From Candidatus Thioglobus autotrophicus (lineage in GTDB: Bacteria > Pseudomonadota > Gammaproteobacteria > PS1 > Pseudothioglobaceae): a DNA stretch of 64,000 nucleotides. Under the pieces are notes generated by a model. It saw only the letters and a program-made list of their open reading frames with translations. It was not told where the DNA came from and searched no databases. This document shows, piece after piece, positions 1 through 64,000 of this stretch (position 1 is its first letter; every line of letters begins with the position of its first letter). A program made the translations under genes and the position numbers. Location of the stretch: positions 744,001 through 808,000 of the forward strand of contig NZ_CP010552.1 in assembly GCF_001293165.1 (NCBI RefSeq), given 5' to 3'.

Positions 1-651
1 CGCATTACCAGGATTCATACTACCACCATATAGGATAGGTGTAGTCTGAGCAACGCTTGCGTCGTTCTGTGTTAGCATTGAACGAATAAAGGCGTGCGCA
101 TCTTGAGCTTGTTGTGGGCTTGCTGTAACACCTGTGCCAATGGCCCAGACAGGCTCATAAGCAATAATAATATTTTTAAAAGCACCAATGCCAACACGAT
201 CAATCACCGCCTGAATTTGACGAGAGACAACCGCTTCCATACTGCCAGCTTCTCTCTGCTCAAGTGTTTCACCAATACAGAAAAGCGGCGTTAGGCCATT
301 GTCAAGTGCAACTTGTACTTTGCTGGCGACAATTTCATCAGTTTCGCCATATAGACTTCTACGCTCAGAGTGACCAACAATCACATATTGCGCGCCAAAA
401 TCTTTAATCATGTCTGCACTCACCTCACCCGTAAAAGCGCCTGATGCATTTTCATTTAAGTCCTGTGCACCTAGATGTAGTTGAGAATGAGTAATTAATG
501 CCTCAACCTGTGACATATACGGAGAAGGTGCGCAAACAATAACGTTTGAATCAACATCCGCCATGCCAGAAAGAATGCCCATAATTAGTGTATTAACCGT
601 TTCTTTTGAGGCATTCATCTTCCAATTGCCCGCAACAATAACTTGACGCAT
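1..651 (-). CDS. tpiA: Triosephosphate isomerase (partial, C-terminus cut by window edge)
   Basis: Interconverts dihydroxyacetone phosphate and glyceraldehyde 3-phosphate in glycolysis, gluconeogenesis and the Calvin cycle. The minus-strand reading starts at ATG 651 (MRQVIVAGNWKMN, with the substrate-binding N-x-K) and stays open to base 1, giving 217 codons. The catalytic-glutamate segment AYEPVWAIGTG is encoded near 130-160, and YGGSMNPGNA, the phosphate-binding loop, is encoded by the first 30 bases. The usual length is about 250 residues, so roughly 35 residues are missing only because the window begins here. It is transcribed away from dnaA. Confidence 0.97.
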   Translation of the reverse strand, partial: MRQVIVAGNWKMNASKETVNTLIMGILSGMADVDSNVIVCAPSPYMSQVEALITHSQLHLGAQDLNENASGAFTGEVSADMIKDFGAQYVIVGHSERRSLYGETDEIVASKVQVALDNGLTPLFCIGETLEQREAGSMEAVVSRQIQAVIDRVGIGAFKNIIIAYEPVWAIGTGVTASPQQAQDAHAFIRSMLTQNDASVAQTTPILYGGSMNPGNA

Positions 652-719
652 AATAACTCTCTAAATCAAAAGGATTGAATGTTACGCTATTTAGCGATAA
701 AAATCAATGACCAAAAGCT

Positions 720-1238
720 TTAGTGTGATGACTTAGAGCCAAAATAGAGCGCCAGTGACACCATTAAAATACCAAGTGCGAAATACACCAAATCTAGTGC
801 GCCAACAAAAGTCATGGATAGTGACACTTCAAAAAAAGTCACCACCAAAATCATCAGGATCACCTTAGCAAGCTTAGACTTTAAGTCATCCAACGAATTA
901 ATCACCAACACCTTTGATGATCGGCCGCTTTCTTTAGCTTCATCAATATCACTGATAAACAATTCATACAGGCCTAATGCAAAAATCAACAAAATTGTTG
1001 CCAACAAAAATCCGTCAATGGAGCCTACTGTATGTGCCACCATTTCAATTTTTAAAGCTTTTTTTACCTCAACTGTTGCCCCAACATAATCACTCGCATG
1101 AGCGATCAAATTAGTCACGTCAATTGCGGTAATAACAAACAACATTAAAGAAAGTAAAAGTGAGGAAACCACGGCTGCTAAAACCATTAATCTAGAGCTC
1201 CACAGCAACTTTTCAAAATACTTTTCTAAACCACTCAT
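720..1238 (-). CDS. UPF0114/YqhA-family inner-membrane protein
   Basis: A 172-residue integral membrane protein with about four hydrophobic helices. The spacing of charged loops (GLEKYFEKLLWSSR at the N-terminus, ELFISDIDEA in the middle, LDDLKSKLAKVIL before the third helix) matches the YqhA/UPF0114 family, whose function is unknown. I chose ATG 1238 because GAGAGAGAAG precedes it; a TTG five codons upstream at 1253 is the alternative. It is divergent from dnaA and lies between tpiA and dnaA. Family membership rests on recalled similarity. Confidence 0.75.
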   Translation of the reverse strand: MSGLEKYFEKLLWSSRLMVLAAVVSSLLLSLMLFVITAIDVTNLIAHASDYVGATVEVKKALKIEMVAHTVGSIDGFLLATILLIFALGLYELFISDIDEAKESGRSSKVLVINSLDDLKSKLAKVILMILVVTFFEVSLSMTFVGALDLVYFALGILMVSLALYFGSKSSH

Positions 1239-1301
1239 CCACTTCTCTCTCAAAACAATATAATGCTTAAGTATATCATTACTTAATTTTAAATTTTACT
1301 T

Positions 1302-2606
1302 ATGTCAAAAACTTGGGCGCAATGTTTAAGCACACTAAAAGACACGGTGTCTTTGTCTGAATATAGTGTTTGGATACACCCATTAAAAGTGCTGGAGGAC
1401 CAACATACCTTGTCTTTATTAGCGCCCAACACCCAAGTTAAAAATTATATTAGTAAAAACTTAAAAACCCAAATTAAAAATGCTGTTGCTCAACACAATA
1501 AGAATCTAAAAATTTTTATTGGGGTAGCACCCAGTGCAAACCCTGAAAAAGCAAACTATAAAAAACACTCAACACCCTTGTTTGAAGACTACACTTTTGA
1601 CAACTTAGTACTAGGAAGTGCCAATCAAATGGCTTACGGGGCTACTAAACAAATTGCAGAAAACATAAAAGGCTCCCCCTACAACCCTTTTATTATTTAT
1701 GGTGGATCCGGGCTAGGAAAAACACACCTTATGCAGGCTGCTGGTCACTTGGCCAGATTTCAAAATCCAGATATGAAGGTTTTGTACGTACCGCTCATGG
1801 ATTTTGTCAGAAATATCACCTCAAGCTTAAGACACAACACCATTGAAGATATCAAGGCTTTTTACCAATCTGCTGACTTATTACTGGTTGACGATATTCA
1901 CCTAATTGCTGGTAAAGAAAAATCACAAGAAGAATTTTTCCATATTTTTAATTTTTTATTCAATGGAAAAAAACAAATTATTTTCACCTGTGACCAACCA
2001 CCTAAAAATATAAAATCTTTAGAAGAGCGCCTAAAAACAAGATTTTCACAAGGGTTAAACCTACACTTAACGCCGCCTGAATTGGAAATGCGTGCAGCTA
2101 TTTTATTAAAAAAATCACAAGATAAAAAGATTAATATCAATCTAACTGAAGACTTAGCCCTCTACATTGCTGGACATATAACTTCTAATGTTAGAGACTT
2201 AGAAGGAGCCTTATTAAAACTAAAGGCTTTTGTCGATTTCTCCAAAATCACGCAAGCTTTTATCTCAAAAGAAATAGTAGATGCCGCTTTAGGCGACCTC
2301 ATCAAACCTGCTATTAAAAATATAGAAGTGAATGATGTACAAAAAGAAGTTGCCAAACATTACGCATTAACCATATCTGACTTAAGTTCAAAATCACGAA
2401 AACAACACGTTGTACTAGCTAGACAAATGGCGATTTATATTTGCCACGAACTCAGTGCTTTATCCCTTAATAAGATTGGAAAGCAATTTGGAAATAGAGA
2501 TCATTCAACAGTTATACACGCCATCAAAAAAATTCAAGAAAAGTTAGAAAACAGCGATATAAAAAACGATTACGACCTAATAAAACTTAAATTAGCCAAC
2601 TTATAA
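1302..2606 (+). CDS. dnaA: Chromosomal replication initiator DnaA
   Basis: AAA+ ATPase that binds DnaA boxes and melts the origin. The 434 residues show the N-terminal interaction domain (about 1-75), a short linker, Walker A GGSGLGKTH at 134-142, Walker B LLLVDDIHL, and the C-terminal helix-turn-helix with the DnaA signature around DHSTVIHA (about 400-407). It is slightly shorter than the E. coli protein because the linker domain is short. A TATAAT at 1259-1264 is a plausible -10, with the ATG at 1302 in an AT-rich leader. It heads the classical dnaA-dnaN-recF-gyrB run. Confidence 0.98.
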   Translation: MSKTWAQCLSTLKDTVSLSEYSVWIHPLKVLEDQHTLSLLAPNTQVKNYISKNLKTQIKNAVAQHNKNLKIFIGVAPSANPEKANYKKHSTPLFEDYTFDNLVLGSANQMAYGATKQIAENIKGSPYNPFIIYGGSGLGKTHLMQAAGHLARFQNPDMKVLYVPLMDFVRNITSSLRHNTIEDIKAFYQSADLLLVDDIHLIAGKEKSQEEFFHIFNFLFNGKKQIIFTCDQPPKNIKSLEERLKTRFSQGLNLHLTPPELEMRAAILLKKSQDKKININLTEDLALYIAGHITSNVRDLEGALLKLKAFVDFSKITQAFISKEIVDAALGDLIKPAIKNIEVNDVQKEVAKHYALTISDLSSKSRKQHVVLARQMAIYICHELSALSLNKIGKQFGNRDHSTVIHAIKKIQEKLENSDIKNDYDLIKLKLANL

Positions 2607-2821
2607 ACATTTCCACAAGTACACTTAACGACACATAAGTGGATAACTCTAACAACTTTAATGAAAACTAAATTTTATAACCATATACACATTTTTTTAC
2701 ATAAAATACTAACAAGATATCAACTACTTAAATGATTAATTTTTAAAGAAAAATGTCACTTATTAACCAAAAACAACCCCTCTAATAATAACAATAACTT
2801 TTAATTAAAAGGATTTTCAGA
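2607..2821 (+). other. Probable replication origin region (oriC candidate)
   Basis: The 215 bp between dnaA and dnaN are strongly AT-rich, with long A/T runs. They hold one near-consensus DnaA box on the minus strand at 2638-2646 (AGTGGATAA, the reverse complement of TTATCCACT). I see no dense cluster of perfect TTATCCACA boxes, so the call rests mainly on position between dnaA and dnaN, a common origin site. The dnaA upstream region is an alternative. Confidence 0.45.
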
Positions 2822-3925
2822 ATGAATACTCAACTAACCGTTAAAGAACTACTCGAGCCGTTGCAAACAGTTATTGGTGTTGTTGAAAAAAAACAAACAC
2901 TACCTATTCTTTCACATGTACTTATCCAATTAAAAGATAACCTATTAACACTAACAACAACTGATATGGAAATTGAGATTCGTGCATCTCACCCCATACA
3001 AACTCAAGAGGAAATTGCTTTTACTATTTATGCAAAAGATTTAATTGATATTATTAGAAAACTTCCTGAAAAAACGATAATTGAATTTATTATTGAAGAA
3101 TCAAAAATATACATAAAAACCAATAAAAACTCTTTTGAATTAAACACTTTTAATCACCAAGATTTTCCTTTTTTACCAAAAATTGAAAATACCGATATTA
3201 TTAAAGTTAATCGTCAACAACTTAAAGAGCTTATTGAAAACACAAGTTTTTCAATGGGAAATCAAGATATTAGAGCTTATTTAAATGGATTATATTTTGA
3301 AGTAGATCAAAACAAAGTAACCGTTGTTGCAACAGATGGCCATAGACTATCTATTGGTGAAATACAACAATTAAACAGTTTAAGTGATAAAAAAACAGTT
3401 ATTTTGCCAAGAAAAGCTGTTTTAGAATTAACCAAAATATTAAACAAAAGCGAACACAATGAGGTTGATATCCATTTATCAAACAACTACTTTTATTTGG
3501 TAAGCGATGATACAACAATTATTAGTCGATTAATTGACGGTAATTTCCCAAATTATTCACAAGTGCTACCAACTGATTTTGAAAATACAATTGTTATTGA
3601 TCGTTTAGAGTTTTTAAACTCACTTCAACAGGCTTCAATTTTTGTTGAAGAGCGTACAAAAGGTGTTAAGTTAGTGTTTAAAAATTCACAATTAAATATT
3701 TTTTCTCATTCTGAAAGAGGACAAGCTAAAACTCAGATTAGTACCAAAAACTTTGATAAAGAAATTGAAATTGCTTTCAATATTCATTATTTAATCTCTA
3801 TTTTAGAAAAATTACAAACAAATGAAATAAACATGGTTGTGCCGGGTGGTGAAAATCAATCTTGTATGTTGAGTAGTCCAGACGATGAAACTTACCAATA
3901 TGTCGTTATGCCAATGCGCATTTAA
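2822..3925 (+). CDS. dnaN: DNA polymerase III beta subunit (sliding clamp)
   Basis: Ring-shaped processivity clamp that tethers DNA polymerase III to DNA. The 367 residues match the usual length and three-fold domain structure; ELLEPLQTVIGVVEKKQTLPILSHVLI at the start and the C-terminal YVVMPMRI (the peptide-binding cleft end) are diagnostic. The start ATG is preceded by AAAAGGATTTTCAGA, a reasonable ribosome site. It is followed 18 bp later by recF, consistent with co-transcription. Confidence 0.98.
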   Translation: MNTQLTVKELLEPLQTVIGVVEKKQTLPILSHVLIQLKDNLLTLTTTDMEIEIRASHPIQTQEEIAFTIYAKDLIDIIRKLPEKTIIEFIIEESKIYIKTNKNSFELNTFNHQDFPFLPKIENTDIIKVNRQQLKELIENTSFSMGNQDIRAYLNGLYFEVDQNKVTVVATDGHRLSIGEIQQLNSLSDKKTVILPRKAVLELTKILNKSEHNEVDIHLSNNYFYLVSDDTTIISRLIDGNFPNYSQVLPTDFENTIVIDRLEFLNSLQQASIFVEERTKGVKLVFKNSQLNIFSHSERGQAKTQISTKNFDKEIEIAFNIHYLISILEKLQTNEINMVVPGGENQSCMLSSPDDETYQYVVMPMRI

Positions 3926-3943
3926 TTATAGTTATTCTTTACA

Positions 3944-5029
3944 GTGGCAATTATTCGTAAACTGGCTATTACCCAGTTTCGTAATCTTAATCAACAATAT
4001 CTCCAACCAGGAAATCGATTAAATCTGTTTATTGCTGATAACGCCCAGGGTAAAACAAATCTGATTGAGGCAATTTATTACTTAGGCCATAATAGATCTT
4101 TTAAAACAAAATCCATTAAAGAATTAATCCAGCTTGAACAGCAAAAATTTCAACTTGACGCCCAAGTTGATAATTATCGTATTAAATTAGAAAAATCTAA
4201 ACAAAAAACAACGATTGATATTGATCAGTTACGGTTAAAAAATAGTAGTAATTTATCTAAAATTTTACCCATTCAGATTATCACACCCGATAAAGGTTTT
4301 GTTGTTAATGGTACGCCAAAAAACAAACGTTCCTATTTAGATTGGGGTGTGTTTCACGTGGAACCAAGTTTTTTAGATGATTTTAAAAAATACAACAAAA
4401 CCTTAAAAAACATTAATACTTTATTATCTCAACAAAAAACACAAGCGTTAGATAATTGGTTTTTAGAAATTTCAAACCTATCTGTTAATATTAATCAGCT
4501 ACGATATGATTACATTCAACAATTAAAAAATACAAATTCAAATGAATTAGTTAAGGAATTATCAAGCTTATTTCATTCAATAGATTCTTTTGATTATGAG
4601 TTTAAATCTGGATGGCCAAAAGAGGTTGATGCTTTTGATCGTGATAGTATCTACCAATATTTGTTAAAAAATAAAGCCTACTTACTAAAATCTAAGCACT
4701 TAAACTATGGCCCTCATAAAGCTAGCCTTAAGTTTTTTTTAAATAAAAAAGAAGAATGTTTTTTATCAAGAGGGGAGCAAAAAACCTTATCAATTGTTTT
4801 TTGGTTAACACAGGTTTCGTTATTAGTAAAAAATAATATTCACCCTATTGTTCTAATAGATGACATCTCTTCAGAATTAGATACAACGAAAATTAAAACG
4901 ATTTTGCATTATTTAAATCATTTAAAAATTCAAACCTTTATGACAGATATTGGTAAGGATTTATCGTTTATTGAAAATGAAAATCCTATTTTATTTACAA
5001 TTAAAAAAGGAATAATAAAACCTCAATAA
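3944..5029 (+). CDS. recF: DNA replication/repair protein RecF
   Basis: SMC-like ATPase that helps load RecA at gaps through the RecFOR pathway. The 361 residues show Walker A (ADNAQGKTN) near residue 30, the ABC-type signature FLSRGEQKTLSI, and Walker B PIVLIDDISSELD. The start is GTG at 3944; no in-frame ATG lies closer to the conserved IRKLAITQFRNL start. It follows dnaN by 18 bp. Confidence 0.96.
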   Translation: MAIIRKLAITQFRNLNQQYLQPGNRLNLFIADNAQGKTNLIEAIYYLGHNRSFKTKSIKELIQLEQQKFQLDAQVDNYRIKLEKSKQKTTIDIDQLRLKNSSNLSKILPIQIITPDKGFVVNGTPKNKRSYLDWGVFHVEPSFLDDFKKYNKTLKNINTLLSQQKTQALDNWFLEISNLSVNINQLRYDYIQQLKNTNSNELVKELSSLFHSIDSFDYEFKSGWPKEVDAFDRDSIYQYLLKNKAYLLKSKHLNYGPHKASLKFFLNKKEECFLSRGEQKTLSIVFWLTQVSLLVKNNIHPIVLIDDISSELDTTKIKTILHYLNHLKIQTFMTDIGKDLSFIENENPILFTIKKGIIKPQ

Positions 5030-5119
5030 ATATTGTTATTTTTACTTTATTTATAGCTGTAAACCCTTTCGTAATAACAAATTATATAAACAACTCAATG
5101 GCTAAAAAAAAATGTATGG

Positions 5120-5150
5120 TTGCCTGCATTTCCATTGCCCATGGTATAAT
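5120..5150 (+). promoter_or_regulatory. Putative gyrB promoter with extended -10
   Basis: ATGGTATAAT at 5141-5150 gives a perfect -10 hexamer (5145-5150) with the TG-n extension. The best -35 is TTGCCT at 5120-5125, with a long 19-bp spacer. Transcription would begin near 5157, leaving a leader of only about 17 nt before the gyrB ATG. The same ATGGTATAATAAT string recurs at 53003-53015. Confidence 0.55.
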
Positions 5151-5152
5151 AA

Positions 5153-7576
<2,424 letters not shown>

Positions 7577-7724
7577 AAATAAACAAAAATCAGTTAACTT
7601 TATCAAAAAAACTCCTTTATACCCCCTAAGAGATAGGATTGGTATCACTATAAAATAGCGGCACTTATTTGTAATTAAGTATAATTTATTTTAATTTATA
7701 TCTTAGAAAACTTAGGAAAATAAT

Positions 7725-8612
7725 ATGTCTAAAAAACATCCAGTTGTTGTTGTAACCGGGTCATCTGGTGCTGGAACAACATTCGTAAAACGTGCATTCG
7801 AGCACATATTTTCACGTGAAAAAATAAACTCATTGATTGTTGAGGGCGATAGTTTTCATATGTACGATCGTGCCGCTATGAAAGAAAATGTGAAAAAACA
7901 AGAAGCACTCGGCAATAATTTCTTTTCTCATTTTGGTCCAGATGCTAATTTATTTGACAAAATTGAAGAAACATTTAAGGATTATGGTCAGACTGGCCAG
8001 TGTGATCGTCGTTATTATTTGCATTCTGATGAAGAGGCCGAAGAGCATAATGCACGCTTAAACACTAGCTTAACACCAGGTCAATTTACACCTTGGGAAA
8101 AAGTTGGCACTGATACAGACGTGTTGTTTTATGAAGGTTTGCATGGTGCTGTTGTTACAGACGATGTTGATATGGCCCAATATGCTGATCTTAAGATTGG
8201 CGTAGTACCTAGTGTAAATCTTGAGTGGATTCAAAAGATTCATCGTGATAATGCTGAAAGAGGCTATTCAGCAGAAGAAACGGTAGATACTATTTTGCGT
8301 AGAATGCCTGATTATATTAACTATATTACACCGCAATTTTCACAAACAGATATCAACTTTCAACGTGTTGCAACTGTTGATACTTCAAATCCTTTTATTG
8401 CTCGTGACATTCCAACACCTGACGAAAGTTTTGTGGTGATTCGTTTTAAAGACCTGGAAAAAACACCAGTTGACTTTACTTACCTGACTAGTATGATTAA
8501 CGGCTCGTTCATGTCTAGACGTAATACAATAGTTGTTCCAGGCGGCAAGATGAGCTTAGCAATGGATATTATTTTATATCCAATTATTAAGAAAATGATT
8601 GAAGATAAGTAG
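7725..8612 (+). CDS. prk: Phosphoribulokinase
   Basis: Phosphorylates ribulose 5-phosphate to ribulose 1,5-bisphosphate, the RuBisCO substrate, so it marks a Calvin cycle. The 295 residues start with VVVVTGSSGAGTT, the P-loop at residues 12-19, followed by EGDSFHMYDRAAMK with the conserved Asp/His/Arg residues of proteobacterial PRK and LFYEGLHGAVV in the core. GGAAAATA precedes the ATG, and a TATAAT at 7680-7685 may be its -10. It stands alone between gyrB and the convergent leuS rather than in a cbb operon; RuBisCO is not in this window. Confidence 0.95.
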   Translation: MSKKHPVVVVTGSSGAGTTFVKRAFEHIFSREKINSLIVEGDSFHMYDRAAMKENVKKQEALGNNFFSHFGPDANLFDKIEETFKDYGQTGQCDRRYYLHSDEEAEEHNARLNTSLTPGQFTPWEKVGTDTDVLFYEGLHGAVVTDDVDMAQYADLKIGVVPSVNLEWIQKIHRDNAERGYSAEETVDTILRRMPDYINYITPQFSQTDINFQRVATVDTSNPFIARDIPTPDESFVVIRFKDLEKTPVDFTYLTSMINGSFMSRRNTIVVPGGKMSLAMDIILYPIIKKMIEDK

Positions 8613-8630
8613 GCTACGCTTCGCTTAAAT

Positions 8631-8667
8631 AAAAACCCTAATTACTTTAGAGTAATTAGGGTTTTTT
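8631..8667 (+). terminator. Intrinsic terminator, usable in both directions (prk / leuS)
   Basis: A near-perfect 15-16 bp stem (8631-8646 with 8651-8666; core CCCTAATTACT/AGTAATTAGGG) has a TTAG loop, with an A-run on the left and a T-run on the right. It sits between the convergent prk and leuS genes and can end both transcripts. Confidence 0.9.
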
Positions 8668-8736
8668 AATGTCAAAAAATCAACAACAATATACAGACAC
8701 TACAAGCCTCACTAATCTTCTGTATTGTAGTTTTAG

Positions 8737-12158
<3,422 letters not shown>

Positions 12159-12197
12159 ACGCGGTATTATACATTTTTGCTGTTAAAATTAGTAATT

Positions 12198-12854
12198 ATG
12201 AAAGGCTTGTTTATTAGTGGGAGTGGCACTGACGTTGGAAAAACGTTTATTGCTCAACACCTCATACATCTGTTAACTCAATCAAGATTGGTTTCTGTCA
12301 GAAAGCCTGTTGAAAGTGATTGCCGCAAGGTTGATGGAGGCTTGGTAACCAAGGACGCCCTCAAGCTATTAGCTGCGAGTAATGTTGCGGATGATATTGA
12401 TACAGTGTGCCCTTATAAGTTTTTACAGTGTAGTAATGCTGAAAGCGCCAGTAAAGCAGAAAACGTTAAATTATCTCTTGAGCAATTAGTCGATGCTTGT
12501 GCGAGCGATACATTTGTTGTTGTTGAAGGTGCAGGCGGGCTGTTGTCGCCATTGGCAGAAGATACGCTTAATATTGATTTGGCTAAGTCGCTAGCACTGC
12601 CGCTGGTTATTGTGGTCAAGGATGGGTTGGGCGCTATTAACCAAGCCTTACTAACAATTAAGGTGGCGCGCCAATATCAACTTGAAATTAGCTGTGTTGT
12701 TTTAAATCAGTTTGAGCCCAACACGCTTAATAATGCCAGTGCTATTAAGCATTATGGGCAATGTAGGGTTGTTCTTTATAATCAGGCGTTGAGCGCTCAA
12801 TTTAACCAGCAAATGAGTGAAATATTAGCATTAGATGGGCCTTTCTTAGTCTAG
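12198..12854 (+). CDS. bioD: Dethiobiotin synthetase
   Basis: ATP-dependent carboxylase that closes the ureido ring of dethiobiotin in biotin synthesis. The 218 residues start MKGLFISGSGTDVGKTF with the P-loop at about residues 8-16; the KPVESD substrate motif and VVVEGAGGLLSPL follow. I chose ATG 12198 over an upstream in-frame ATG at 12153 because the family begins a few residues before the P-loop. It is alone here, without bioABFC. Its 3' end overlaps the convergent sspB by 9 bp. Confidence 0.93.
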   Translation: MKGLFISGSGTDVGKTFIAQHLIHLLTQSRLVSVRKPVESDCRKVDGGLVTKDALKLLAASNVADDIDTVCPYKFLQCSNAESASKAENVKLSLEQLVDACASDTFVVVEGAGGLLSPLAEDTLNIDLAKSLALPLVIVVKDGLGAINQALLTIKVARQYQLEISCVVLNQFEPNTLNNASAIKHYGQCRVVLYNQALSAQFNQQMSEILALDGPFLV

Positions 12855-13202
12855 TAGTGTCAATCCAGGTTTGTGCTCAGATTCTACTGGCTGCTGCTGG
12901 GTTTCAAACATCATACCCTCGCCATTTTCTCCTGCATAGATACTCAGTACCGCATGGGTCGGTATATAAACATCAACAGATTGGCCTGAGAACCGAGCTT
13001 TAAAATTGATACTCTCATCAGCCAAGATAAGAGATTCAGTTGCAGAGCTGGCAATGTTAAGAACAATCTTATCTTGTTGAATAAACTGCTTAGGCACAAC
13101 AACTGCTGGATGACTACAATCAACTAGAATATGTGCTGTTAGATCAGAGTCTTCCATCCATTGGTGGTAGGCTCTAATTAAGTAAGGCGTAACAGAAACC
13201 AC
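12846..13202 (-). CDS. sspB: ClpXP protease specificity-enhancing factor SspB
   Basis: Adaptor that delivers ssrA-tagged proteins to ClpXP. The 118 residues carry the conserved core PYLIRAYHQWMEDSDLTAHILVD and INFKARFSGQSVDVYIPTHAVLSIYAGENGEGMMF. A flexible linker and the short tail GLTLLD, likely the ClpX-binding motif, follow. The start is GTG at 13202, only 10 bp after sspA, so expression is probably coupled to sspA. Confidence 0.94.
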   Translation of the reverse strand: MVSVTPYLIRAYHQWMEDSDLTAHILVDCSHPAVVVPKQFIQQDKIVLNIASSATESLILADESINFKARFSGQSVDVYIPTHAVLSIYAGENGEGMMFETQQQPVESEHKPGLTLLD

Positions 13203-13212
13203 AGCTAAATTT

Positions 13213-13842
13213 TTAGTTGTACTCTTTTTCGCAATCCGTTAAGCATGCTTTAAAAGAGTCTCTTGCAAAGAGTCTTTTGGCGTAGTCGGTAACTGCTTTT
13301 CCTGGCGCACCTAAATCGATATCTAATTTCTTTAAACGCCATAATAAAGTCGCTAAACAAGCGTCAACAATGGTCATTTCATCACTTTTAAAGAAAGGCT
13401 TGTAAGCAAATAAAGGCACTAATTCGATTAAATTGCTCTTTAAAATTTTGCGAGCTTCGTCAGCTTCTTTTTTGCTACCTGTTTCAATGGTATTGGCCAA
13501 TTCAAACCAACAGCCTGCAGAACGGGTAAATCTAAAAATCATCAAACGTTTCTCAGATTTTTCGATTGGATCAACGGGTAATAATGGTGGGAACGGAAAT
13601 CTTTCATCCAGGTATTCCATAATGACAGATAGATCATAAAGAACAATACCGCGATCAAATAAAGTTGGTAGTGATTGGCATGGATTTAATTCTAAAATCT
13701 CTTCTGGCATCTCATCAATCTTGAGATTAAATACATCTCTTTCAATGTTTTTTTCAGCCATAATAAAGCGTACTACATGTGATTCAATCTCTTGCGGAGA
13801 AGAGTACAGCGTTGTTGAAGACGGGTTAGGTTTTGTTAACAT
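13213..13842 (-). CDS. sspA: Stringent starvation protein A (GST-fold RNA polymerase-associated protein)
   Basis: RNA polymerase-associated regulator with a glutathione-transferase fold. The 209 residues show the thioredoxin-like N-domain (TLYSSPQEIESHVVRFIMAEKNIERDV), LNPCQSLPTLFDRGIVLYDLSVIMEYLDERFPFPPLLP, and the helical C-domain ending RLFARDSFKACLTDCEKEY. The order petABC-sspAB is conserved in gammaproteobacteria. A terminator separates it from petC upstream. Confidence 0.95.
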   Translation of the reverse strand: MLTKPNPSSTTLYSSPQEIESHVVRFIMAEKNIERDVFNLKIDEMPEEILELNPCQSLPTLFDRGIVLYDLSVIMEYLDERFPFPPLLPVDPIEKSEKRLMIFRFTRSAGCWFELANTIETGSKKEADEARKILKSNLIELVPLFAYKPFFKSDEMTIVDACLATLLWRLKKLDIDLGAPGKAVTDYAKRLFARDSFKACLTDCEKEYN

Positions 13843-13863
13843 AAGTTTCTACCTTTTTAAAAT

Positions 13864-13900
13864 CAAAAAAACAGCATCCCTTATTTTAAAGGACACTGTT
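13864..13900 (-). terminator. Intrinsic terminator after petABC
   Basis: Read on the minus strand, AACAG-TG-TCC pairs with GGGA-TG-CTGTT across an A-rich loop and is followed by a T-run (complement of the A-run ending at 13870). It lies between the petC stop (13926) and the sspA start (13842), so it would end the bc1 transcript before sspA. Confidence 0.65.
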
Positions 13901-13925
13901 GTGGGTTGTGATGTTGATAATTTAG

Positions 13926-14612
13926 CTAATCTTTAGCACGCCATTTTCCATACTTAACATCTTTCCAGTACTCTTTTTTCAATAAGTAAGAAAGAATAAA
14001 TAGGATGAATAAAAAGCCCAGGACTTTAACGCCAATCTCGTATCTAATCAGTTTTACAGGTTCCGAGACATAGTCTAGGAAGTTGGTAATATCTCTTACC
14101 TCTCGATTAAAGTCTTGTTCTGATTTGTCTTGCTTTGATTGCCATAGGACATCCGGCATTGAGGCGTTTTCTAGTACATGATTGTTGACACCATAAGGGC
14201 GCGTATCATCTGCATAAAATCCTTTTAAGTAAGTGTAAATCCAGTCTGTTCCTCTTGCTCTAGCTGTTAGTGATAAATCAGGTGGCGTTGTACCAAACCA
14301 CTCTTTTGCACCATCAACAGGCATTGATGAAAATACCGTACTACCTGTTTTGTCAGCATTGAACATCAGGTTTGCAGCCATATCAGCTTCATCGATGTTT
14401 AAATCTTTAGCAATACGATTGTAACGCATTAGCTCAATCGAGTGACAGCCTGAACAGCTGTTCATGAACGATTTAGCGCCTCGTTGCAATGAATCTTCAT
14501 CGGTTATATCAGTATTAGCATGATCTAAATGAACGCCAGCGCCGGATGCATTAACGTTAAAAGAGATAATGATTGCTGCAACTGTAGACAGTGTTGTTAG
14601 GAATGTTTTCAT
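13926..14612 (-). CDS. petC: Cytochrome c1 of the bc1 complex
   Basis: Haem c subunit that passes electrons from the Rieske protein to soluble cytochrome c at the outer face of the inner membrane. The 228-residue product has a signal peptide (MKTFLTTLSTVAAIIISFNVNAS), one haem motif CSGCH, and a C-terminal anchor helix (IGVKVLGFLFILFILSYLL). I start at ATG 14612, two bases after the petB stop; the longer reading to 14657 would overlap petB and bury the signal peptide. The DRT..P axial-methionine region (SMPDVLW) is visible. Confidence 0.94.
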   Translation of the reverse strand: MKTFLTTLSTVAAIIISFNVNASGAGVHLDHANTDITDEDSLQRGAKSFMNSCSGCHSIELMRYNRIAKDLNIDEADMAANLMFNADKTGSTVFSSMPVDGAKEWFGTTPPDLSLTARARGTDWIYTYLKGFYADDTRPYGVNNHVLENASMPDVLWQSKQDKSEQDFNREVRDITNFLDYVSEPVKLIRYEIGVKVLGFLFILFILSYLLKKEYWKDVKYGKWRAKD

Positions 14613-14613
14613 A

Positions 14614-15840
14614 TTAATGCTCCGTCGTTCTTTCAGGTACTGGCTTGGTTTTACCAATTGAAGTAAACCAAGGCATTAGAATAAAGAATGCAAAGTAAAG
14701 TGCGGTGAAAATTTGCGCCATTAGACTGTACAGTGGTGTTACTGCCTGCATACCAAGCCAACCCAATACAATAAAAGTAATGACAAAAATTGTCAATGCT
14801 GCTTTATAAGGCCATGAACGGTATCTAATTGACTTAACTTTAGAGCGGTCCAACCATGGCAATGCAATCAGAATTAAGAGTGCAGCAAACATAGCTAACA
14901 CACCTGGCAGTTGCGATCCAAACATCGGTGGAATAGCTCTTAACACCGAATAGAACGGTGTTAAATACCAAAGAGGTGCAATGTGATCAGGCGTTTTAAG
15001 CGGATTCGCTTCAACAAAGTTTGGAGCCTCCAAAAAGTAGCCGCCTAATGCCGGTGCAAAGAAGACAATCGAAGTAAAAATCATCAAGAATACAACCACG
15101 CCCATAATGTCTTTAACACTATAGTATGGGTGGAATGGTATGCCGTCTTTCGGTATGCCGTTAGCATCTTTATTTTGTTTGATTTCAACGCCATCTGGAT
15201 TGTTTGAGCCAACCGTATGTAAAGCTACAATGTGCAAAAATACCAAAATAACCAAAATTAAAGGAATGGCGATTACATGTAGAGAGAAGAATCGATTTAG
15301 TACCGGGTCTCCGACCGCATAGTCACCCAAAATAAACTCTAAAATTAGCTCACCTACAATTGGGAATGAGCCAAATAAGTTAATAATAACTTTAGCACCC
15401 CAGTAAGACATTTGGCCCCACGGAAGTACGTAACCCATAAAGGCTTCAGCCATTAGGGCGATGTAGAGCACCATGCCAAGAATCCAAATCAATTCTCGAG
15501 GCGCTTTATATGAACCGTAAAGCATGCCACGATACATGTGTAGATAAATAACTACAAAGAAGGCAGAAGCACCTGTTGAGTGAATGTAGCGAATCAACCA
15601 ACCCCAGTCAACATCACGCATAATATATTCTACTGATGCAAAAGCAAGCGCTGCATCAGGTTTGAAGTGCATGGTTAAGAATACGCCAGTTAGGATTTGA
15701 ATAACCAATACTAAGATTGCTAAAGAGCCAAAAAAGTACCAAAAATTAAAGTTTCTAGGTGTGTAGTATTCGGCTAAATGCTCATTCCAGACTTTGGTCA
15801 GCGGGAATCTTTGATCTATCCAGTTTTTATTGTTGTCCAT
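14614..15840 (-). CDS. petB: Cytochrome b of the bc1 complex
   Basis: Membrane subunit holding haems bL and bH and both quinone sites. The 408 residues carry about eight helices, with the paired haem-ligand histidines in the second (IRYIHSTGASAFFVVIYLHMYRG) and fourth helices (FSLHVIAIPLILVILVFLHIVALH). The Qo-site PDW/PEW-type segment has the form IAPLWYLTPFYSVLRAIP, so the usual PEW Glu position reads L in APLWY. It lies in the operon petA-petB-petC with short spacers. Confidence 0.95.
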   Translation of the reverse strand: MDNNKNWIDQRFPLTKVWNEHLAEYYTPRNFNFWYFFGSLAILVLVIQILTGVFLTMHFKPDAALAFASVEYIMRDVDWGWLIRYIHSTGASAFFVVIYLHMYRGMLYGSYKAPRELIWILGMVLYIALMAEAFMGYVLPWGQMSYWGAKVIINLFGSFPIVGELILEFILGDYAVGDPVLNRFFSLHVIAIPLILVILVFLHIVALHTVGSNNPDGVEIKQNKDANGIPKDGIPFHPYYSVKDIMGVVVFLMIFTSIVFFAPALGGYFLEAPNFVEANPLKTPDHIAPLWYLTPFYSVLRAIPPMFGSQLPGVLAMFAALLILIALPWLDRSKVKSIRYRSWPYKAALTIFVITFIVLGWLGMQAVTPLYSLMAQIFTALYFAFFILMPWFTSIGKTKPVPERTTEH

Positions 15841-15854
15841 TTTCTCTCCAATAA

Positions 15855-16448
15855 TTATGCTTGTGGATCAACACCTAAGCGAACAAGCGTGTCTGATACA
15901 AAGTGATAAGGTGGGATAGCTAAGTTGATTGGCGCCGGAACATTTTTGAAAACGCGTCCTGCTAAGTCAAATTTAGAGCCGTGACAAGGGCAGTAAAATC
16001 CACCCTGCCACTCGTCGCCACCTAAATCTGCCGCACCCAATTCAGGGCGATAAGTAGGGGAACAACCTAAGTGTGTGCAAATACCAATAATAACGGCAAT
16101 TTCAGGATTAATAGAGCGCCAGGTATTTTTGGCGTAATCAGGCTGCTGAGGCTCGTCATTGTTTGGATCAACTAAAATATCGTCTAATGTATCCAATCTT
16201 GCGATTGTATCGGTGTCACGCTTAAAGATCCATACGGGTTTTTTGCGCCAAAGTACACGAACAAGCTGACCCTCTTCTAATTTTGAGATGTCTACATCAA
16301 CAGGTGCGCCAGCTGCTTTTGCGCGTGCTGATGGCATCCAAGATGATAAAAACGGCACCAATACAAAACCAACGCCAACAGCGCCAACAACGCTGGTGGC
16401 ACCCGTTAAAAAGCGCCTTTTCTTTAAGTCTATTTCTTGTTCCGACAT
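15855..16448 (-). CDS. petA: Rieske iron-sulfur subunit of the bc1 complex
   Basis: Carries the [2Fe-2S] cluster that takes electrons from quinol. The 197 residues begin with a twin-arginine signal/anchor (KKRRFLTGATSVVGAVGVGFVLVPF), exported folded by Tat. The cluster ligands are in CTHLGC and CPCHGS, and the C-terminal PAPINLAIPPYHF is typical. It is the first gene of petABC; the 110 bp upstream of it are probably the promoter region. Confidence 0.96.
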   Translation of the reverse strand: MSEQEIDLKKRRFLTGATSVVGAVGVGFVLVPFLSSWMPSARAKAAGAPVDVDISKLEEGQLVRVLWRKKPVWIFKRDTDTIARLDTLDDILVDPNNDEPQQPDYAKNTWRSINPEIAVIIGICTHLGCSPTYRPELGAADLGGDEWQGGFYCPCHGSKFDLAGRVFKNVPAPINLAIPPYHFVSDTLVRLGVDPQA

Positions 16449-16559
16449 AAAATTTCAGTCCTTTATTTTAAATGTTTATAGAATAAATCTACATTGAAAA
16501 ACCCAATAATTATACTGTAATATTCTTATTGTATGATAAACAATTGGCGTGTTATTGCG

Positions 16560-16865
16560 TTATTGCTTGATAGAGACCTTTATGTTTATGCGGTCTATTT
16601 TGCCAGCTAGAGAAACAGATTGTAAAAGCGTTAGTAATTCATGAGTCTGTTGTTTTGCTCGCGAGGCGATAGCGGGATTACTGGCGATTAGGGTAGCTGC
16701 GCCGTCTTTAATTAAACAGAGTTCCAGGGTTTTTAAAGTCTCCGGCAATTTAGGCGTGAGCTGTGCATTGATCTCGTTGTAAATTTTAGCTTGAGCAAAC
16801 AACTGACCAAGATCACCATTGGGAGAAAAATTTGAAATATTAGTTGTTGGTTTATACGGACACAT
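16560..16865 (-). CDS. DUF721/DciA-like protein
   Basis: A 101-residue protein resembling the DUF721 family, whose member DciA helps load the replicative helicase DnaB where DnaC is absent. Supporting features are the N-terminal LGQLFAQAKIYNEINAQLTPKLPETL, the basic/hydrophobic core LELCLIKDGAATLIASNPAIASRAKQQTHELL, and its place divergent from secA, a frequent location. ATG 16865 is preferred to the TTG three codons upstream. Identification is by pattern and context only. Confidence 0.6.
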   Translation of the reverse strand: MCPYKPTTNISNFSPNGDLGQLFAQAKIYNEINAQLTPKLPETLKTLELCLIKDGAATLIASNPAIASRAKQQTHELLTLLQSVSLAGKIDRINIKVSIKQ

Positions 16866-16932
16866 TTGATGCAAAGGCTAGTTTATCTATGAGAAAATAG
16901 GATTTTTTTGTAAAATAGTTCTTTAGATTCTA

Positions 16933-19611
16933 ATGAGTATTATAAATAAAATTTTATCTAAGATTGTCGGCTCTAGAAATGATCGATTGGTTAAGCAATT
17001 AAGCAAGACTGTTGCAAGTATTAATGCACTAGAAACTGATATGCAAGCCTTGAGTGACGAGCAGTTGCGAGCAAAAACCCAAGAATTTAAAGAGCGCTAC
17101 TCAAATAAGACATCATTAGATGATTTGTTAATAGAGGCTTTTGCAGTCATGCGCGAAGCCAGCACAAGAGTACTAGGCTTAAGACACCATGATGTACAGC
17201 TTATTGGTGGCATGGTGTTAAATGACGGCAATATTGCAGAAATGGGTACCGGCGAGGGCAAAACTCTAGTGGCAACTCTGCCCGCCTATCTAAATGCATT
17301 AAGTGATAAAGGCGTACATGTTGTTACTGTGAATGACTACTTGGCTGAACGTGACGCGCAGTGGATGGGCAAAGTGCTTGAATTTTTAGGATTAAGCGTT
17401 GGTATTATTGCCTCCAATAGATCTCCAGAAGAGAAGCAGGCGGCTTACGCATGTGATGTGGTGTACGCAACTAATAATGAGCTGGGCTTTGACTATCTAC
17501 GTGACAATATGGCCTTTACCACGGATCAAAAAGTGCAACGAGCGTTAAATTTTGCTATTGTTGACGAAGTGGATTCAATTTTGATTGATGAAGCCAGAAC
17601 ACCTTTGATTATTTCAGGCCCTGCAGCAGATTATGCCGAAGTGTACAAGGCCATTAATCATATGATTCCTAATTTTACCAAGCAAGTTGAGAGTGGCGAA
17701 GGTAAGGAAATTATCGTAGAAGTGGCTGGAGACTATACAGTTGATGAAAAGCATAAACAGGTATTTTTGACAGATGACGGCCATTCGAAAGCAGAAGACT
17801 TGCTGATCGATGCGGGCGCACTAGCCGCAGGCGCGAGTCTTTATGATGCAAGCAATATTTTGTTAATGCAGCACATTAATTCGGCCCTTAGAGCACACAT
17901 CTTGTTTCAAAAGGACGACCACTATATTGTTGATGGCGACGAAATTGTGATTGTCGATGAGTTTACTGGTAGAACTATGCCGGGGCGTCGTTGGAGTGAG
18001 GGCTTGCACCAGGCAATTGAGGCTAAAGAAAATGTCAGTATCAAGAAAGAAAACCAGACACTAGCCTCAATCACTTTTCAAAATTATTTCAGATTGTATG
18101 GAAAGTTGTCTGGCATGACAGGTACGGCAGACACTGAAGCGGTTGAATTTCAAGATATTTATGGCTTGGAGACTGTGGTTATTCCGCCTAATGAAATCTC
18201 ACAAAGAAACGACAGAACGGATCAAATTTACCTGACGTTAGAAGAAAAATTAGAGGCTATTGCCAATGATGTGGGCAGTTGTCAGAAAACAGGGCAGCCT
18301 GTGTTGGTAGGTACTAGTAGTATTGAGAATTCAGAAGCGATTTCTGCATTACTCACTAATAAAAAGATTAAGCATGAGGTGTTAAACGCCAAACAACATG
18401 AGAGAGAGGCGATCATTATTGCTAATGCTGGTGCGGTTGGTGCAGTCACCATTGCTACTAATATGGCAGGACGTGGCACCGATATTGTATTAGGTGGAAA
18501 ACTGCCTGATGATGCAACAGAACAACAAAAACAAGACTGGCATGGTGAAAACTCTAAAGTGATTGCTGCTGGTGGCTTGCATATTGTTGGCACGGAACGC
18601 AACGAGTCTCGTCGTGTTGATAATCAATTGCGTGGCCGCTCTGGTCGTCAAGGCGATGTAGGCTCAACCCGTTTTTATCTGTCATTAGAAGACAATCTAA
18701 TGCGCATTTTTGCCAGTGAAAAAATGGCGACAATGATGCAAAGATTGGGCATGGAAAAAGGCGAGGCCATTGAACATAAGATGGTTAATCGAGCCATTGA
18801 AAACGCTCAGCGAAAAGTTGAAGGCATGAACTATGATGCGCGTAAGAACTTACTAGAATACGATGATGTCGCCAACGACCAGCGCAAGGTTATCTACACA
18901 TTACGCGACGAGTTGATGGATACAGACGATGTTCAAAATCGATTTATTAGTATTAGAAAGAGCGTTATTAGTGCTTTATTTTCAGGCTATATTACCTCAG
19001 AACAAGCCGAGGAAGACTGGGATGTTGAAGGCTTGCATAACGCCTTAAAGTCAGATTATAAGGCAGATTTTCCTTTGCAACAGTGGCTTGATGAAGGGGT
19101 TGATGTTGATGAACTGGAAAGTAGAATTATTGAAGGTTTGAGTGCAATTTGTGACTATAAAGAGGAAATGGTTGGTGGCGAATCTATGCGTGGATTTGAA
19201 AAAGCAGTGATGTTGCAAACGCTTGACCATTATTGGAAAGAGCATTTGGCTGCTATGGATTATTTGCGACAAAGTGTTAACTTGCGCGGCTATGCTCAAA
19301 AAAACCCGACCCAAGAGTACAAACGTGAATCTTTTGCTATGTTTACAGAGCTGTTGGATACCATTGATATTGAAGTCGTCAAGTCTTTATCAAGCGTAAC
19401 TATTAATGAAAATACCGATGCTGCTGATGTTGAACAACAAGACAATCAAGCCGCTGAAGCGCAGCATGAAGAGCTTGGCACAACCGGTGTTGATGATCAT
19501 GAAGTAGCAGCAGTAGAACAGCAAACTTATCAGCGAGAAGATGACAAGGTGGGTCGCAACGACCCTTGTCCGTGTGGGTCAGGCAAAAAATATAAAAACT
19601 GTCATGGCTGA
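16933..19611 (+). CDS. secA: Preprotein translocase ATPase SecA
   Basis: Motor that pushes unfolded preproteins through SecYEG. The 892 residues hold Walker A MGTGEGKT near residue 105, [20 protein letters not shown] (DEAD-like motif II), GTSSIENSE and [14 protein letters not shown] in the second motor domain. The [21 protein letters not shown] segment follows, and the C-terminal zinc-binding tail is [14 protein letters not shown]. Its last 8 bp overlap the anmK start. Confidence 0.98.
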
Positions 19612-20680
19612 TACGGACAACGCCCAATATTACATTGGGTTGATGTCCGGCACTAGTCTAGACGGCGTTGACGGTGTTATTATTGACGGCAATACCCAGA
19701 AGATAATTAATCAAGCGTATATGCCCTATTCAGAGCAGCTTAAGGATAGTTTGCGTCAGTTGACACAAAGCGGGCAAACTTCATTGCAAAATTTAGCTGA
19801 AATCGATATTCATGTGGCAGAATTTTTTGCCGATACGGCCTTGTTATTGCTGTCTAATTCCGGTCTTGTATCTGAGCAGATTGTGGCTATTGGCTCACAC
19901 GGGCAAACCATTTACCATCAAGGCGGCAAATATTCTATGCAAATTGCACATGGTGCATTGATAGCGCAAAAAACTCAGATAACAACGGTTGCAGATTTTC
20001 GCATGCAGGATGTTGCTGCTGGCGGTCAGGGCGCGCCACTTACGCCAGCGTATCATCAGCACCTGCTTAATGGTAAGTCCGGTATGGTGATTAACTTAGG
20101 CGGCATGGCAAACTTAACGCAACTCAGCGGCAATCAGGTTGTCGGATTTGATACCGGGCCGGCAAACACACTACTGGATAATTGGATCAAGCGCTGTAAA
20201 TCGCTAGACTACGATCGCGATGGTTTATGGGCTAGAAGTGGGCTGGTTGACCAAGCTTTGTTAGAGAGAATGCTAACAGATGCTTATTTTCAGAAAAAAC
20301 CGCCTAAAAGTACAGGTCCGGAATATTTTAACCTTACTTGGCTGGATAAGTGCTTATCGGGCGATGAGGCGCCCGCAGATGTTCAAAGAACCTTGTTAGA
20401 GTTGACGGCGCTGAGTGTTTCTCAGTATATACCGGCAGGAGTCGATGTCTATTTATGTGGCGGTGGTGTTCATAATGCCTTTTTGGTGGAACGTTTAAAC
20501 TATCTAAATCTGTCTAGTAATATCATGGATACTAGCGAGCTAGGCATACATGTCGATTATGTTGAAGCGGCTGCCTTTGCTTTTTTTGCACAGCGTACTT
20601 TAGCCGGAAAAACCTCAAACTTAACCCAGGTGACCGGTGCAAAACAAACGAGAATATTAGGAGCGATCTATGCAATTTAA
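19604..20680 (+). CDS. anmK: Anhydro-N-acetylmuramic acid kinase
   Basis: Phosphorylates and opens 1,6-anhydro-MurNAc in cell-wall recycling. The 358 residues start [24 protein letters not shown], the family signature; [30 protein letters not shown] and LCGGGVHN are further conserved blocks. I chose ATG 19604, which overlaps secA by 8 bp, over an upstream in-frame start at 19541 that lies wholly within secA. It overlaps pyrC by 11 bp downstream. Confidence 0.96.
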
Positions 20681-21701
20681 ACTACTTCAACCAGACGACT
20701 GGCATCTACATGTCCGCTCTGGAGAGGCGCTAAAGTCTGTTATTGGTATGAGTGCTAAGCAAATGGCAAGAGCCATTATTATGCCAAACCTAAATCCACC
20801 AGTTACTAGTGCCGAGCAAGCACAAGCATACCGTAACGAAATCCTTGCTGCATTGCCTGCTGATACTGAATTTGACCCTTTGATGGTGCTATATTTAACC
20901 AATAATACCAGCGCTAAAGATATTGAAAATGCAGCTAAAAGCCCTTTTGTCAAAGCGGCCAAGCTCTATCCTGCAGGCGCGACAACAAATTCTGATAGTG
21001 GCGTGACTGATATTAAAAACATCTATCCAGCGCTAGAGATGATGAGCAAAACAGGCATGCTGCTGCTGGTGCATGGAGAAGTGACACATGTTGATATTGA
21101 TATTTTTGATCGTGAGGCAGTATTTATTGATCGAGTGTTGAGTCAAATTGTTAAAGACTTTCCGGCGCTTAAAATTGTCTTTGAGCATATCACTACAAAG
21201 GATGCGGTTGACTTTGTTTTGGCCAGTGATCAGCAGGTAGCAGCTACGATTACCCCGCATCATTTACTGGCAAATCGTAATGATATGCTGGTTGGCGGCA
21301 TTCGCCCGCATTACTTCTGTCTGCCCATTCTTAAGCGAGAAAATCCGCACCAAATAGCCTTATTGGACGCAGCTACTAGCGGCAATGAGAAATTTTTCTT
21401 AGGAACAGACTCTGCGCCACACGCCAAAGATGCCAAAGAGTCAGCTTGTGGTTGCGCCGGTATTTTAAGCGCACATTGTGCGATCGAGCTTTATGCAACG
21501 GCGTTTGAGTCAAGAAATGCATTAGACAAACTGGAAGGTTTTGCCTCAAAGTTTGGTCCCGATTTTTATGGTCTGCCGCGCAATACTCGCACTATTACTC
21601 TAGCCAAGAAAGACTGGACTGTGCCAGAAAGCTATGAATATGCAGGCTCAACTATTGTGCCATTTATGGCGGGGCAAGTGTTGTCTTGGCAGTTAGTTTA
21701 G
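20670..21701 (+). CDS. pyrC: Dihydroorotase
   Basis: Zinc enzyme cyclising carbamoyl aspartate to dihydroorotate, step three of pyrimidine synthesis. The 343 residues match the E. coli-type (class II) enzyme: metal-binding [10 protein letters not shown] at the N-terminus, [24 protein letters not shown] with the carboxylated lysine, [17 protein letters not shown], and the catalytic Asp in [28 protein letters not shown] overlaps the end of anmK. Its 3' end overlaps the convergent ribF by 9 bp. Confidence 0.97.
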
Positions 21702-22616
21702 CGTTTGTTGAAAGAAATCTTTAGCGATTTCAACATCTAGTTTAATTTGTTCTTTAAGCTGCTCAAAAGAGTCAAACTTTTGTTCTTCTCTGATTTGCTG
21801 CTTAAAGATAACGTTGGCAAATTCACCGTAAACTGTTTTCTTAAAATTAAACAAAAACACCTCTAGCAGGATGTTTTCACCATTAACCGTGGGCCGTTTG
21901 CCGATGTTACAAACACCATTAAAGGTTTTTCCAAGTAGCTGAACCTGTACAGCAAAAACCCCTAAAACTGGGCTGATATTGCGTTTAATGGGAATATTGA
22001 TGGTTGGAAAGTCAATGGTTCTGCCCAGTTGTTTGCCGTGAATAATTTTCCCACAAATGGCAAAATCTCGACCTAGCATTTGCGAGGCCTGTGGGAGTGC
22101 GCCTTGTGCTAAAAACGTGCGAATTTTTGTACTGCTGGCTCGTTGAGAATGACACAGAACGCTTGGTGTGCTTTCTACTTCAAACGCATATTGTTGAGCA
22201 AATGACTGTAATAGTTTGAAGTTTCCTGTTCTTCCCGAGCCAAATCTAAAATCATCACCAATTAGACAAAACTTCATTCCCAGCTTCTCTAGTAAGATTT
22301 TTTGTATAAAGTCATCCGCACTAAGCTTGGAAAATGGCTGATTAAAAGTAATGATTAAATGAGTGTCCAGCCCCAGCTTTTCCAGCAGCAACTGTTTTTG
22401 CTTAAAGCCGGTTAATAGGGCCTGATCACGACCAAAAAAACTTTGCGGCGTAGGGGAAAACGAAATGAGCACAGAAGGCAAGTTTAGTGTTTTTGCTTGA
22501 GCCACTAGGCGTGAAATAATCTGTTGATGGCCTATATGGACGCCATCAAAATTACCAATAGTCACAACACTGCCTGAAAGGTTTGTTAAATTATGCAGTC
22601 CGCGAATAATATTCAT
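21693..22616 (-). CDS. ribF: Bifunctional riboflavin kinase / FAD synthetase
   Basis: Makes FMN from riboflavin and then FAD. The 307 residues have an N-terminal nucleotidyltransferase domain ([18 protein letters not shown], with the GxFDGxHxGH motif, and [15 protein letters not shown]). A C-terminal kinase domain follows ([27 protein letters not shown]). It appears monocistronic; 280 bp of AT-rich sequence separate it from mutY. Confidence 0.96.
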
Positions 22617-22895
22617 GCGCCTATTTTAATCTATTTGCCTGATAAAACTTACTTGCGTTTGAGTTGTGGGTTTTATTGATTAATGAATGCTCAAAGCGCC
22701 CCGTTCTTAAAATTTACGAAATATTTGACGATGCGTTTTTTAGCGGGTTTTTTTTAAGATGTTATTGGCATATAAAGCCGTTTTTAAGGTTTTTAGGGAT
22801 TAAAGTCTTTATTTAGCAGTCTAAAACTCGATTTTTTAATTCTTTTTCAGTCATTTTTACTGATTTTTTGTCCATTTGCATTATTTCCAAAATTT

Positions 22896-24023
22896 TCAAT
22901 TGTCTGCTGAGCACGTCATTTGGGAAATCAGGGTTTCAACTGGTTTTGGCACGCCAAATTTTAAGTTATCGGGTGGATAGAATTCTGCCTGAGTCGAATA
23001 ACAGTTAATCATAATTGGATGAATGTGCAAATGATAATGCGTAAAGGTGTGCTTAAAAATTGGCAAATGTTTGGCAATTTCAGCGAGTGGATCAAACTGT
23101 AGTATGGATTTCTCAATCGATTGTACGTTATCTTCACATTCTACAAAGCTCCATAATCCGCCCCAAATCCCTTTATTTGGGCGTTTTTGTAGGTGAATTT
23201 TATTATCGTTAGTGAAAATCAGCATAGCGATAGAGCGACTCGGCTTTAGTTTTTTTGGCTTGGCTTCAGGGTAGTGTGCCTGCGTTTGGTTTTTATAAGA
23301 GCCGCACATTGTACTAATCGGGCAATGCGAACATCTGGGCTGAGTGCGTGTGCAAAGTGTTGCACCCAAATCCATAATCGCCTGTGTGTAGTGAGCAGTT
23401 CGAACACCAGGTGTATGATATTCGGCCAAGCGCCACAGTTCTTTGAGCACACTGCTTTGGGCGTAATGCCCCTTGAGCTGATATACTCTTGATAAAACCC
23501 GCTTTACATTGCCGTCTAAAATAGCCTGTCTTTGGTTGAATCCGAGCGCTAGTATGGCGCCGGCAGTAGATTTTCCAATACCAGGAAGGGCAAGTACCTG
23601 TTCAAATATTTGCGGGAAATTGCCCTGATAGTCGCGCATAATAATTTTGGCAGTTTTATGCAGATTTCTGGCTCTAGCATAATAACCTAGTCCGGCCCAC
23701 TGAGCCAGAACAGCATCTTCTGATGCATCGGCTAGGCTGTTTAGCGTGGGGAAATGGTGGATAAAGCGATTAAAATAATCAATCACAGTGTCTACTTGAG
23801 TTTGTTGTAGCATGACTTCGCTCAGCCAAATATGATAGACATTTGGCTTGGCTTTCTGTTCTATCTGCCCTCCCAGAGGACTCCTCCCAGAGGACTGCTG
23901 TAAATCGCATGTACTGTATGTCGCCTGCCCTCCCAGAGGACTGCTGTATGTCGCTTGCCAAGGAAGATTGGTGCGTCCATGAAGATCAAACCAAACGAGT
24001 AGCTGACTAGCAAGTGATGACAA
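22896..24023 (-). CDS. mutY: A/G-specific adenine glycosylase MutY with an in-frame N-terminal insertion
   Basis: Removes adenine mispaired with 8-oxoguanine. The 375 residues keep all catalytic features: SEVMLQQTQV (catalytic Glu at about 69), the helix-hairpin-helix LPGIGKSTAGAIL, the catalytic Asp in ILDGNVKRV, the [4Fe-4S] ligands C-x6-C-x2-C-x5-C, and a C-terminal MutT-like domain (KRPNKGIWGGLWSF). Between LPWQ (about 20-23) and VYHIWLSEV lie about 33 extra residues containing SPLGGQ and QATYS twice each; in E. coli that gap is about seven residues. The start is TTG 24023 just after the metA stop, with TAAGG as ribosome site. Confidence 0.93.
   Translation of the reverse strand: MSSLASQLLVWFDLHGRTNLPWQATYSSPLGGQATYSTCDLQQSSGRSPLGGQIEQKAKPNVYHIWLSEVMLQQTQVDTVIDYFNRFIHHFPTLNSLADASEDAVLAQWAGLGYYARARNLHKTAKIIMRDYQGNFPQIFEQVLALPGIGKSTAGAILALGFNQRQAILDGNVKRVLSRVYQLKGHYAQSSVLKELWRLAEYHTPGVRTAHYTQAIMDLGATLCTRTQPRCSHCPISTMCGSYKNQTQAHYPEAKPKKLKPSRSIAMLIFTNDNKIHLQKRPNKGIWGGLWSFVECEDNVQSIEKSILQFDPLAEIAKHLPIFKHTFTHYHLHIHPIMINCYSTQAEFYPPDNLKFGVPKPVETLISQMTCSADN
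23865..23954. repeat. Short direct repeats inserted within mutY
   Basis: CTGCCCTCCCAGAGGACT occurs at 23865-23882 and 23925-23942. CCTCCCAGAGGACTGCTGTA occurs at 23883-23902 and 23929-23948. TGTATGTCGC occurs at 23915-23924 and 23945-23954. The three copies of the CTCCCAGAGGACT core together make the extra segment in mutY. The unit is partly self-complementary (CCTC...GAGG). The reading frame is kept through all copies. Confidence 0.9.
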
Positions 24024-24027
24024 GGCC

Positions 24028-25083
24028 TTATTTAAGTTTTAAAGGGTCTTTAGGATCGATGTTGTCCATAAAGGGTTTGTTGACATCTTCATGGGTGGTT
24101 TGATACATGCAGCCGATCCAGTTGCTAATTATTTGGCGTGTAGCATCATGCCAGGTATTATCCAGTGTTTGACTAATCAAGCCTTCAGGAAAGTCGCTAA
24201 TGTCGAGCTCACCAGCGATCAATTTGGTTTTGTATTCGTTTAAGATAGCCTTGTTTTGTTCACCCAAATAATGCATAGGCACAATGGGATAATCGGCGCG
24301 AGAGCCTGATAAATACGCCATAATTTCACGCTTGTACTCTTTAAGTAAGCTAATAGTGTCATATTCAGGGTGCCCTTGAAAAAAGACAATACGCAATAAG
24401 TCTTCGCTGACGCATAAATGCGCACCAACCTCACTATCAACCAAAATCTTAATACCGGCTGCTGCAAACTGCTGCTTGGTAATTTCATTAAAGCGCGAAT
24501 GAGGCACATTAAAATTGGTGTTAACGCCACTGACCAGAGGATGGCTGCGGTCCGCAATTTGATGCTTGAAGACACCCCAGCACTTTTTGCCAATGGCCTG
24601 GCGTTTTTGTTGATAGCGAAACTCCATCACCGCATGAGTGGCTAGACAAGAGCATAAAGTCGAGGTGACATTAGTATACGACCAATCAATCACTGTTTTA
24701 AGGTCATGATAAAAAGGCGCTTTTTTTAGGTCAGCTTGCTCAACATGTGCACCAGTAATAATGAGCGCATCTAGGCCTTGGGCCTTGATCTCATCAAAAC
24801 TCTGATAATGTTCGCTAATGTGTTTGGCGGCTTTGTCGCCACGTTTAACAGAGGGTAGTGTGAAAGGATGTAAATAAAATTGCGCAATTTGGTTAGACTG
24901 ACCAATTAGGCGGAAAAACTGGCGTTCTGTCGCTTCTAAAGCCGCATCAGGCATTAAGTTTAGCAGGCCAATATGCAGCTCACGAATCACTTGGTGATTG
25001 GCGCGATCCTTGCTTAAAACCACCTCTCCTTCAGATTTGAGTCGTGCAAAAGAAGGGAGCTTTGAGTGGGCGATTAAAGGCAT
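24028..25083 (-). CDS. metA: Homoserine O-acyltransferase (MetA family)
   Basis: Acylates homoserine at the start of methionine synthesis. The 351 residues follow the MetA pattern: ELHIGLLNLMPDAALEATERQFFRL at about 35-60, the nucleophilic Cys in CSCLATHAVMEF, VPHSRFNEI, and the His-x-Glu of FFQGHPEYD. MetA-family enzymes may use succinyl- or acetyl-CoA, so the acyl donor is not settled here. It is the middle gene of a tight minus-strand run (ATPase, metA, mutY), its ATG sharing a base with the upstream TAA. Confidence 0.9.
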   Translation of the reverse strand: MPLIAHSKLPSFARLKSEGEVVLSKDRANHQVIRELHIGLLNLMPDAALEATERQFFRLIGQSNQIAQFYLHPFTLPSVKRGDKAAKHISEHYQSFDEIKAQGLDALIITGAHVEQADLKKAPFYHDLKTVIDWSYTNVTSTLCSCLATHAVMEFRYQQKRQAIGKKCWGVFKHQIADRSHPLVSGVNTNFNVPHSRFNEITKQQFAAAGIKILVDSEVGAHLCVSEDLLRIVFFQGHPEYDTISLLKEYKREIMAYLSGSRADYPIVPMHYLGEQNKAILNEYKTKLIAGELDISDFPEGLISQTLDNTWHDATRQIISNWIGCMYQTTHEDVNKPFMDNIDPKDPLKLK

Positions 25084-25919
25084 TAGGACATGGCTCCTGC
25101 AATTAGCTCAAGCACCTCATCAGCACGGCGACATTGATATAAATCTTCACTGTCAATGGTGTAGCCATACTGCTGTGCAATTTGCTCATATTTGGGCTTA
25201 CGGTGTTCTAATAAGCGCGGAAATATCCAACGTACAAAGGCATCTGGATTAATTTGTGCGACATAAGTTAGCTGGTTTTCTGCTAAATAAACAGCCAGTT
25301 GTTCTTGTAAAAATTCGCCTTGGTAATACAAAGGCTTGGGGTGTGTTTGAGCGCGCTCAATCAGCGTACTTTCGTTGGTTTTGCTGGCACGAATATATAA
25401 GATTGTTGTGTGTTTGGCCAGCGTTTTATAAACATCTTCGTTGTCTAATTCGCACAAACTGCCGCCCGCATCATTAATAAAGTTACCCGTGCCTTGTTGT
25501 TGCGCTCTAGTAATAAAGCTGGGTACATCTAACATGGTTTGTATTTCAGCTTGTTTGTGTAAGGCTTGGCGACGTGTAAACTCATCAATTGGCAGTCCGC
25601 CTAATTCAGGATTTCCAACCTTTCCTAAAAAGGCGGACGCTGAAGATAGATTGTCAAAGGTGATATTATTTTGAATGCTGATTGATTCGTTTTCTAATAG
25701 GCTTTTAAGCCAATCATCCTGCTTTACTCTGTCGATTACGTTAGCGAGAATGTCGTTATTAAGGTATTGGGCGCCAATGCGATAGTCGCCTGAGTAGTGA
25801 AAATAGGCATCTTGCTTTGACAGGAGTTTGGCCAAGTGTGTTTTGCCAACGCCTGACATGCCTAGCAAGGTTAGGCGTTTTTCTGGAGCGTTGATAAATT
25901 CGTTAGCAGATAGTTTCAT
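25083..25919 (-). CDS. P-loop ATPase of unknown function beside metA
   Basis: A 278-residue soluble protein with a clear Walker A near the N-terminus (LTLLGMSGVGKTHLAKLL). Later come a hydrophobic strand TTILYIRAS and an acidic/aromatic C-terminus. The overall shape resembles small-molecule or shikimate-kinase-like P-loop proteins, but I recognise no specific family. FINDAGGSLCELD could hold a Walker B-like acid. ATG 25919 is preferred to an in-frame start 7 codons upstream. Translational coupling with metA (TAATG) suggests a linked role, which is inference. Confidence 0.75.
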   Translation of the reverse strand: MKLSANEFINAPEKRLTLLGMSGVGKTHLAKLLSKQDAYFHYSGDYRIGAQYLNNDILANVIDRVKQDDWLKSLLENESISIQNNITFDNLSSASAFLGKVGNPELGGLPIDEFTRRQALHKQAEIQTMLDVPSFITRAQQQGTGNFINDAGGSLCELDNEDVYKTLAKHTTILYIRASKTNESTLIERAQTHPKPLYYQGEFLQEQLAVYLAENQLTYVAQINPDAFVRWIFPRLLEHRKPKYEQIAQQYGYTIDSEDLYQCRRADEVLELIAGAMS

Positions 25920-25948
25920 GTGTTTTGATTTTAACGCCAATTTTTTAT

Positions 25949-27136
25949 CTATAGCAACCCATCTGCTTTAAACATGTCGCGAATGCCACGAATGGCTTGA
26001 CGGGTTCGGTGTTCGTTTTCAATCAAACCAAAGCGTACATATTGATCACCATAGTCACCAAATCCAACACCTGGCGAGACGCCCACTTTGGCTATTTTGA
26101 GTAGTTTTTTGGTAAATTCAAGTGAGCCCATAGATTGGTAAAATTTAGGAATTTTGGCCCAAACAAACATGGTGGCTTTGGGTGGGGTTACCTCCCAGCC
26201 AATACCATTTAGACCACTGCACAAGACGTCACGACGGTCTTGATACATATCTGATATCTCTCGAACACAGGTTTGGTCGCCTTCCAGTGCTTCGATAGCG
26301 GCGACTTGAATAGGGGTAAACATGCCATAATCCAGATAAGATTTTATTTTTGCTAGTGCGCCAACTAAAGTTGGATTGCCCACCATAAAGCCTACGCGCC
26401 AACCCGGCATGTTGTAGCTTTTAGACAGCGAGAAAAACTCAACAGCAATATCTTTAGCACCCTTAACTTGCATAATGCTTGGGGCGACATAGCCGTCAAA
26501 AGCGATATCAGCATACGCCAAATCTTGCACAACCCAAATTTCGTGCTCTTTGGCGATTTTAATAACTTTTTCAAAAAACTCTAATTCCACACACTCCGTG
26601 GTTGGATTGGAAGGATAGTTTAGTACCAACATTTTTGGCTTCGGCCAAGTATTTTTGATTGATCTTTCTAGCTCGGTTAGAAAGTCATCATCTGGGCCGC
26701 AAGGTACGTGCTGAATGTCTGCACCAGCAATCACAAAACCATATGGGTGAATAGGATATGCAGGATTAGGCACTAAGACGGTATCGCCGGCGCCTACGAC
26801 TGCTTGAGCTAAGTTAGCCAAACCTTCTTTGGATCCAATGGTCACGATGGCTTCTGTTTCTGGATCGATATCAACATCAAAACGCTTTTTATACCAGTTG
26901 GAGATTGCTTTGCGCAAACGTGGAATGCCGCGCGATGTTGAGTATCGATGTGTATCTTTTCGACGAGCCGCTTCAACCAGTTTTTCAACAATATGATCGG
27001 GCGTTGGCTGATCTGGATTACCCATGCCAAAGTCAATAATATCTTCCCCACGCGCTCGCGCCTTTGATTTTAGCTCGTTAGTAACAGCAAAAACATAAGC
27101 GGGAAGTCTTTTAATTCTAGGAAAGTCGTCGTTCAT
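25949..27136 (-). CDS. alaC: Alanine-type aminotransferase (AlaC-like, class I/II PLP)
   Basis: PLP-dependent aminotransferase, probably glutamate-pyruvate. The 395 residues include [46 protein letters not shown], and the PLP-lysine segment [34 protein letters not shown] at the end carries the substrate-binding Arg. The [12 protein letters not shown] start matches the AlaC/YfdZ subgroup. Other class I aminotransferase substrates cannot be excluded. Confidence 0.85.
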
Positions 27137-27143
27137 AATATTT

Positions 27144-27470
27144 TTATTGAATGGCTAAAAGCTCAACATCAAATACCAATGTTGCATCAGGTGGAATGAT
27201 ACCGCCCGCGCCCATTTCTCCGTAAGCTAGTTTTGAAGGAATGGTGAGCTTGCGCTTGCCGCCCACTTGCATGCCGTCAACACCTTGATCCCAGCCAGGA
27301 ATCACCTGACCAACACCCAGCTGAAAGTTAAAAGGGTCGTTGCGATCAACGCTTGAATCAAATTTTTTGCCGTTGGTTAGCCAGCCTGTATAGTGCATAG
27401 AAACGTGGTCGCCCGCTTTGCAAGCAACGCCTTCACCCGGTGCTAATTCTTCAATGATTAAATCTGCCAT
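27144..27470 (-). CDS. FKBP-type peptidyl-prolyl isomerase
   Basis: Small one-domain FKBP of 108 residues that speeds proline isomerisation. The FKBP core is intact: [62 protein letters not shown] (given by parts, about residues 24-85), then [16 protein letters not shown]. There is no signal peptide, so it is cytoplasmic. It sits 7 bp upstream of alaC in the same direction. Confidence 0.95.
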
Positions 27471-27480
27471 AGTCTTTTTC

Positions 27481-28281
27481 CTAATAAGTTAGTGTTATAT
27501 TGTAAGCGCCAAATTTTCTAATATTAAGCACACCACAGTCCAGTATTAAATACTGTGCCTTGATGCCTTTTAAAACACCAGTGATTATTGGTGTTTTATC
27601 AAAATTTAGTGAGCTAATTTTGCTGGGATATTCTACCACAGGGTAGTTTATTTCTAAAGCTTCATTGTTAAGCGCCTGGGCACCCGTAGAATTAATCGTG
27701 CTTTTTATTTTATCCAGTAACTCGTCTCTAATGAGGGGCAAGTTAACAGGATCCACTTCATTGTTCAGCATTTTTCGCCAATTGGTTTTGTCATTGACAA
27801 ACTGTTTGAGTGCCATCTCAAGTATGCCTGACTTTAGACGGGTATCGACCTCTAAAATAGGCAGAGCGCTGAGCGCACCCTGGTCAATCCATCTGCTTGG
27901 TGTGTTGCTTTTGCGCGTAATGCCAACCTTAGTGCCTGAAGAGTTGGCCAAGTAAACAAGGTGAGGTGAGAAGCAATTATCTAGCCCCCATTGAGGCTCA
28001 CGACAAGTGCCTAGATGATGATGGCAAGTTTCGGGCTTCATAATGCATAAGTCACAGCTCGCTAGCTTTTGAGAGCAGGGATAGCAATAGCCCTGAGAGT
28101 AGCTTTTATTGGTTTTTTTGCCACAGTGAGCGCAGTGAATCAGCTGGTTGAAGCTTAGTGTAATTTCCTCGCCCACCAGGTCGTTCATATTAAGCAGCTT
28201 ATCCCCAATGGGCAATTGGTATTGAGCGACCCCCTTATTGAGGTGGGTGTGCATTTTTTGAATTGTGCCACTTAATTGCAT
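27481..28281 (-). CDS. DUF2797 protein with zinc-ribbon-like cysteines
   Basis: A 266-residue protein of the DUF2797 type, function unknown. Cysteine pairs CAHCGKK, CYPC, CDLC and CHHHLGTCREP lie between residues 50 and 95. A central LVYLANSSGTKVGITRK segment is followed by SRWIDQGA, reminiscent of a GIY-YIG-like fold (YxxK...GIT...RxxDQGA). The family is recognised from this pattern. It lies 10 bp upstream of the FKBP gene in the same run. Confidence 0.75.
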   Translation of the reverse strand: MQLSGTIQKMHTHLNKGVAQYQLPIGDKLLNMNDLVGEEITLSFNQLIHCAHCGKKTNKSYSQGYCYPCSQKLASCDLCIMKPETCHHHLGTCREPQWGLDNCFSPHLVYLANSSGTKVGITRKSNTPSRWIDQGALSALPILEVDTRLKSGILEMALKQFVNDKTNWRKMLNNEVDPVNLPLIRDELLDKIKSTINSTGAQALNNEALEINYPVVEYPSKISSLNFDKTPIITGVLKGIKAQYLILDCGVLNIRKFGAYNITLTY

Positions 28282-28286
28282 TAAAT

Positions 28287-29162
28287 TTATTGGGTTAGTA
28301 GCTGCTGCACCTGCTGGTATTGTTCGGCTGTTTTATTAATAATATGCTGAGGCAGTGTTGGGGCTGGCGGGGTTTTGTCCCAGTCTAGTGTTTCTAGATA
28401 GTCGCGAACAATTTGCTTGTCAAAACTCTTTGGACTCGTACCTATTTGATAATCTTGTGCCGACCAAAAGCGCGATGAATCTGGTGTTAGCACTTCATCC
28501 ATTAAAGTGAGCGTGTTGTTTTCATCTAGGCCAAATTCAAATTTGGTGTCGGCAATGATGATGCCACGCTCAAGCGCAAACTCAGCAGCAAACTGGTAGA
28601 GTGCGAGACTGGCTTGTTTAACTTGTTGAGCCATGTCTTCGCCTAAAATATCAATGGTTGTTGCAAAATCAATATTTTCATCATGTTCGCCAACAGCTGC
28701 CTTACTAGAAGGTGTGTAGAGTACTTCTGGGAGTTTTTCTGCTAATTGTAAATTATTAGGCAGGGCGATGCCGCACACGCCACCAGTACGCTGATAGTCT
28801 TTCCAGCCCGAGCCAATAATGTAGCCACGAACAATGGCCTCTACTGCCAAAGGCTTTAGTTTTTTGACAATAATACCGCGCCCTTCAATCTGTTTGGCTT
28901 CTTGAGTATTTAGCACACTATTTAAAGGTTCGTGAGTTAGGTGGTTTGGCAGAATATGGCTGGTTTTGTCAAACCAGAAGTTAGCCACTGAGGTTAGTAC
29001 TGCGCCTTTTTTAGCAATGCCTTCATCAAAAACCACATCAAAAGCACTTAAACGATCAGTGGTTACAATTAGCATGCGTTTATCGTCGATATCATAGATA
29101 TCTCTTACCTTGCCTTTTTGAATAAGAGGTAGGCTTAAATTGGTTTTGAATAGAGTTTCCAC
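28287..29162 (-). CDS. purC: SAICAR synthetase (phosphoribosylaminoimidazole-succinocarboxamide synthase)
   Basis: Joins CAIR and aspartate in purine synthesis. It has about 291 residues, the longer yeast-like form (E. coli PurC is 237). Conserved are LIQKGKVRDIYDIDDKRMLIVTTDRLSAFDV, VEAIVRGYIIGSGWKDY, and ADTKFEFGLDENNTLTLMDEVLTPDSSRFW. I chose GTG 29162, which has AGGAAA 4 nt upstream, over a TTG at 29189 without a ribosome site. Genes follow on closely downstream (DUF2797 after 5 bp). Confidence 0.94.
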   Translation of the reverse strand: METLFKTNLSLPLIQKGKVRDIYDIDDKRMLIVTTDRLSAFDVVFDEGIAKKGAVLTSVANFWFDKTSHILPNHLTHEPLNSVLNTQEAKQIEGRGIIVKKLKPLAVEAIVRGYIIGSGWKDYQRTGGVCGIALPNNLQLAEKLPEVLYTPSSKAAVGEHDENIDFATTIDILGEDMAQQVKQASLALYQFAAEFALERGIIIADTKFEFGLDENNTLTLMDEVLTPDSSRFWSAQDYQIGTSPKSFDKQIVRDYLETLDWDKTPPAPTLPQHIINKTAEQYQQVQQLLTQ

Positions 29163-29254
29163 AGCGTTTCCTTTGACAAATGATTGCAATAAATATTTGC
29201 TCTATTTTAATCGATTGTCTGACTTAAAATTATGATAACTTTTGCCGTGGTAAA

Positions 29255-29887
29255 ATGTCTTGTAAAAATGCCATGTTAAAAAAAATACCTATTTTTATTC
29301 TACTGTTAAGCTTTTATGTTGGCGCATCTCCGCTTTCAGATGGCGCTCTACGTCTAATACAAATTGGCAGTGAAATTGGCTCCAAAGATGTGGTTCTTAG
29401 AGGGCAATCATTATTGTTAAAAGGCGCGTTTGATCTGAATGATTTTGATGCTATGTATGAAGCATCAAAACAACTTAGACAAGGTAATGAGCTTATGGGG
29501 TACGCCCCTCAGGAGCGTGAAGCTAACCAGATTCTGATTAAATTAGTGCGCAGAAGTTATGATGCGGCACTTTATGAGTATGCGCTCTATCTATTGGACG
29601 GCGGACATGGGTTTATTAAAAATGAATTTTTAGCGCTTAACCTGTTTGAGGAGTCGTTTAAAGTGCACGGCAATGCTAAATCTGCCATGATGGCAGCCAT
29701 TATTCGCAATGAGTCATTAGTGCCAGGCACGAAAAAATTACAGCGTATTGATGAGCTTATTCTTTTTGCTATATTAAACAAGGTTGCTGGCGCACAGGCT
29801 TATCAGGCCACATATATTGAAAAAGATTATTTATCAGACCTGACCCCTAAAAATTGGCGCCATTGGATTGAATCTCAATCGCTATAG
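29255..29887 (+). CDS. Secreted Sel1/TPR-like protein of unknown function
   Basis: A 210-residue protein with an N-terminal signal peptide (MLKKIPIFILLLSFYVGA; ATG 29273 is an alternative start). It is otherwise helical with Sel1-like spacing: AALYEYALYLLDGGHGFIKNEFLALNLFEESFKVHGNAKSAM matches A-x2-LG-x-YxxG-type repeats loosely. Function is unknown; such repeats usually bind proteins. It converges on the M23 peptidase gene, overlapping by 6 bp. Confidence 0.7.
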   Translation: MSCKNAMLKKIPIFILLLSFYVGASPLSDGALRLIQIGSEIGSKDVVLRGQSLLLKGAFDLNDFDAMYEASKQLRQGNELMGYAPQEREANQILIKLVRRSYDAALYEYALYLLDGGHGFIKNEFLALNLFEESFKVHGNAKSAMMAAIIRNESLVPGTKKLQRIDELILFAILNKVAGAQAYQATYIEKDYLSDLTPKNWRHWIESQSL

Positions 29888-30991
29888 ACTGGCCAAAATC
29901 CTGTTAACCTGCTCACGAAAGCGCCACAATTCTGAGCGAGTAATCTTCTTTTGTTTGGGTAATTTGTAGCTTAATGGATTTTGACGCTCCCCTTTGAAGC
30001 GTAATTCATAGTGTAGATGTGCACCTGTAGACCTGCCAGTTGAGCCAACATAGCCAATTATTTGACCTTTTTTGACCGAGCCCCCTTTGCGCAGAGATCG
30101 GGCATATTTAGAAAGGTGTGCATAAACCGTGGTGTAATTAACCCCGTGTTGAATCATCACAGCTTTTCCCAGGGCGCCCTTCCAGCCTTTTAGTTTAACA
30201 ATCCCATCAGCAGTTGAAACAACGGGCGTTCCGCGGTCAGCGGCATAGTCGACAGCTCTATGTGGGCGATAGGTTTTCAAGATGGGATGATAGCGTTTTA
30301 ATTGAAACTTGGAGCTAATGCGTTTGTATTTAAGAGGTGCTCTTAAAAAAGAAGAATTGAGTGTGTAACCGTATCGGTCGTAATAGCGACTTTTGCCATT
30401 TTTATCGGTGTGCAAAAAGGCTTCAATACGCTTATTGTTGCCTTTATAAATAATGCCAATCGGTTTTTTGGAGCCGTCTGTGATAATAAAAAAACGATCG
30501 CCCTTGTGTAAATCAGAGTTAAAGTCAAGTCGCCACGACAAAGCCCCAACCACTGTATTAACAACGCTCAATCCTAATCCTGCTTTTTGCGCATCATGGC
30601 CGAAAGAATTATTAATAACAACGGTAACAATTGAAAGGGGTTTGAGATTTTTTTCGCTGTGGTTGGCGGCGCTCACAAAGCGCGTGCCAACGAGCAAAAT
30701 CTCTATTGATTTCTTGCTATGCGGGCGATAACTGAGCGACTTAAAACGGCGATTATTGTGCAATTGGATGGTGATTTTTTCTCCAATATTGAGCTGATTT
30801 AATTGTTGGTTTTTGGGGCTGTCTGAGAGTAGATTGGCCAATAATCGATTTGACAGGCCCAATCGAGAGAAGTACTTACTGAGTGAGTCGCCCGACTTGA
30901 CGGTAAAATGATATTCATTGTTTGCGGCAAGAGCGGCGCCAGAATTAATAAGCAGTAAAAATAATAAAGCGCTGGCTAAAAATCTACGCAT
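29882..30991 (-). CDS. M23 family peptidoglycan metallopeptidase
   Basis: Envelope endopeptidase or LytM factor of 369 residues. A signal peptide (FLASALLFLLLINSGAALAA) precedes a LysM/OapA-like region (YHFTVKSGDSLSKYFSRLGLSNRLLANLLS). A C-terminal LytM/M23 domain has zinc ligands in HRAVDYAADRGTPV and HLHYELRFKGERQNP, plus VYAHLS. All metal ligands are present, so it is probably active, like E. coli MepM. Its start overlaps dxr by 8 bp, extending the uppS-cdsA-dxr run. Confidence 0.92.
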   Translation of the reverse strand: MRRFLASALLFLLLINSGAALAANNEYHFTVKSGDSLSKYFSRLGLSNRLLANLLSDSPKNQQLNQLNIGEKITIQLHNNRRFKSLSYRPHSKKSIEILLVGTRFVSAANHSEKNLKPLSIVTVVINNSFGHDAQKAGLGLSVVNTVVGALSWRLDFNSDLHKGDRFFIITDGSKKPIGIIYKGNNKRIEAFLHTDKNGKSRYYDRYGYTLNSSFLRAPLKYKRISSKFQLKRYHPILKTYRPHRAVDYAADRGTPVVSTADGIVKLKGWKGALGKAVMIQHGVNYTTVYAHLSKYARSLRKGGSVKKGQIIGYVGSTGRSTGAHLHYELRFKGERQNPLSYKLPKQKKITRSELWRFREQVNRILASL

Positions 30992-32135
30992 AAGCTTTTA
31001 CAACCTCTGTAGCAATGGCGCGTGCATTTTGATCATTGCTGATAACAGCATTGAGAGTTTCTGGCTGAGTGTGCTGAGCTTGCTCTAGGGTTTTTTCAAT
31101 AACGCTCGCGATATCGACAAATTTTATTTGGCCACCAAGAAAGCTGGAGACAGCAATTTCATTGGCTGCATTGATTGTCCCCATAGCGCTACCACCTTGC
31201 TCTAATGCCTCAAAGGCTAAGCGCAAGCAAGAAAATTTAGCAAAATCTGGTGTGTAAAACTCTAAAGGAGAATTTTGCGTTAAATCTAGTGCGGGCACGC
31301 CAGAGATTATTCGATCAGGATAGCTCATAGCGTATGAAATAACAGTGCGCATGTCTGGATTGCCAAGTTGCGAAAGCGTTGAGCCGTCTTCAAAATAAAC
31401 CGAAGAGTGAACAATACTTTGCGGATGAACAACTACGTCAATACAGTGGGAAGGCAAACCAAACAAATAGTGCGCTTCAATAACTTCCAAACCTTTATTC
31501 ATCATGGTGGCCGAATCAACAGATATTTTTCGTCCCATTGACCAATTTGGGTGGGCACAGGCTTGTTCAGGCGTCATTGACTCAAGTGCGGCAAGAGGTG
31601 TATGTAGAAACGGTCCACCGCTGGCGGTAAGTTGAATTTTACTTAGGCCTGAGCTGCCACCTTGTAAGCATTGAAAAATTGCACTATGTTCTGAATCAAC
31701 AGGAATAAGTTCAGCCTGATTATCTTTAACTGCCTGCATAAAAATATCGCCAGCCAGCACCAAGGATTCTTTATTGGCCAGCATGATGCGCTTGCCCGCT
31801 TGGGCGGCGGCTAAACTTGAGGCCATGCCAGCAGCACCCACAATCGCTGCCATTACGTAGTCAGTTTGCTGATGTGCCGCAATCTCATCCAATGCTTTGG
31901 CGCCTGAAAGGACCACGGTGTCACCTTGGATTTTGTTTGATAAGGCTTCTGCAGCATCTGCATCCGACATGACCGCAAAAGTGGGTTGATAGGTTTGACA
32001 TAGTTGTAACATTGATTGCCAATTTGTATGAGCACTTAATGCAAAAATATTAAACGTATCCGGATGTAAATCAACCACAGACAGCGTGCTTTGCCCAATG
32101 GATCCGGTAGCGCCAAGTAAAGTGATATTAATCAT
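30984..32135 (-). CDS. dxr: 1-deoxy-D-xylulose 5-phosphate reductoisomerase
   Basis: Second enzyme of the MEP isoprenoid pathway, making MEP with NADPH. The 383 residues begin ITLLGATGSIGQSTLSVVDLHPD (nucleotide-binding). LANKESLVLAGDIF, PVDSEHSAIFQCLQG (metal-binding Asp/Glu), LTASGGPF, HPNWSMGRKISVDSATMMNKGLEVIEAH and GTINAANEIAVSSFL follow. It overlaps cdsA by 4 bp. Confidence 0.97.
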   Translation of the reverse strand: MINITLLGATGSIGQSTLSVVDLHPDTFNIFALSAHTNWQSMLQLCQTYQPTFAVMSDADAAEALSNKIQGDTVVLSGAKALDEIAAHQQTDYVMAAIVGAAGMASSLAAAQAGKRIMLANKESLVLAGDIFMQAVKDNQAELIPVDSEHSAIFQCLQGGSSGLSKIQLTASGGPFLHTPLAALESMTPEQACAHPNWSMGRKISVDSATMMNKGLEVIEAHYLFGLPSHCIDVVVHPQSIVHSSVYFEDGSTLSQLGNPDMRTVISYAMSYPDRIISGVPALDLTQNSPLEFYTPDFAKFSCLRLAFEALEQGGSAMGTINAANEIAVSSFLGGQIKFVDIASVIEKTLEQAQHTQPETLNAVISNDQNARAIATEVVKAYA

Positions 32136-32941
32136 ATAAGGCTAAGGCCCAGTAGGAAAAATGGTGCAGCCGCTGTTAGAGAGTCAATACGATCAAGAAT
32201 TCCACCATGACCGGGCAGTATATTGCCACTATCTTTAATGCCAGAGGTGCGTTTAAACAAGCTTTCATATAAATCGCCCAGAACCGAGACACTAGAAACC
32301 ACAACGGCCAACAATAAATAACCTGGGTACAAATCGATACTGATATTTTGCTGTTGTAAGAATGCCAACATAACGATCAGAGCGAGTCCGATACCACCTA
32401 TGACGCCCTCGATTGATTTTCCAGGACTGACATTTGGCGCTAGCTTGTGCTTTCCAAAGGCTCTGCCAACAAAGTAGGCGCCCGAGTCAGCGCCCCAAAT
32501 AAGCAGCATGAGTAATAAAAAATGAGCGCCACCATGGATTGAGTGTAGATTAGTTAAAGCAACCCACATCGGTACCAGTAACATCACGCCGCCCATGACT
32601 CTAACAATGCCAGATCCGTACCAAGATTGCGAGTGCTTTGGATAGCTCACAACCCAGTATAGGTTTAGCCCCCACCAAATGACAGAGACCACTAAAATCG
32701 CTTGTAAGTTTATGACATTTTGCGCATGTTGTGCTGCAATTAATGCACACCCAGTTATGCCAAAAGCAACTAGAGTCCTATACAGGGGTTGTTCAATTTT
32801 GATAAGGCGGGCAAACTCCCAGGCGCCGAGCGTAACAAATAGCAGGAGCAAGAGAGAGAAATACTCTGTTGGCAAGGCAAAGATTGCCCAAATAAATAAC
32901 GGTGCCAATATTAAAGCGGTTAAGATTCTTTGTACTAACAT
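32132..32941 (-). CDS. cdsA: Phosphatidate cytidylyltransferase
   Basis: Inner-membrane enzyme making CDP-diacylglycerol from phosphatidate and CTP. It has 269 residues with about seven to eight helices. The C-terminal CdsA signature is clear: LFKRTSGIKDSGNILPGHGGILDRIDSL, with the metal-binding Asp pair. GADSGAYFVGRAFGKHKLAPNVSPGKSIEG precedes it. It shares one base with the uppS stop codon. Confidence 0.96.
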   Translation of the reverse strand: MLVQRILTALILAPLFIWAIFALPTEYFSLLLLLFVTLGAWEFARLIKIEQPLYRTLVAFGITGCALIAAQHAQNVINLQAILVVSVIWWGLNLYWVVSYPKHSQSWYGSGIVRVMGGVMLLVPMWVALTNLHSIHGGAHFLLLMLLIWGADSGAYFVGRAFGKHKLAPNVSPGKSIEGVIGGIGLALIVMLAFLQQQNISIDLYPGYLLLAVVVSSVSVLGDLYESLFKRTSGIKDSGNILPGHGGILDRIDSLTAAAPFFLLGLSLI

Positions 32942-33648
32942 TAATTTTCCTTGCGTGAGCCAAAACGACGATCACGATAATTAAAACTTTCAATAGCTTT
33001 TTGTAACTCGGTGGCGTCAAAATCTGGCCACAATGTGTCTGTAAAATATAGCTCGCTGTAGGCGATATCCCATAATAGGAAGTTGCTAATTCTCAGCTCT
33101 CCACTACTACGAATGAGCAAATCAACAGCTGGTTCGTTCGCCAAACAGAGGTAGTTTGAAAACCCTTCGATGGTAATATCTTCAGGCGTAATATCACCCT
33201 TAACCACTGCCTCAGCCGCTTGTTTTGCAGCGTGTGCAATATCCCATTGGCCACCATAATTAGCCGCAATAACCAGCGTAAGGCCTGTATTTTCTGACAA
33301 CTGCGCCTGTGCTTCAATGGCTGTTTTCTGTACATTTTCTGGAAATAGTGATAAATCGCCAATAATCTTTAAGCGTACATTGTGTTTGTTTAATTTTTTT
33401 ACCTCTTGTTTAAGGACGCTCAAAAATAATTTGAATAATAAGGACACTTCTTCAGTGGAACGGTTTTTATTTTCACTACTGAAGGCGAACAAAGTCAAAG
33501 TTTGCACACCCATTGCGCCACACGCTTTAACCACAGTCCGTACTGCTTTAACACCTTGTTGATGGCCAACAATACGAGGCAGGCTACGTTTAGACGCCCA
33601 GCGGCCGTTGCCGTCCATGATAATTGCAATGTGCTTTGGAATGTTCAT
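32941..33648 (-). CDS. uppS: Undecaprenyl diphosphate synthase
   Basis: cis-Prenyltransferase making the lipid carrier for peptidoglycan. The 235 residues begin HIAIIMDGNGRWASKRSLPRIVGHQQG, with the catalytic Asp. FAFSSENKNRS, NYGGQWDIAHAAK, DLLIRSSGELRISNFLLWDIAYSELYFTDTLWPDF complete the signature. It is first in the uppS-cdsA-dxr-M23 run; rseP and bamA, the usual next genes, are replaced by the M23 peptidase here. Confidence 0.97.
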   Translation of the reverse strand: MNIPKHIAIIMDGNGRWASKRSLPRIVGHQQGVKAVRTVVKACGAMGVQTLTLFAFSSENKNRSTEEVSLLFKLFLSVLKQEVKKLNKHNVRLKIIGDLSLFPENVQKTAIEAQAQLSENTGLTLVIAANYGGQWDIAHAAKQAAEAVVKGDITPEDITIEGFSNYLCLANEPAVDLLIRSSGELRISNFLLWDIAYSELYFTDTLWPDFDATELQKAIESFNYRDRRFGSRKEN

Positions 33649-33719
33649 AATAATTGAGAATTATACCTATAGAGTCATAATTGGCCACATAACAAACTTT
33701 GGGAGGTAAAATCTACTCC

Positions 33720-34493
33720 ATGAGTTTAGCAAAAAGAATTATTCCTTGTTTAGATGTGCGTGATGGCCGTGTGGTTAAAGGCGTGCAATTTGTTGATATT
33801 AAGGATGCTGGAGATCCTGTTGAAGTGGCTAAAGGCTATGACGAACAAGGTGCAGATGAGATTACTTTTTTAGATATTACCGCGTCACACGAAGGTCGTG
33901 ACACCACCATTCATATGGTTGAAAGTATTGCCGAGCAAGTCTTTATTCCACTAACCGTGGGTGGCGGCATTCGAAAAGCAGAAGATGTTCGCGTCATGTT
34001 AAATGCGGGTGCTGATAAAGTGGCTGTTAATTCAGCAGCTATTTTTAATCCAGAGCTGATTCACGAGTTGGGCCAGCAGTTTGGTTCACAGTGCATTGTG
34101 ATCGCCATTGATGCGAAAAAAGTATCAAACACACCTGATAAATGGGAAATTTTTACCCATGGCGGTCGCAAGCCGACTGGCATTGACGTGGTAGAGTGGG
34201 CGATAAAAATGACAGAAGGCGAGCACGGTGCGGGAGAAGTGCTACTCACTTCTATGGATTGTGACGGCGTTAAAACAGGTTTTGATCTTGAGCTTACCAA
34301 AGCGGTATCAGAGGCAGTGAGCGTACCTGTTATCGCCTCAGGTGGCGTGGGTAATTTAGAGCACCTATCTGAAGGCGTGGTAAAAGGTGGTGCTGATGCG
34401 GTTTTGGCGGCTAGTATTTTCCATTTTGGCGAATATACAGTAAAGCAAGCAAAACTAGCCATGCAGGCAAACGGAATAGAAGTCCGACTTTAA
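33720..34493 (+). CDS. hisF: Imidazole glycerol phosphate synthase cyclase subunit
   Basis: TIM-barrel subunit that, with HisH, makes imidazole glycerol phosphate and AICAR in histidine synthesis. The 257 residues begin [25 protein letters not shown] with the catalytic Asp; [40 protein letters not shown] and [13 protein letters not shown] follow. ATG 33720 has GGGAGG at 33701-33706; the longer in-frame reading starts inside that ribosome site. No other his genes are near. Confidence 0.97.
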
Positions 34494-34547
34494 AAAAATT
34501 TAAAGCTACTTTTAATTAATAATCCAAGTATATTATTAATTAAATTT

Positions 34548-35287
34548 GGGTCATGACAACTTAAGCATGTTTAAAAACCTGTTAAAGTACCGTCATGAAA
34601 GTAAAAAACAAGTATGTGATTCGTTCACGTATTTCAGAGGCCAAATTTAGGCAAATAATTTTGTTGTTTTCTGAGGATTTGAGTGCAACTCAAATCTCTC
34701 ATTTAACAAGTTTAAGCAGGCAAACAATTAACAAATATTTAACTGCTATTAGACTTAGAATTTTAGAGTTATCTTTGCTTCAATCTGATCCTTTAGTGGG
34801 TCAGATTGAAGTTGACGAAAGTTATTTTGGCGCACGGCGCGTCCGCGGAAAACGCGGCCGTGGTGCCAGGGGTAAAACAATAGTATTTGGTTTGTTGAAA
34901 CGTGGCGATCAAGTGTACACTGAAATAGTTCCAGACTGTAGTAGCGCCACCCTGCAAAGGATTATCAAGGGTAAGACTAGTATTGATAGCGTTATTCATT
35001 CAGATGGATGGCGCGGGTATAATGGGCTTGTAGATTTTGGTTATAAGAAGCACTTTAGAGTGCATCATAGTAAGAGTGAATTTGCCAGAGGTAATTCACA
35101 TATTAATGGAATTGAATCATTCTGGGGTTATGCTAAAAATAGATTGGTAAAGTTTAAAGGAATGGATAAAAGTATGTTTAATTTACACTTAAAAGAATGC
35201 GAATTTAGATTTAATAATCGCAAGCAAAATATTTATAAAGTTTTGCTTGGAATGTTTAGAAAAGAGTCGCTTAAGTTGTCATGACCC
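34548..35287 (+). mobile_element. Complete IS1595-family insertion sequence
   Basis: A 740-bp element bounded by perfect 19-bp inverted repeats GGGTCATGACAACTTAAGC (34548-34566, reverse complement at 35269-35287), carrying one transposase gene. The flanking octamers TTAAATTT and TTTATTTA are not an exact 8-bp duplication, so the target site has decayed, was AT-ambiguous, or a flank was rearranged. It sits between hisF and the cco/nor respiratory module. Confidence 0.93.
34595..35284 (+). CDS. IS1595-family transposase
   Basis: The 229-residue transposase has an N-terminal helix-turn-helix (SATQISHLTSLSRQTINKYL, about 30-49). A DDE-type catalytic core follows: Asp in IEVDESYFG (D74), Asp in VIHSDGWRGY (D137), and the family HINGIESFWGYAKNRL with Glu174 (or Asn171). 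The stop codon lies inside the right inverted repeat. No frameshift or stop is seen, so it may be active. Confidence 0.95.
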   Translation: MKVKNKYVIRSRISEAKFRQIILLFSEDLSATQISHLTSLSRQTINKYLTAIRLRILELSLLQSDPLVGQIEVDESYFGARRVRGKRGRGARGKTIVFGLLKRGDQVYTEIVPDCSSATLQRIIKGKTSIDSVIHSDGWRGYNGLVDFGYKKHFRVHHSKSEFARGNSHINGIESFWGYAKNRLVKFKGMDKSMFNLHLKECEFRFNNRKQNIYKVLLGMFRKESLKLS

Positions 35288-35380
35288 TTTATTTATTATC
35301 GCTCTAAGATTGCTCTTTAAACGTTGAGCTGTTTTTAGGCGGCAAATAGAGGCGCTTACCATTCATTTAAATTCAAAAAA

Positions 35381-35394
35381 TTGATTTATATCAA
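35381..35394 (+). promoter_or_regulatory. FNR/DNR-type binding box upstream of ccoN
   Basis: TTGATTTATATCAA is a perfect TTGAT-N4-ATCAA palindrome. A -10 candidate TATCAT at 35417-35422 puts the start of transcription near 35429, which centres the box at about -41.5, the usual class II activator position. It probably drives ccoNOQP at low oxygen. Confidence 0.85.
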
Positions 35395-35501
35395 GAAACA
35401 ATCGTATAATTAACGGTATCATAGCGGCAAATGTAGAATTGCATTGTGATTCTTTATGGCTTGTAAAAAACAAGAGTATTAATTCAAAAAGAGGACTGTT
35501 C

Positions 35502-36920
35502 ATGAATTTAACAGAAAAGTATGATTTAGGTGTCGTTAAATGGTTTACGATTATGTCGACTGTTTATTTAGTGGTAGGTACATTATTAGGTGTATACATC
35601 GCTTCTGAGTTGGCATTTCCATATCTTAATGATTTAGGCACTGACCTACCATATTTCCAGTTTGGCCGTCTAAGACCACTACACACTAACGCGGTAATTT
35701 TCGCCTTTGGTGGCTCAGCATTGATGGCTACAGCCTTTTACATCGTACAAAGAACCAACCAGGTTCGCCTTTGGTCAAACAAAATGGCTTGGTTTACGTT
35801 CTGGTCTTGGAATACAGTTATCGTACTGGCAGTGGTAACATTACCTCTAGGCTTAACACAATCTAAAGAGTACGCCGAGCTTGAATGGCCAATTGATATT
35901 TTAATTACACTATCATGGGCGTCTTACTTATACAATTTCATTATGACTATCCATATTCGTGACCGCAATAAAGTGCCACACGTCTATGTTGCCAACTGGT
36001 TCTTTATGGGCATGATGGTGATGGTCACCTACTTACATGTTGTTAACAACTTATCAATCCCAGTAGATTGGTTTAAATCTTATTCAATTTTCTCTGGCGT
36101 ACAAGACGCTATGATCCAATGGTGGTGGGGTCATAACGCCGTTGGCTTCTTCTTAACAGCTGGCTTCTTAGGCATTATGTACTACTTTGTGCCTAAGCAA
36201 GCAGAACGTCCAATTTACTCGTACCGTTTATCAGTAATTCACTTTTGGGCGTTAATGTTCGGTTATGTGTGGCTAGGTGCTCACCATTTACAATACACAG
36301 CCTTGCCAGATTGGGCCGGTTCATTAGGTGCAACCATTTCATTGGCAATGATCATTCCATCATGGGGTGGTGCATTAAACGGAATCTTGACCCTTTCAGG
36401 TGCATGGGATCGTTTACGTGAAGACTACATTCTACGTTTTTTAATTATGTCATTAGCTTTCTATGCGATGTCTACTTTCGAAGGGCCAGTGATGGCGGCT
36501 AAAAACGTAAATGCTTTATCGCACTATACGGACTGGACTATTGGTCATGTGCATTCGGGTGCTTTAGGTTGGAACATCATGGTAGCGGCAGGTGCGCTAT
36601 ACCACATGATCGAAAAAATGTATAACGTTAGACTGAATCAAAAACTATTAGCAACGCACTTTTGGATTCATACGATTGGCACGGTTACATACATTGTTGC
36701 AATGTGGGTATCGGGCATCATGCAAGGCTTGATGTGGAGAGCTTATGATGAGTACGGAACGCTAGCGTACACATTTGCGGAGTCTGTTTCTGCGATGCAC
36801 CCATACTATGTCATGAGAGCATCAGGCGGTGTATTAATCTTTACCGGTGCAGTTATCATGTTAATCAATATTGTTAGCACAATTCGCCAGTCGAATTCTG
36901 TGCAAACAGCTAACGCATAA
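35502..36920 (+). CDS. ccoN: cbb3-type cytochrome c oxidase catalytic subunit I
   Basis: Haem-copper subunit that reduces oxygen with high affinity. The 472 residues have about twelve helices and conserved histidines, e.g. [36 protein letters not shown] (helix VI ligand region) and [15 protein letters not shown] chose ATG 35502, preceded by AGAGGA, over an in-frame start at 35439. It is first gene of ccoNOQP, behind a perfect FNR-type box. Confidence 0.97.
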
Positions 36921-36933
36921 GAGGAGATAGATC

Positions 36934-37665
36934 ATGTCAAATCATAACGGAAAAGAAAGTTTACAAGTAAAGTTTGAAAAGAACATTTTTGCTATGTACC
37001 TGTTTATGGCTCTAGCAGTTTCATTAGCAGGCATTGTGCAAATCGTGCCCTTGTTTACTAATCCAGAAGCAGTTAAAGATGAAGTTACCTTGGCAGATGG
37101 CAGTACGCAGAGCCTTTTATGGCAAAGAGCTGAAGGTCAATCTTTAGAAGACTGGAAGCCAGGTGATGGTGTACGTCCTAATACCCCGTTAGAGGTTGCA
37201 GGCCGTGATATTTATCAGCGCGAAGGTTGTTTCTTATGTCATTCACAAATGATTCGTCCATTTAGAGATGAGAAAGAGCGTTATGGTCATTTCTCATTAG
37301 CGGTAGAGTCTAAGTATGATCACCCATTCCAATGGGGCTCTAAAAGAACAGGTCCTGATTTGGCGCGCTTAGGTGCTAAATACTCAGACGAGTGGCATAT
37401 TCTTCATTTGCGCCATCCTCAGGCTTTAGTGCCAGAGTCGGTTATGCCTAAGTATAAGTTCTTGGATGATGCAATGGTTGATGGCGAGGAAATTGCCACG
37501 CATATGAAAGGATTGTCAAAGGTAGGTGTTCCTTATACAGAAGCTGACATTGCAAGCGCAGTACAAGCGGTTTCAGGCAAAACTGAAATGGATGCTATGG
37601 TTGCATACTTGCAGTCATTAGGCGCGATGATTAAATTTGAAGATGGCGTTACCTACCGCGAATAA
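36934..37665 (+). CDS. ccoO: cbb3-type cytochrome c oxidase subunit II (mono-haem)
   Basis: Membrane-anchored monohaem cytochrome c that feeds electrons to CcoN. The 243 residues have an N-terminal anchor helix ([23 protein letters not shown]), the haem motif [12 protein letters not shown], and [35 protein letters not shown] with the axial Met. The ribosome site GAGGAGA precedes it, and its TAA overlaps the ccoQ ATG by one base. Confidence 0.97.
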
Positions 37666-37811
37666 TGACTTTAGTTGATAAAATTGGCGCTGTTACAGCA
37701 GTAGTAGTATTTATTTTATTAGCAAGCGCTTATTTTTATTCTTTTAGACCAAAAAATAAGCAGCAATTTGAAGACTTACGAAATTTCGTCAATGATGATG
37801 ACGAACGTTAA
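37665..37811 (+). CDS. ccoQ: cbb3 oxidase small subunit CcoQ
   Basis: A 48-residue single-helix protein ([20 protein letters not shown], then a charged tail ending NDDDER). Size, one membrane helix, and place between ccoO and ccoP identify CcoQ, which stabilises the oxidase. It starts in a TAATG overlap with ccoO and ends 12 bp before ccoP. Confidence 0.9.
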   Translation: MTLVDKIGAVTAVVVFILLASAYFYSFRPKNKQQFEDLRNFVNDDDER

Positions 37812-37823
37812 GAGGAGAAAATA

Positions 37824-38747
37824 ATGAGCAAACATGAAAACCCGTACCCAGGTGAGAACAACACAGGACACTTTTGGGATGAAGAGCAAGATTTAAGAGA
37901 GTTAAATAATCGTCCACCAAGATGGTACATGCAAGCTATGATGATTGGCATTGTAGCTGTTGTTGTTTATTCATTCTACTATCCAAGTATTCCATGGTTT
38001 GGCGATCATTATAAGGGCGCTGCAGGATGGACTCAAATTACAGAAATGAATGAGAGTGTGGCAGAGCTTGAAGCATATCGTGAAAAAAGATTTGCAGCCA
38101 CTGAAAAGGCGATTGCAGACTCTTCGCTAGAAGATATTGTGCGTGACGATGAACTAAGAACTTACGCTGTCAAAACTGCAAAAACATTATTTGGTGATAA
38201 CTGTGCCGCTTGTCATGGTGCAGGTGGTCAAGGTAATGCTGGATTCCCAATTTTAGCGGATGATGACTGGCTATATGGCGGGTCACTAGCTAAGATTGAA
38301 CAAACAATTGCTAATGGTCGAAAAGGTAATATGCCAGCGCGTATGCTTGGTATTACCGATGCACAAGCGGATGAATTGGCAACCTTTTTAATTGAGACAG
38401 GCAAAGGCGCTCAAGGCAAGCCAAATCCTGCTTCAAAGGCACTTTACTTGAGTAAAGGTTGTATTGGTTGTCATGGTCCAACAATGGGCGGTAATCAGAT
38501 GTTAGGCTCAGCTAACTTAAGCGATAGTATTTACCGTTTTAAAGCAGAGGATCAGCACGCTTCAGTGGTTCGCACCATTCTTCATGGTGTTAACCAAGGG
38601 AATGATGCACAGACACAAGATGCGATAATGCCAGCATTTGGCCACTCTAGCGTGATCGATGCAGTGCAGCTTAAAAAGCTTGCTGTTTATGTACATCAGC
38701 TAGGCGGCGGTACACCCGTTCCAGCGCTTAAAGCAGCAGCTAAATAG
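37824..38747 (+). CDS. ccoP: cbb3-type cytochrome c oxidase di-haem subunit III
   Basis: Anchored dihaem cytochrome c, entry point for electrons from soluble cytochromes. The 307 residues have NNRPPRWYMQAMMIGIVAVVVYSFYYPSIP (anchor helix), then two cytochrome c domains with CAACHG and CIGCHG, and methionine ligands in GNMPARMLG and IMPAFG. AGAGGAGAAA precedes the ATG. Confidence 0.97.
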   Translation: MSKHENPYPGENNTGHFWDEEQDLRELNNRPPRWYMQAMMIGIVAVVVYSFYYPSIPWFGDHYKGAAGWTQITEMNESVAELEAYREKRFAATEKAIADSSLEDIVRDDELRTYAVKTAKTLFGDNCAACHGAGGQGNAGFPILADDDWLYGGSLAKIEQTIANGRKGNMPARMLGITDAQADELATFLIETGKGAQGKPNPASKALYLSKGCIGCHGPTMGGNQMLGSANLSDSIYRFKAEDQHASVVRTILHGVNQGNDAQTQDAIMPAFGHSSVIDAVQLKKLAVYVHQLGGGTPVPALKAAAK

Positions 38748-38809
38748 CAATAAACCACCTAGATTTTTCAAGGAAAAGACGGGTGGGATTGTTGTAGAAA
38801 ATATCTCTT

Positions 38810-38866
38810 AACTGAGGTATTTTTTTTTGCCATTAAAAATATACAAAATACCGAGTTATTTTTTAA
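38810..38866 (+). terminator. Likely intrinsic terminator after ccoNOQP
   Basis: AACTGAGGTATTTT (38810-38823) can pair with AAAATACCGAGTT (38845-38857) with a small bulge, followed by ATTTTTTTA. The stem is AT-rich and the loop long, so it is weaker than the others here. It precedes the tRNA-Thr promoter (TATAAT near 38886). Confidence 0.5.
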
Positions 38867-38902
38867 TAATAGCAATAACTTATTGGTATAATTTGCGTTA
38901 TT

Positions 38903-38978
38903 GCCGAAGTAGCACAGTTGGTAGTGCAACTGATTTGTAATCAGTAGGTCACCAGTTCGAGTCCGGTCTTCGGCACCA
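38903..38978 (+). tRNA. tRNA-Thr (anticodon TGT)
   Basis: Acceptor GCCGAAG pairs with CTTCGGC, followed by discriminator A and encoded CCA (38976-38978). The anticodon stem-loop CTGATTTGTAATCAG gives TGT, reading ACA. The T-arm GTTCGAGTC is canonical. It lies between ccoP and norC. Confidence 0.98.
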
Positions 38979-38983
38979 TATCT

Positions 38984-39013
38984 AAAACCCATAGTTAAAA
39001 CTATGGGTTTTTT
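38984..39013 (+). terminator. Intrinsic terminator after tRNA-Thr
   Basis: AAAACCCATAG (38984-38994) pairs with CTATGGGTTTT (39001-39011) around a 6-nt loop and runs into further Ts. Confidence 0.85.
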
Positions 39014-39083
39014 CGTTTTAAATCTTAATTATTGACTCTAAATTGGGCAATTAGAGTTGTTTGACAACAATAATTCTAATTGC

Positions 39084-39097
39084 TTGATCTGCATCAA
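39084..39097 (+). promoter_or_regulatory. FNR/DNR-type binding box upstream of norC
   Basis: TTGATCTGCATCAA is a perfect TTGAT-N4-ATCAA palindrome. CTATAA at 39117-39122 is a possible -10 that would put the box near -40. It likely controls norCB in response to low oxygen or NO through the Crp/Fnr regulator encoded at 45142-45867. Confidence 0.85.
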
Positions 39098-39208
39098 TTT
39101 TTTTATATACAAACCTCTATAAACTTGACAACGAAACTCGGGTAATAACCACAAATCATTCATGGTTATTATCCATTGTTTATTTTTGATTAATAAAAGG
39201 AGGGTTGT

Positions 39209-41046
<1,838 letters not shown>

Positions 41047-41066
41047 ACTTTTTAATTAGGATAAGG

Positions 41067-41100
41067 GGCCGTCTGTTTAACCTCAGACGGCCTTTTTTTT
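41067..41100 (+). terminator. Intrinsic terminator between norB and norE
   Basis: GGCCGTCTG (41067-41075) pairs with CAGACGGCC (41084-41092), followed by eight Ts. It would separate norCB from the downstream accessory genes or reduce readthrough into them. Confidence 0.92.
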
Positions 41101-41122
41101 GAATGAATATAAGTAAACGACA

Positions 41123-41686
41123 ATGACTAAAGTAACAAGATATCCGCCCGGTGAGATTATCATTTGGCTGTTTATTATGGCTGAGCTACTAGTGTTTGGT
41201 TTATTTTTTGCAGCCTATGCAATAACCCGTATTGATAATATTGAACTGTTTGAGTTGTATCAGCAAAATCTAGATACAACAGCAGCGCTATACAATACGA
41301 TAGCGCTATTGAGCAGCAGTTATTTTGTTATTAGGTCAGTTATAGCCATCAAGGCAGATGAGCAAAAAAACGCCTATCGATGGATGTTGTTAGCGGTTGT
41401 TATGGGTTTGGTTTTTATTGTTATCAAGACTGATGAGTTTGCTCATCATATTGATAATGACATTACCTTAAGCACCAATACGTTCTACATGTTTTATTTA
41501 TCATTGGCATTTTTTCATTATTTGCATGTGGTTCTAGGGCTGGTTATTTTAGGTGTATTGGCGCGCAATATGAACCAAGGCGTGTACTCTTCTAAAGAGA
41601 ATTCCAGTGTGGAAACGGGCGCTAGTTATTGGCATATGGTTGATTTAGTTTGGCTAATCTTATTTCCTTTGGTTTATGTAATGTGA
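41123..41686 (+). CDS. norE: NorE-like cytochrome c oxidase subunit III family protein
   Basis: A 187-residue membrane protein with about five helices, related to oxidase subunit III. The N-terminus YPPGEIIIWLFIMAELLVFGLFFAAYA and the block FYLSLAFFHYLHVVLGLVIL resemble NorE, and the C-terminal SYWHMVDLVWLILFPLVYV is typical of the superfamily. NorE is thought to help NOR assembly or activity. It starts 22 bp after a terminator, so its promoter is unclear. Confidence 0.88.
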   Translation: MTKVTRYPPGEIIIWLFIMAELLVFGLFFAAYAITRIDNIELFELYQQNLDTTAALYNTIALLSSSYFVIRSVIAIKADEQKNAYRWMLLAVVMGLVFIVIKTDEFAHHIDNDITLSTNTFYMFYLSLAFFHYLHVVLGLVILGVLARNMNQGVYSSKENSSVETGASYWHMVDLVWLILFPLVYVM

Positions 41687-41952
41687 TGAAGATAAAAAAA
41701 CAATCAACAATCGTAGAGACAGTAGTTTTTTTGCTATTGATAGTGCTAACCTTGGTGACTTATCAGGTTGGCAAAATGGGGCTGTCTGGCGTTAACATAT
41801 CCTTAGGTGTGTTTGCTATTGCTCTTTTTAAGGGCGCGCTAATTAGCGAGCATTTTATGCAACTAAAACACGCTAGCGGTCTTTGGCGCTGGATGATTTT
41901 AATTTGGCTTATACTGTTGGGTATTGTTATTTACCTAGCATTTACGGCATAG
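41686..41952 (+). CDS. NorF-like small membrane protein (oxidase subunit IV family)
   Basis: An 88-residue protein with three predicted helices (TVVFLLLIVLTLVTYQVG, VNISLGVFAIALFKGALI, WMILIWLILLGIVIYLAF). HFMQLKHASGLWRWM between the last two is the hallmark of the prokaryotic subunit IV family. It starts in a TGATG overlap with norE, so the pair is translationally coupled as norEF is elsewhere. Confidence 0.82.
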   Translation: MKIKKQSTIVETVVFLLLIVLTLVTYQVGKMGLSGVNISLGVFAIALFKGALISEHFMQLKHASGLWRWMILIWLILLGIVIYLAFTA

Positions 41953-41962
41953 AGAAAATATT

Positions 41963-42757
41963 ATGAATAAACAAAAACAAGACAAAATTCCTTTTTACAA
42001 GCCGCAAGGTAATGAAGTAGAGCTGTTTGAACACGCTTATAACAATCAACTGCCATTGTTGATCAAGGGCCCAACAGGTTGCGGAAAAACTCGATTTATT
42101 CGCCACATGGCCGCCAAGCTAGATCGACCACTTTATACAGTTGCTTGTCATGATGACTTGACAGCGGCTGATTTAGTGGGCAGACACTTAATTAACGACA
42201 AAGGTACTTATTGGTGTGATGGCCCATTAACAAAAGCAGTGAGAGAAGGTGCAATTTGCTATTTGGATGAAGTGGTTGAAGCGCGCAAAGACACAACGGT
42301 TGTACTGCACCCCTTAACAGATGACAGGCGTATCTTGCCAATTGAGCGCACCGGTGAGACACTCAGTGCGCCTGAAGAGTTCATGCTGGTTACCTCTTAC
42401 AATCCAGGCTATCAAAACTTGCTCAAAGGCATGAAACCCAGTACAAGACAGCGTTTTGTTGCTATGAGTTTTGATTTTCCAGATGTGCAAACAGAGATTT
42501 TTGTACTCTTGGCAGAAACTGATCTTGACAAAGCCACGGCAGAAAAACTGGTTGGCTTGGCTACTTCTATGCGCGCACTTAAGGATCATGATCTTGAAGA
42601 GGCTGCCTCTACTCGACTGTTGATCTATACGGCTACCTTAATTGCCAGCGGTATGCCAATATTGGACGCTTGCAGAGCAGCGTTGGTTGAGCCACTAACT
42701 GATGACCAAGAAACCATCGACGCTTTAATGGAAGTTGTTAATGCCACACTCGGATAA
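41963..42757 (+). CDS. norQ: NorQ, MoxR-type AAA+ ATPase for NOR activation
   Basis: Chaperone ATPase that, with NorD, inserts the non-haem iron into NorB. The 264 residues show Walker A IKGPTGCGKTRFIRHMA near residue 35, then ACHDDLTAADLVGRHL, Walker B GAICYLDEVVEAR, and sensor-like LVTSYNPGYQNLLKGMKPSTRQRFVAM. This is the NorQ/NirQ/CbbQ group; the neighbours norB and norD favour NorQ. Confidence 0.94.
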   Translation: MNKQKQDKIPFYKPQGNEVELFEHAYNNQLPLLIKGPTGCGKTRFIRHMAAKLDRPLYTVACHDDLTAADLVGRHLINDKGTYWCDGPLTKAVREGAICYLDEVVEARKDTTVVLHPLTDDRRILPIERTGETLSAPEEFMLVTSYNPGYQNLLKGMKPSTRQRFVAMSFDFPDVQTEIFVLLAETDLDKATAEKLVGLATSMRALKDHDLEEAASTRLLIYTATLIASGMPILDACRAALVEPLTDDQETIDALMEVVNATLG

Positions 42758-43133
42758 TAAAAGCACCGCTTTAGCGATTCGCTTTGAGGTGCTGTATTTG
42801 CTTAACTTATTGCTATTGCCAGGTATTGCTTTTTTGATCTTGGCTTGGTTTTATCGCCAACATAAAGCGCATCCATCTACTTTGGTTAGATCACACTTGC
42901 AGCAAACTTTTTTTACCAGTCTAATTGGCGGCGCACTTATTGTTCTAGTTATTGCTCTACTATTAGTGTTTGGCGGATTTTCTAGCTCTTATATATGGAT
43001 GTGGATTATTTTGTATTTCACTTTGGCGCACTCAACGCTAGTGGTATTTGGCGCCCTGGGATTAGCAAAGGCCATGTCATCGCAATCATGGCGTTATCCA
43101 ATCATTGGCTTGCCTTTGCCTAAGGATAATTAA
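42741..43133 (+). CDS. Membrane protein of unknown function between norQ and norD
   Basis: A 130-residue protein with three hydrophobic segments (LLNLLLLPGIAFLILAWFY, LIGGALIVLVIALLLVFGG, WMWIILYFTLAHSTLVVFGALGLAKAM). A basic stretch RQHKAHPSTLVRSHLQQ lies between the first two. ATG 42741 overlaps the end of norQ by 17 bp; its stop abuts norD directly. I do not recognise the family for certain; DUF4870-like small membrane proteins have a similar layout. The overlaps indicate co-translation with norQ and norD. Confidence 0.75.
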   Translation: MPHSDNKSTALAIRFEVLYLLNLLLLPGIAFLILAWFYRQHKAHPSTLVRSHLQQTFFTSLIGGALIVLVIALLLVFGGFSSSYIWMWIILYFTLAHSTLVVFGALGLAKAMSSQSWRYPIIGLPLPKDN

Positions 43134-44966
43134 ATGGAAGAGCGAGTTGGTGAAATTTGGCATAATTTTATTACGCGTCTAGCGGATAAAAATTATCCGG
43201 ATGCTGAAGTTGAGCTGGTTAATATTAAAAAAACCATTGGCATTTTCTTTCGCGCCTTGGGTGGAGATGGCTCGCTCAGCGTGGCACAAACAGATGAAAG
43301 TGAATACACCTCAGAGCGTAGTTTTTTAAAACGTATTGCTCGTAGTAGTGAGAAATACGAGTTTGCTTGGATAGATGAAAACTCACTGCGCCTTCCTAAG
43401 GTGATTGATTATTTCCCAACCAAAGCGCTTAATAAAGATTTATATCTTTGGTTGGCGGCACTCGCCTCAATTTCTAAACAATCCGATAGCTGGATTATTG
43501 ACAATCAATTGCGTACTCAGTGTGCATTAGCGGCGTTTCCAGGCCTAAAAAATCTATACCAAAGACTATTAACTGCACATTTAGAGCAGCGCCCAGAGCT
43601 AGACAAGATATCCAAAGACGAACAAAAAACAGAGAGTATTATCCTGCAAGCGCTTAATCATTCTGGCAGTGTTGTTGCATTGCCAAAAAGCAAATACATG
43701 CCTAGGCCAGTCACACTTTGGCTGCATCCAAATCCACCTAATGCGCTTCAAAAAGGTGATCAAGAAAACTTAAAAGACAGCGACAACCAAAGAACAGATA
43801 AGCAAAAAGACGCCACCGATATTGGCAAGAAACAAGCTAAGCGTGTTGATAGCCCAGATGAGGTTCGAGGCTTGATTACCGTGCGCATGGAAAACCTGTT
43901 TACTTGGGGTGAGTTTGCCAATATGGATAGGTCCACCGATGATGATGAAGATCCTGAAAATGCCAAAGATGTTGCTAAAGATTTAGATGGGCTGGCCATT
44001 GCCAGAAATCAGCGCGCCTCTAAAGTACAAATGAAATTTGATCTTGATTTGCCTTCAGAGGCCATGGATGATGAAGTGCTGGAAGAGGGTGTTTTGTTGC
44101 CAGAATGGGATTGGAAAAAACAAACCCTAATTCAAGACAAGTGCCAAGTAGTGAGTATGGTGTCGACCCAACAGCAAGACACAAGCCTGCCAGACCATTT
44201 AAAGGCTACTGCTAAAAAGTTACGTAACCAATTTCAAGCTATTACACCAGCACGTACTTGGCATTACGCACAAAGCGATGGCCAAGAAGTAGACTTGGAT
44301 GCTTATTTGAAATTTAAGTCAGATTTGATGGCTGGACAACATGATGGAAAGTCAAACCTGTATAAAGAGCTGAGCAGTGGCGCTAGAGATTTGTCTTGTT
44401 TGTTGTTGGCCGATTTATCCTTATCCACGGACACTTGGGTAAATAATGACTCGCGCGTGATTGACGTGATTCAAGATAGCTTATATTTGTTTGCTGAAAG
44501 TTTAAACGCCACAGGCGACCGATTTGGTATGGTTGGGTTTTCTTCTAGAAAGACCAATCCTATTCGTATTCACACACTCAAAACTTTTGATGAAAAATAC
44601 AGCGGCAAAATTCGATCACGAATTGCACAGATTAAGCCAGGCTATTACACGCGCATGGGCGCTGGCATTCGTCATGCCGCCAATCTTTTAAAAGAACAGG
44701 TTGCTACTCAGCAATTGCTACTTATCTTAACGGATGGCAAGCCTAATGATTTAGACATGTATGAAGGGCGCTACGGCATTGAAGATACTAAGCAAGCTAT
44801 TTTGTCTGCTCGAGCTATGGGGCTTAAAGTTTTTTGTGTAACAATTGACGAAAAGGGTAATGACTATTTACCTAATTTATTTGGCACTAATGGCTATGCA
44901 CTGGTTAGAAAGGTAACTGACTTGCCAAAAACGCTGCCAATGCTCTATGCGCGATTAACACTTTAA
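43134..44966 (+). CDS. norD: NorD, von Willebrand A-domain protein for NOR activation
   Basis: Partner of NorQ in maturing nitric oxide reductase. The 610 residues have a helical N-terminal part and an acidic charged middle (about 200-320, e.g. RSTDDDEDPENAKD). The C-terminal VWA domain has the MIDAS motif LLADLSLSTDTW, then GYYTRMGAGIRHAANLL and LLLILTDGKPNDLDMYEGRYG. It starts immediately at the stop of the preceding gene. Confidence 0.94.
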   Translation: MEERVGEIWHNFITRLADKNYPDAEVELVNIKKTIGIFFRALGGDGSLSVAQTDESEYTSERSFLKRIARSSEKYEFAWIDENSLRLPKVIDYFPTKALNKDLYLWLAALASISKQSDSWIIDNQLRTQCALAAFPGLKNLYQRLLTAHLEQRPELDKISKDEQKTESIILQALNHSGSVVALPKSKYMPRPVTLWLHPNPPNALQKGDQENLKDSDNQRTDKQKDATDIGKKQAKRVDSPDEVRGLITVRMENLFTWGEFANMDRSTDDDEDPENAKDVAKDLDGLAIARNQRASKVQMKFDLDLPSEAMDDEVLEEGVLLPEWDWKKQTLIQDKCQVVSMVSTQQQDTSLPDHLKATAKKLRNQFQAITPARTWHYAQSDGQEVDLDAYLKFKSDLMAGQHDGKSNLYKELSSGARDLSCLLLADLSLSTDTWVNNDSRVIDVIQDSLYLFAESLNATGDRFGMVGFSSRKTNPIRIHTLKTFDEKYSGKIRSRIAQIKPGYYTRMGAGIRHAANLLKEQVATQQLLLILTDGKPNDLDMYEGRYGIEDTKQAILSARAMGLKVFCVTIDEKGNDYLPNLFGTNGYALVRKVTDLPKTLPMLYARLTL

Positions 44967-45141
44967 ATTTACCCGTCTAAAATCAAAAAATCTGAATTTT
45001 TTATAAGTATAAGAAGAAAAGCCAGAAAACGTCGTTTTTAACGAATAAACAAGGTTTTTAAGGCCTGTTTTGGTGTCAAAACCCCTATTATTGTTAGATT
45101 AGAGGCTGATTTGGATTATTTCTGAAATTTTTACAATACGC

Positions 45142-45867
45142 TTAGTGATGGGCGCATTCACTGGTTTTAAAAAAGGCACAATTCGAGCCTGTTACCGGAT
45201 CGCAATAAGTGCATAGTTCGTCACCATTATCCAGTCTGATTTTTTTGTTGTCTAAGAAGACGCCTTCTTTTTTTAGTTCAGATAGTGCTCTAGAGAATGA
45301 TTCTGGTTGCATGCCCAAATAAGCAGCAGTTAGAGATTTGGGATATGGCAACTCAAAAGTGGCGTTAACCTTAGAGTGCACCAAGTACCAGCCAACTTTT
45401 TCCTTGGCTGTTTTAAGTTTTAAGACCTCTGCACTAAGCATGAGACTTTGTACGCTATCGGCTAAAAATTGAACAATATTGAGCGAGAACTGATGATGGC
45501 TGGCCATCATTTTGGCAATTGCTTCTTGGGTAAAGTAAAACAGGGTTGTATTTTTTACAAAATCTGCTGCTACGTCATAATGTGGAGAGAAATGCATAGG
45601 CGAGACGACATCTTTTTTATCGACTATTTTTAGCACGATTTCATCGCCACGCTCATCAATTTTGGTGAGTTTAAATAGGCCCTCAAAATTAATATACACC
45701 CTAGCATGCTCTTTGGCATTAAAAGTGACAATTTCACTTTTATGAAATTGTTTAATTTGTAAAGTGTCAAATAGCGGCTGTAATTCTTCTTTAGTTAGGT
45801 TGTTGAAAATGGGCAACCTGAGAAGATAGCTATGATAACGTTCGAGATGTTTTTTAGTAGGAATCAT
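45142..45867 (-). CDS. Crp/Fnr-family regulator with C-terminal cysteine cluster
   Basis: A 241-residue transcription factor with an N-terminal cyclic-nucleotide-like sensor barrel (about 20-120), a dimer helix (about 125-160) and a C-terminal helix-turn-helix (179-203). The HTH keeps E189-x2-S192-R193, the FNR signature that reads TTGAT. The N-terminal Fe-S cysteines of FNR are absent. Instead the last 23 residues hold C219-x2-C222-x7-C230-x7-C238, then two histidines. Convergent with norD and divergent from hemN, with a perfect FNR box in the shared promoter, it is the likely regulator of cco, nor and hemN. Confidence 0.85.
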   Translation of the reverse strand: MIPTKKHLERYHSYLLRLPIFNNLTKEELQPLFDTLQIKQFHKSEIVTFNAKEHARVYINFEGLFKLTKIDERGDEIVLKIVDKKDVVSPMHFSPHYDVAADFVKNTTLFYFTQEAIAKMMASHHQFSLNIVQFLADSVQSLMLSAEVLKLKTAKEKVGWYLVHSKVNATFELPYPKSLTAAYLGMQPESFSRALSELKKEGVFLDNKKIRLDNGDELCTYCDPVTGSNCAFFKTSECAHH

Positions 45868-45920
45868 GGGTGGAATTGTAGCAGAGAAGTGGAGATATGG
45901 TTCAAATTATTTATTATTTA

Positions 45921-45934
45921 TTGATTTAGATCAA
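45921..45934. promoter_or_regulatory. FNR/DNR-type binding box in the regulator/hemN divergent region
   Basis: TTGATTTAGATCAA is a perfect TTGAT-N4-ATCAA palindrome. TACAAT at 45956-45961 is a -10 candidate giving a start near 45968-45969 and the box at about -41.5 for hemN. The box also lies 54 bp from the regulator ATG, so autoregulation is possible. Confidence 0.85.
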
Positions 45935-46016
45935 GGGTTTATTATTGATTATTGATACAATTAAATCCTCTCCCCCGGGGTTGATCGAACAATTGGCCCC
46001 ACCCTATTAAAACAAG

Positions 46017-46044
46017 TCCCTGTTGAATGTCTCAGGGATTTTTT
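46017..46044 (+). terminator. Terminator-like hairpin inside the hemN leader
   Basis: TCCCTG (46017-46022) pairs with CAGGGA (46033-46038) around a 10-nt loop, followed by six Ts (46039-46044). It ends 14 bp before the hemN ATG and lies downstream of the predicted promoter, so it could stop a short leader RNA (about 45968-46044) or act as an attenuator. Confidence 0.65.
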
Positions 46045-46058
46045 ATGAGCAGAGTAAC

Positions 46059-47420
46059 ATGAGTTTATTTGATTTGGCACTGATTAAAAAATATGATCGC
46101 TCTGGACCGAGGTATACCTCTTACCCAACGGCGAATAATTTCTCAGCATTTACTCAAAACGATTATCAAAATCAAGTGAAGTTGAGTAACGAACGCCAAG
46201 GGCCGATTTCGTTATATTGCCATATTCCATTTTGCAATACTGTGTGTTTTTATTGTGGCTGTAACAAGGTTGTTACCAAAGATAAAAGCAAAGCCGAGCC
46301 TTATTTAGACGCCTTATTTAAAGAGATTGATAGGCAAGGCGCCCTGTTTGATTCTAAGCGTCAAGTAGAGCAAATGCATTTTGGTGGTGGTACGCCTACT
46401 TTTTTATCAAACCAACAAATTGTACGTCTTAGTGAAAAGCTTCAAAGTGTTTTTAATTTTTCAAAACACGGCGAATATTCGATTGAAATTGACCCGAGAG
46501 GGGTTGATGAAGACACGATTAAAGCCTTGGCAAAGGCACGTTTTAATCGTATTAGTCTAGGTGTACAAGATTTTAATGCAGACGTGCAAAAAGCGGTTAA
46601 TCGTATTCAGAGTTTTGAGCAAACGCGCTCTGTGATTGATCTGGCTCGCGATAACGGTTTTCAGTCAATTAGTGTTGATTTGATTTACGGCTTGCCAAAG
46701 CAGTCTGTTGAAAGTTTTAAAACCACACTTAATCAGATTAACGAGTTGAAACCTGATCGAATATCTTTGTTTAATTATGCACACTTGCCGGAGTTATTTA
46801 AGCCGCAGCGACGTATTGATGTTCTAGAGTTGCCAAATGCGGATGAAAAGCTGGCTATTTTTCAATATTCGATGGATTTTTTACTGGATCAAGGCTATGT
46901 TTATATTGGCATGGATCATTTTGCTTTGCCAGAAGACCCTCTGGCCATTGCTCAGCAGCAAGGGCACTTGTATCGGAATTTTCAGGGTTATTCCACGCAT
47001 GCTGATTGTGATATTGTCGGCCTAGGATTAAGCTCTATTGGCCAGGTTGGTGATAGCTTTTCTCAGAATGAGAAAAATCTAGAGCAGTATTATGCAAGAA
47101 TCGAGTCGGGGGATTTACCCGTTATTAAGGGTCAGATGATCCAGGCTGACGACAAAATTAGACGCGCCGTTATTATGGATTTGATTTGCCATTTTGAGCT
47201 GGATTTTGCCAAAATTGAAACAGCCTTTAATATTAATTTTAACGACTACTTTACTGATTCTTTAGAAGGCTTACGCGAGATGCATGATGATGGTCTTATT
47301 GAGCTGACCGGGCATTCAATTAAGGTGATGGAAAAAGGCAAGTTGTTGATTCGTAATATCTGCATGGTATTTGATGCCTACCTAACTAGTAGTAAAACCC
47401 AGTTTTCTAAAACGATCTAA
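46059..47420 (+). CDS. hemN: Oxygen-independent coproporphyrinogen III oxidase
   Basis: Radical SAM enzyme for haem synthesis without oxygen. The 453 residues carry YCHIPFCNTVCFYCGCNKV with the C-x3-C-x2-C cluster motif, MHFGGGTPTFLS, IEIDPRGVD, RISLGVQDFN and SVDLIYGLPKQS. The length equals true HemN, not HemW. ATG 46059 is chosen over an in-frame TTG at 46023 that would lie inside the terminator-like hairpin. An FNR-type box precedes it, as for hemN in other facultative proteobacteria. Confidence 0.96.
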   Translation: MSLFDLALIKKYDRSGPRYTSYPTANNFSAFTQNDYQNQVKLSNERQGPISLYCHIPFCNTVCFYCGCNKVVTKDKSKAEPYLDALFKEIDRQGALFDSKRQVEQMHFGGGTPTFLSNQQIVRLSEKLQSVFNFSKHGEYSIEIDPRGVDEDTIKALAKARFNRISLGVQDFNADVQKAVNRIQSFEQTRSVIDLARDNGFQSISVDLIYGLPKQSVESFKTTLNQINELKPDRISLFNYAHLPELFKPQRRIDVLELPNADEKLAIFQYSMDFLLDQGYVYIGMDHFALPEDPLAIAQQQGHLYRNFQGYSTHADCDIVGLGLSSIGQVGDSFSQNEKNLEQYYARIESGDLPVIKGQMIQADDKIRRAVIMDLICHFELDFAKIETAFNINFNDYFTDSLEGLREMHDDGLIELTGHSIKVMEKGKLLIRNICMVFDAYLTSSKTQFSKTI

Positions 47421-47988
47421 TAATATCAAAATCGTTGGTTAAGTCCAATGCAAAGGTGTTTTTTTCTAGATTAGGGTTGAGTATCATCTCGCTAAAAACC
47501 ACTTGAATGTTTTGCCCTAAGGTGTTTGTTAGGCGCAGCGCATGTAGTGAGTTGTTGCGAAACCCGAAGCTAAGTTGGTTGCTTTGCTGAGTTTGGTACC
47601 AATTAACGCCGAGTTTGCTGTGGGTGTATTTTGGCAAATTTTTAAGCTGTTCAGGGCGATTAATAAGCCAATATAAAGGTGTGCCCTTTAACTCGCTAAT
47701 AGCTCGCTGACTGGCCTGCTCCAGCTCAGTATCGACCAGCCATAATTCTTGATTATGTAGTAATAAAGTTTGTTCAATGGGTGAGTTGGTTTGCCAAATA
47801 AAAGACGCAGGCCGCTCAAAGCGTAGATAGCCAGAAGTCTTACTAATAGGCGTATTAGCATCGTTATAAGTTTGCTGTGTAAAGTCAGCACTCAGCGTTT
47901 CGAGCGAACTAAAAAACGCCTCGAATTCATTATTAGCCATAGCGATACTACAGAAGCATAAGGCCAGTGCGCCTAGAAAATTAGCCAT
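47407..47988 (-). CDS. lolA: Outer-membrane lipoprotein carrier protein LolA
   Basis: Periplasmic chaperone ferrying lipoproteins from LolCDE to LolB. The 193 residues have a signal peptide (MANFLGALALCFCSIAMA), then LSADFTQQTYNDANTPISKTSGYLRFERPASFIWQTNSP, the family core. ATG 47988 overlaps the 3' end of ftsK by 8 bp; the ftsK-lolA order is conserved in gammaproteobacteria. The 3' end overlaps the convergent hemN by 14 bp. Confidence 0.94.
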   Translation of the reverse strand: MANFLGALALCFCSIAMANNEFEAFFSSLETLSADFTQQTYNDANTPISKTSGYLRFERPASFIWQTNSPIEQTLLLHNQELWLVDTELEQASQRAISELKGTPLYWLINRPEQLKNLPKYTHSKLGVNWYQTQQSNQLSFGFRNNSLHALRLTNTLGQNIQVVFSEMILNPNLEKNTFALDLTNDFDIIRSF

Positions 47989-50257
47989 CGGTACTGATTG
48001 GTTCTGGCGCCAATACTTGGCGGTTGCCTGCACTATTCATGGTGCTTACAACACCAGCTGATTCCATGTCTTCGATAATACGCGCTGCACGGTTGTAGCC
48101 AATACGCATACGGCGTTGTAAGCTGGAAATAGAGGCTCTGCGTGATGAAGTAACGATTTGCACTGCCTCATCATACAATGGATCCATTTCCCCACCAGAG
48201 CTTGAGGTGGTGCCCGTGCTTTCATGCGAATCTTGTGATTCGCTATGGGCGTTTAAAATACCATCAAGATAGTTAGTTTCTGAATTTTCCTTTAAGAAAT
48301 TAACCACGCGTAAAATTTCATCATCATCAACAAAGGCGCCGTGTACGCGAGTCAGGTGTGCCATACCAGGGCTCATATAAAGCATGTCACCCATACCGAG
48401 TAATTGTTCAGCACCGCCCTGATCAAGGATAGTGCGAGAATCAACCTTGCTAGAAACCTTGAAGGCAATGCGAGTTGGCACGTTGGATTTAATCAAACCG
48501 GTAATCACATCAACACTTGGACGCTGTGTGGCGATGATAATATGAATGCCAGCAGCTCGTGCTTTTTGAGCTAGGCGCACAATCAATGCCTCAACGCGCT
48601 TGGCTTTGGCACGATCCTCTTGAGCCAAAGCGCCTAGCATGTCGGCGTATTCATCAATCACTAGCATGATGAGTGGGAGTGCTTCTAATTCTGGCGCCAC
48701 TTCACCCTCTTCAGCGGTATTTTTATTGAAGCTTGGGTCTAGTAATGGTGTGCCTTGCTCTTTGGCTTTTTTGAGTTTTTCATTAAAACCATCGATATTG
48801 CGAACACCAAACTTTGCCAGCAACGAATAACGACGCTCCATCTCATTAACACACCACCAAAGCGCTGAAGCTGCTTCATTCATGTCGGTCACAACAGGTG
48901 TTAATAGGTGTGGTATATCTGCATAAATAGCCAACTCAACAATTTTAGGGTCGATCATAATAATACGAACCTCGTCCGGCTTAGCCTTGTAAAGTACGCT
49001 TAAAATCATGGCGTTTAAGCCAACTGATTTACCCATGCCTGTGGCACCTGCCACTAACAAATGTGGCATTTTTGCCAGATTTGCAACAATAGGGTTGCCG
49101 TTAATGTCCTTGCCTAGTCCCATGGAAAGTGTTGAGCTAGAGTTGGCAAATGCTTCAGAAGCGAGCACTTCTTTCAGGCTGATCATCTCTCGCACTTCAT
49201 TGGGAATTTCCAGGCCAATAACCGGTTTGCCAGGAATAACATCCACAATACGCACACTTTCAACCAATAAAGCACGTGCCAAATCTTTATTGAGATTCAT
49301 GATTTGTGAAACCTTAACACCGGGTGCTAAGGAGAGTTCAAATTGGGTAACGACCGGTCCTGGAGTGACCGTGGTAATGGTCACGTCGAAGCCAAAATCT
49401 TTGAGCTTTATTTCGACTTGGCGCGACATGTCTTCCAATACTTGCTTGGAAAATCCACTATTCTTATTGGCTGGTTCATCGAGTAAGTCCAAACTTGGCA
49501 AGCCTGCAACTGTCGCAGTGTTAAAGAGATTTGAAGAGGCGATCTTTTTGATTTTTTTGGATTGAGTGTTTTTTACTTTAGCCACGACGCTAGGCTTTGT
49601 TATTGGCTTAGGCGTGATTTTAAGTTTTTCTGGTTTATTGAGTTTTGCCTTGGCTCGCTGCGTTTGAATTTTGGCCAAAAAAGCACCTAAAGTATTATGA
49701 GTCGAAGAAAAAATATTAATCCAAGAAGCGCTAGCCACAATGCTAAAACTCACCATCATAATGCCTAAGTAAACAACCAATGAAGCGCCACCAAATAGCA
49801 GGCCAAAGTAGTCGTGCATGCTAATCCCTAGGTAGCCACCTGAAGCGCCAGTATGGGTAAAATTTTGAGCTAGAAAGGCACTGCTAAAAGCAATTAAAAT
49901 TATCAGCGCAAGATTGCGAATGACGATAAGCATCTTGGGTGATTTGGGCTGTTCTGCAGTTTTATGTACGCACCAGCCAAACCAGGTAAGTGCGATGGGA
50001 ATAATGTAGGCGCTAAAGCCAAAAATGGATAGGGAGATATCACTTAAATAAGCGCCAAATATACCTGCCAAGTTAGCGACTGAGGTGTCGAGCGCTATAT
50101 CGCCAGACCAAGGGTTTTCATGGGGAGAGTGGGTAAAAAGTGCTGCAAAATACACCAGACCGATTGCCACCAAAGTAATAAATAATATTTCGCTACTGGC
50201 TTTTGTGCGTGGCTTTTGTCGGTTTTTTTTGGCTTTTATTGAGGTATTTTTTTTCAA
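47981..50257 (-). CDS. ftsK: DNA translocase FtsK
   Basis: Septal DNA pump that clears chromosomes at division. The 758 residues have about four N-terminal membrane helices (about 25-185) and a short linker. The RecA-like motor has Walker A VAGATGMGKSVGLNAM, Walker B LPLIMLVIDEYADM and HIIIATQRPSVDVITGLIKSNVPTRIAFKVSSKVDSRTILDQGGAEQLLG. A C-terminal winged-helix gamma domain (ISSLQRRMRIGYNRAARIIEDME) reads KOPS. The start is TTG 50257 with no strong ribosome site. It is divergent from trxB. Confidence 0.96.
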   Translation of the reverse strand: MKKNTSIKAKKNRQKPRTKASSEILFITLVAIGLVYFAALFTHSPHENPWSGDIALDTSVANLAGIFGAYLSDISLSIFGFSAYIIPIALTWFGWCVHKTAEQPKSPKMLIVIRNLALIILIAFSSAFLAQNFTHTGASGGYLGISMHDYFGLLFGGASLVVYLGIMMVSFSIVASASWINIFSSTHNTLGAFLAKIQTQRAKAKLNKPEKLKITPKPITKPSVVAKVKNTQSKKIKKIASSNLFNTATVAGLPSLDLLDEPANKNSGFSKQVLEDMSRQVEIKLKDFGFDVTITTVTPGPVVTQFELSLAPGVKVSQIMNLNKDLARALLVESVRIVDVIPGKPVIGLEIPNEVREMISLKEVLASEAFANSSSTLSMGLGKDINGNPIVANLAKMPHLLVAGATGMGKSVGLNAMILSVLYKAKPDEVRIIMIDPKIVELAIYADIPHLLTPVVTDMNEAASALWWCVNEMERRYSLLAKFGVRNIDGFNEKLKKAKEQGTPLLDPSFNKNTAEEGEVAPELEALPLIMLVIDEYADMLGALAQEDRAKAKRVEALIVRLAQKARAAGIHIIIATQRPSVDVITGLIKSNVPTRIAFKVSSKVDSRTILDQGGAEQLLGMGDMLYMSPGMAHLTRVHGAFVDDDEILRVVNFLKENSETNYLDGILNAHSESQDSHESTGTTSSSGGEMDPLYDEAVQIVTSSRRASISSLQRRMRIGYNRAARIIEDMESAGVVSTMNSAGNRQVLAPEPISTDG

Positions 50258-50324
50258 GGGGATTTGCGCTTGCTTTATAATGTTTGAATCTAAAAGACTG
50301 ATTTTGGTCTGGTTATAAGTATAA

Positions 50325-51284
<960 letters not shown>

Positions 51285-51330
51285 TTTTTAGTTCACGTAC
51301 AGGATTTATTGGTATAATTCTGACTTTTAC

Positions 51331-51406
51331 GGCCACATAGCTCAGTTGGTAGAGCAAGGGATTGAAAATCCCTGTGTCCCTAGTTCAATTCTAGGTGTGG
51401 CCACCA
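51331..51406 (+). tRNA. tRNA-Phe (anticodon GAA)
   Basis: Acceptor GGCCACA pairs with TGTGGCC, then discriminator A and encoded CCA (51404-51406). The anticodon loop in GGGATTGAAAATCCC gives GAA. A TATAAT at 51313-51318 is the likely -10. Confidence 0.98.
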
Positions 51407-51419
51407 TATTTAAAATATT

Positions 51420-51442
51420 AAGCACCTTAATTGGTGCTTTTT
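51420..51442 (+). terminator. Intrinsic terminator after tRNA-Phe
   Basis: AAGCACC (51420-51426) pairs with GGTGCTT (51433-51439) around TTAATT and runs into Ts. Confidence 0.8.
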
Positions 51443-51462
51443 ATTGTCTGAGTCTTTAATGA

Positions 51463-51606
51463 TTAATATTTGCAATGTTCAATACTATTGCAAATTGTAG
51501 ACCCGCTAGAAAGAGAATGGTCATTCTTATAAGATGTTAAAGTGAGAGTATGAGCACCTACCAGTGTTGATAGTGATAGGGCTGATACTAGTAATAGGCG
51601 TTTCAT
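51463..51606 (-). CDS. Small secreted cysteine peptide (47 aa), truncated paralogue of its upstream neighbour
   Basis: The 47-residue product begins MKRLLLVSALSLSTLVGA (signal peptide), followed by a short mature part with Cys39 and Cys45 (ICNSIEHCKY). It lines up without gaps with the 94-residue neighbour: N-D-x6-S-x-I-C-x3-E-x-C is shared, with conservative changes between. The ATG overlaps the neighbour's TAA (TAATG) and AGAAGG lies about 12 nt upstream inside that gene, so it is probably co-translated. No family is recognised. Confidence 0.7.
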   Translation of the reverse strand: MKRLLLVSALSLSTLVGAHTLTLTSYKNDHSLSSGSTICNSIEHCKY

Positions 51607-51890
51607 TATTTATAAAAACCTTCTACGTTATTAAAATTTTTAACGGATGAGTAATCTCTCATCATGATAACTCTACCATTGTGCTTAACGACAATATGCT
51701 TATAGCGGCCGTTATTACCACCATTGCGATCAAACTCCATTGCCTTGCCAATGCAGCCCTCTACAGTCGGACAAATCTTGGAGCAAGTGCTCTGTGTGTT
51801 GTCATTTCTATGTACAGTGATTGTGGTTAGTGCACTAGCAAGTGTTGGTAATAGTACAGTTAATGATGCGATTAGTTTAAATTTGTTCAT
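51606..51890 (-). CDS. Small secreted protein with three cysteines (94 aa)
   Basis: A signal peptide (MNKFKLIASLTVLLPTLASA, probable cut after residue 20) precedes a mature part of about 74 residues. Cys36, Cys40 and Cys46 (CSKICPTVEGC) are followed by a basic, glycine-rich segment (FDRNGGNNGRYKHIVVKHNGRV). GGAGAA precedes the ATG. The odd cysteine number leaves one free thiol or allows a dimer. Unknown family; it forms a two-gene unit with the 47-residue paralogue downstream. Confidence 0.75.
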   Translation of the reverse strand: MNKFKLIASLTVLLPTLASALTTITVHRNDNTQSTCSKICPTVEGCIGKAMEFDRNGGNNGRYKHIVVKHNGRVIMMRDYSSVKNFNNVEGFYK

Positions 51891-51940
51891 GGTATTCTCC
51901 AGTCTAATAAATAGGTGTTTGCACCTTGTTAAATCAATAT

Positions 51941-51968
51941 ATTATAATATGTTTATATTGTAGAGCAA
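51941..51968 (-). promoter_or_regulatory. Putative promoter of the small cysteine-peptide pair
   Basis: On the minus strand, TTGCTC (51968-51963) and TATAAT (51946-51941) are 16 bp apart. The transcript would begin near 51934 and carry a small hairpin AAGGTG-CAAA-CACCT (about 51912-51926) before the ATG at 51890. Confidence 0.5.
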
Positions 51969-52184
51969 GATTCAAAATAAACCCTACCTGAAAAAGTGTG
52001 GAATACCGCTATATAGATGACCTCAAAACAGGTATCAATAATAAGGGGTTATTGGGCGATCTTTAGCAGAATGAGTTACAAAGCTTATTGTCTGGGAGGC
52101 GCTATATTAGTGGCTGTTCTATTTTAAATAGGGTGAATTTTAGTGCTTTAAATATTTATATAATAGAACCATTATATTATTAAC
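51969..52184. other. AT-rich intergenic region without a recognisable gene
   Basis: Together with its flanking promoters this fills the 408-bp gap between the divergent small secreted-protein genes. I find only an 18-codon reading frame beginning at 52070 without a ribosome site, which I do not call a gene. No repeats or tRNA fragments were seen. Confidence 0.5.
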
Positions 52185-52212
52185 TTGACATATTATGATT
52201 TCATGATATAAT
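52185..52212 (+). promoter_or_regulatory. Near-consensus sigma-70 promoter
   Basis: TTGACA (52185-52190) and TATAAT (52207-52212) are both perfect hexamers with a 16-bp spacer. Transcription should start near 52219-52220, exactly at the 5' side of the hairpin at 52220-52275. It is the strongest-looking promoter in the window. Confidence 0.85.
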
Positions 52213-52219
52213 AGTTCAC

Positions 52220-52275
52220 ATGTCGGCACTCTCCCCCAAGAATTATTCTCTCCTCAAGAGATAAGGTGTCGACAT
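52220..52275 (+). ncRNA. 5'-terminal structured leader with C-rich motifs
   Basis: ATGTCGGCAC (52220-52229) pairs fully, with one G-U, with GTGTCGACAT (52266-52275). The 36-nt interior contains TCTCCCCCAAG and TTATTCTCTCCTCAAG. An inner stem CTCT/AGAG extended by TTAT/ATAA exposes a CCTCA loop. It starts at the predicted +1 of a strong promoter and ends 23 bp before the ATG of the small secreted protein. It may be a leader element or yield a separate small RNA. Confidence 0.6.
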
Positions 52276-52298
52276 ACTAATTAACTGAGACAAACATT

Positions 52299-52544
52299 AT
52301 GAAAACAATTTTAAACATTCTTGCCTTGACAACACTACTTGCAACCAACGTTGCCGCTGAAGTGTCAGTGCCTTATGGCGTGTTTAATCCGTTAGCCATG
52401 TTTGAGCAGTCAGCACACCAACAAGCACACCAGACAAACTCAGCGTTTTACAACTACGGCAATCAAAGTTATGACTTTGTGGTCAATGCGACGCCAGCGC
52501 TAGCACCTAAAGTACCAACGCAGTTAGCAAGCTTAGAGCGTTAA
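52299..52544 (+). CDS. Small secreted protein (81 aa)
   Basis: A signal peptide (MKTILNILALTTLLATNVAA) precedes a mature part of about 60 residues. It is rich in Ala, Asn, Gln, His and Tyr (SAHQQAHQTNSAFYNYGNQSYDF), with a proline/alanine tail and no cysteine. I recognise no family. A near-consensus promoter and structured leader suggest high, possibly regulated, expression. A sulfur-globule-type envelope protein is a speculative option. It converges on the next gene with a 3-bp gap. Confidence 0.72.
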   Translation: MKTILNILALTTLLATNVAAEVSVPYGVFNPLAMFEQSAHQQAHQTNSAFYNYGNQSYDFVVNATPALAPKVPTQLASLER

Positions 52545-52547
52545 GCG

Positions 52548-52943
52548 TTAGTAGACAACTGCTGCGTTAATAGCCACTGTGCTAGGCATAACTAGCAAAT
52601 CACTTTTTACTCGAATTTTAAGATAATCTTGGGTTGGCTCGTTGAGCATTCGGGCTGTAAAGGTGTTGTTTTTGTAGGATAGTTTGACTCGATATCCTTT
52701 AAGTACCTTTGCCACTTCTTTTTGATAGCTTACATTCCAACATCTAGGTTTGCCAGAATCACAGGGTGTTGCTACTTTTTTCAAGGTGTAGTTCATATAA
52801 ATTGGCTCAATGCCTATTACATCTGCCTTAATGACTTCAGTGGTATGATTAGTGGCCGAGGCGCCACCGATTAAGGTGAAAAATAAGAGGACAATGGTGG
52901 CAATTTTTTGAGCAGGGAATAACCGTGTTGACTTTTTTAACAT
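52548..52943 (-). CDS. Secreted YcfJ/17-kDa-antigen-like protein lacking the glycine zipper
   Basis: The 131-residue product has a signal peptide (KIATIVLLFFTLIGGASA). ADVIGIEPIYMNYTLKKVATPC and the C-terminal GYRVKLSYKNNTFTARMLNEPTQDYLKIRVK then follow. These two blocks resemble the start and end of YcfJ/UmoD-like envelope proteins, which normally have a glycine-zipper membrane segment between them; here it is missing. Two cysteines (C-x6-C) could form a disulfide. Function unknown; upstream AT-rich DNA could hold divergent promoters. Confidence 0.65.
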   Translation of the reverse strand: MLKKSTRLFPAQKIATIVLLFFTLIGGASATNHTTEVIKADVIGIEPIYMNYTLKKVATPCDSGKPRCWNVSYQKEVAKVLKGYRVKLSYKNNTFTARMLNEPTQDYLKIRVKSDLLVMPSTVAINAAVVY

Positions 52944-53018
52944 TAGTTGTTAGGCCTTTTTTGTAAAAATAATCATAAACTATATTATATATTTATAATA
53001 TTATGGTATAATAATAAA

Positions 53019-53130
53019 CAGAAGATCATTTTATTCTCTCCCCCGAGATACATATTTAATGATTTTCTATTAGGTAGTCGTTTTTTTTATTCTCCTCAAG
53101 TTTAGTTAGGCGGCTACCTCCTCCTCAAGA
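53019..53130 (+). ncRNA. Candidate structured small RNA with repeated C-rich loops
   Basis: An extended -10 (TGGTATAAT, 53004-53012) predicts a start near 53019. Hairpin 1 pairs GAAGATCATT (53021-53030) with AATGATTTTC (53058-53067) and loops out TTATTCTCTCCCCCGAG. Hairpin 2 pairs AGGTAGTCG (53072-53080) with CGGCTACCT (53111-53119), each with one G-U, and loops out TCTCCTCAAG (53091-53100). A third CTCCTCAAG lies at 53121-53129. No -35 or terminator is clear. On the other strand the same bases would be a purine-rich leader for the gene at 52548-52943. No gene is seen in the rest of 52944-53267. Confidence 0.5.
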
Positions 53131-53267
53131 TTTATCCCCTTATTTGCGTGCCATGATATACACTTGCAACAGCTTTGCAATACTATCATTAGAGCATAAT
53201 TTTATGATATTGTTATATTACTAAAATTTAAAGTGTTTAAGTGCAGACGGTAGCTGTATTTAAGCGA

Positions 53268-53825
53268 TTAATGCAGTGTTTCTGGGCTGATGTAGTCCTG
53301 CTTAGAAGGTTGTAATGTCTCTTGAATTAGTAGTGTTCCCATGCGTACAAACTCGATGATTTCATTTAAATCTTGCGCATTTTGTTCAGTATCGATCAAA
53401 TCGGCATCGAGTTGAGAAATTTCAGAAAAATCCTTGATCATTTCAAGTGCATCTTCATCTGTGGTTGAGATCTTTTGCAGTCCTAATCCAACTAAATAAC
53501 CTTGGCACCATTCAATTAAGGTATTAGCCTGCTCGCCCAATCGAGCGTCCTCATCAGCAATGAGTAGTTGAAAATCAAGGGTTGCATCATTAAGCTGAGA
53601 GAGGGTTTCATTAAAGATTTGAGCTAAGGCTTCATGCGCTGATTTTTCATTAAGATTGGTGAGATCAATGCTTACCAAAACCTCATTCAGCCAATCGTCT
53701 AAGTTAAGCTCGGGCCTGACACAGGCAAAGCCACACAAAATTCCGTGCGCACTAGAGATGGTGTCATCGGTATTGAGATGATGTAGGGTTGACTTAAGTT
53801 CGTCGTAGTCTAGTTGATCATTCAT
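53268..53825 (-). CDS. ygfB: UPF0149 family protein (YgfB-like)
   Basis: A 185-residue acidic helical protein. The N-terminal DELKSTLHHLNTDDTISSAHGILCGFACV and the later EWCQGYLVGLGLQ are the UPF0149/YgfB hallmarks. Its role is not firmly known. It follows pyrB's start on the minus strand, being upstream of pyrB with a 4-bp overlap in reading order (pyrB lies at higher coordinates and reads into it). Confidence 0.85.
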   Translation of the reverse strand: MNDQLDYDELKSTLHHLNTDDTISSAHGILCGFACVRPELNLDDWLNEVLVSIDLTNLNEKSAHEALAQIFNETLSQLNDATLDFQLLIADEDARLGEQANTLIEWCQGYLVGLGLQKISTTDEDALEMIKDFSEISQLDADLIDTEQNAQDLNEIIEFVRMGTLLIQETLQPSKQDYISPETLH

Positions 53826-54784
53826 GAGTTTTGAGCCAATATTTGCATAACAGCCATGCGTACTGCAATACCGTTAGTTACTTGTTGTAGGACGATAGAT
53901 TGAGGGCAATCAGCAACCGCAGAGTCAATTTCAACGCCACGGTTGATTGGCCCTGGGTGCATAACCAAACAATCTTTTTTAGCCAATGCTAGACGTTCAG
54001 GTGTCAGACCGTAATTGTCAAAATATTCTTGTTCGTTGGGAATATCTGCCTCAATCATGCGTTCTTTTTGTAGACGTAGGACAATAATTACATCACAATC
54101 TTTAAGGCCTTCATCAATATTATCAAAGCATCTAACAGCCTCGCAGCGACTTGAATCATGTTGCAGGCCTTCAGGAGCGATTAGACGAATATCAGAGGTT
54201 CCTAGTGTTTTAAGCGCCTGAATATCTGAATGGGCAACACGAGAATGAGTAATATCTCCCACAATAGCAACCGATAAATCTTCAAAATTTGACTTGCGCT
54301 GACGAATACTGAGCATATCCAATAAGGCTTGTGTTGGATGGGCATTAATGCCATCGCCAGCATTAAGAATGGACACGCCTTCTAGGTGTTGAGCAACATG
54401 GTGCGGTAAGCCAGATTGTTTGTGACGAATAACAAACATGTCAATTTGCATCGCTTTAAGTGTATGCATAGTATCCATCAACGCTTCATTTTTCTTTAAA
54501 GCAGAGTTAGCCAGATCTACGTTAATCACGTTGGCGCTGCTACGCATAGCGGCGATTTCAAAGGTATTTCTAGTTCGGGTCGATGGCTCGAAAAATAAGT
54601 TGGCGACGGACATATCATCCAGCGCTTTGGATTTTTTTAAATTGCCCTTGCTGTCAATAAGATTGTCAGCTTTGTCGAGAATATCAACTAAGTAAGATTT
54701 GGGTAAATTTTCCAGACCTAAAAGATGGATTAACTTGCCAGAATCGTCTAGTTGGGCTTGGTTGCTAATCAAATCTTTTTTCAT
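53822..54784 (-). CDS. pyrB: Aspartate carbamoyltransferase catalytic subunit
   Basis: Condenses carbamoyl phosphate and aspartate, step two of pyrimidine synthesis. The 320 residues include the carbamoyl-phosphate loop FFEPSTRTRNTFEIAAMR, VIRHKQSGLPHHVAQ, GDGINAHPTQALLDMLSI, VAIVGDITHSRVAHSDI and VMHPGPINRGVEID. No PyrI regulatory subunit is adjacent. It overlaps ruvX upstream and ygfB downstream by 4 bp each, forming the run mltB-ruvX-pyrB-ygfB. Confidence 0.97.
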   Translation of the reverse strand: MKKDLISNQAQLDDSGKLIHLLGLENLPKSYLVDILDKADNLIDSKGNLKKSKALDDMSVANLFFEPSTRTRNTFEIAAMRSSANVINVDLANSALKKNEALMDTMHTLKAMQIDMFVIRHKQSGLPHHVAQHLEGVSILNAGDGINAHPTQALLDMLSIRQRKSNFEDLSVAIVGDITHSRVAHSDIQALKTLGTSDIRLIAPEGLQHDSSRCEAVRCFDNIDEGLKDCDVIIVLRLQKERMIEADIPNEQEYFDNYGLTPERLALAKKDCLVMHPGPINRGVEIDSAVADCPQSIVLQQVTNGIAVRMAVMQILAQNS

Positions 54785-55200
54785 GAATCTCCTAACCAGG
54801 TTTGTAATATTAGCGCTGCTGAGAGCTTGTCCACCTCGCCGCGACTGGCATTTTTGTGATGGTGATTATATTTTAGTTGTTTTTTGGCTTCATTTGATGA
54901 TAAATACTCATCCACAAAAACCATGTCAATGTTGTAACGTGCACTCAGTTTTCGGCCAAATGATTTGGCGATAAAGGTCATTTCTTGTTCTTTTCCGTCT
55001 TGGTCATAAGGCACGCCAACAACAAATAAATCGATTGTGTGTTGCTGAATAATTGCATCAAAACCTTTCCAATTGGTTGCACCATTTTTGTGATGCGACA
55101 CTACATCAAGACCGTTGGCTTGATGGGTTAAACTGTTAGCAATAGCAACACCTGTACGCTTGGTGCCAACATCAAAGCCTAGATATGTTTCGATTTTCAT
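54781..55200 (-). CDS. ruvX: Putative Holliday junction resolvase / pre-16S rRNA nuclease YqgF (RuvX)
   Basis: RNase H-fold nuclease of 139 residues: YLGFDVGTKRTGVAIANSLT at the start holds the first catalytic Asp. VVGVPYDQDGKEQEM and FVDEYLSSNEAKKQL, with the later acidic residues, follow; the end is DKLSAALILQTWL. In E. coli the homologue processes the 5' end of 16S rRNA. It overlaps mltB upstream by 4 bp. Confidence 0.94.
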   Translation of the reverse strand: MKIETYLGFDVGTKRTGVAIANSLTHQANGLDVVSHHKNGATNWKGFDAIIQQHTIDLFVVGVPYDQDGKEQEMTFIAKSFGRKLSARYNIDMVFVDEYLSSNEAKKQLKYNHHHKNASRGEVDKLSAALILQTWLGDS

Positions 55201-56390
55201 TTGAGCTGTTGTAGGAGTTGATAGCCAACATAGCCATCGATTGGCAGTGTATTGGCGCGCTGATAGGCGCGAGTAGCGTTGCGAGTTTTGGGCCCTGATA
55301 TGCCGTCGGGCTCGCCAGTGTCAAAGCCGAGTTGGTTTAATTTAGTTTGTATGTGCATAATATCATCACGACTTAAAGATGACTCCTTGATGGGTATGGC
55401 AACCAGTTGATTAGCACCTGCTAATCGATCAGATAAATGGCCTACAGATAAAGCGTATAAGATAGATTGATTCCAGCGTAGGATTGCACGGAAATTTTGG
55501 TAAGTTAGAAAGGCCGGCCCTTGGTAGCCCATTGGTAATATTAATGAAGCCTGCATGTTGGAGTTGGGCAGGGTTTGCCCATCAGCTGTTTTTACACCCA
55601 AGGCGCGCCATTCGTTCACCGTTTTTTTAACACTTAGTGTGGCTAACTGATAATCAAAAGATGAAGGAATGCTGACTTCCCTGCCCCAGCGCTGTCCTCG
55701 TTTCCAGCCTATTTTTTGTAAGAAATTAGCCGCGCTGGCAAAAATATCCGCCGTATTATCCCACAACCCTATTTCACCATCTTGATCTGCATCTATGCCA
55801 TAGGCCGCAACATTGGTGGGCATAAATTGCACATTTCCCATGGCGCCTGCCCACGAGCCTTGAGCATTTATTGGGATTTTATGCTCATCAATCAAGCTGA
55901 GTAAGGTGAGCAGCTGTTCGGTAAAAAAATCGCGACGACGCTCATCATAACTTAGTGTGGCAAGAGAACGAACCAGGCTTAAACTGCCCGTATTGTTGCC
56001 GTAGTTGGTTTCCAGCCCCCAAAAAGCCACGATAATATGGGGCGGTACACCATATTTTTGATAGTTATTTTGCAGAATTTGCTGATGTAGTTTGAGTTTT
56101 TGTGTGCCATTATGCAGGCGATATTCACTAACTCTGGAGCCTAGGTAGCGCCAAAAATTTTGGCTAAATTCTGCCTGGGTTTGATCAAGTTTAAGCACTT
56201 TTGGATTAGGTGTTAAGCCTGAAAATGCTTGATTAAGGGTCGCTGTGGAGACGCCCCGGGTAATTGCCTGTTGACGAATATCCGACAAAAATTCTTCAAA
56301 GGATTGGCCTTCAGGCACAAGTTTTGGCGCTAGGGTATCATTGGCAAATACCGAGTAAGAAAACAATAAACAAACAATCAATCTAAACAT
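55197..56390 (-). CDS. mltB: Lytic murein transglycosylase (MltB family) with peptidoglycan-binding domain
   Basis: Cleaves glycan strands in the periplasm. The 397 residues have a signal peptide (FRLIVCLLFSYSVFA) and a catalytic domain with the Glu in IIVAFWGLETNYGNNTGS. GSWAGAMGNVQFMPTNVAAYGIDADQDGEIGLWDN, typical of SLT_2 proteins, follows. A C-terminal PG_binding_1 domain (HIQTKLNQLGFDTGEPDGISGPKTRNATRAYQ) ends the protein. There is no lipobox, so it is soluble rather than a lipoprotein. Divergent from apbE. Confidence 0.94.
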   Translation of the reverse strand: MFRLIVCLLFSYSVFANDTLAPKLVPEGQSFEEFLSDIRQQAITRGVSTATLNQAFSGLTPNPKVLKLDQTQAEFSQNFWRYLGSRVSEYRLHNGTQKLKLHQQILQNNYQKYGVPPHIIVAFWGLETNYGNNTGSLSLVRSLATLSYDERRRDFFTEQLLTLLSLIDEHKIPINAQGSWAGAMGNVQFMPTNVAAYGIDADQDGEIGLWDNTADIFASAANFLQKIGWKRGQRWGREVSIPSSFDYQLATLSVKKTVNEWRALGVKTADGQTLPNSNMQASLILPMGYQGPAFLTYQNFRAILRWNQSILYALSVGHLSDRLAGANQLVAIPIKESSLSRDDIMHIQTKLNQLGFDTGEPDGISGPKTRNATRAYQRANTLPIDGYVGYQLLQQLK

Positions 56391-56402
56391 AACAAAATTA
56401 TA

Positions 56403-57344
56403 ATGCCTAAGCTACTGAGTATCTTTGTCTTTTTGGGGTTAAGTGCCTGCCAGCCTATTGTTCAAACTGAGAAAGTGGCAGGCCGTACGATGGGAACGAC
56501 GTACACTGTTAAGGCACAAACTAATACGCTTAATCAGCAGGCTATTGAGCGACGCTTGAGTCAAATTAACCAAATTTTTTCTAGCTGGAATCAGAATTCT
56601 GAGCTCTCTTTATTAAACCGTCAGTCTGTCAATCACCCGATAGAATTATCTGATGAAATGGCTTTTGTATTGACACAAGCGCTTAGCTTGCATGAACAAA
56701 CTGAAGGATTTTTCAGCCCCACCATGGGCGCGCTAATTGATCTTTGGGGTTTTGGTGTGGATGGTGTTGAGCGTCATCCTAATCAGCCGATGATTGAACA
56801 AGCATTGGCAAAATCATCCGCACGACACTTAACCTTAAGCGGATCAAAATTTGAAAAGGAGATAAATATCCAGCTGAATTTGTCAGCCATCGCTAAAGGC
56901 TATGCAGTTGATGAAATTGCCAAATTATTGAAAAACCAGAATATTGAGCGCTTTATGGTAGAAATTGGCGGTGAAATTAAAGCTCAAGGTAGCTGGTCAG
57001 TTGGTATTGAGGCGCCCACAGGGCAAGCACCTATTGCTGTGAATCTAATGGATGAGTCGATTGCAACATCGGGGAATTATCGCCAATATTTTGTTTGGCA
57101 AGGTAGGCGTTATGCGCATATTTTAGATCCACATACTGGCTTGCCAGTTGAGAGCGACTTATTTTCAGCAAGTGTTATCCATCCAAGTAATATGCTGGCA
57201 GATGCTTATGCCACAGCAATGATGGCGATGGGTAGTGTTAAGGCTATTAAAATGGCACAACAACTCAACCTTAAGACAGTATTAATTTTAAACAAATGTA
57301 GCGATCCTTGTTTGTCGCAAAATATTATAAAAATTGGATTATGA
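56403..57344 (+). CDS. apbE: FAD:protein FMN transferase (ApbE lipoprotein)
   Basis: Attaches FMN covalently to threonines of flavoproteins such as RnfG or NqrC. The 313 residues begin with a lipobox (LLSIFVFLGLSAC, cut before Cys16). RTMGTTYTV, FSPTMGALIDLWGFG, LNLSAIAKGYAVDEIA, MVEIGGEIKAQG and HILDPHTGLPV follow. No Rnf or Nqr genes are in the window. The stop overlaps the rarA start (ATGA). Confidence 0.95.
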   Translation: MPKLLSIFVFLGLSACQPIVQTEKVAGRTMGTTYTVKAQTNTLNQQAIERRLSQINQIFSSWNQNSELSLLNRQSVNHPIELSDEMAFVLTQALSLHEQTEGFFSPTMGALIDLWGFGVDGVERHPNQPMIEQALAKSSARHLTLSGSKFEKEINIQLNLSAIAKGYAVDEIAKLLKNQNIERFMVEIGGEIKAQGSWSVGIEAPTGQAPIAVNLMDESIATSGNYRQYFVWQGRRYAHILDPHTGLPVESDLFSASVIHPSNMLADAYATAMMAMGSVKAIKMAQQLNLKTVLILNKCSDPCLSQNIIKIGL

Positions 57345-58582
57345 CACCACTTGCAGAAACGCTTAGACCTAAGAATTTACAAGATTTTTGCGCGCAAGAT
57401 CACCTACTAAAGGATACCCATCCACTTAAACAAGCCATTAATAATAAACAGCTACATTCAATGATTTTGTGGGGGCCGTCTGGTGTTGGCAAAACCACCT
57501 TGGCACGTATTATATGCGCTCAAGTTGACGGTTATTTTGTGCAGTTGAGTGCAGTATTAGATGGCGTTAAAGAGCTAAGGGCGGTTGTTGAAAATGCTAA
57601 AAAGTATCAAAATATTGGCCAGTCAACGGTATTGTTTGTGGACGAAATACACCGATTTAACAAGGCGCAGCAAGATGCATTTTTGCCACATATTGAGTCT
57701 GGCCTAATTACTTTGATTGGCGCAACAACCGAAAATCCATCCTTTGAGCTCAATCGGGCACTACTTTCGCGCATGAGTGTGTATGTGCTTGAAGCGCTCG
57801 ATGAGAAAGGATTGATGCAAATATTACAACGCTGCTTGACACAGCTAAATTTAACACTTGATAAGGCTTCACAAGAAAGAATTGTGGCCAGCAGTGGTGG
57901 CGATGCAAGGCGTTTGATTAACAGCGTTGAGAAAATTGAGCAAGCGAAACTAACCCAACTAGATGCACAAAGTATTGGGCAATTTTTACAAGATAAAGTA
58001 GCTACTTTTGATAAGGGTGGTGATATTTTTTACCAACAATTATCGGCTTTTCATAAGTCGGTGCGTGGCTCATCTCCGGATGGCGCACTATATTGGATGG
58101 CAAGAATGTTGGTGGGCGGATGTGATCCAAAAACTATTGCCAGGCGTTTATTGGCGATTGCTTCAGAAGATATTGGCAATGCCGACCCAAGAGCGCTTGA
58201 AATTTCTTTAAATGCTTGGAACGTGTATGAGCGACTGGGCGATAAAGAGGGTAATCGTGCGATTGCGCAAGCAGCGGTTTATTGCGCTGTTGCACCGAAG
58301 TCTAACGCAGTTTATAAGGCTTTCAATCAAGCCATGGCCGAAGCCCAAGAAACAGGCGACCTGCCCGTGCCAAAACACTTATGCAACGCACCAACAGAGT
58401 TGATGAGTGAGCTGGGCTATGGGCAGAATTATCGCTATGCTCATGATGAGCTAGAGGGTATTAGCCAAGGCCAGGCGTATTTTCCTGAAGCATTGGGTGA
58501 GCAAAGCTATTATCAGCCAACTGATCGTGGATTAGAGATTAAAATTGCAGAAAAACTTAGAAAAATACGAGGAGAATTATGA
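57341..58582 (+). CDS. rarA: Replication-associated recombination protein RarA (MgsA)
   Basis: AAA+ clamp-loader-like ATPase acting at stalled forks. The 413 residues begin MTPLAETLRPKNLQDFCAQDHLL, then Walker A LWGPSGVGKTTLARII, Walker B TVLFVDEIHRFNKAQQDAFLP, IGATTENPSFELNRALLSR (sensor 1) and the tetramerisation part FHKSVRGSSPDGALYWMARM. ATG 57341 overlaps the apbE stop by 4 bp; an upstream in-frame start lies inside apbE. It runs on into crcB. Confidence 0.95.
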   Translation: MTPLAETLRPKNLQDFCAQDHLLKDTHPLKQAINNKQLHSMILWGPSGVGKTTLARIICAQVDGYFVQLSAVLDGVKELRAVVENAKKYQNIGQSTVLFVDEIHRFNKAQQDAFLPHIESGLITLIGATTENPSFELNRALLSRMSVYVLEALDEKGLMQILQRCLTQLNLTLDKASQERIVASSGGDARRLINSVEKIEQAKLTQLDAQSIGQFLQDKVATFDKGGDIFYQQLSAFHKSVRGSSPDGALYWMARMLVGGCDPKTIARRLLAIASEDIGNADPRALEISLNAWNVYERLGDKEGNRAIAQAAVYCAVAPKSNAVYKAFNQAMAEAQETGDLPVPKHLCNAPTELMSELGYGQNYRYAHDELEGISQGQAYFPEALGEQSYYQPTDRGLEIKIAEKLRKIRGEL

Positions 58583-58971
58583 CCCTATTACCCACTGTTT
58601 TAGCCATTGGCGCGGGCGCTACTATCGGCGCCACTATGCGTTATTATTTAACGCAATTTATGAATGCAACCATGGGCTCTGCTTTTCCTTATGGCACGCT
58701 AAGTGCTAATATTATCGGCTCTTTTTTAGCCGGTATTTTGGTGGTCATTGTGATCGAAAAAGCCGCCTTAAATGAGGTTTATAGATTAATGCTACTAATT
58801 GGCTTAACCGGATCTTTAACGACGATGTCGACTTTATCTTGGGAATCAGTTGAGATGATTAGTCTGGGTCATTATGCCCAGGCAGCACTTAATATTTTAT
58901 TAAATGTCTTGCTGTCGCTAACAGCAGCAGGCGCTGGCGTTATCTTGACTCGGTATTTTTTACCTAATTAG
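58579..58971 (+). CDS. crcB: Fluoride channel CrcB (Fluc)
   Basis: Four-helix membrane protein exporting fluoride as a dimer. The 130 residues show GAGATIGATMRYYL, FPYGTLSANIIGSFLAGIL (pore Asn and Phe region) and GLTGSLTTMSTLSWE, the conserved core. An ATGA overlap couples it to rarA. No fluoride riboswitch is visible, and the internal position argues against one. Confidence 0.95.
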   Translation: MTLLPTVLAIGAGATIGATMRYYLTQFMNATMGSAFPYGTLSANIIGSFLAGILVVIVIEKAALNEVYRLMLLIGLTGSLTTMSTLSWESVEMISLGHYAQAALNILLNVLLSLTAAGAGVILTRYFLPN

Positions 58972-59929
58972 ATAGGTGCGAATGAAGCTTTTCTTGGATA
59001 ACGTCGAATAGAGTAGCTGCAATATTTAGGTTAAATTGGGCGTCTAGTTCGCGAATACAAGTCGGGCTAGTCACATTGATTTCGGTGATATAGTCACCAA
59101 TTACATCAAGTCCAACAAACATTAAGCCCTTTTCTCTAAGGGTGGGCGCAATTTGCTCACACAAGTAACGATCTCTGGCACTTAATGGCTGTCCAACACC
59201 CGTTGCACCAGCTGCTAAATTACCTTTAAAACTACCCTTTGCAGGCATACGAGCTAAGGCGTAATCAATGGGTTGGCCGTTGATCAGTAAAATGCGCTTA
59301 TCACCTTGGGCAATTTCTGGCAAGAATTCTTGGGCCATGATGGGCGTATTACCTTGATGAGTTAGATAGTTAAGCACTTTATTGATATTGTCATCACCCT
59401 GCTCAAGTTTAAAAATATCTTTACCACCCATGCCGTCAAGCGGTTTAACCACGCTAATACCTTGTTTTTTAATGAATTCTTTGATTTGTTCTGGATTGCT
59501 GCTGACCAGGGTGTCGGCAAGACAATGTGGAAAATTGAGTGCAAATAATTTTTCGTTAGCATCACGTAAGGATTGGGGTTTATTAACAACCAGTACGCCA
59601 CTTTTTTCCGCTTGCTCTAAAAAGTAAGTGGCATAAATATAGTTCATGTCAAAAGGCGGATCTTTGCGCATGAGAACAACATCAAAACTCTCGAGTAATA
59701 GCGCAATCTCTGCTTCCTTTTTATACCAATTTGTCGTAGTATCAAAGACTTGGGTTTTGGCGCAAGTTGCCCATATTTTTCCGTCTTGTGCAAATAGTTG
59801 CGGGGCATCAAAAGTGTAGATTTCCCAATGTCGTCTAGTCGCTTCGAGCATCATGGCAAAAGAGGAATCTTTATAAGGTTTAATGTCTTTAATGTCATCC
59901 ATCAAGACAGCGAGTTTAATTGGCTTCAT
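58964..59929 (-). CDS. gshB: Glutathione synthetase
   Basis: ATP-grasp enzyme joining gamma-glutamylcysteine and glycine. The 321 residues begin IKLAVLMDDIKDIKPYKDSSFAMMLEA, then VLMRKDPPFDMNYIYATYFLE, VVNKPQSLRDANEKLFALNFP, ISVVKPLDGMGGKDIFKL and GLDVIGDYITEINVTSPTCIRELD. The 3' end overlaps crcB by 8 bp, convergently. gshA is not in the window. Confidence 0.97.
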   Translation of the reverse strand: MKPIKLAVLMDDIKDIKPYKDSSFAMMLEATRRHWEIYTFDAPQLFAQDGKIWATCAKTQVFDTTTNWYKKEAEIALLLESFDVVLMRKDPPFDMNYIYATYFLEQAEKSGVLVVNKPQSLRDANEKLFALNFPHCLADTLVSSNPEQIKEFIKKQGISVVKPLDGMGGKDIFKLEQGDDNINKVLNYLTHQGNTPIMAQEFLPEIAQGDKRILLINGQPIDYALARMPAKGSFKGNLAAGATGVGQPLSARDRYLCEQIAPTLREKGLMFVGLDVIGDYITEINVTSPTCIRELDAQFNLNIAATLFDVIQEKLHSHLSN

Positions 59930-60035
59930 GCCGTTTATTATAGGTTATCTACAGCGAGTTTACTTAAGCTTGATTTAAGCCGTTGATAAGTCAGCATAAA
60001 TTGTGTAGAATATTACGCTGAGGAGAAACAAAAGC

Positions 60036-60320
60036 TTGGCATATACAACCCTAACATTAGAACATCCAGAAACCAAAGAAGTCCGGTATGCGCCTGTGGG
60101 CTTTTCATGGACCTCATTGTGCTTATTTTTCTGTCCAGCAATTTATCGCCGCGACTGGAAGTCTTTCGCACTCATGCTGCCCCTATGTGTGCTGACTTTA
60201 GGCTTGGCAAATATTATGTTTTTCTTTACTTATAATCGACTCTACGTCAAGCATTTACTGTCCCAGGGTTATAAAATTACGGTGCACGGCGTTAGTGGCG
60301 TCAATCAGTCTTATTTGTGA
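60036..60320 (+). CDS. Small membrane protein of unknown function (94 aa)
   Basis: The 94 residues have a charged start (LEHPETKEVRYAPVGFSW) and two hydrophobic segments (SLCLFFCPAIY and LMLPLCVLTLGLANIMFFFTY), then YNRLYVKHLLSQGYKI. The shape recalls DUF2628-type proteins, but I am not sure. Translation appears to start at TTG 60036 because AGGAGA lies 9 nt upstream and no ATG occurs before residue 47. Confidence 0.65.
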   Translation: MAYTTLTLEHPETKEVRYAPVGFSWTSLCLFFCPAIYRRDWKSFALMLPLCVLTLGLANIMFFFTYNRLYVKHLLSQGYKITVHGVSGVNQSYL

Positions 60321-60379
60321 AAAATCGAAAATTAAGCTAGACAAACAAGTAAGAACAGCATATAATCACGCCACTTTAG

Positions 60380-60456
<77 letters not shown>

Positions 60457-60500
60457 AATTAAGTCTTTTTTGGTCTTTATGGTCATTAAAGCAAGCAAAG

Positions 60501-60522
60501 ACCCCCTTTTTAGGGGGTTTTT
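60501..60522 (+). terminator. Intrinsic terminator after tRNA-fMet
   Basis: ACCCCC (60501-60506) pairs with GGGGGT (60513-60518) around TTTTTA, followed by Ts. The following 147 bp to rimP hold no gene I can support. Confidence 0.88.
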
Positions 60523-60669
60523 GTTATGCAAAGAAAAGTGTTTAGCAAAAATAAAGCGATGGAAGATATTGGTAAACAAACCAATGACCCCAGTTGCTTA
60601 GAAAGGCTTTTGCTATGTAAAAAAAAGTGATAACAGTCGATTAGAAGTATTAAATAAAAAACAAAATAA

Positions 60670-61131
60670 ATGGCAAAGATTACAGAAAAAATTACTGATT
60701 TAATCAATCCTACTCTTGAAGATATGGGTTATGAGTTAGTGGGTGTGGAGTATGTTGCTAGTGGAAAACACAGTACTTTACGTATTTTTATTGATACCGA
60801 TCAGGGTATTGGTATTGAAGATTGTGAAAAAGTATCACATCAGCTTAGCGCTATTTTTGATGTTGAAGATCCGATTGCAAGTCAGTACAATTTAGAAGTA
60901 TCTTCGCCAGGTATTGAAAGACCTTTATTTCATATTGGCCATTACCAGCGTTTTTTAGGCAACGATGTTGCCTTGCGCCTGGTTAGACCGATTGAAGGCC
61001 AGCGTAAATTTAAAGGCGCTATTGGTAGTGTTAGTGAAGTTAACAATACCATCGAATTAGTAACAGAATTAGGTCCGATTACATTGGACATTGATATGAT
61101 TGAAAAAGCGAACTTGGTCGCTGACTTTTAG
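60670..61131 (+). CDS. rimP: Ribosome maturation factor RimP
   Basis: Helps assemble the 30S subunit. The 153 residues have ITDLINPTLEDMGYELVGVEYVASGKHSTLRIFIDTDQGIGIEDCEKVSHQLSAIFDVEDPI (N-domain, about residues 7-68), YNLEVSSPGIERPLF, and a C-terminal SH3-like domain with FKGAIGSV. First protein gene of rimP-nusA-infB; nusA follows after 9 bp. Confidence 0.96.
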   Translation: MAKITEKITDLINPTLEDMGYELVGVEYVASGKHSTLRIFIDTDQGIGIEDCEKVSHQLSAIFDVEDPIASQYNLEVSSPGIERPLFHIGHYQRFLGNDVALRLVRPIEGQRKFKGAIGSVSEVNNTIELVTELGPITLDIDMIEKANLVADF

Positions 61132-61140
61132 GAGAAAAAC

Positions 61141-62616
61141 ATGGACGGTAAAGAATTATTTTTGATAGTTGAAGCAATCTCTAATGAAAAGAACATCTCA
61201 AAAGAGGATGTTTTTGAATCATTAGAAGAGGCACTAGCAGTTGCTACAAAAAAACGCAAAGAGATTGATGCTCATGTAGAAATTGACCGTAAAACTGGCG
61301 AATTTCATACCTTTAGACAGTGGATGGTTATCGATGACAAAGAAAACTTTGTTGATGATGATGGTACGCCATTTGATCCAGAATTGCATATTTATGAAAA
61401 AGATGCCAATGGTGTTGCTGTAGATGATTTTGTACGCGAGCCGATTGAAACTGAAGCGTTTGGTCGTATTGCGGCGCAGATCGTTAAGCAAGTTATTATT
61501 CAGAAAGTTCGTGAAGCAGAAAGAGAAGTTATTGTTCATGATTACACTCAACGTGTTGGCGAGGTGATTATGGTAACGGTTAAGCGTGTTGATCGCGGTA
61601 ATGTGTATGTTGACATGGGCGGTGTTGATGGCATGATTTCTAAATTTGACCTAATCCCAAATGAGTCAGTACGTAAGAATGATCGATTAAGAGCTTATAT
61701 TAAAGAGGTTAAGTCATCTGTACGTGGTGCGCAAATTTTCTTATCTCGCACTGTTCCAGAGATGATGATCCAGTTATTTGAAATGGAAGTGCCTGAAATT
61801 TCAGAAGGTGTGATTGAAATTATGGGCGGCGCTAGAGATCCAGGATTGCGCTCAAAACTTGCGGTTAAGGCAAAAGATAAACGCCTAGACCCAATTGGCT
61901 CTTGTATTGGTATGCGTGGTGCACGCGTTCAAGCAGTTTCAAACGAGCTGAATGGTGAGCGTGTTGATATTATTCTTTGGGATGAAGATCCTGCACAATT
62001 TGTGATTAACGCGATGGCGCCAGCAGAGGTAAGCTCTATTGTAGTTGATGAAGATCGTAACGCAATGGATATTGCAGTTGAAGAAGATCAACTAGCCTTA
62101 GCGATCGGCCGTGGTGGTCAAAATATTAAATTAGCAGCACGCTTAACAGGCTGGAAGCTAAACGTCATGTCAACTGCAGATGCAGATGAGAAGCAAGCTG
62201 AAGAAGCGCAAAAAGCCAGTGGCAAACTTGCTGATAAACTAGGTGTTGATGGCGAAGTGGCTGGTGTACTATTAGAAGAGGGCTTTACCAGTGTTAGTGA
62301 TATTGCAGATGCAGACGCGGCAACATTGGAAGGTATTGAAGAGTTTGATGCTACTATGGTTGAAGAGCTACAAGAGCGCGCAGCAGATGCACAACTGGTG
62401 CAAGCATTGGGCGATGCTGATGCTTCTGAGGCTTTAACGAGTGTTGAGGGTGTGGATTCTGATTTAGCTGACGCCTTGATTGAAGCGGAAATAACAACGG
62501 TTGATGATTTGGCAGAGCTGTCTATTGACGAGTTGCTTGAGATTCAAGTTATGGACAAAGAAAAAGCCTCAGGTGTTATCATGACGGCAAGAGAAAATGA
62601 AGGATGGTTTGATTAA
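61141..62616 (+). CDS. nusA: Transcription termination/antitermination factor NusA
   Basis: RNA polymerase-binding factor controlling pausing and termination. The 491 residues have an N-terminal polymerase-binding domain and an S1 domain (RVGEVIMVTVKRVDRGNVYVDMGGVDGMI). Two KH domains follow (DPIGSCIGMRGARVQAVSNELNGERVDII; LAIGRGGQNIKLAARLTGWKLNVM). Two acidic C-terminal helix-hairpin-helix repeats (GVLLEEGFTSVSDIADADAATLEGIEEFD and DLADALIEAEITTVDDLAELSIDELLEI) bind polymerase alpha. AGGAGA precedes the ATG. Confidence 0.98.
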   Translation: MDGKELFLIVEAISNEKNISKEDVFESLEEALAVATKKRKEIDAHVEIDRKTGEFHTFRQWMVIDDKENFVDDDGTPFDPELHIYEKDANGVAVDDFVREPIETEAFGRIAAQIVKQVIIQKVREAEREVIVHDYTQRVGEVIMVTVKRVDRGNVYVDMGGVDGMISKFDLIPNESVRKNDRLRAYIKEVKSSVRGAQIFLSRTVPEMMIQLFEMEVPEISEGVIEIMGGARDPGLRSKLAVKAKDKRLDPIGSCIGMRGARVQAVSNELNGERVDIILWDEDPAQFVINAMAPAEVSSIVVDEDRNAMDIAVEEDQLALAIGRGGQNIKLAARLTGWKLNVMSTADADEKQAEEAQKASGKLADKLGVDGEVAGVLLEEGFTSVSDIADADAATLEGIEEFDATMVEELQERAADAQLVQALGDADASEALTSVEGVDSDLADALIEAEITTVDDLAELSIDELLEIQVMDKEKASGVIMTARENEGWFD

Positions 62617-62671
62617 TAACGATAATTAGTAAGAAGCGTTCATTTAATCATTATAAAAACAGGCAAGCATT

Positions 62672-64000
62672 ATGGCACATACAGTTGAAACTTTATCCAA
62701 ACTACTGAAAAAGACACCCGATGAGGTAATTACCATTCTAACGAATGCGGGCATTGAGGGTAAACAAGCAGATTCTGATATTTCCGCTGAGGAAAGAAAG
62801 ATTTTAATGGGTAGCTTATCAAAGCGCTCATCGAGTAAATCTAGCATATCGGTTTCTCGCAAACCTAGTGGCAAAACCACCAATAGCACCAGTGGCGGTG
62901 TTAAGGTTCAAGTTAAGAAAAAGCGCGTCAAACAAGTAGTGGCTGAAGCTGAAACCGAAACAGGCGTCAACGAAGCGGCATTAGCCGCGCAAGCTGCACT
63001 AGATGCAGGACGTGATGCAGATGAAAAATTATTAGCACAAGATGCCAAGCGCTTAGAAATGGTGCGCTTACAAAAAGAGCAAGCTGATGCATTAAAGACG
63101 CAAAAAGACACGGCCAATCAAGAACAAGAAACTGCTAAAACAGAAGACAAGGTAGAAGAGAAAGCAGCGGAAAAGTCTAAAGAGGCAAAGCCAGCGGAAG
63201 ATAAAAAACCGCAAAGATTGCGTAATACGGCTAACAATAAAGCCCCTGGGCGTAAACAACTACATGTTGCCAGACATAATCCAAATCGCAAACTGAAAAA
63301 GAAAGACAGAACTCGATTAAGCCAAAAGATTCAAGAAGAGCAGGCACAACATGGCTTCCAAAAGCCAGTTGAAAAAGTCATGCATGAAATTGCTGTGCCA
63401 GAGAATATTAAAGTGAGTGATCTTGCACAGAAAATGACCACCAAGGCCGGCGAAGTTTTAAAGGTGTTGATGGGTATGGGTGTTATGGCCACCTTAAACG
63501 ACGTTATTGACCAAGACACTGCCTTATTAGTGGTCGAGGAAATGGGGCACAAAGGAGTTGTCAGCGTTGAAGAAACGATTGAAGATGTATTAGTTGAAAA
63601 GTCAAAGCCAATAGGTGATGAAACAGCTAGACCGCCAGTGGTTACTATTATGGGCCACGTTGATCACGGTAAAACATCATTATTAGACTATATTCGTCAA
63701 GCTAAGATAGCAGATGGTGAAGCGGGCGGCATTACTCAGCATATTGGCTCATACCAGGTTGAAACCGCTAACGGAAAAATTACTTTTATTGACACACCAG
63801 GACACGCAGCTTTCTCAAAAATGCGCTCACGTGGTGCAAATGCAACAGACCTTATTATTTTGGTTGTGGCGGCTGATGATGGCGTGATGCCGCAGACGAT
63901 TGAGTCTATTAAGCACGCTAAAAAAGCTGGCGTTCCAATCATCGTTGCTATCAATAAGATTGATAAAGAAGGTGCAGATCTAGACAAGATTAAGCAAGTA
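62672..64000 (+). CDS. infB: Translation initiation factor IF-2 (partial, 3' end beyond window)
   Basis: GTPase that places initiator tRNA on the 30S subunit. The 443 visible codons are open to base 64000. They show the N-terminal domain ([24 protein letters not shown]) and a charged Ala/Lys/Glu-rich linker (about 85-210). The IF2-N2 domain ([40 protein letters not shown]) and the G domain with [26 protein letters not shown] and AINKID follow. It lies 55 bp downstream of nusA. Confidence 0.97.

Follow-up and report, generated by a model that had tools for sequence, protein, structure and literature searches.

Candidatus Thioglobus autotrophicus carries a structured element, designated E1, next to ygfB and a second element, E2, about 750 bp upstream of it; the two are probably sibling plus-strand small RNAs (sRNAs) that act in trans by covering ribosome-binding sites. 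The host genome is complete (1,512,449 bp) and belongs to the SUP05/Candidatus Thioglobus group, and both elements lie in the 64,000-nucleotide stretch analyzed here (the window, to which all coordinates refer). A first-pass annotation of this DNA had described E1 correctly but missed E2, which is the better supported of the two.

The extended -10, the two stems and the three pyrimidine motifs that the first-pass annotation had assigned to E1 were each recovered at the coordinates it gave. The extended -10, TGGTATAAT, occupies 53004-53012 of the plus strand with a predicted start near 53019, and a TRTGRTATAAT-like box precedes stem 1 in nearly all loci. Stem 1 consists of 10 bp, including one G-U pair, between AGAAGATCAT (53020-53029) and ATGATTTTCT (53059-53068). 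It belongs to hairpin 1 (53020-53068; stem 53020-53030/53058-53068 in the fold), in which a small apical hairpin, UCUC-UCCCCC-GAGA (53035-53048), holds a C-rich loop at 53039-53044; the pyrimidine motif inside loop 1 is TTATTCTCTCCCCC. Stem 2, 9 bp with one U-G pair, is formed by AGGTAGTCG (53072-53080) and CGGCTACCT (53111-53119) and closes hairpin 2 (53072-53119), whose large loop displays UUCUCCUCAAG (pyrimidine motif TTCTCCTCAAG, 53090-53100). The pyrimidine tail CCUCCUCCUCAAG (53117-53129) is mostly unpaired in the fold and free beyond the end of the stem, and it contains the third anti-Shine-Dalgarno-like motif, CTCCTCAAG (53121-53129). The plus strand was predicted to fold at -29.2 kcal/mol (z = -5.1), a value equaled by none of 200 shuffled sequences. 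The ygfB/UPF0149 gene (53268-53825, minus strand; PF03695, E 1.7e-30) is convergent to E1 and adjoins it at every E1 locus, serving as a syntenic anchor.

A covariance model detected E1 in 26 of the 83 Thioglobaceae genomes, and relatives of the same family were also matched by DNA search. Over 17 E1 loci, mean pairwise identity was 84% at the plus-strand -10 compared with 54% upstream of it, and reached 98% both in hairpin 2 and in the tail (53120-53130); the outer flanks and a 22-nt spacer showed 36-54%. The conservation footprint of E1 is bounded by the promoter and the tail. The tail degenerates in loci L016-L020, i.e. outside g1/g6/g8/g10. At one of these (L016, genome G016) a microsatellite-like CTCTTT expansion has replaced the third anti-Shine-Dalgarno motif and is still composed of pyrimidines only.

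Among 24 distinct E1 sequences, 98.1% of pair cells were standard. Seven pairs were changed on both sides, compared with 1.3 in shuffles, none of 500 of which reached this count, and all slid registers were worse; the alignment behind these seven pairs was fitted to the covariance model. An independent MAFFT alignment gave 97.1% standard cells and three double-changed pairs, a number reached by 11 of 500 shuffles. The covariation of E1 is carried by few divergent sequences, as in L013, L015 and L019, where GGTAGTCG/CGGCTACC is replaced by GGTGGTCG/CGGCCACC. The first-pass annotation had made its structured RNA depend on compensatory changes in relatives, and double changes are indeed present in both E1 stems: helices 1 and 2 of hairpin 1 include such pairs, and hairpin 2 has three, with 99.5% of its cells paired.

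The strand of E1 had been left uncertain, the concern being that the minus strand would supply a purine-rich leader for gene B (52548-52943, minus strand), an open reading frame for a small exported-like protein. The plus-strand reading is backed by the conserved extended -10, by an intrinsic terminator 3′ of E1 in one relative (L020; most genomes have none at this position) and by the asymmetry between G-U pairs on the plus strand and A-C cells, 52:9 for E1, although these cells are not independent. The conservation of E1 structure is thereby supported as following the plus strand. The concern was nonetheless justified in part. A promoter scan identified a minus-strand promoter, TTGCAA-N16-TATCAT, just to the right of E1 and 5′ of gene B (53153-53180; -35 at 53180-53175, -10 at 53158-53153, predicted start near 53146). 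Its identity over the 17 loci was 98% in the -35, 88% in the -10 and 67% in the spacer, and the form TTGCAA-N16-TATNAT was seen at the majority of E1 loci that have gene B, as well as at L017 and L018, where gene B is missing. This promoter would give gene B a leader of about 200 nt, antisense to E1 over its whole length. That predicted overlap makes E1 a candidate for regulating gene B in cis, and the gene B mRNA a candidate sponge for E1.

It might be argued that the conserved element is itself the minus-strand 5′ leader of gene B, with purine-rich GGA/Shine-Dalgarno-like motifs (GAGGAGGAGG, GAGGAGAA and GGGGGAG) acting in cis or binding a protein such as CsrA. This explanation is very unlikely, since the structure is poor on the minus strand (fold z = -1.1, in addition to the G-U asymmetry and the conserved plus-strand -10 given above) and E1 persists in L017-L020, L158 and L160, all of which lack gene B. 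Moreover, the CsrA profile (PF02599) had no match in this 100% complete genome, in which control profiles were detected. A CsrB/RsmZ-type CsrA sponge on the minus strand was ruled out by the same result.

E2 was found at 52185-52275 by searching for the loop of E1. Its plus-strand promoter, TTGACA-N16-TATAAT with a TG before the -10 (52185-52212), agrees with the sigma-70 consensus at 12 of 12 positions. The hairpin downstream of it has a 10-bp stem, ATGTCGGCAC/GTGTCGACAT (52220-52229 with 52266-52275), around a C-rich loop (fold z -3.9) that contains the motif UCUCCCCC (52230-52237) and an inner hairpin, UCUCUCCUCAAGAGA (52247-52261). Over 41 matches, which include one weak second match, 12 of 15 pairs were double-changed (55 cells versus 12.6 in shuffles, reached by 0 of 500), and the proposed register surpassed all slid registers. 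Within the stem proper, 9 of 11 pairs covary around a nearly invariant C-rich loop. An alignment that was not fitted to the model retained seven double-changed pairs (24 cells versus 7.0 shuffled). The ratio of plus-strand G-U to A-C cells was 23:4, again from non-independent cells and in the same direction as for E1.

E2 was present in 40 of 83 Thioglobaceae genomes and in 10 of 11 genera, a wider spread than that of E1. The match in genome G075 (E 6.7e-4) looks spurious because the promoter is missing. Among 274 genomes sampled from the class, none outside the Thioglobaceae contained E2, the two matches obtained both being Thioglobaceae. Exact loop matches in viral contigs were either inside a phage protein gene (L054) or lacked the E1 structure, and phage-borne copies were dismissed, the matches being taken as coincidence. 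E2 persists in genomes of 1.0-1.2 Mb assembled as a single contig, sizes that agree with those given for the clam symbionts Ca. Vesicomyosocius and Ca. Ruthia (PMC3202245). In the four smallest genomes the promoter box and the CUCUCCUUAAGAG loop are retained and the C-run is lost. E2 and E1 are tandem neighbors in three genomes (G024, G035 and G025); genes A and B separate them in Ca. T. autotrophicus and its nearer relatives. One genome, G032, has two E2 loci on different contigs (L136 and L014), one of which resembles the genus of the window with a gene B that is 71% identical; a mixed assembly or a true duplication are both possible.

Gene A (52299-52544, plus strand), an open reading frame for a small signal-peptide-like protein, lies directly 3′ of E2. 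Its position raises the possibility that both elements serve downstream plus-strand genes in cis, as leaders or attenuators, in which case E2 would be the hairpin in the leader of gene A. Here E2 stops 24 nt short of the gene A ATG, has no intrinsic terminator and would read into the gene. In g4, however, a hairpin and T-run follow the E2 hairpin at a distance of about 40-85 nt in 7 of 7 loci read, differing in sequence from one another (CCCCTGCCTTGGCAGGGG-TTTTTTTT in L144, for example), and there is no gene A. Since the intrinsic terminator ends it there, E2 in the g4 genomes read is a predicted standalone gene of about 100 nt. Gene A was present at g1/g6/g8/g10 loci and was not detected at the g2, g4, g5, g7 and g11 loci examined; g2 and g11, like g4, thus showed E2 with no gene A detected, and the distribution of gene B parallels that of gene A. 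Neither gene had a Pfam match. Furthermore, gene A offers no clear Shine-Dalgarno sequence for E2 to mask, and the open reading frame list contained nothing convincing on the plus strand between E1 and the convergent ygfB. Together these observations make the cis-leader interpretation highly improbable. A recognizable Shine-Dalgarno sequence is likewise missing from gene A in several relatives.

Small RNAs that act in trans would here have to do so without Hfq. The Hfq profile (PF17209) was not found in 82 of the 83 Thioglobaceae genomes, including that of Ca. T. autotrophicus itself, and control profiles were detected. The single exception was L165 in G095, on contig C421 of a 550-contig assembly.

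The purine complements of the exposed motifs were enriched in ribosome-binding windows, with 14 occurrences of GAGGAG against 0.5 expected and six of GGGGAG against 0.28. Such enrichment upstream of starts is common to any Shine-Dalgarno complement and shows suitability, not use. When duplexes were predicted for 249 conserved start-region pairs, strong sRNA matches were no more frequent than with shuffled segments, and no target is claimed because the counts did not exceed those of the shuffles. The strongest single prediction for E2 was an Fnr/Crp-type regulator (L182:9340, -29.7 kcal/mol), of which no orthologue was found in 400 kb of G012 or 920 kb of G003. The best conserved match for loop 1 of E1 was nrdA (-23.4 in both species), and a DctP transporter protein gene was among the attractive single duplexes. 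For loop 2 of E1, the search of this genome for a specific long target returned nothing beyond a 3-mismatch site. A 44-aa open reading frame in G017 (L075 1366-1520, minus strand; AAACTTGAGGGGAATAAAAAATG), some 500 bp away from E1, has a start region that complements loop 2 near-perfectly; this region may be either a target or a duplicated fragment.

Given that no base-pairing target was significant and that Hfq is missing as a pairing helper, the C-rich loops could instead bind a protein, either Rho, through YC-rich rut-like sites, or a pyrimidine-binding chaperone, and the elements could be decoys or Rho-dependent end signals. YC dinucleotides are abundant in every exposed motif. A simple rut site is nevertheless unlikely because E1 and E2 have dedicated conserved promoters and E2 has intrinsic terminators in g4, and the motifs are close to Shine-Dalgarno complements, as in known sRNAs. 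Overall, protein binding is considered quite unlikely.

Structured RNA found near ygfB-type genes in many gammaproteobacteria is 6S RNA. This identity was rejected for E1, the only match of the genome to 6S RNA (RF00013) being elsewhere (588332-588514). Neither E1 nor E2 matched any Rfam family by cmscan at gathering or relaxed thresholds, in agreement with the first-pass suggestion of a cuckoo-like RNA in a lineage with no known family of this type. A limited search of the open-access literature likewise returned no description of sRNAs from the SUP05/Thioglobus group. We class E1 and E2 as two new families within a known kind of sRNA, nearest by proposed mode of action to cuckoo/ar14 and Yfr1 and members of neither.

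The cuckoo/ar14 RNAs of alphaproteobacteria (NfeR1, CcsR) share with E1 and E2 anti-Shine-Dalgarno loops, a sigma-70 promoter, sibling copies and the expectation of masking ribosome-binding sites (PMC10746234, PMC3927594, PMC7143759), and their combination of variable stems with constant anti-Shine-Dalgarno loops is also that of E2, where the 9 of 11 double-changed stem pairs surround the nearly invariant loop. In ar14 members two to four hairpins each display an identical CCUCCUCCC in the loop (PMC10746234, PMC3927594). That exact 9-mer is absent from E1 (loops UCCCCC and UUCUCCUCAAG) and E2 (UCUCCCCC and CUCCUCA); E1 has three differing motifs, one of them outside a hairpin, E2 has two motifs in one hairpin, and both belong to another lineage. 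Yfr1 of cyanobacteria, 54-69 nt in length, exposes ACUCCUCACAC single-stranded between two stem-loops (PMC2190773), and resembles E1 and E2 as a small, widely conserved marine sRNA of streamlined genomes with an ultraconserved CUCCUCA core (PMC2190773, PMC6778093). In E1 and E2, by contrast, the motifs occupy hairpin loops or a tail and have the sequence CUCCUCAAG, which together with the lack of an Rfam match places them outside Yfr1. AbcR1 and AbcR2 of rhizobia are similarly a pair of sRNAs encoded in tandem within a single intergenic region, and they carry CU-rich anti-Shine-Dalgarno motifs (PMC7143759). Unlike E1 and E2, which differ in architecture and occur where Hfq is absent, the AbcR RNAs bind Hfq and are mutually homologous. 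The class of Hfq-dependent trans-acting sRNAs is ill-suited to the present pair for the same reason, the 82 of 83 genomes without the protein.

We therefore favor, as the probable explanation stated at the outset, a model in which E1 and E2 would each be transcribed in this organism from their own sigma-70 promoter. E1 would display UCCCCC, UUCUCCUC and CCUCCUCCUC, and E2 would display UCUCCCCC and CUCCUCA. Because they are complementary to Shine-Dalgarno sequences, a generic complementarity, the pyrimidine loops would pair with these sequences in target mRNAs and block ribosome binding, so that the effect on the targets would presumably be repression. E1 and E2 would act in trans without Hfq, and the gene B mRNA may titrate E1 in this genome since its predicted leader is antisense to E1. 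A more elaborate proposal, which we advance tentatively and think rather unlikely, is an Hfq-free circuit in which the two anti-Shine-Dalgarno sRNAs rival ribosomes on many mRNAs, the head-on leader of gene B, made from the conserved minus-strand promoter, serves as a perfect, full-length antisense sponge of E1, and one member has been kept in obligate endosymbionts with genomes of about 1 Mb.

Sulfur and nitrogen cycling in oxygen-minimum waters is driven by the SUP05/Thioglobus group, which also nourishes vent mussels and clams. Two sRNA genes in a lineage that lacks Hfq provide a direct test case for base-pairing regulation in Hfq-less gammaproteobacteria and for the persistence of an sRNA in an endosymbiont that loses most of its other genes. 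The covariance models make E1 and E2 findable in existing metatranscriptomes.
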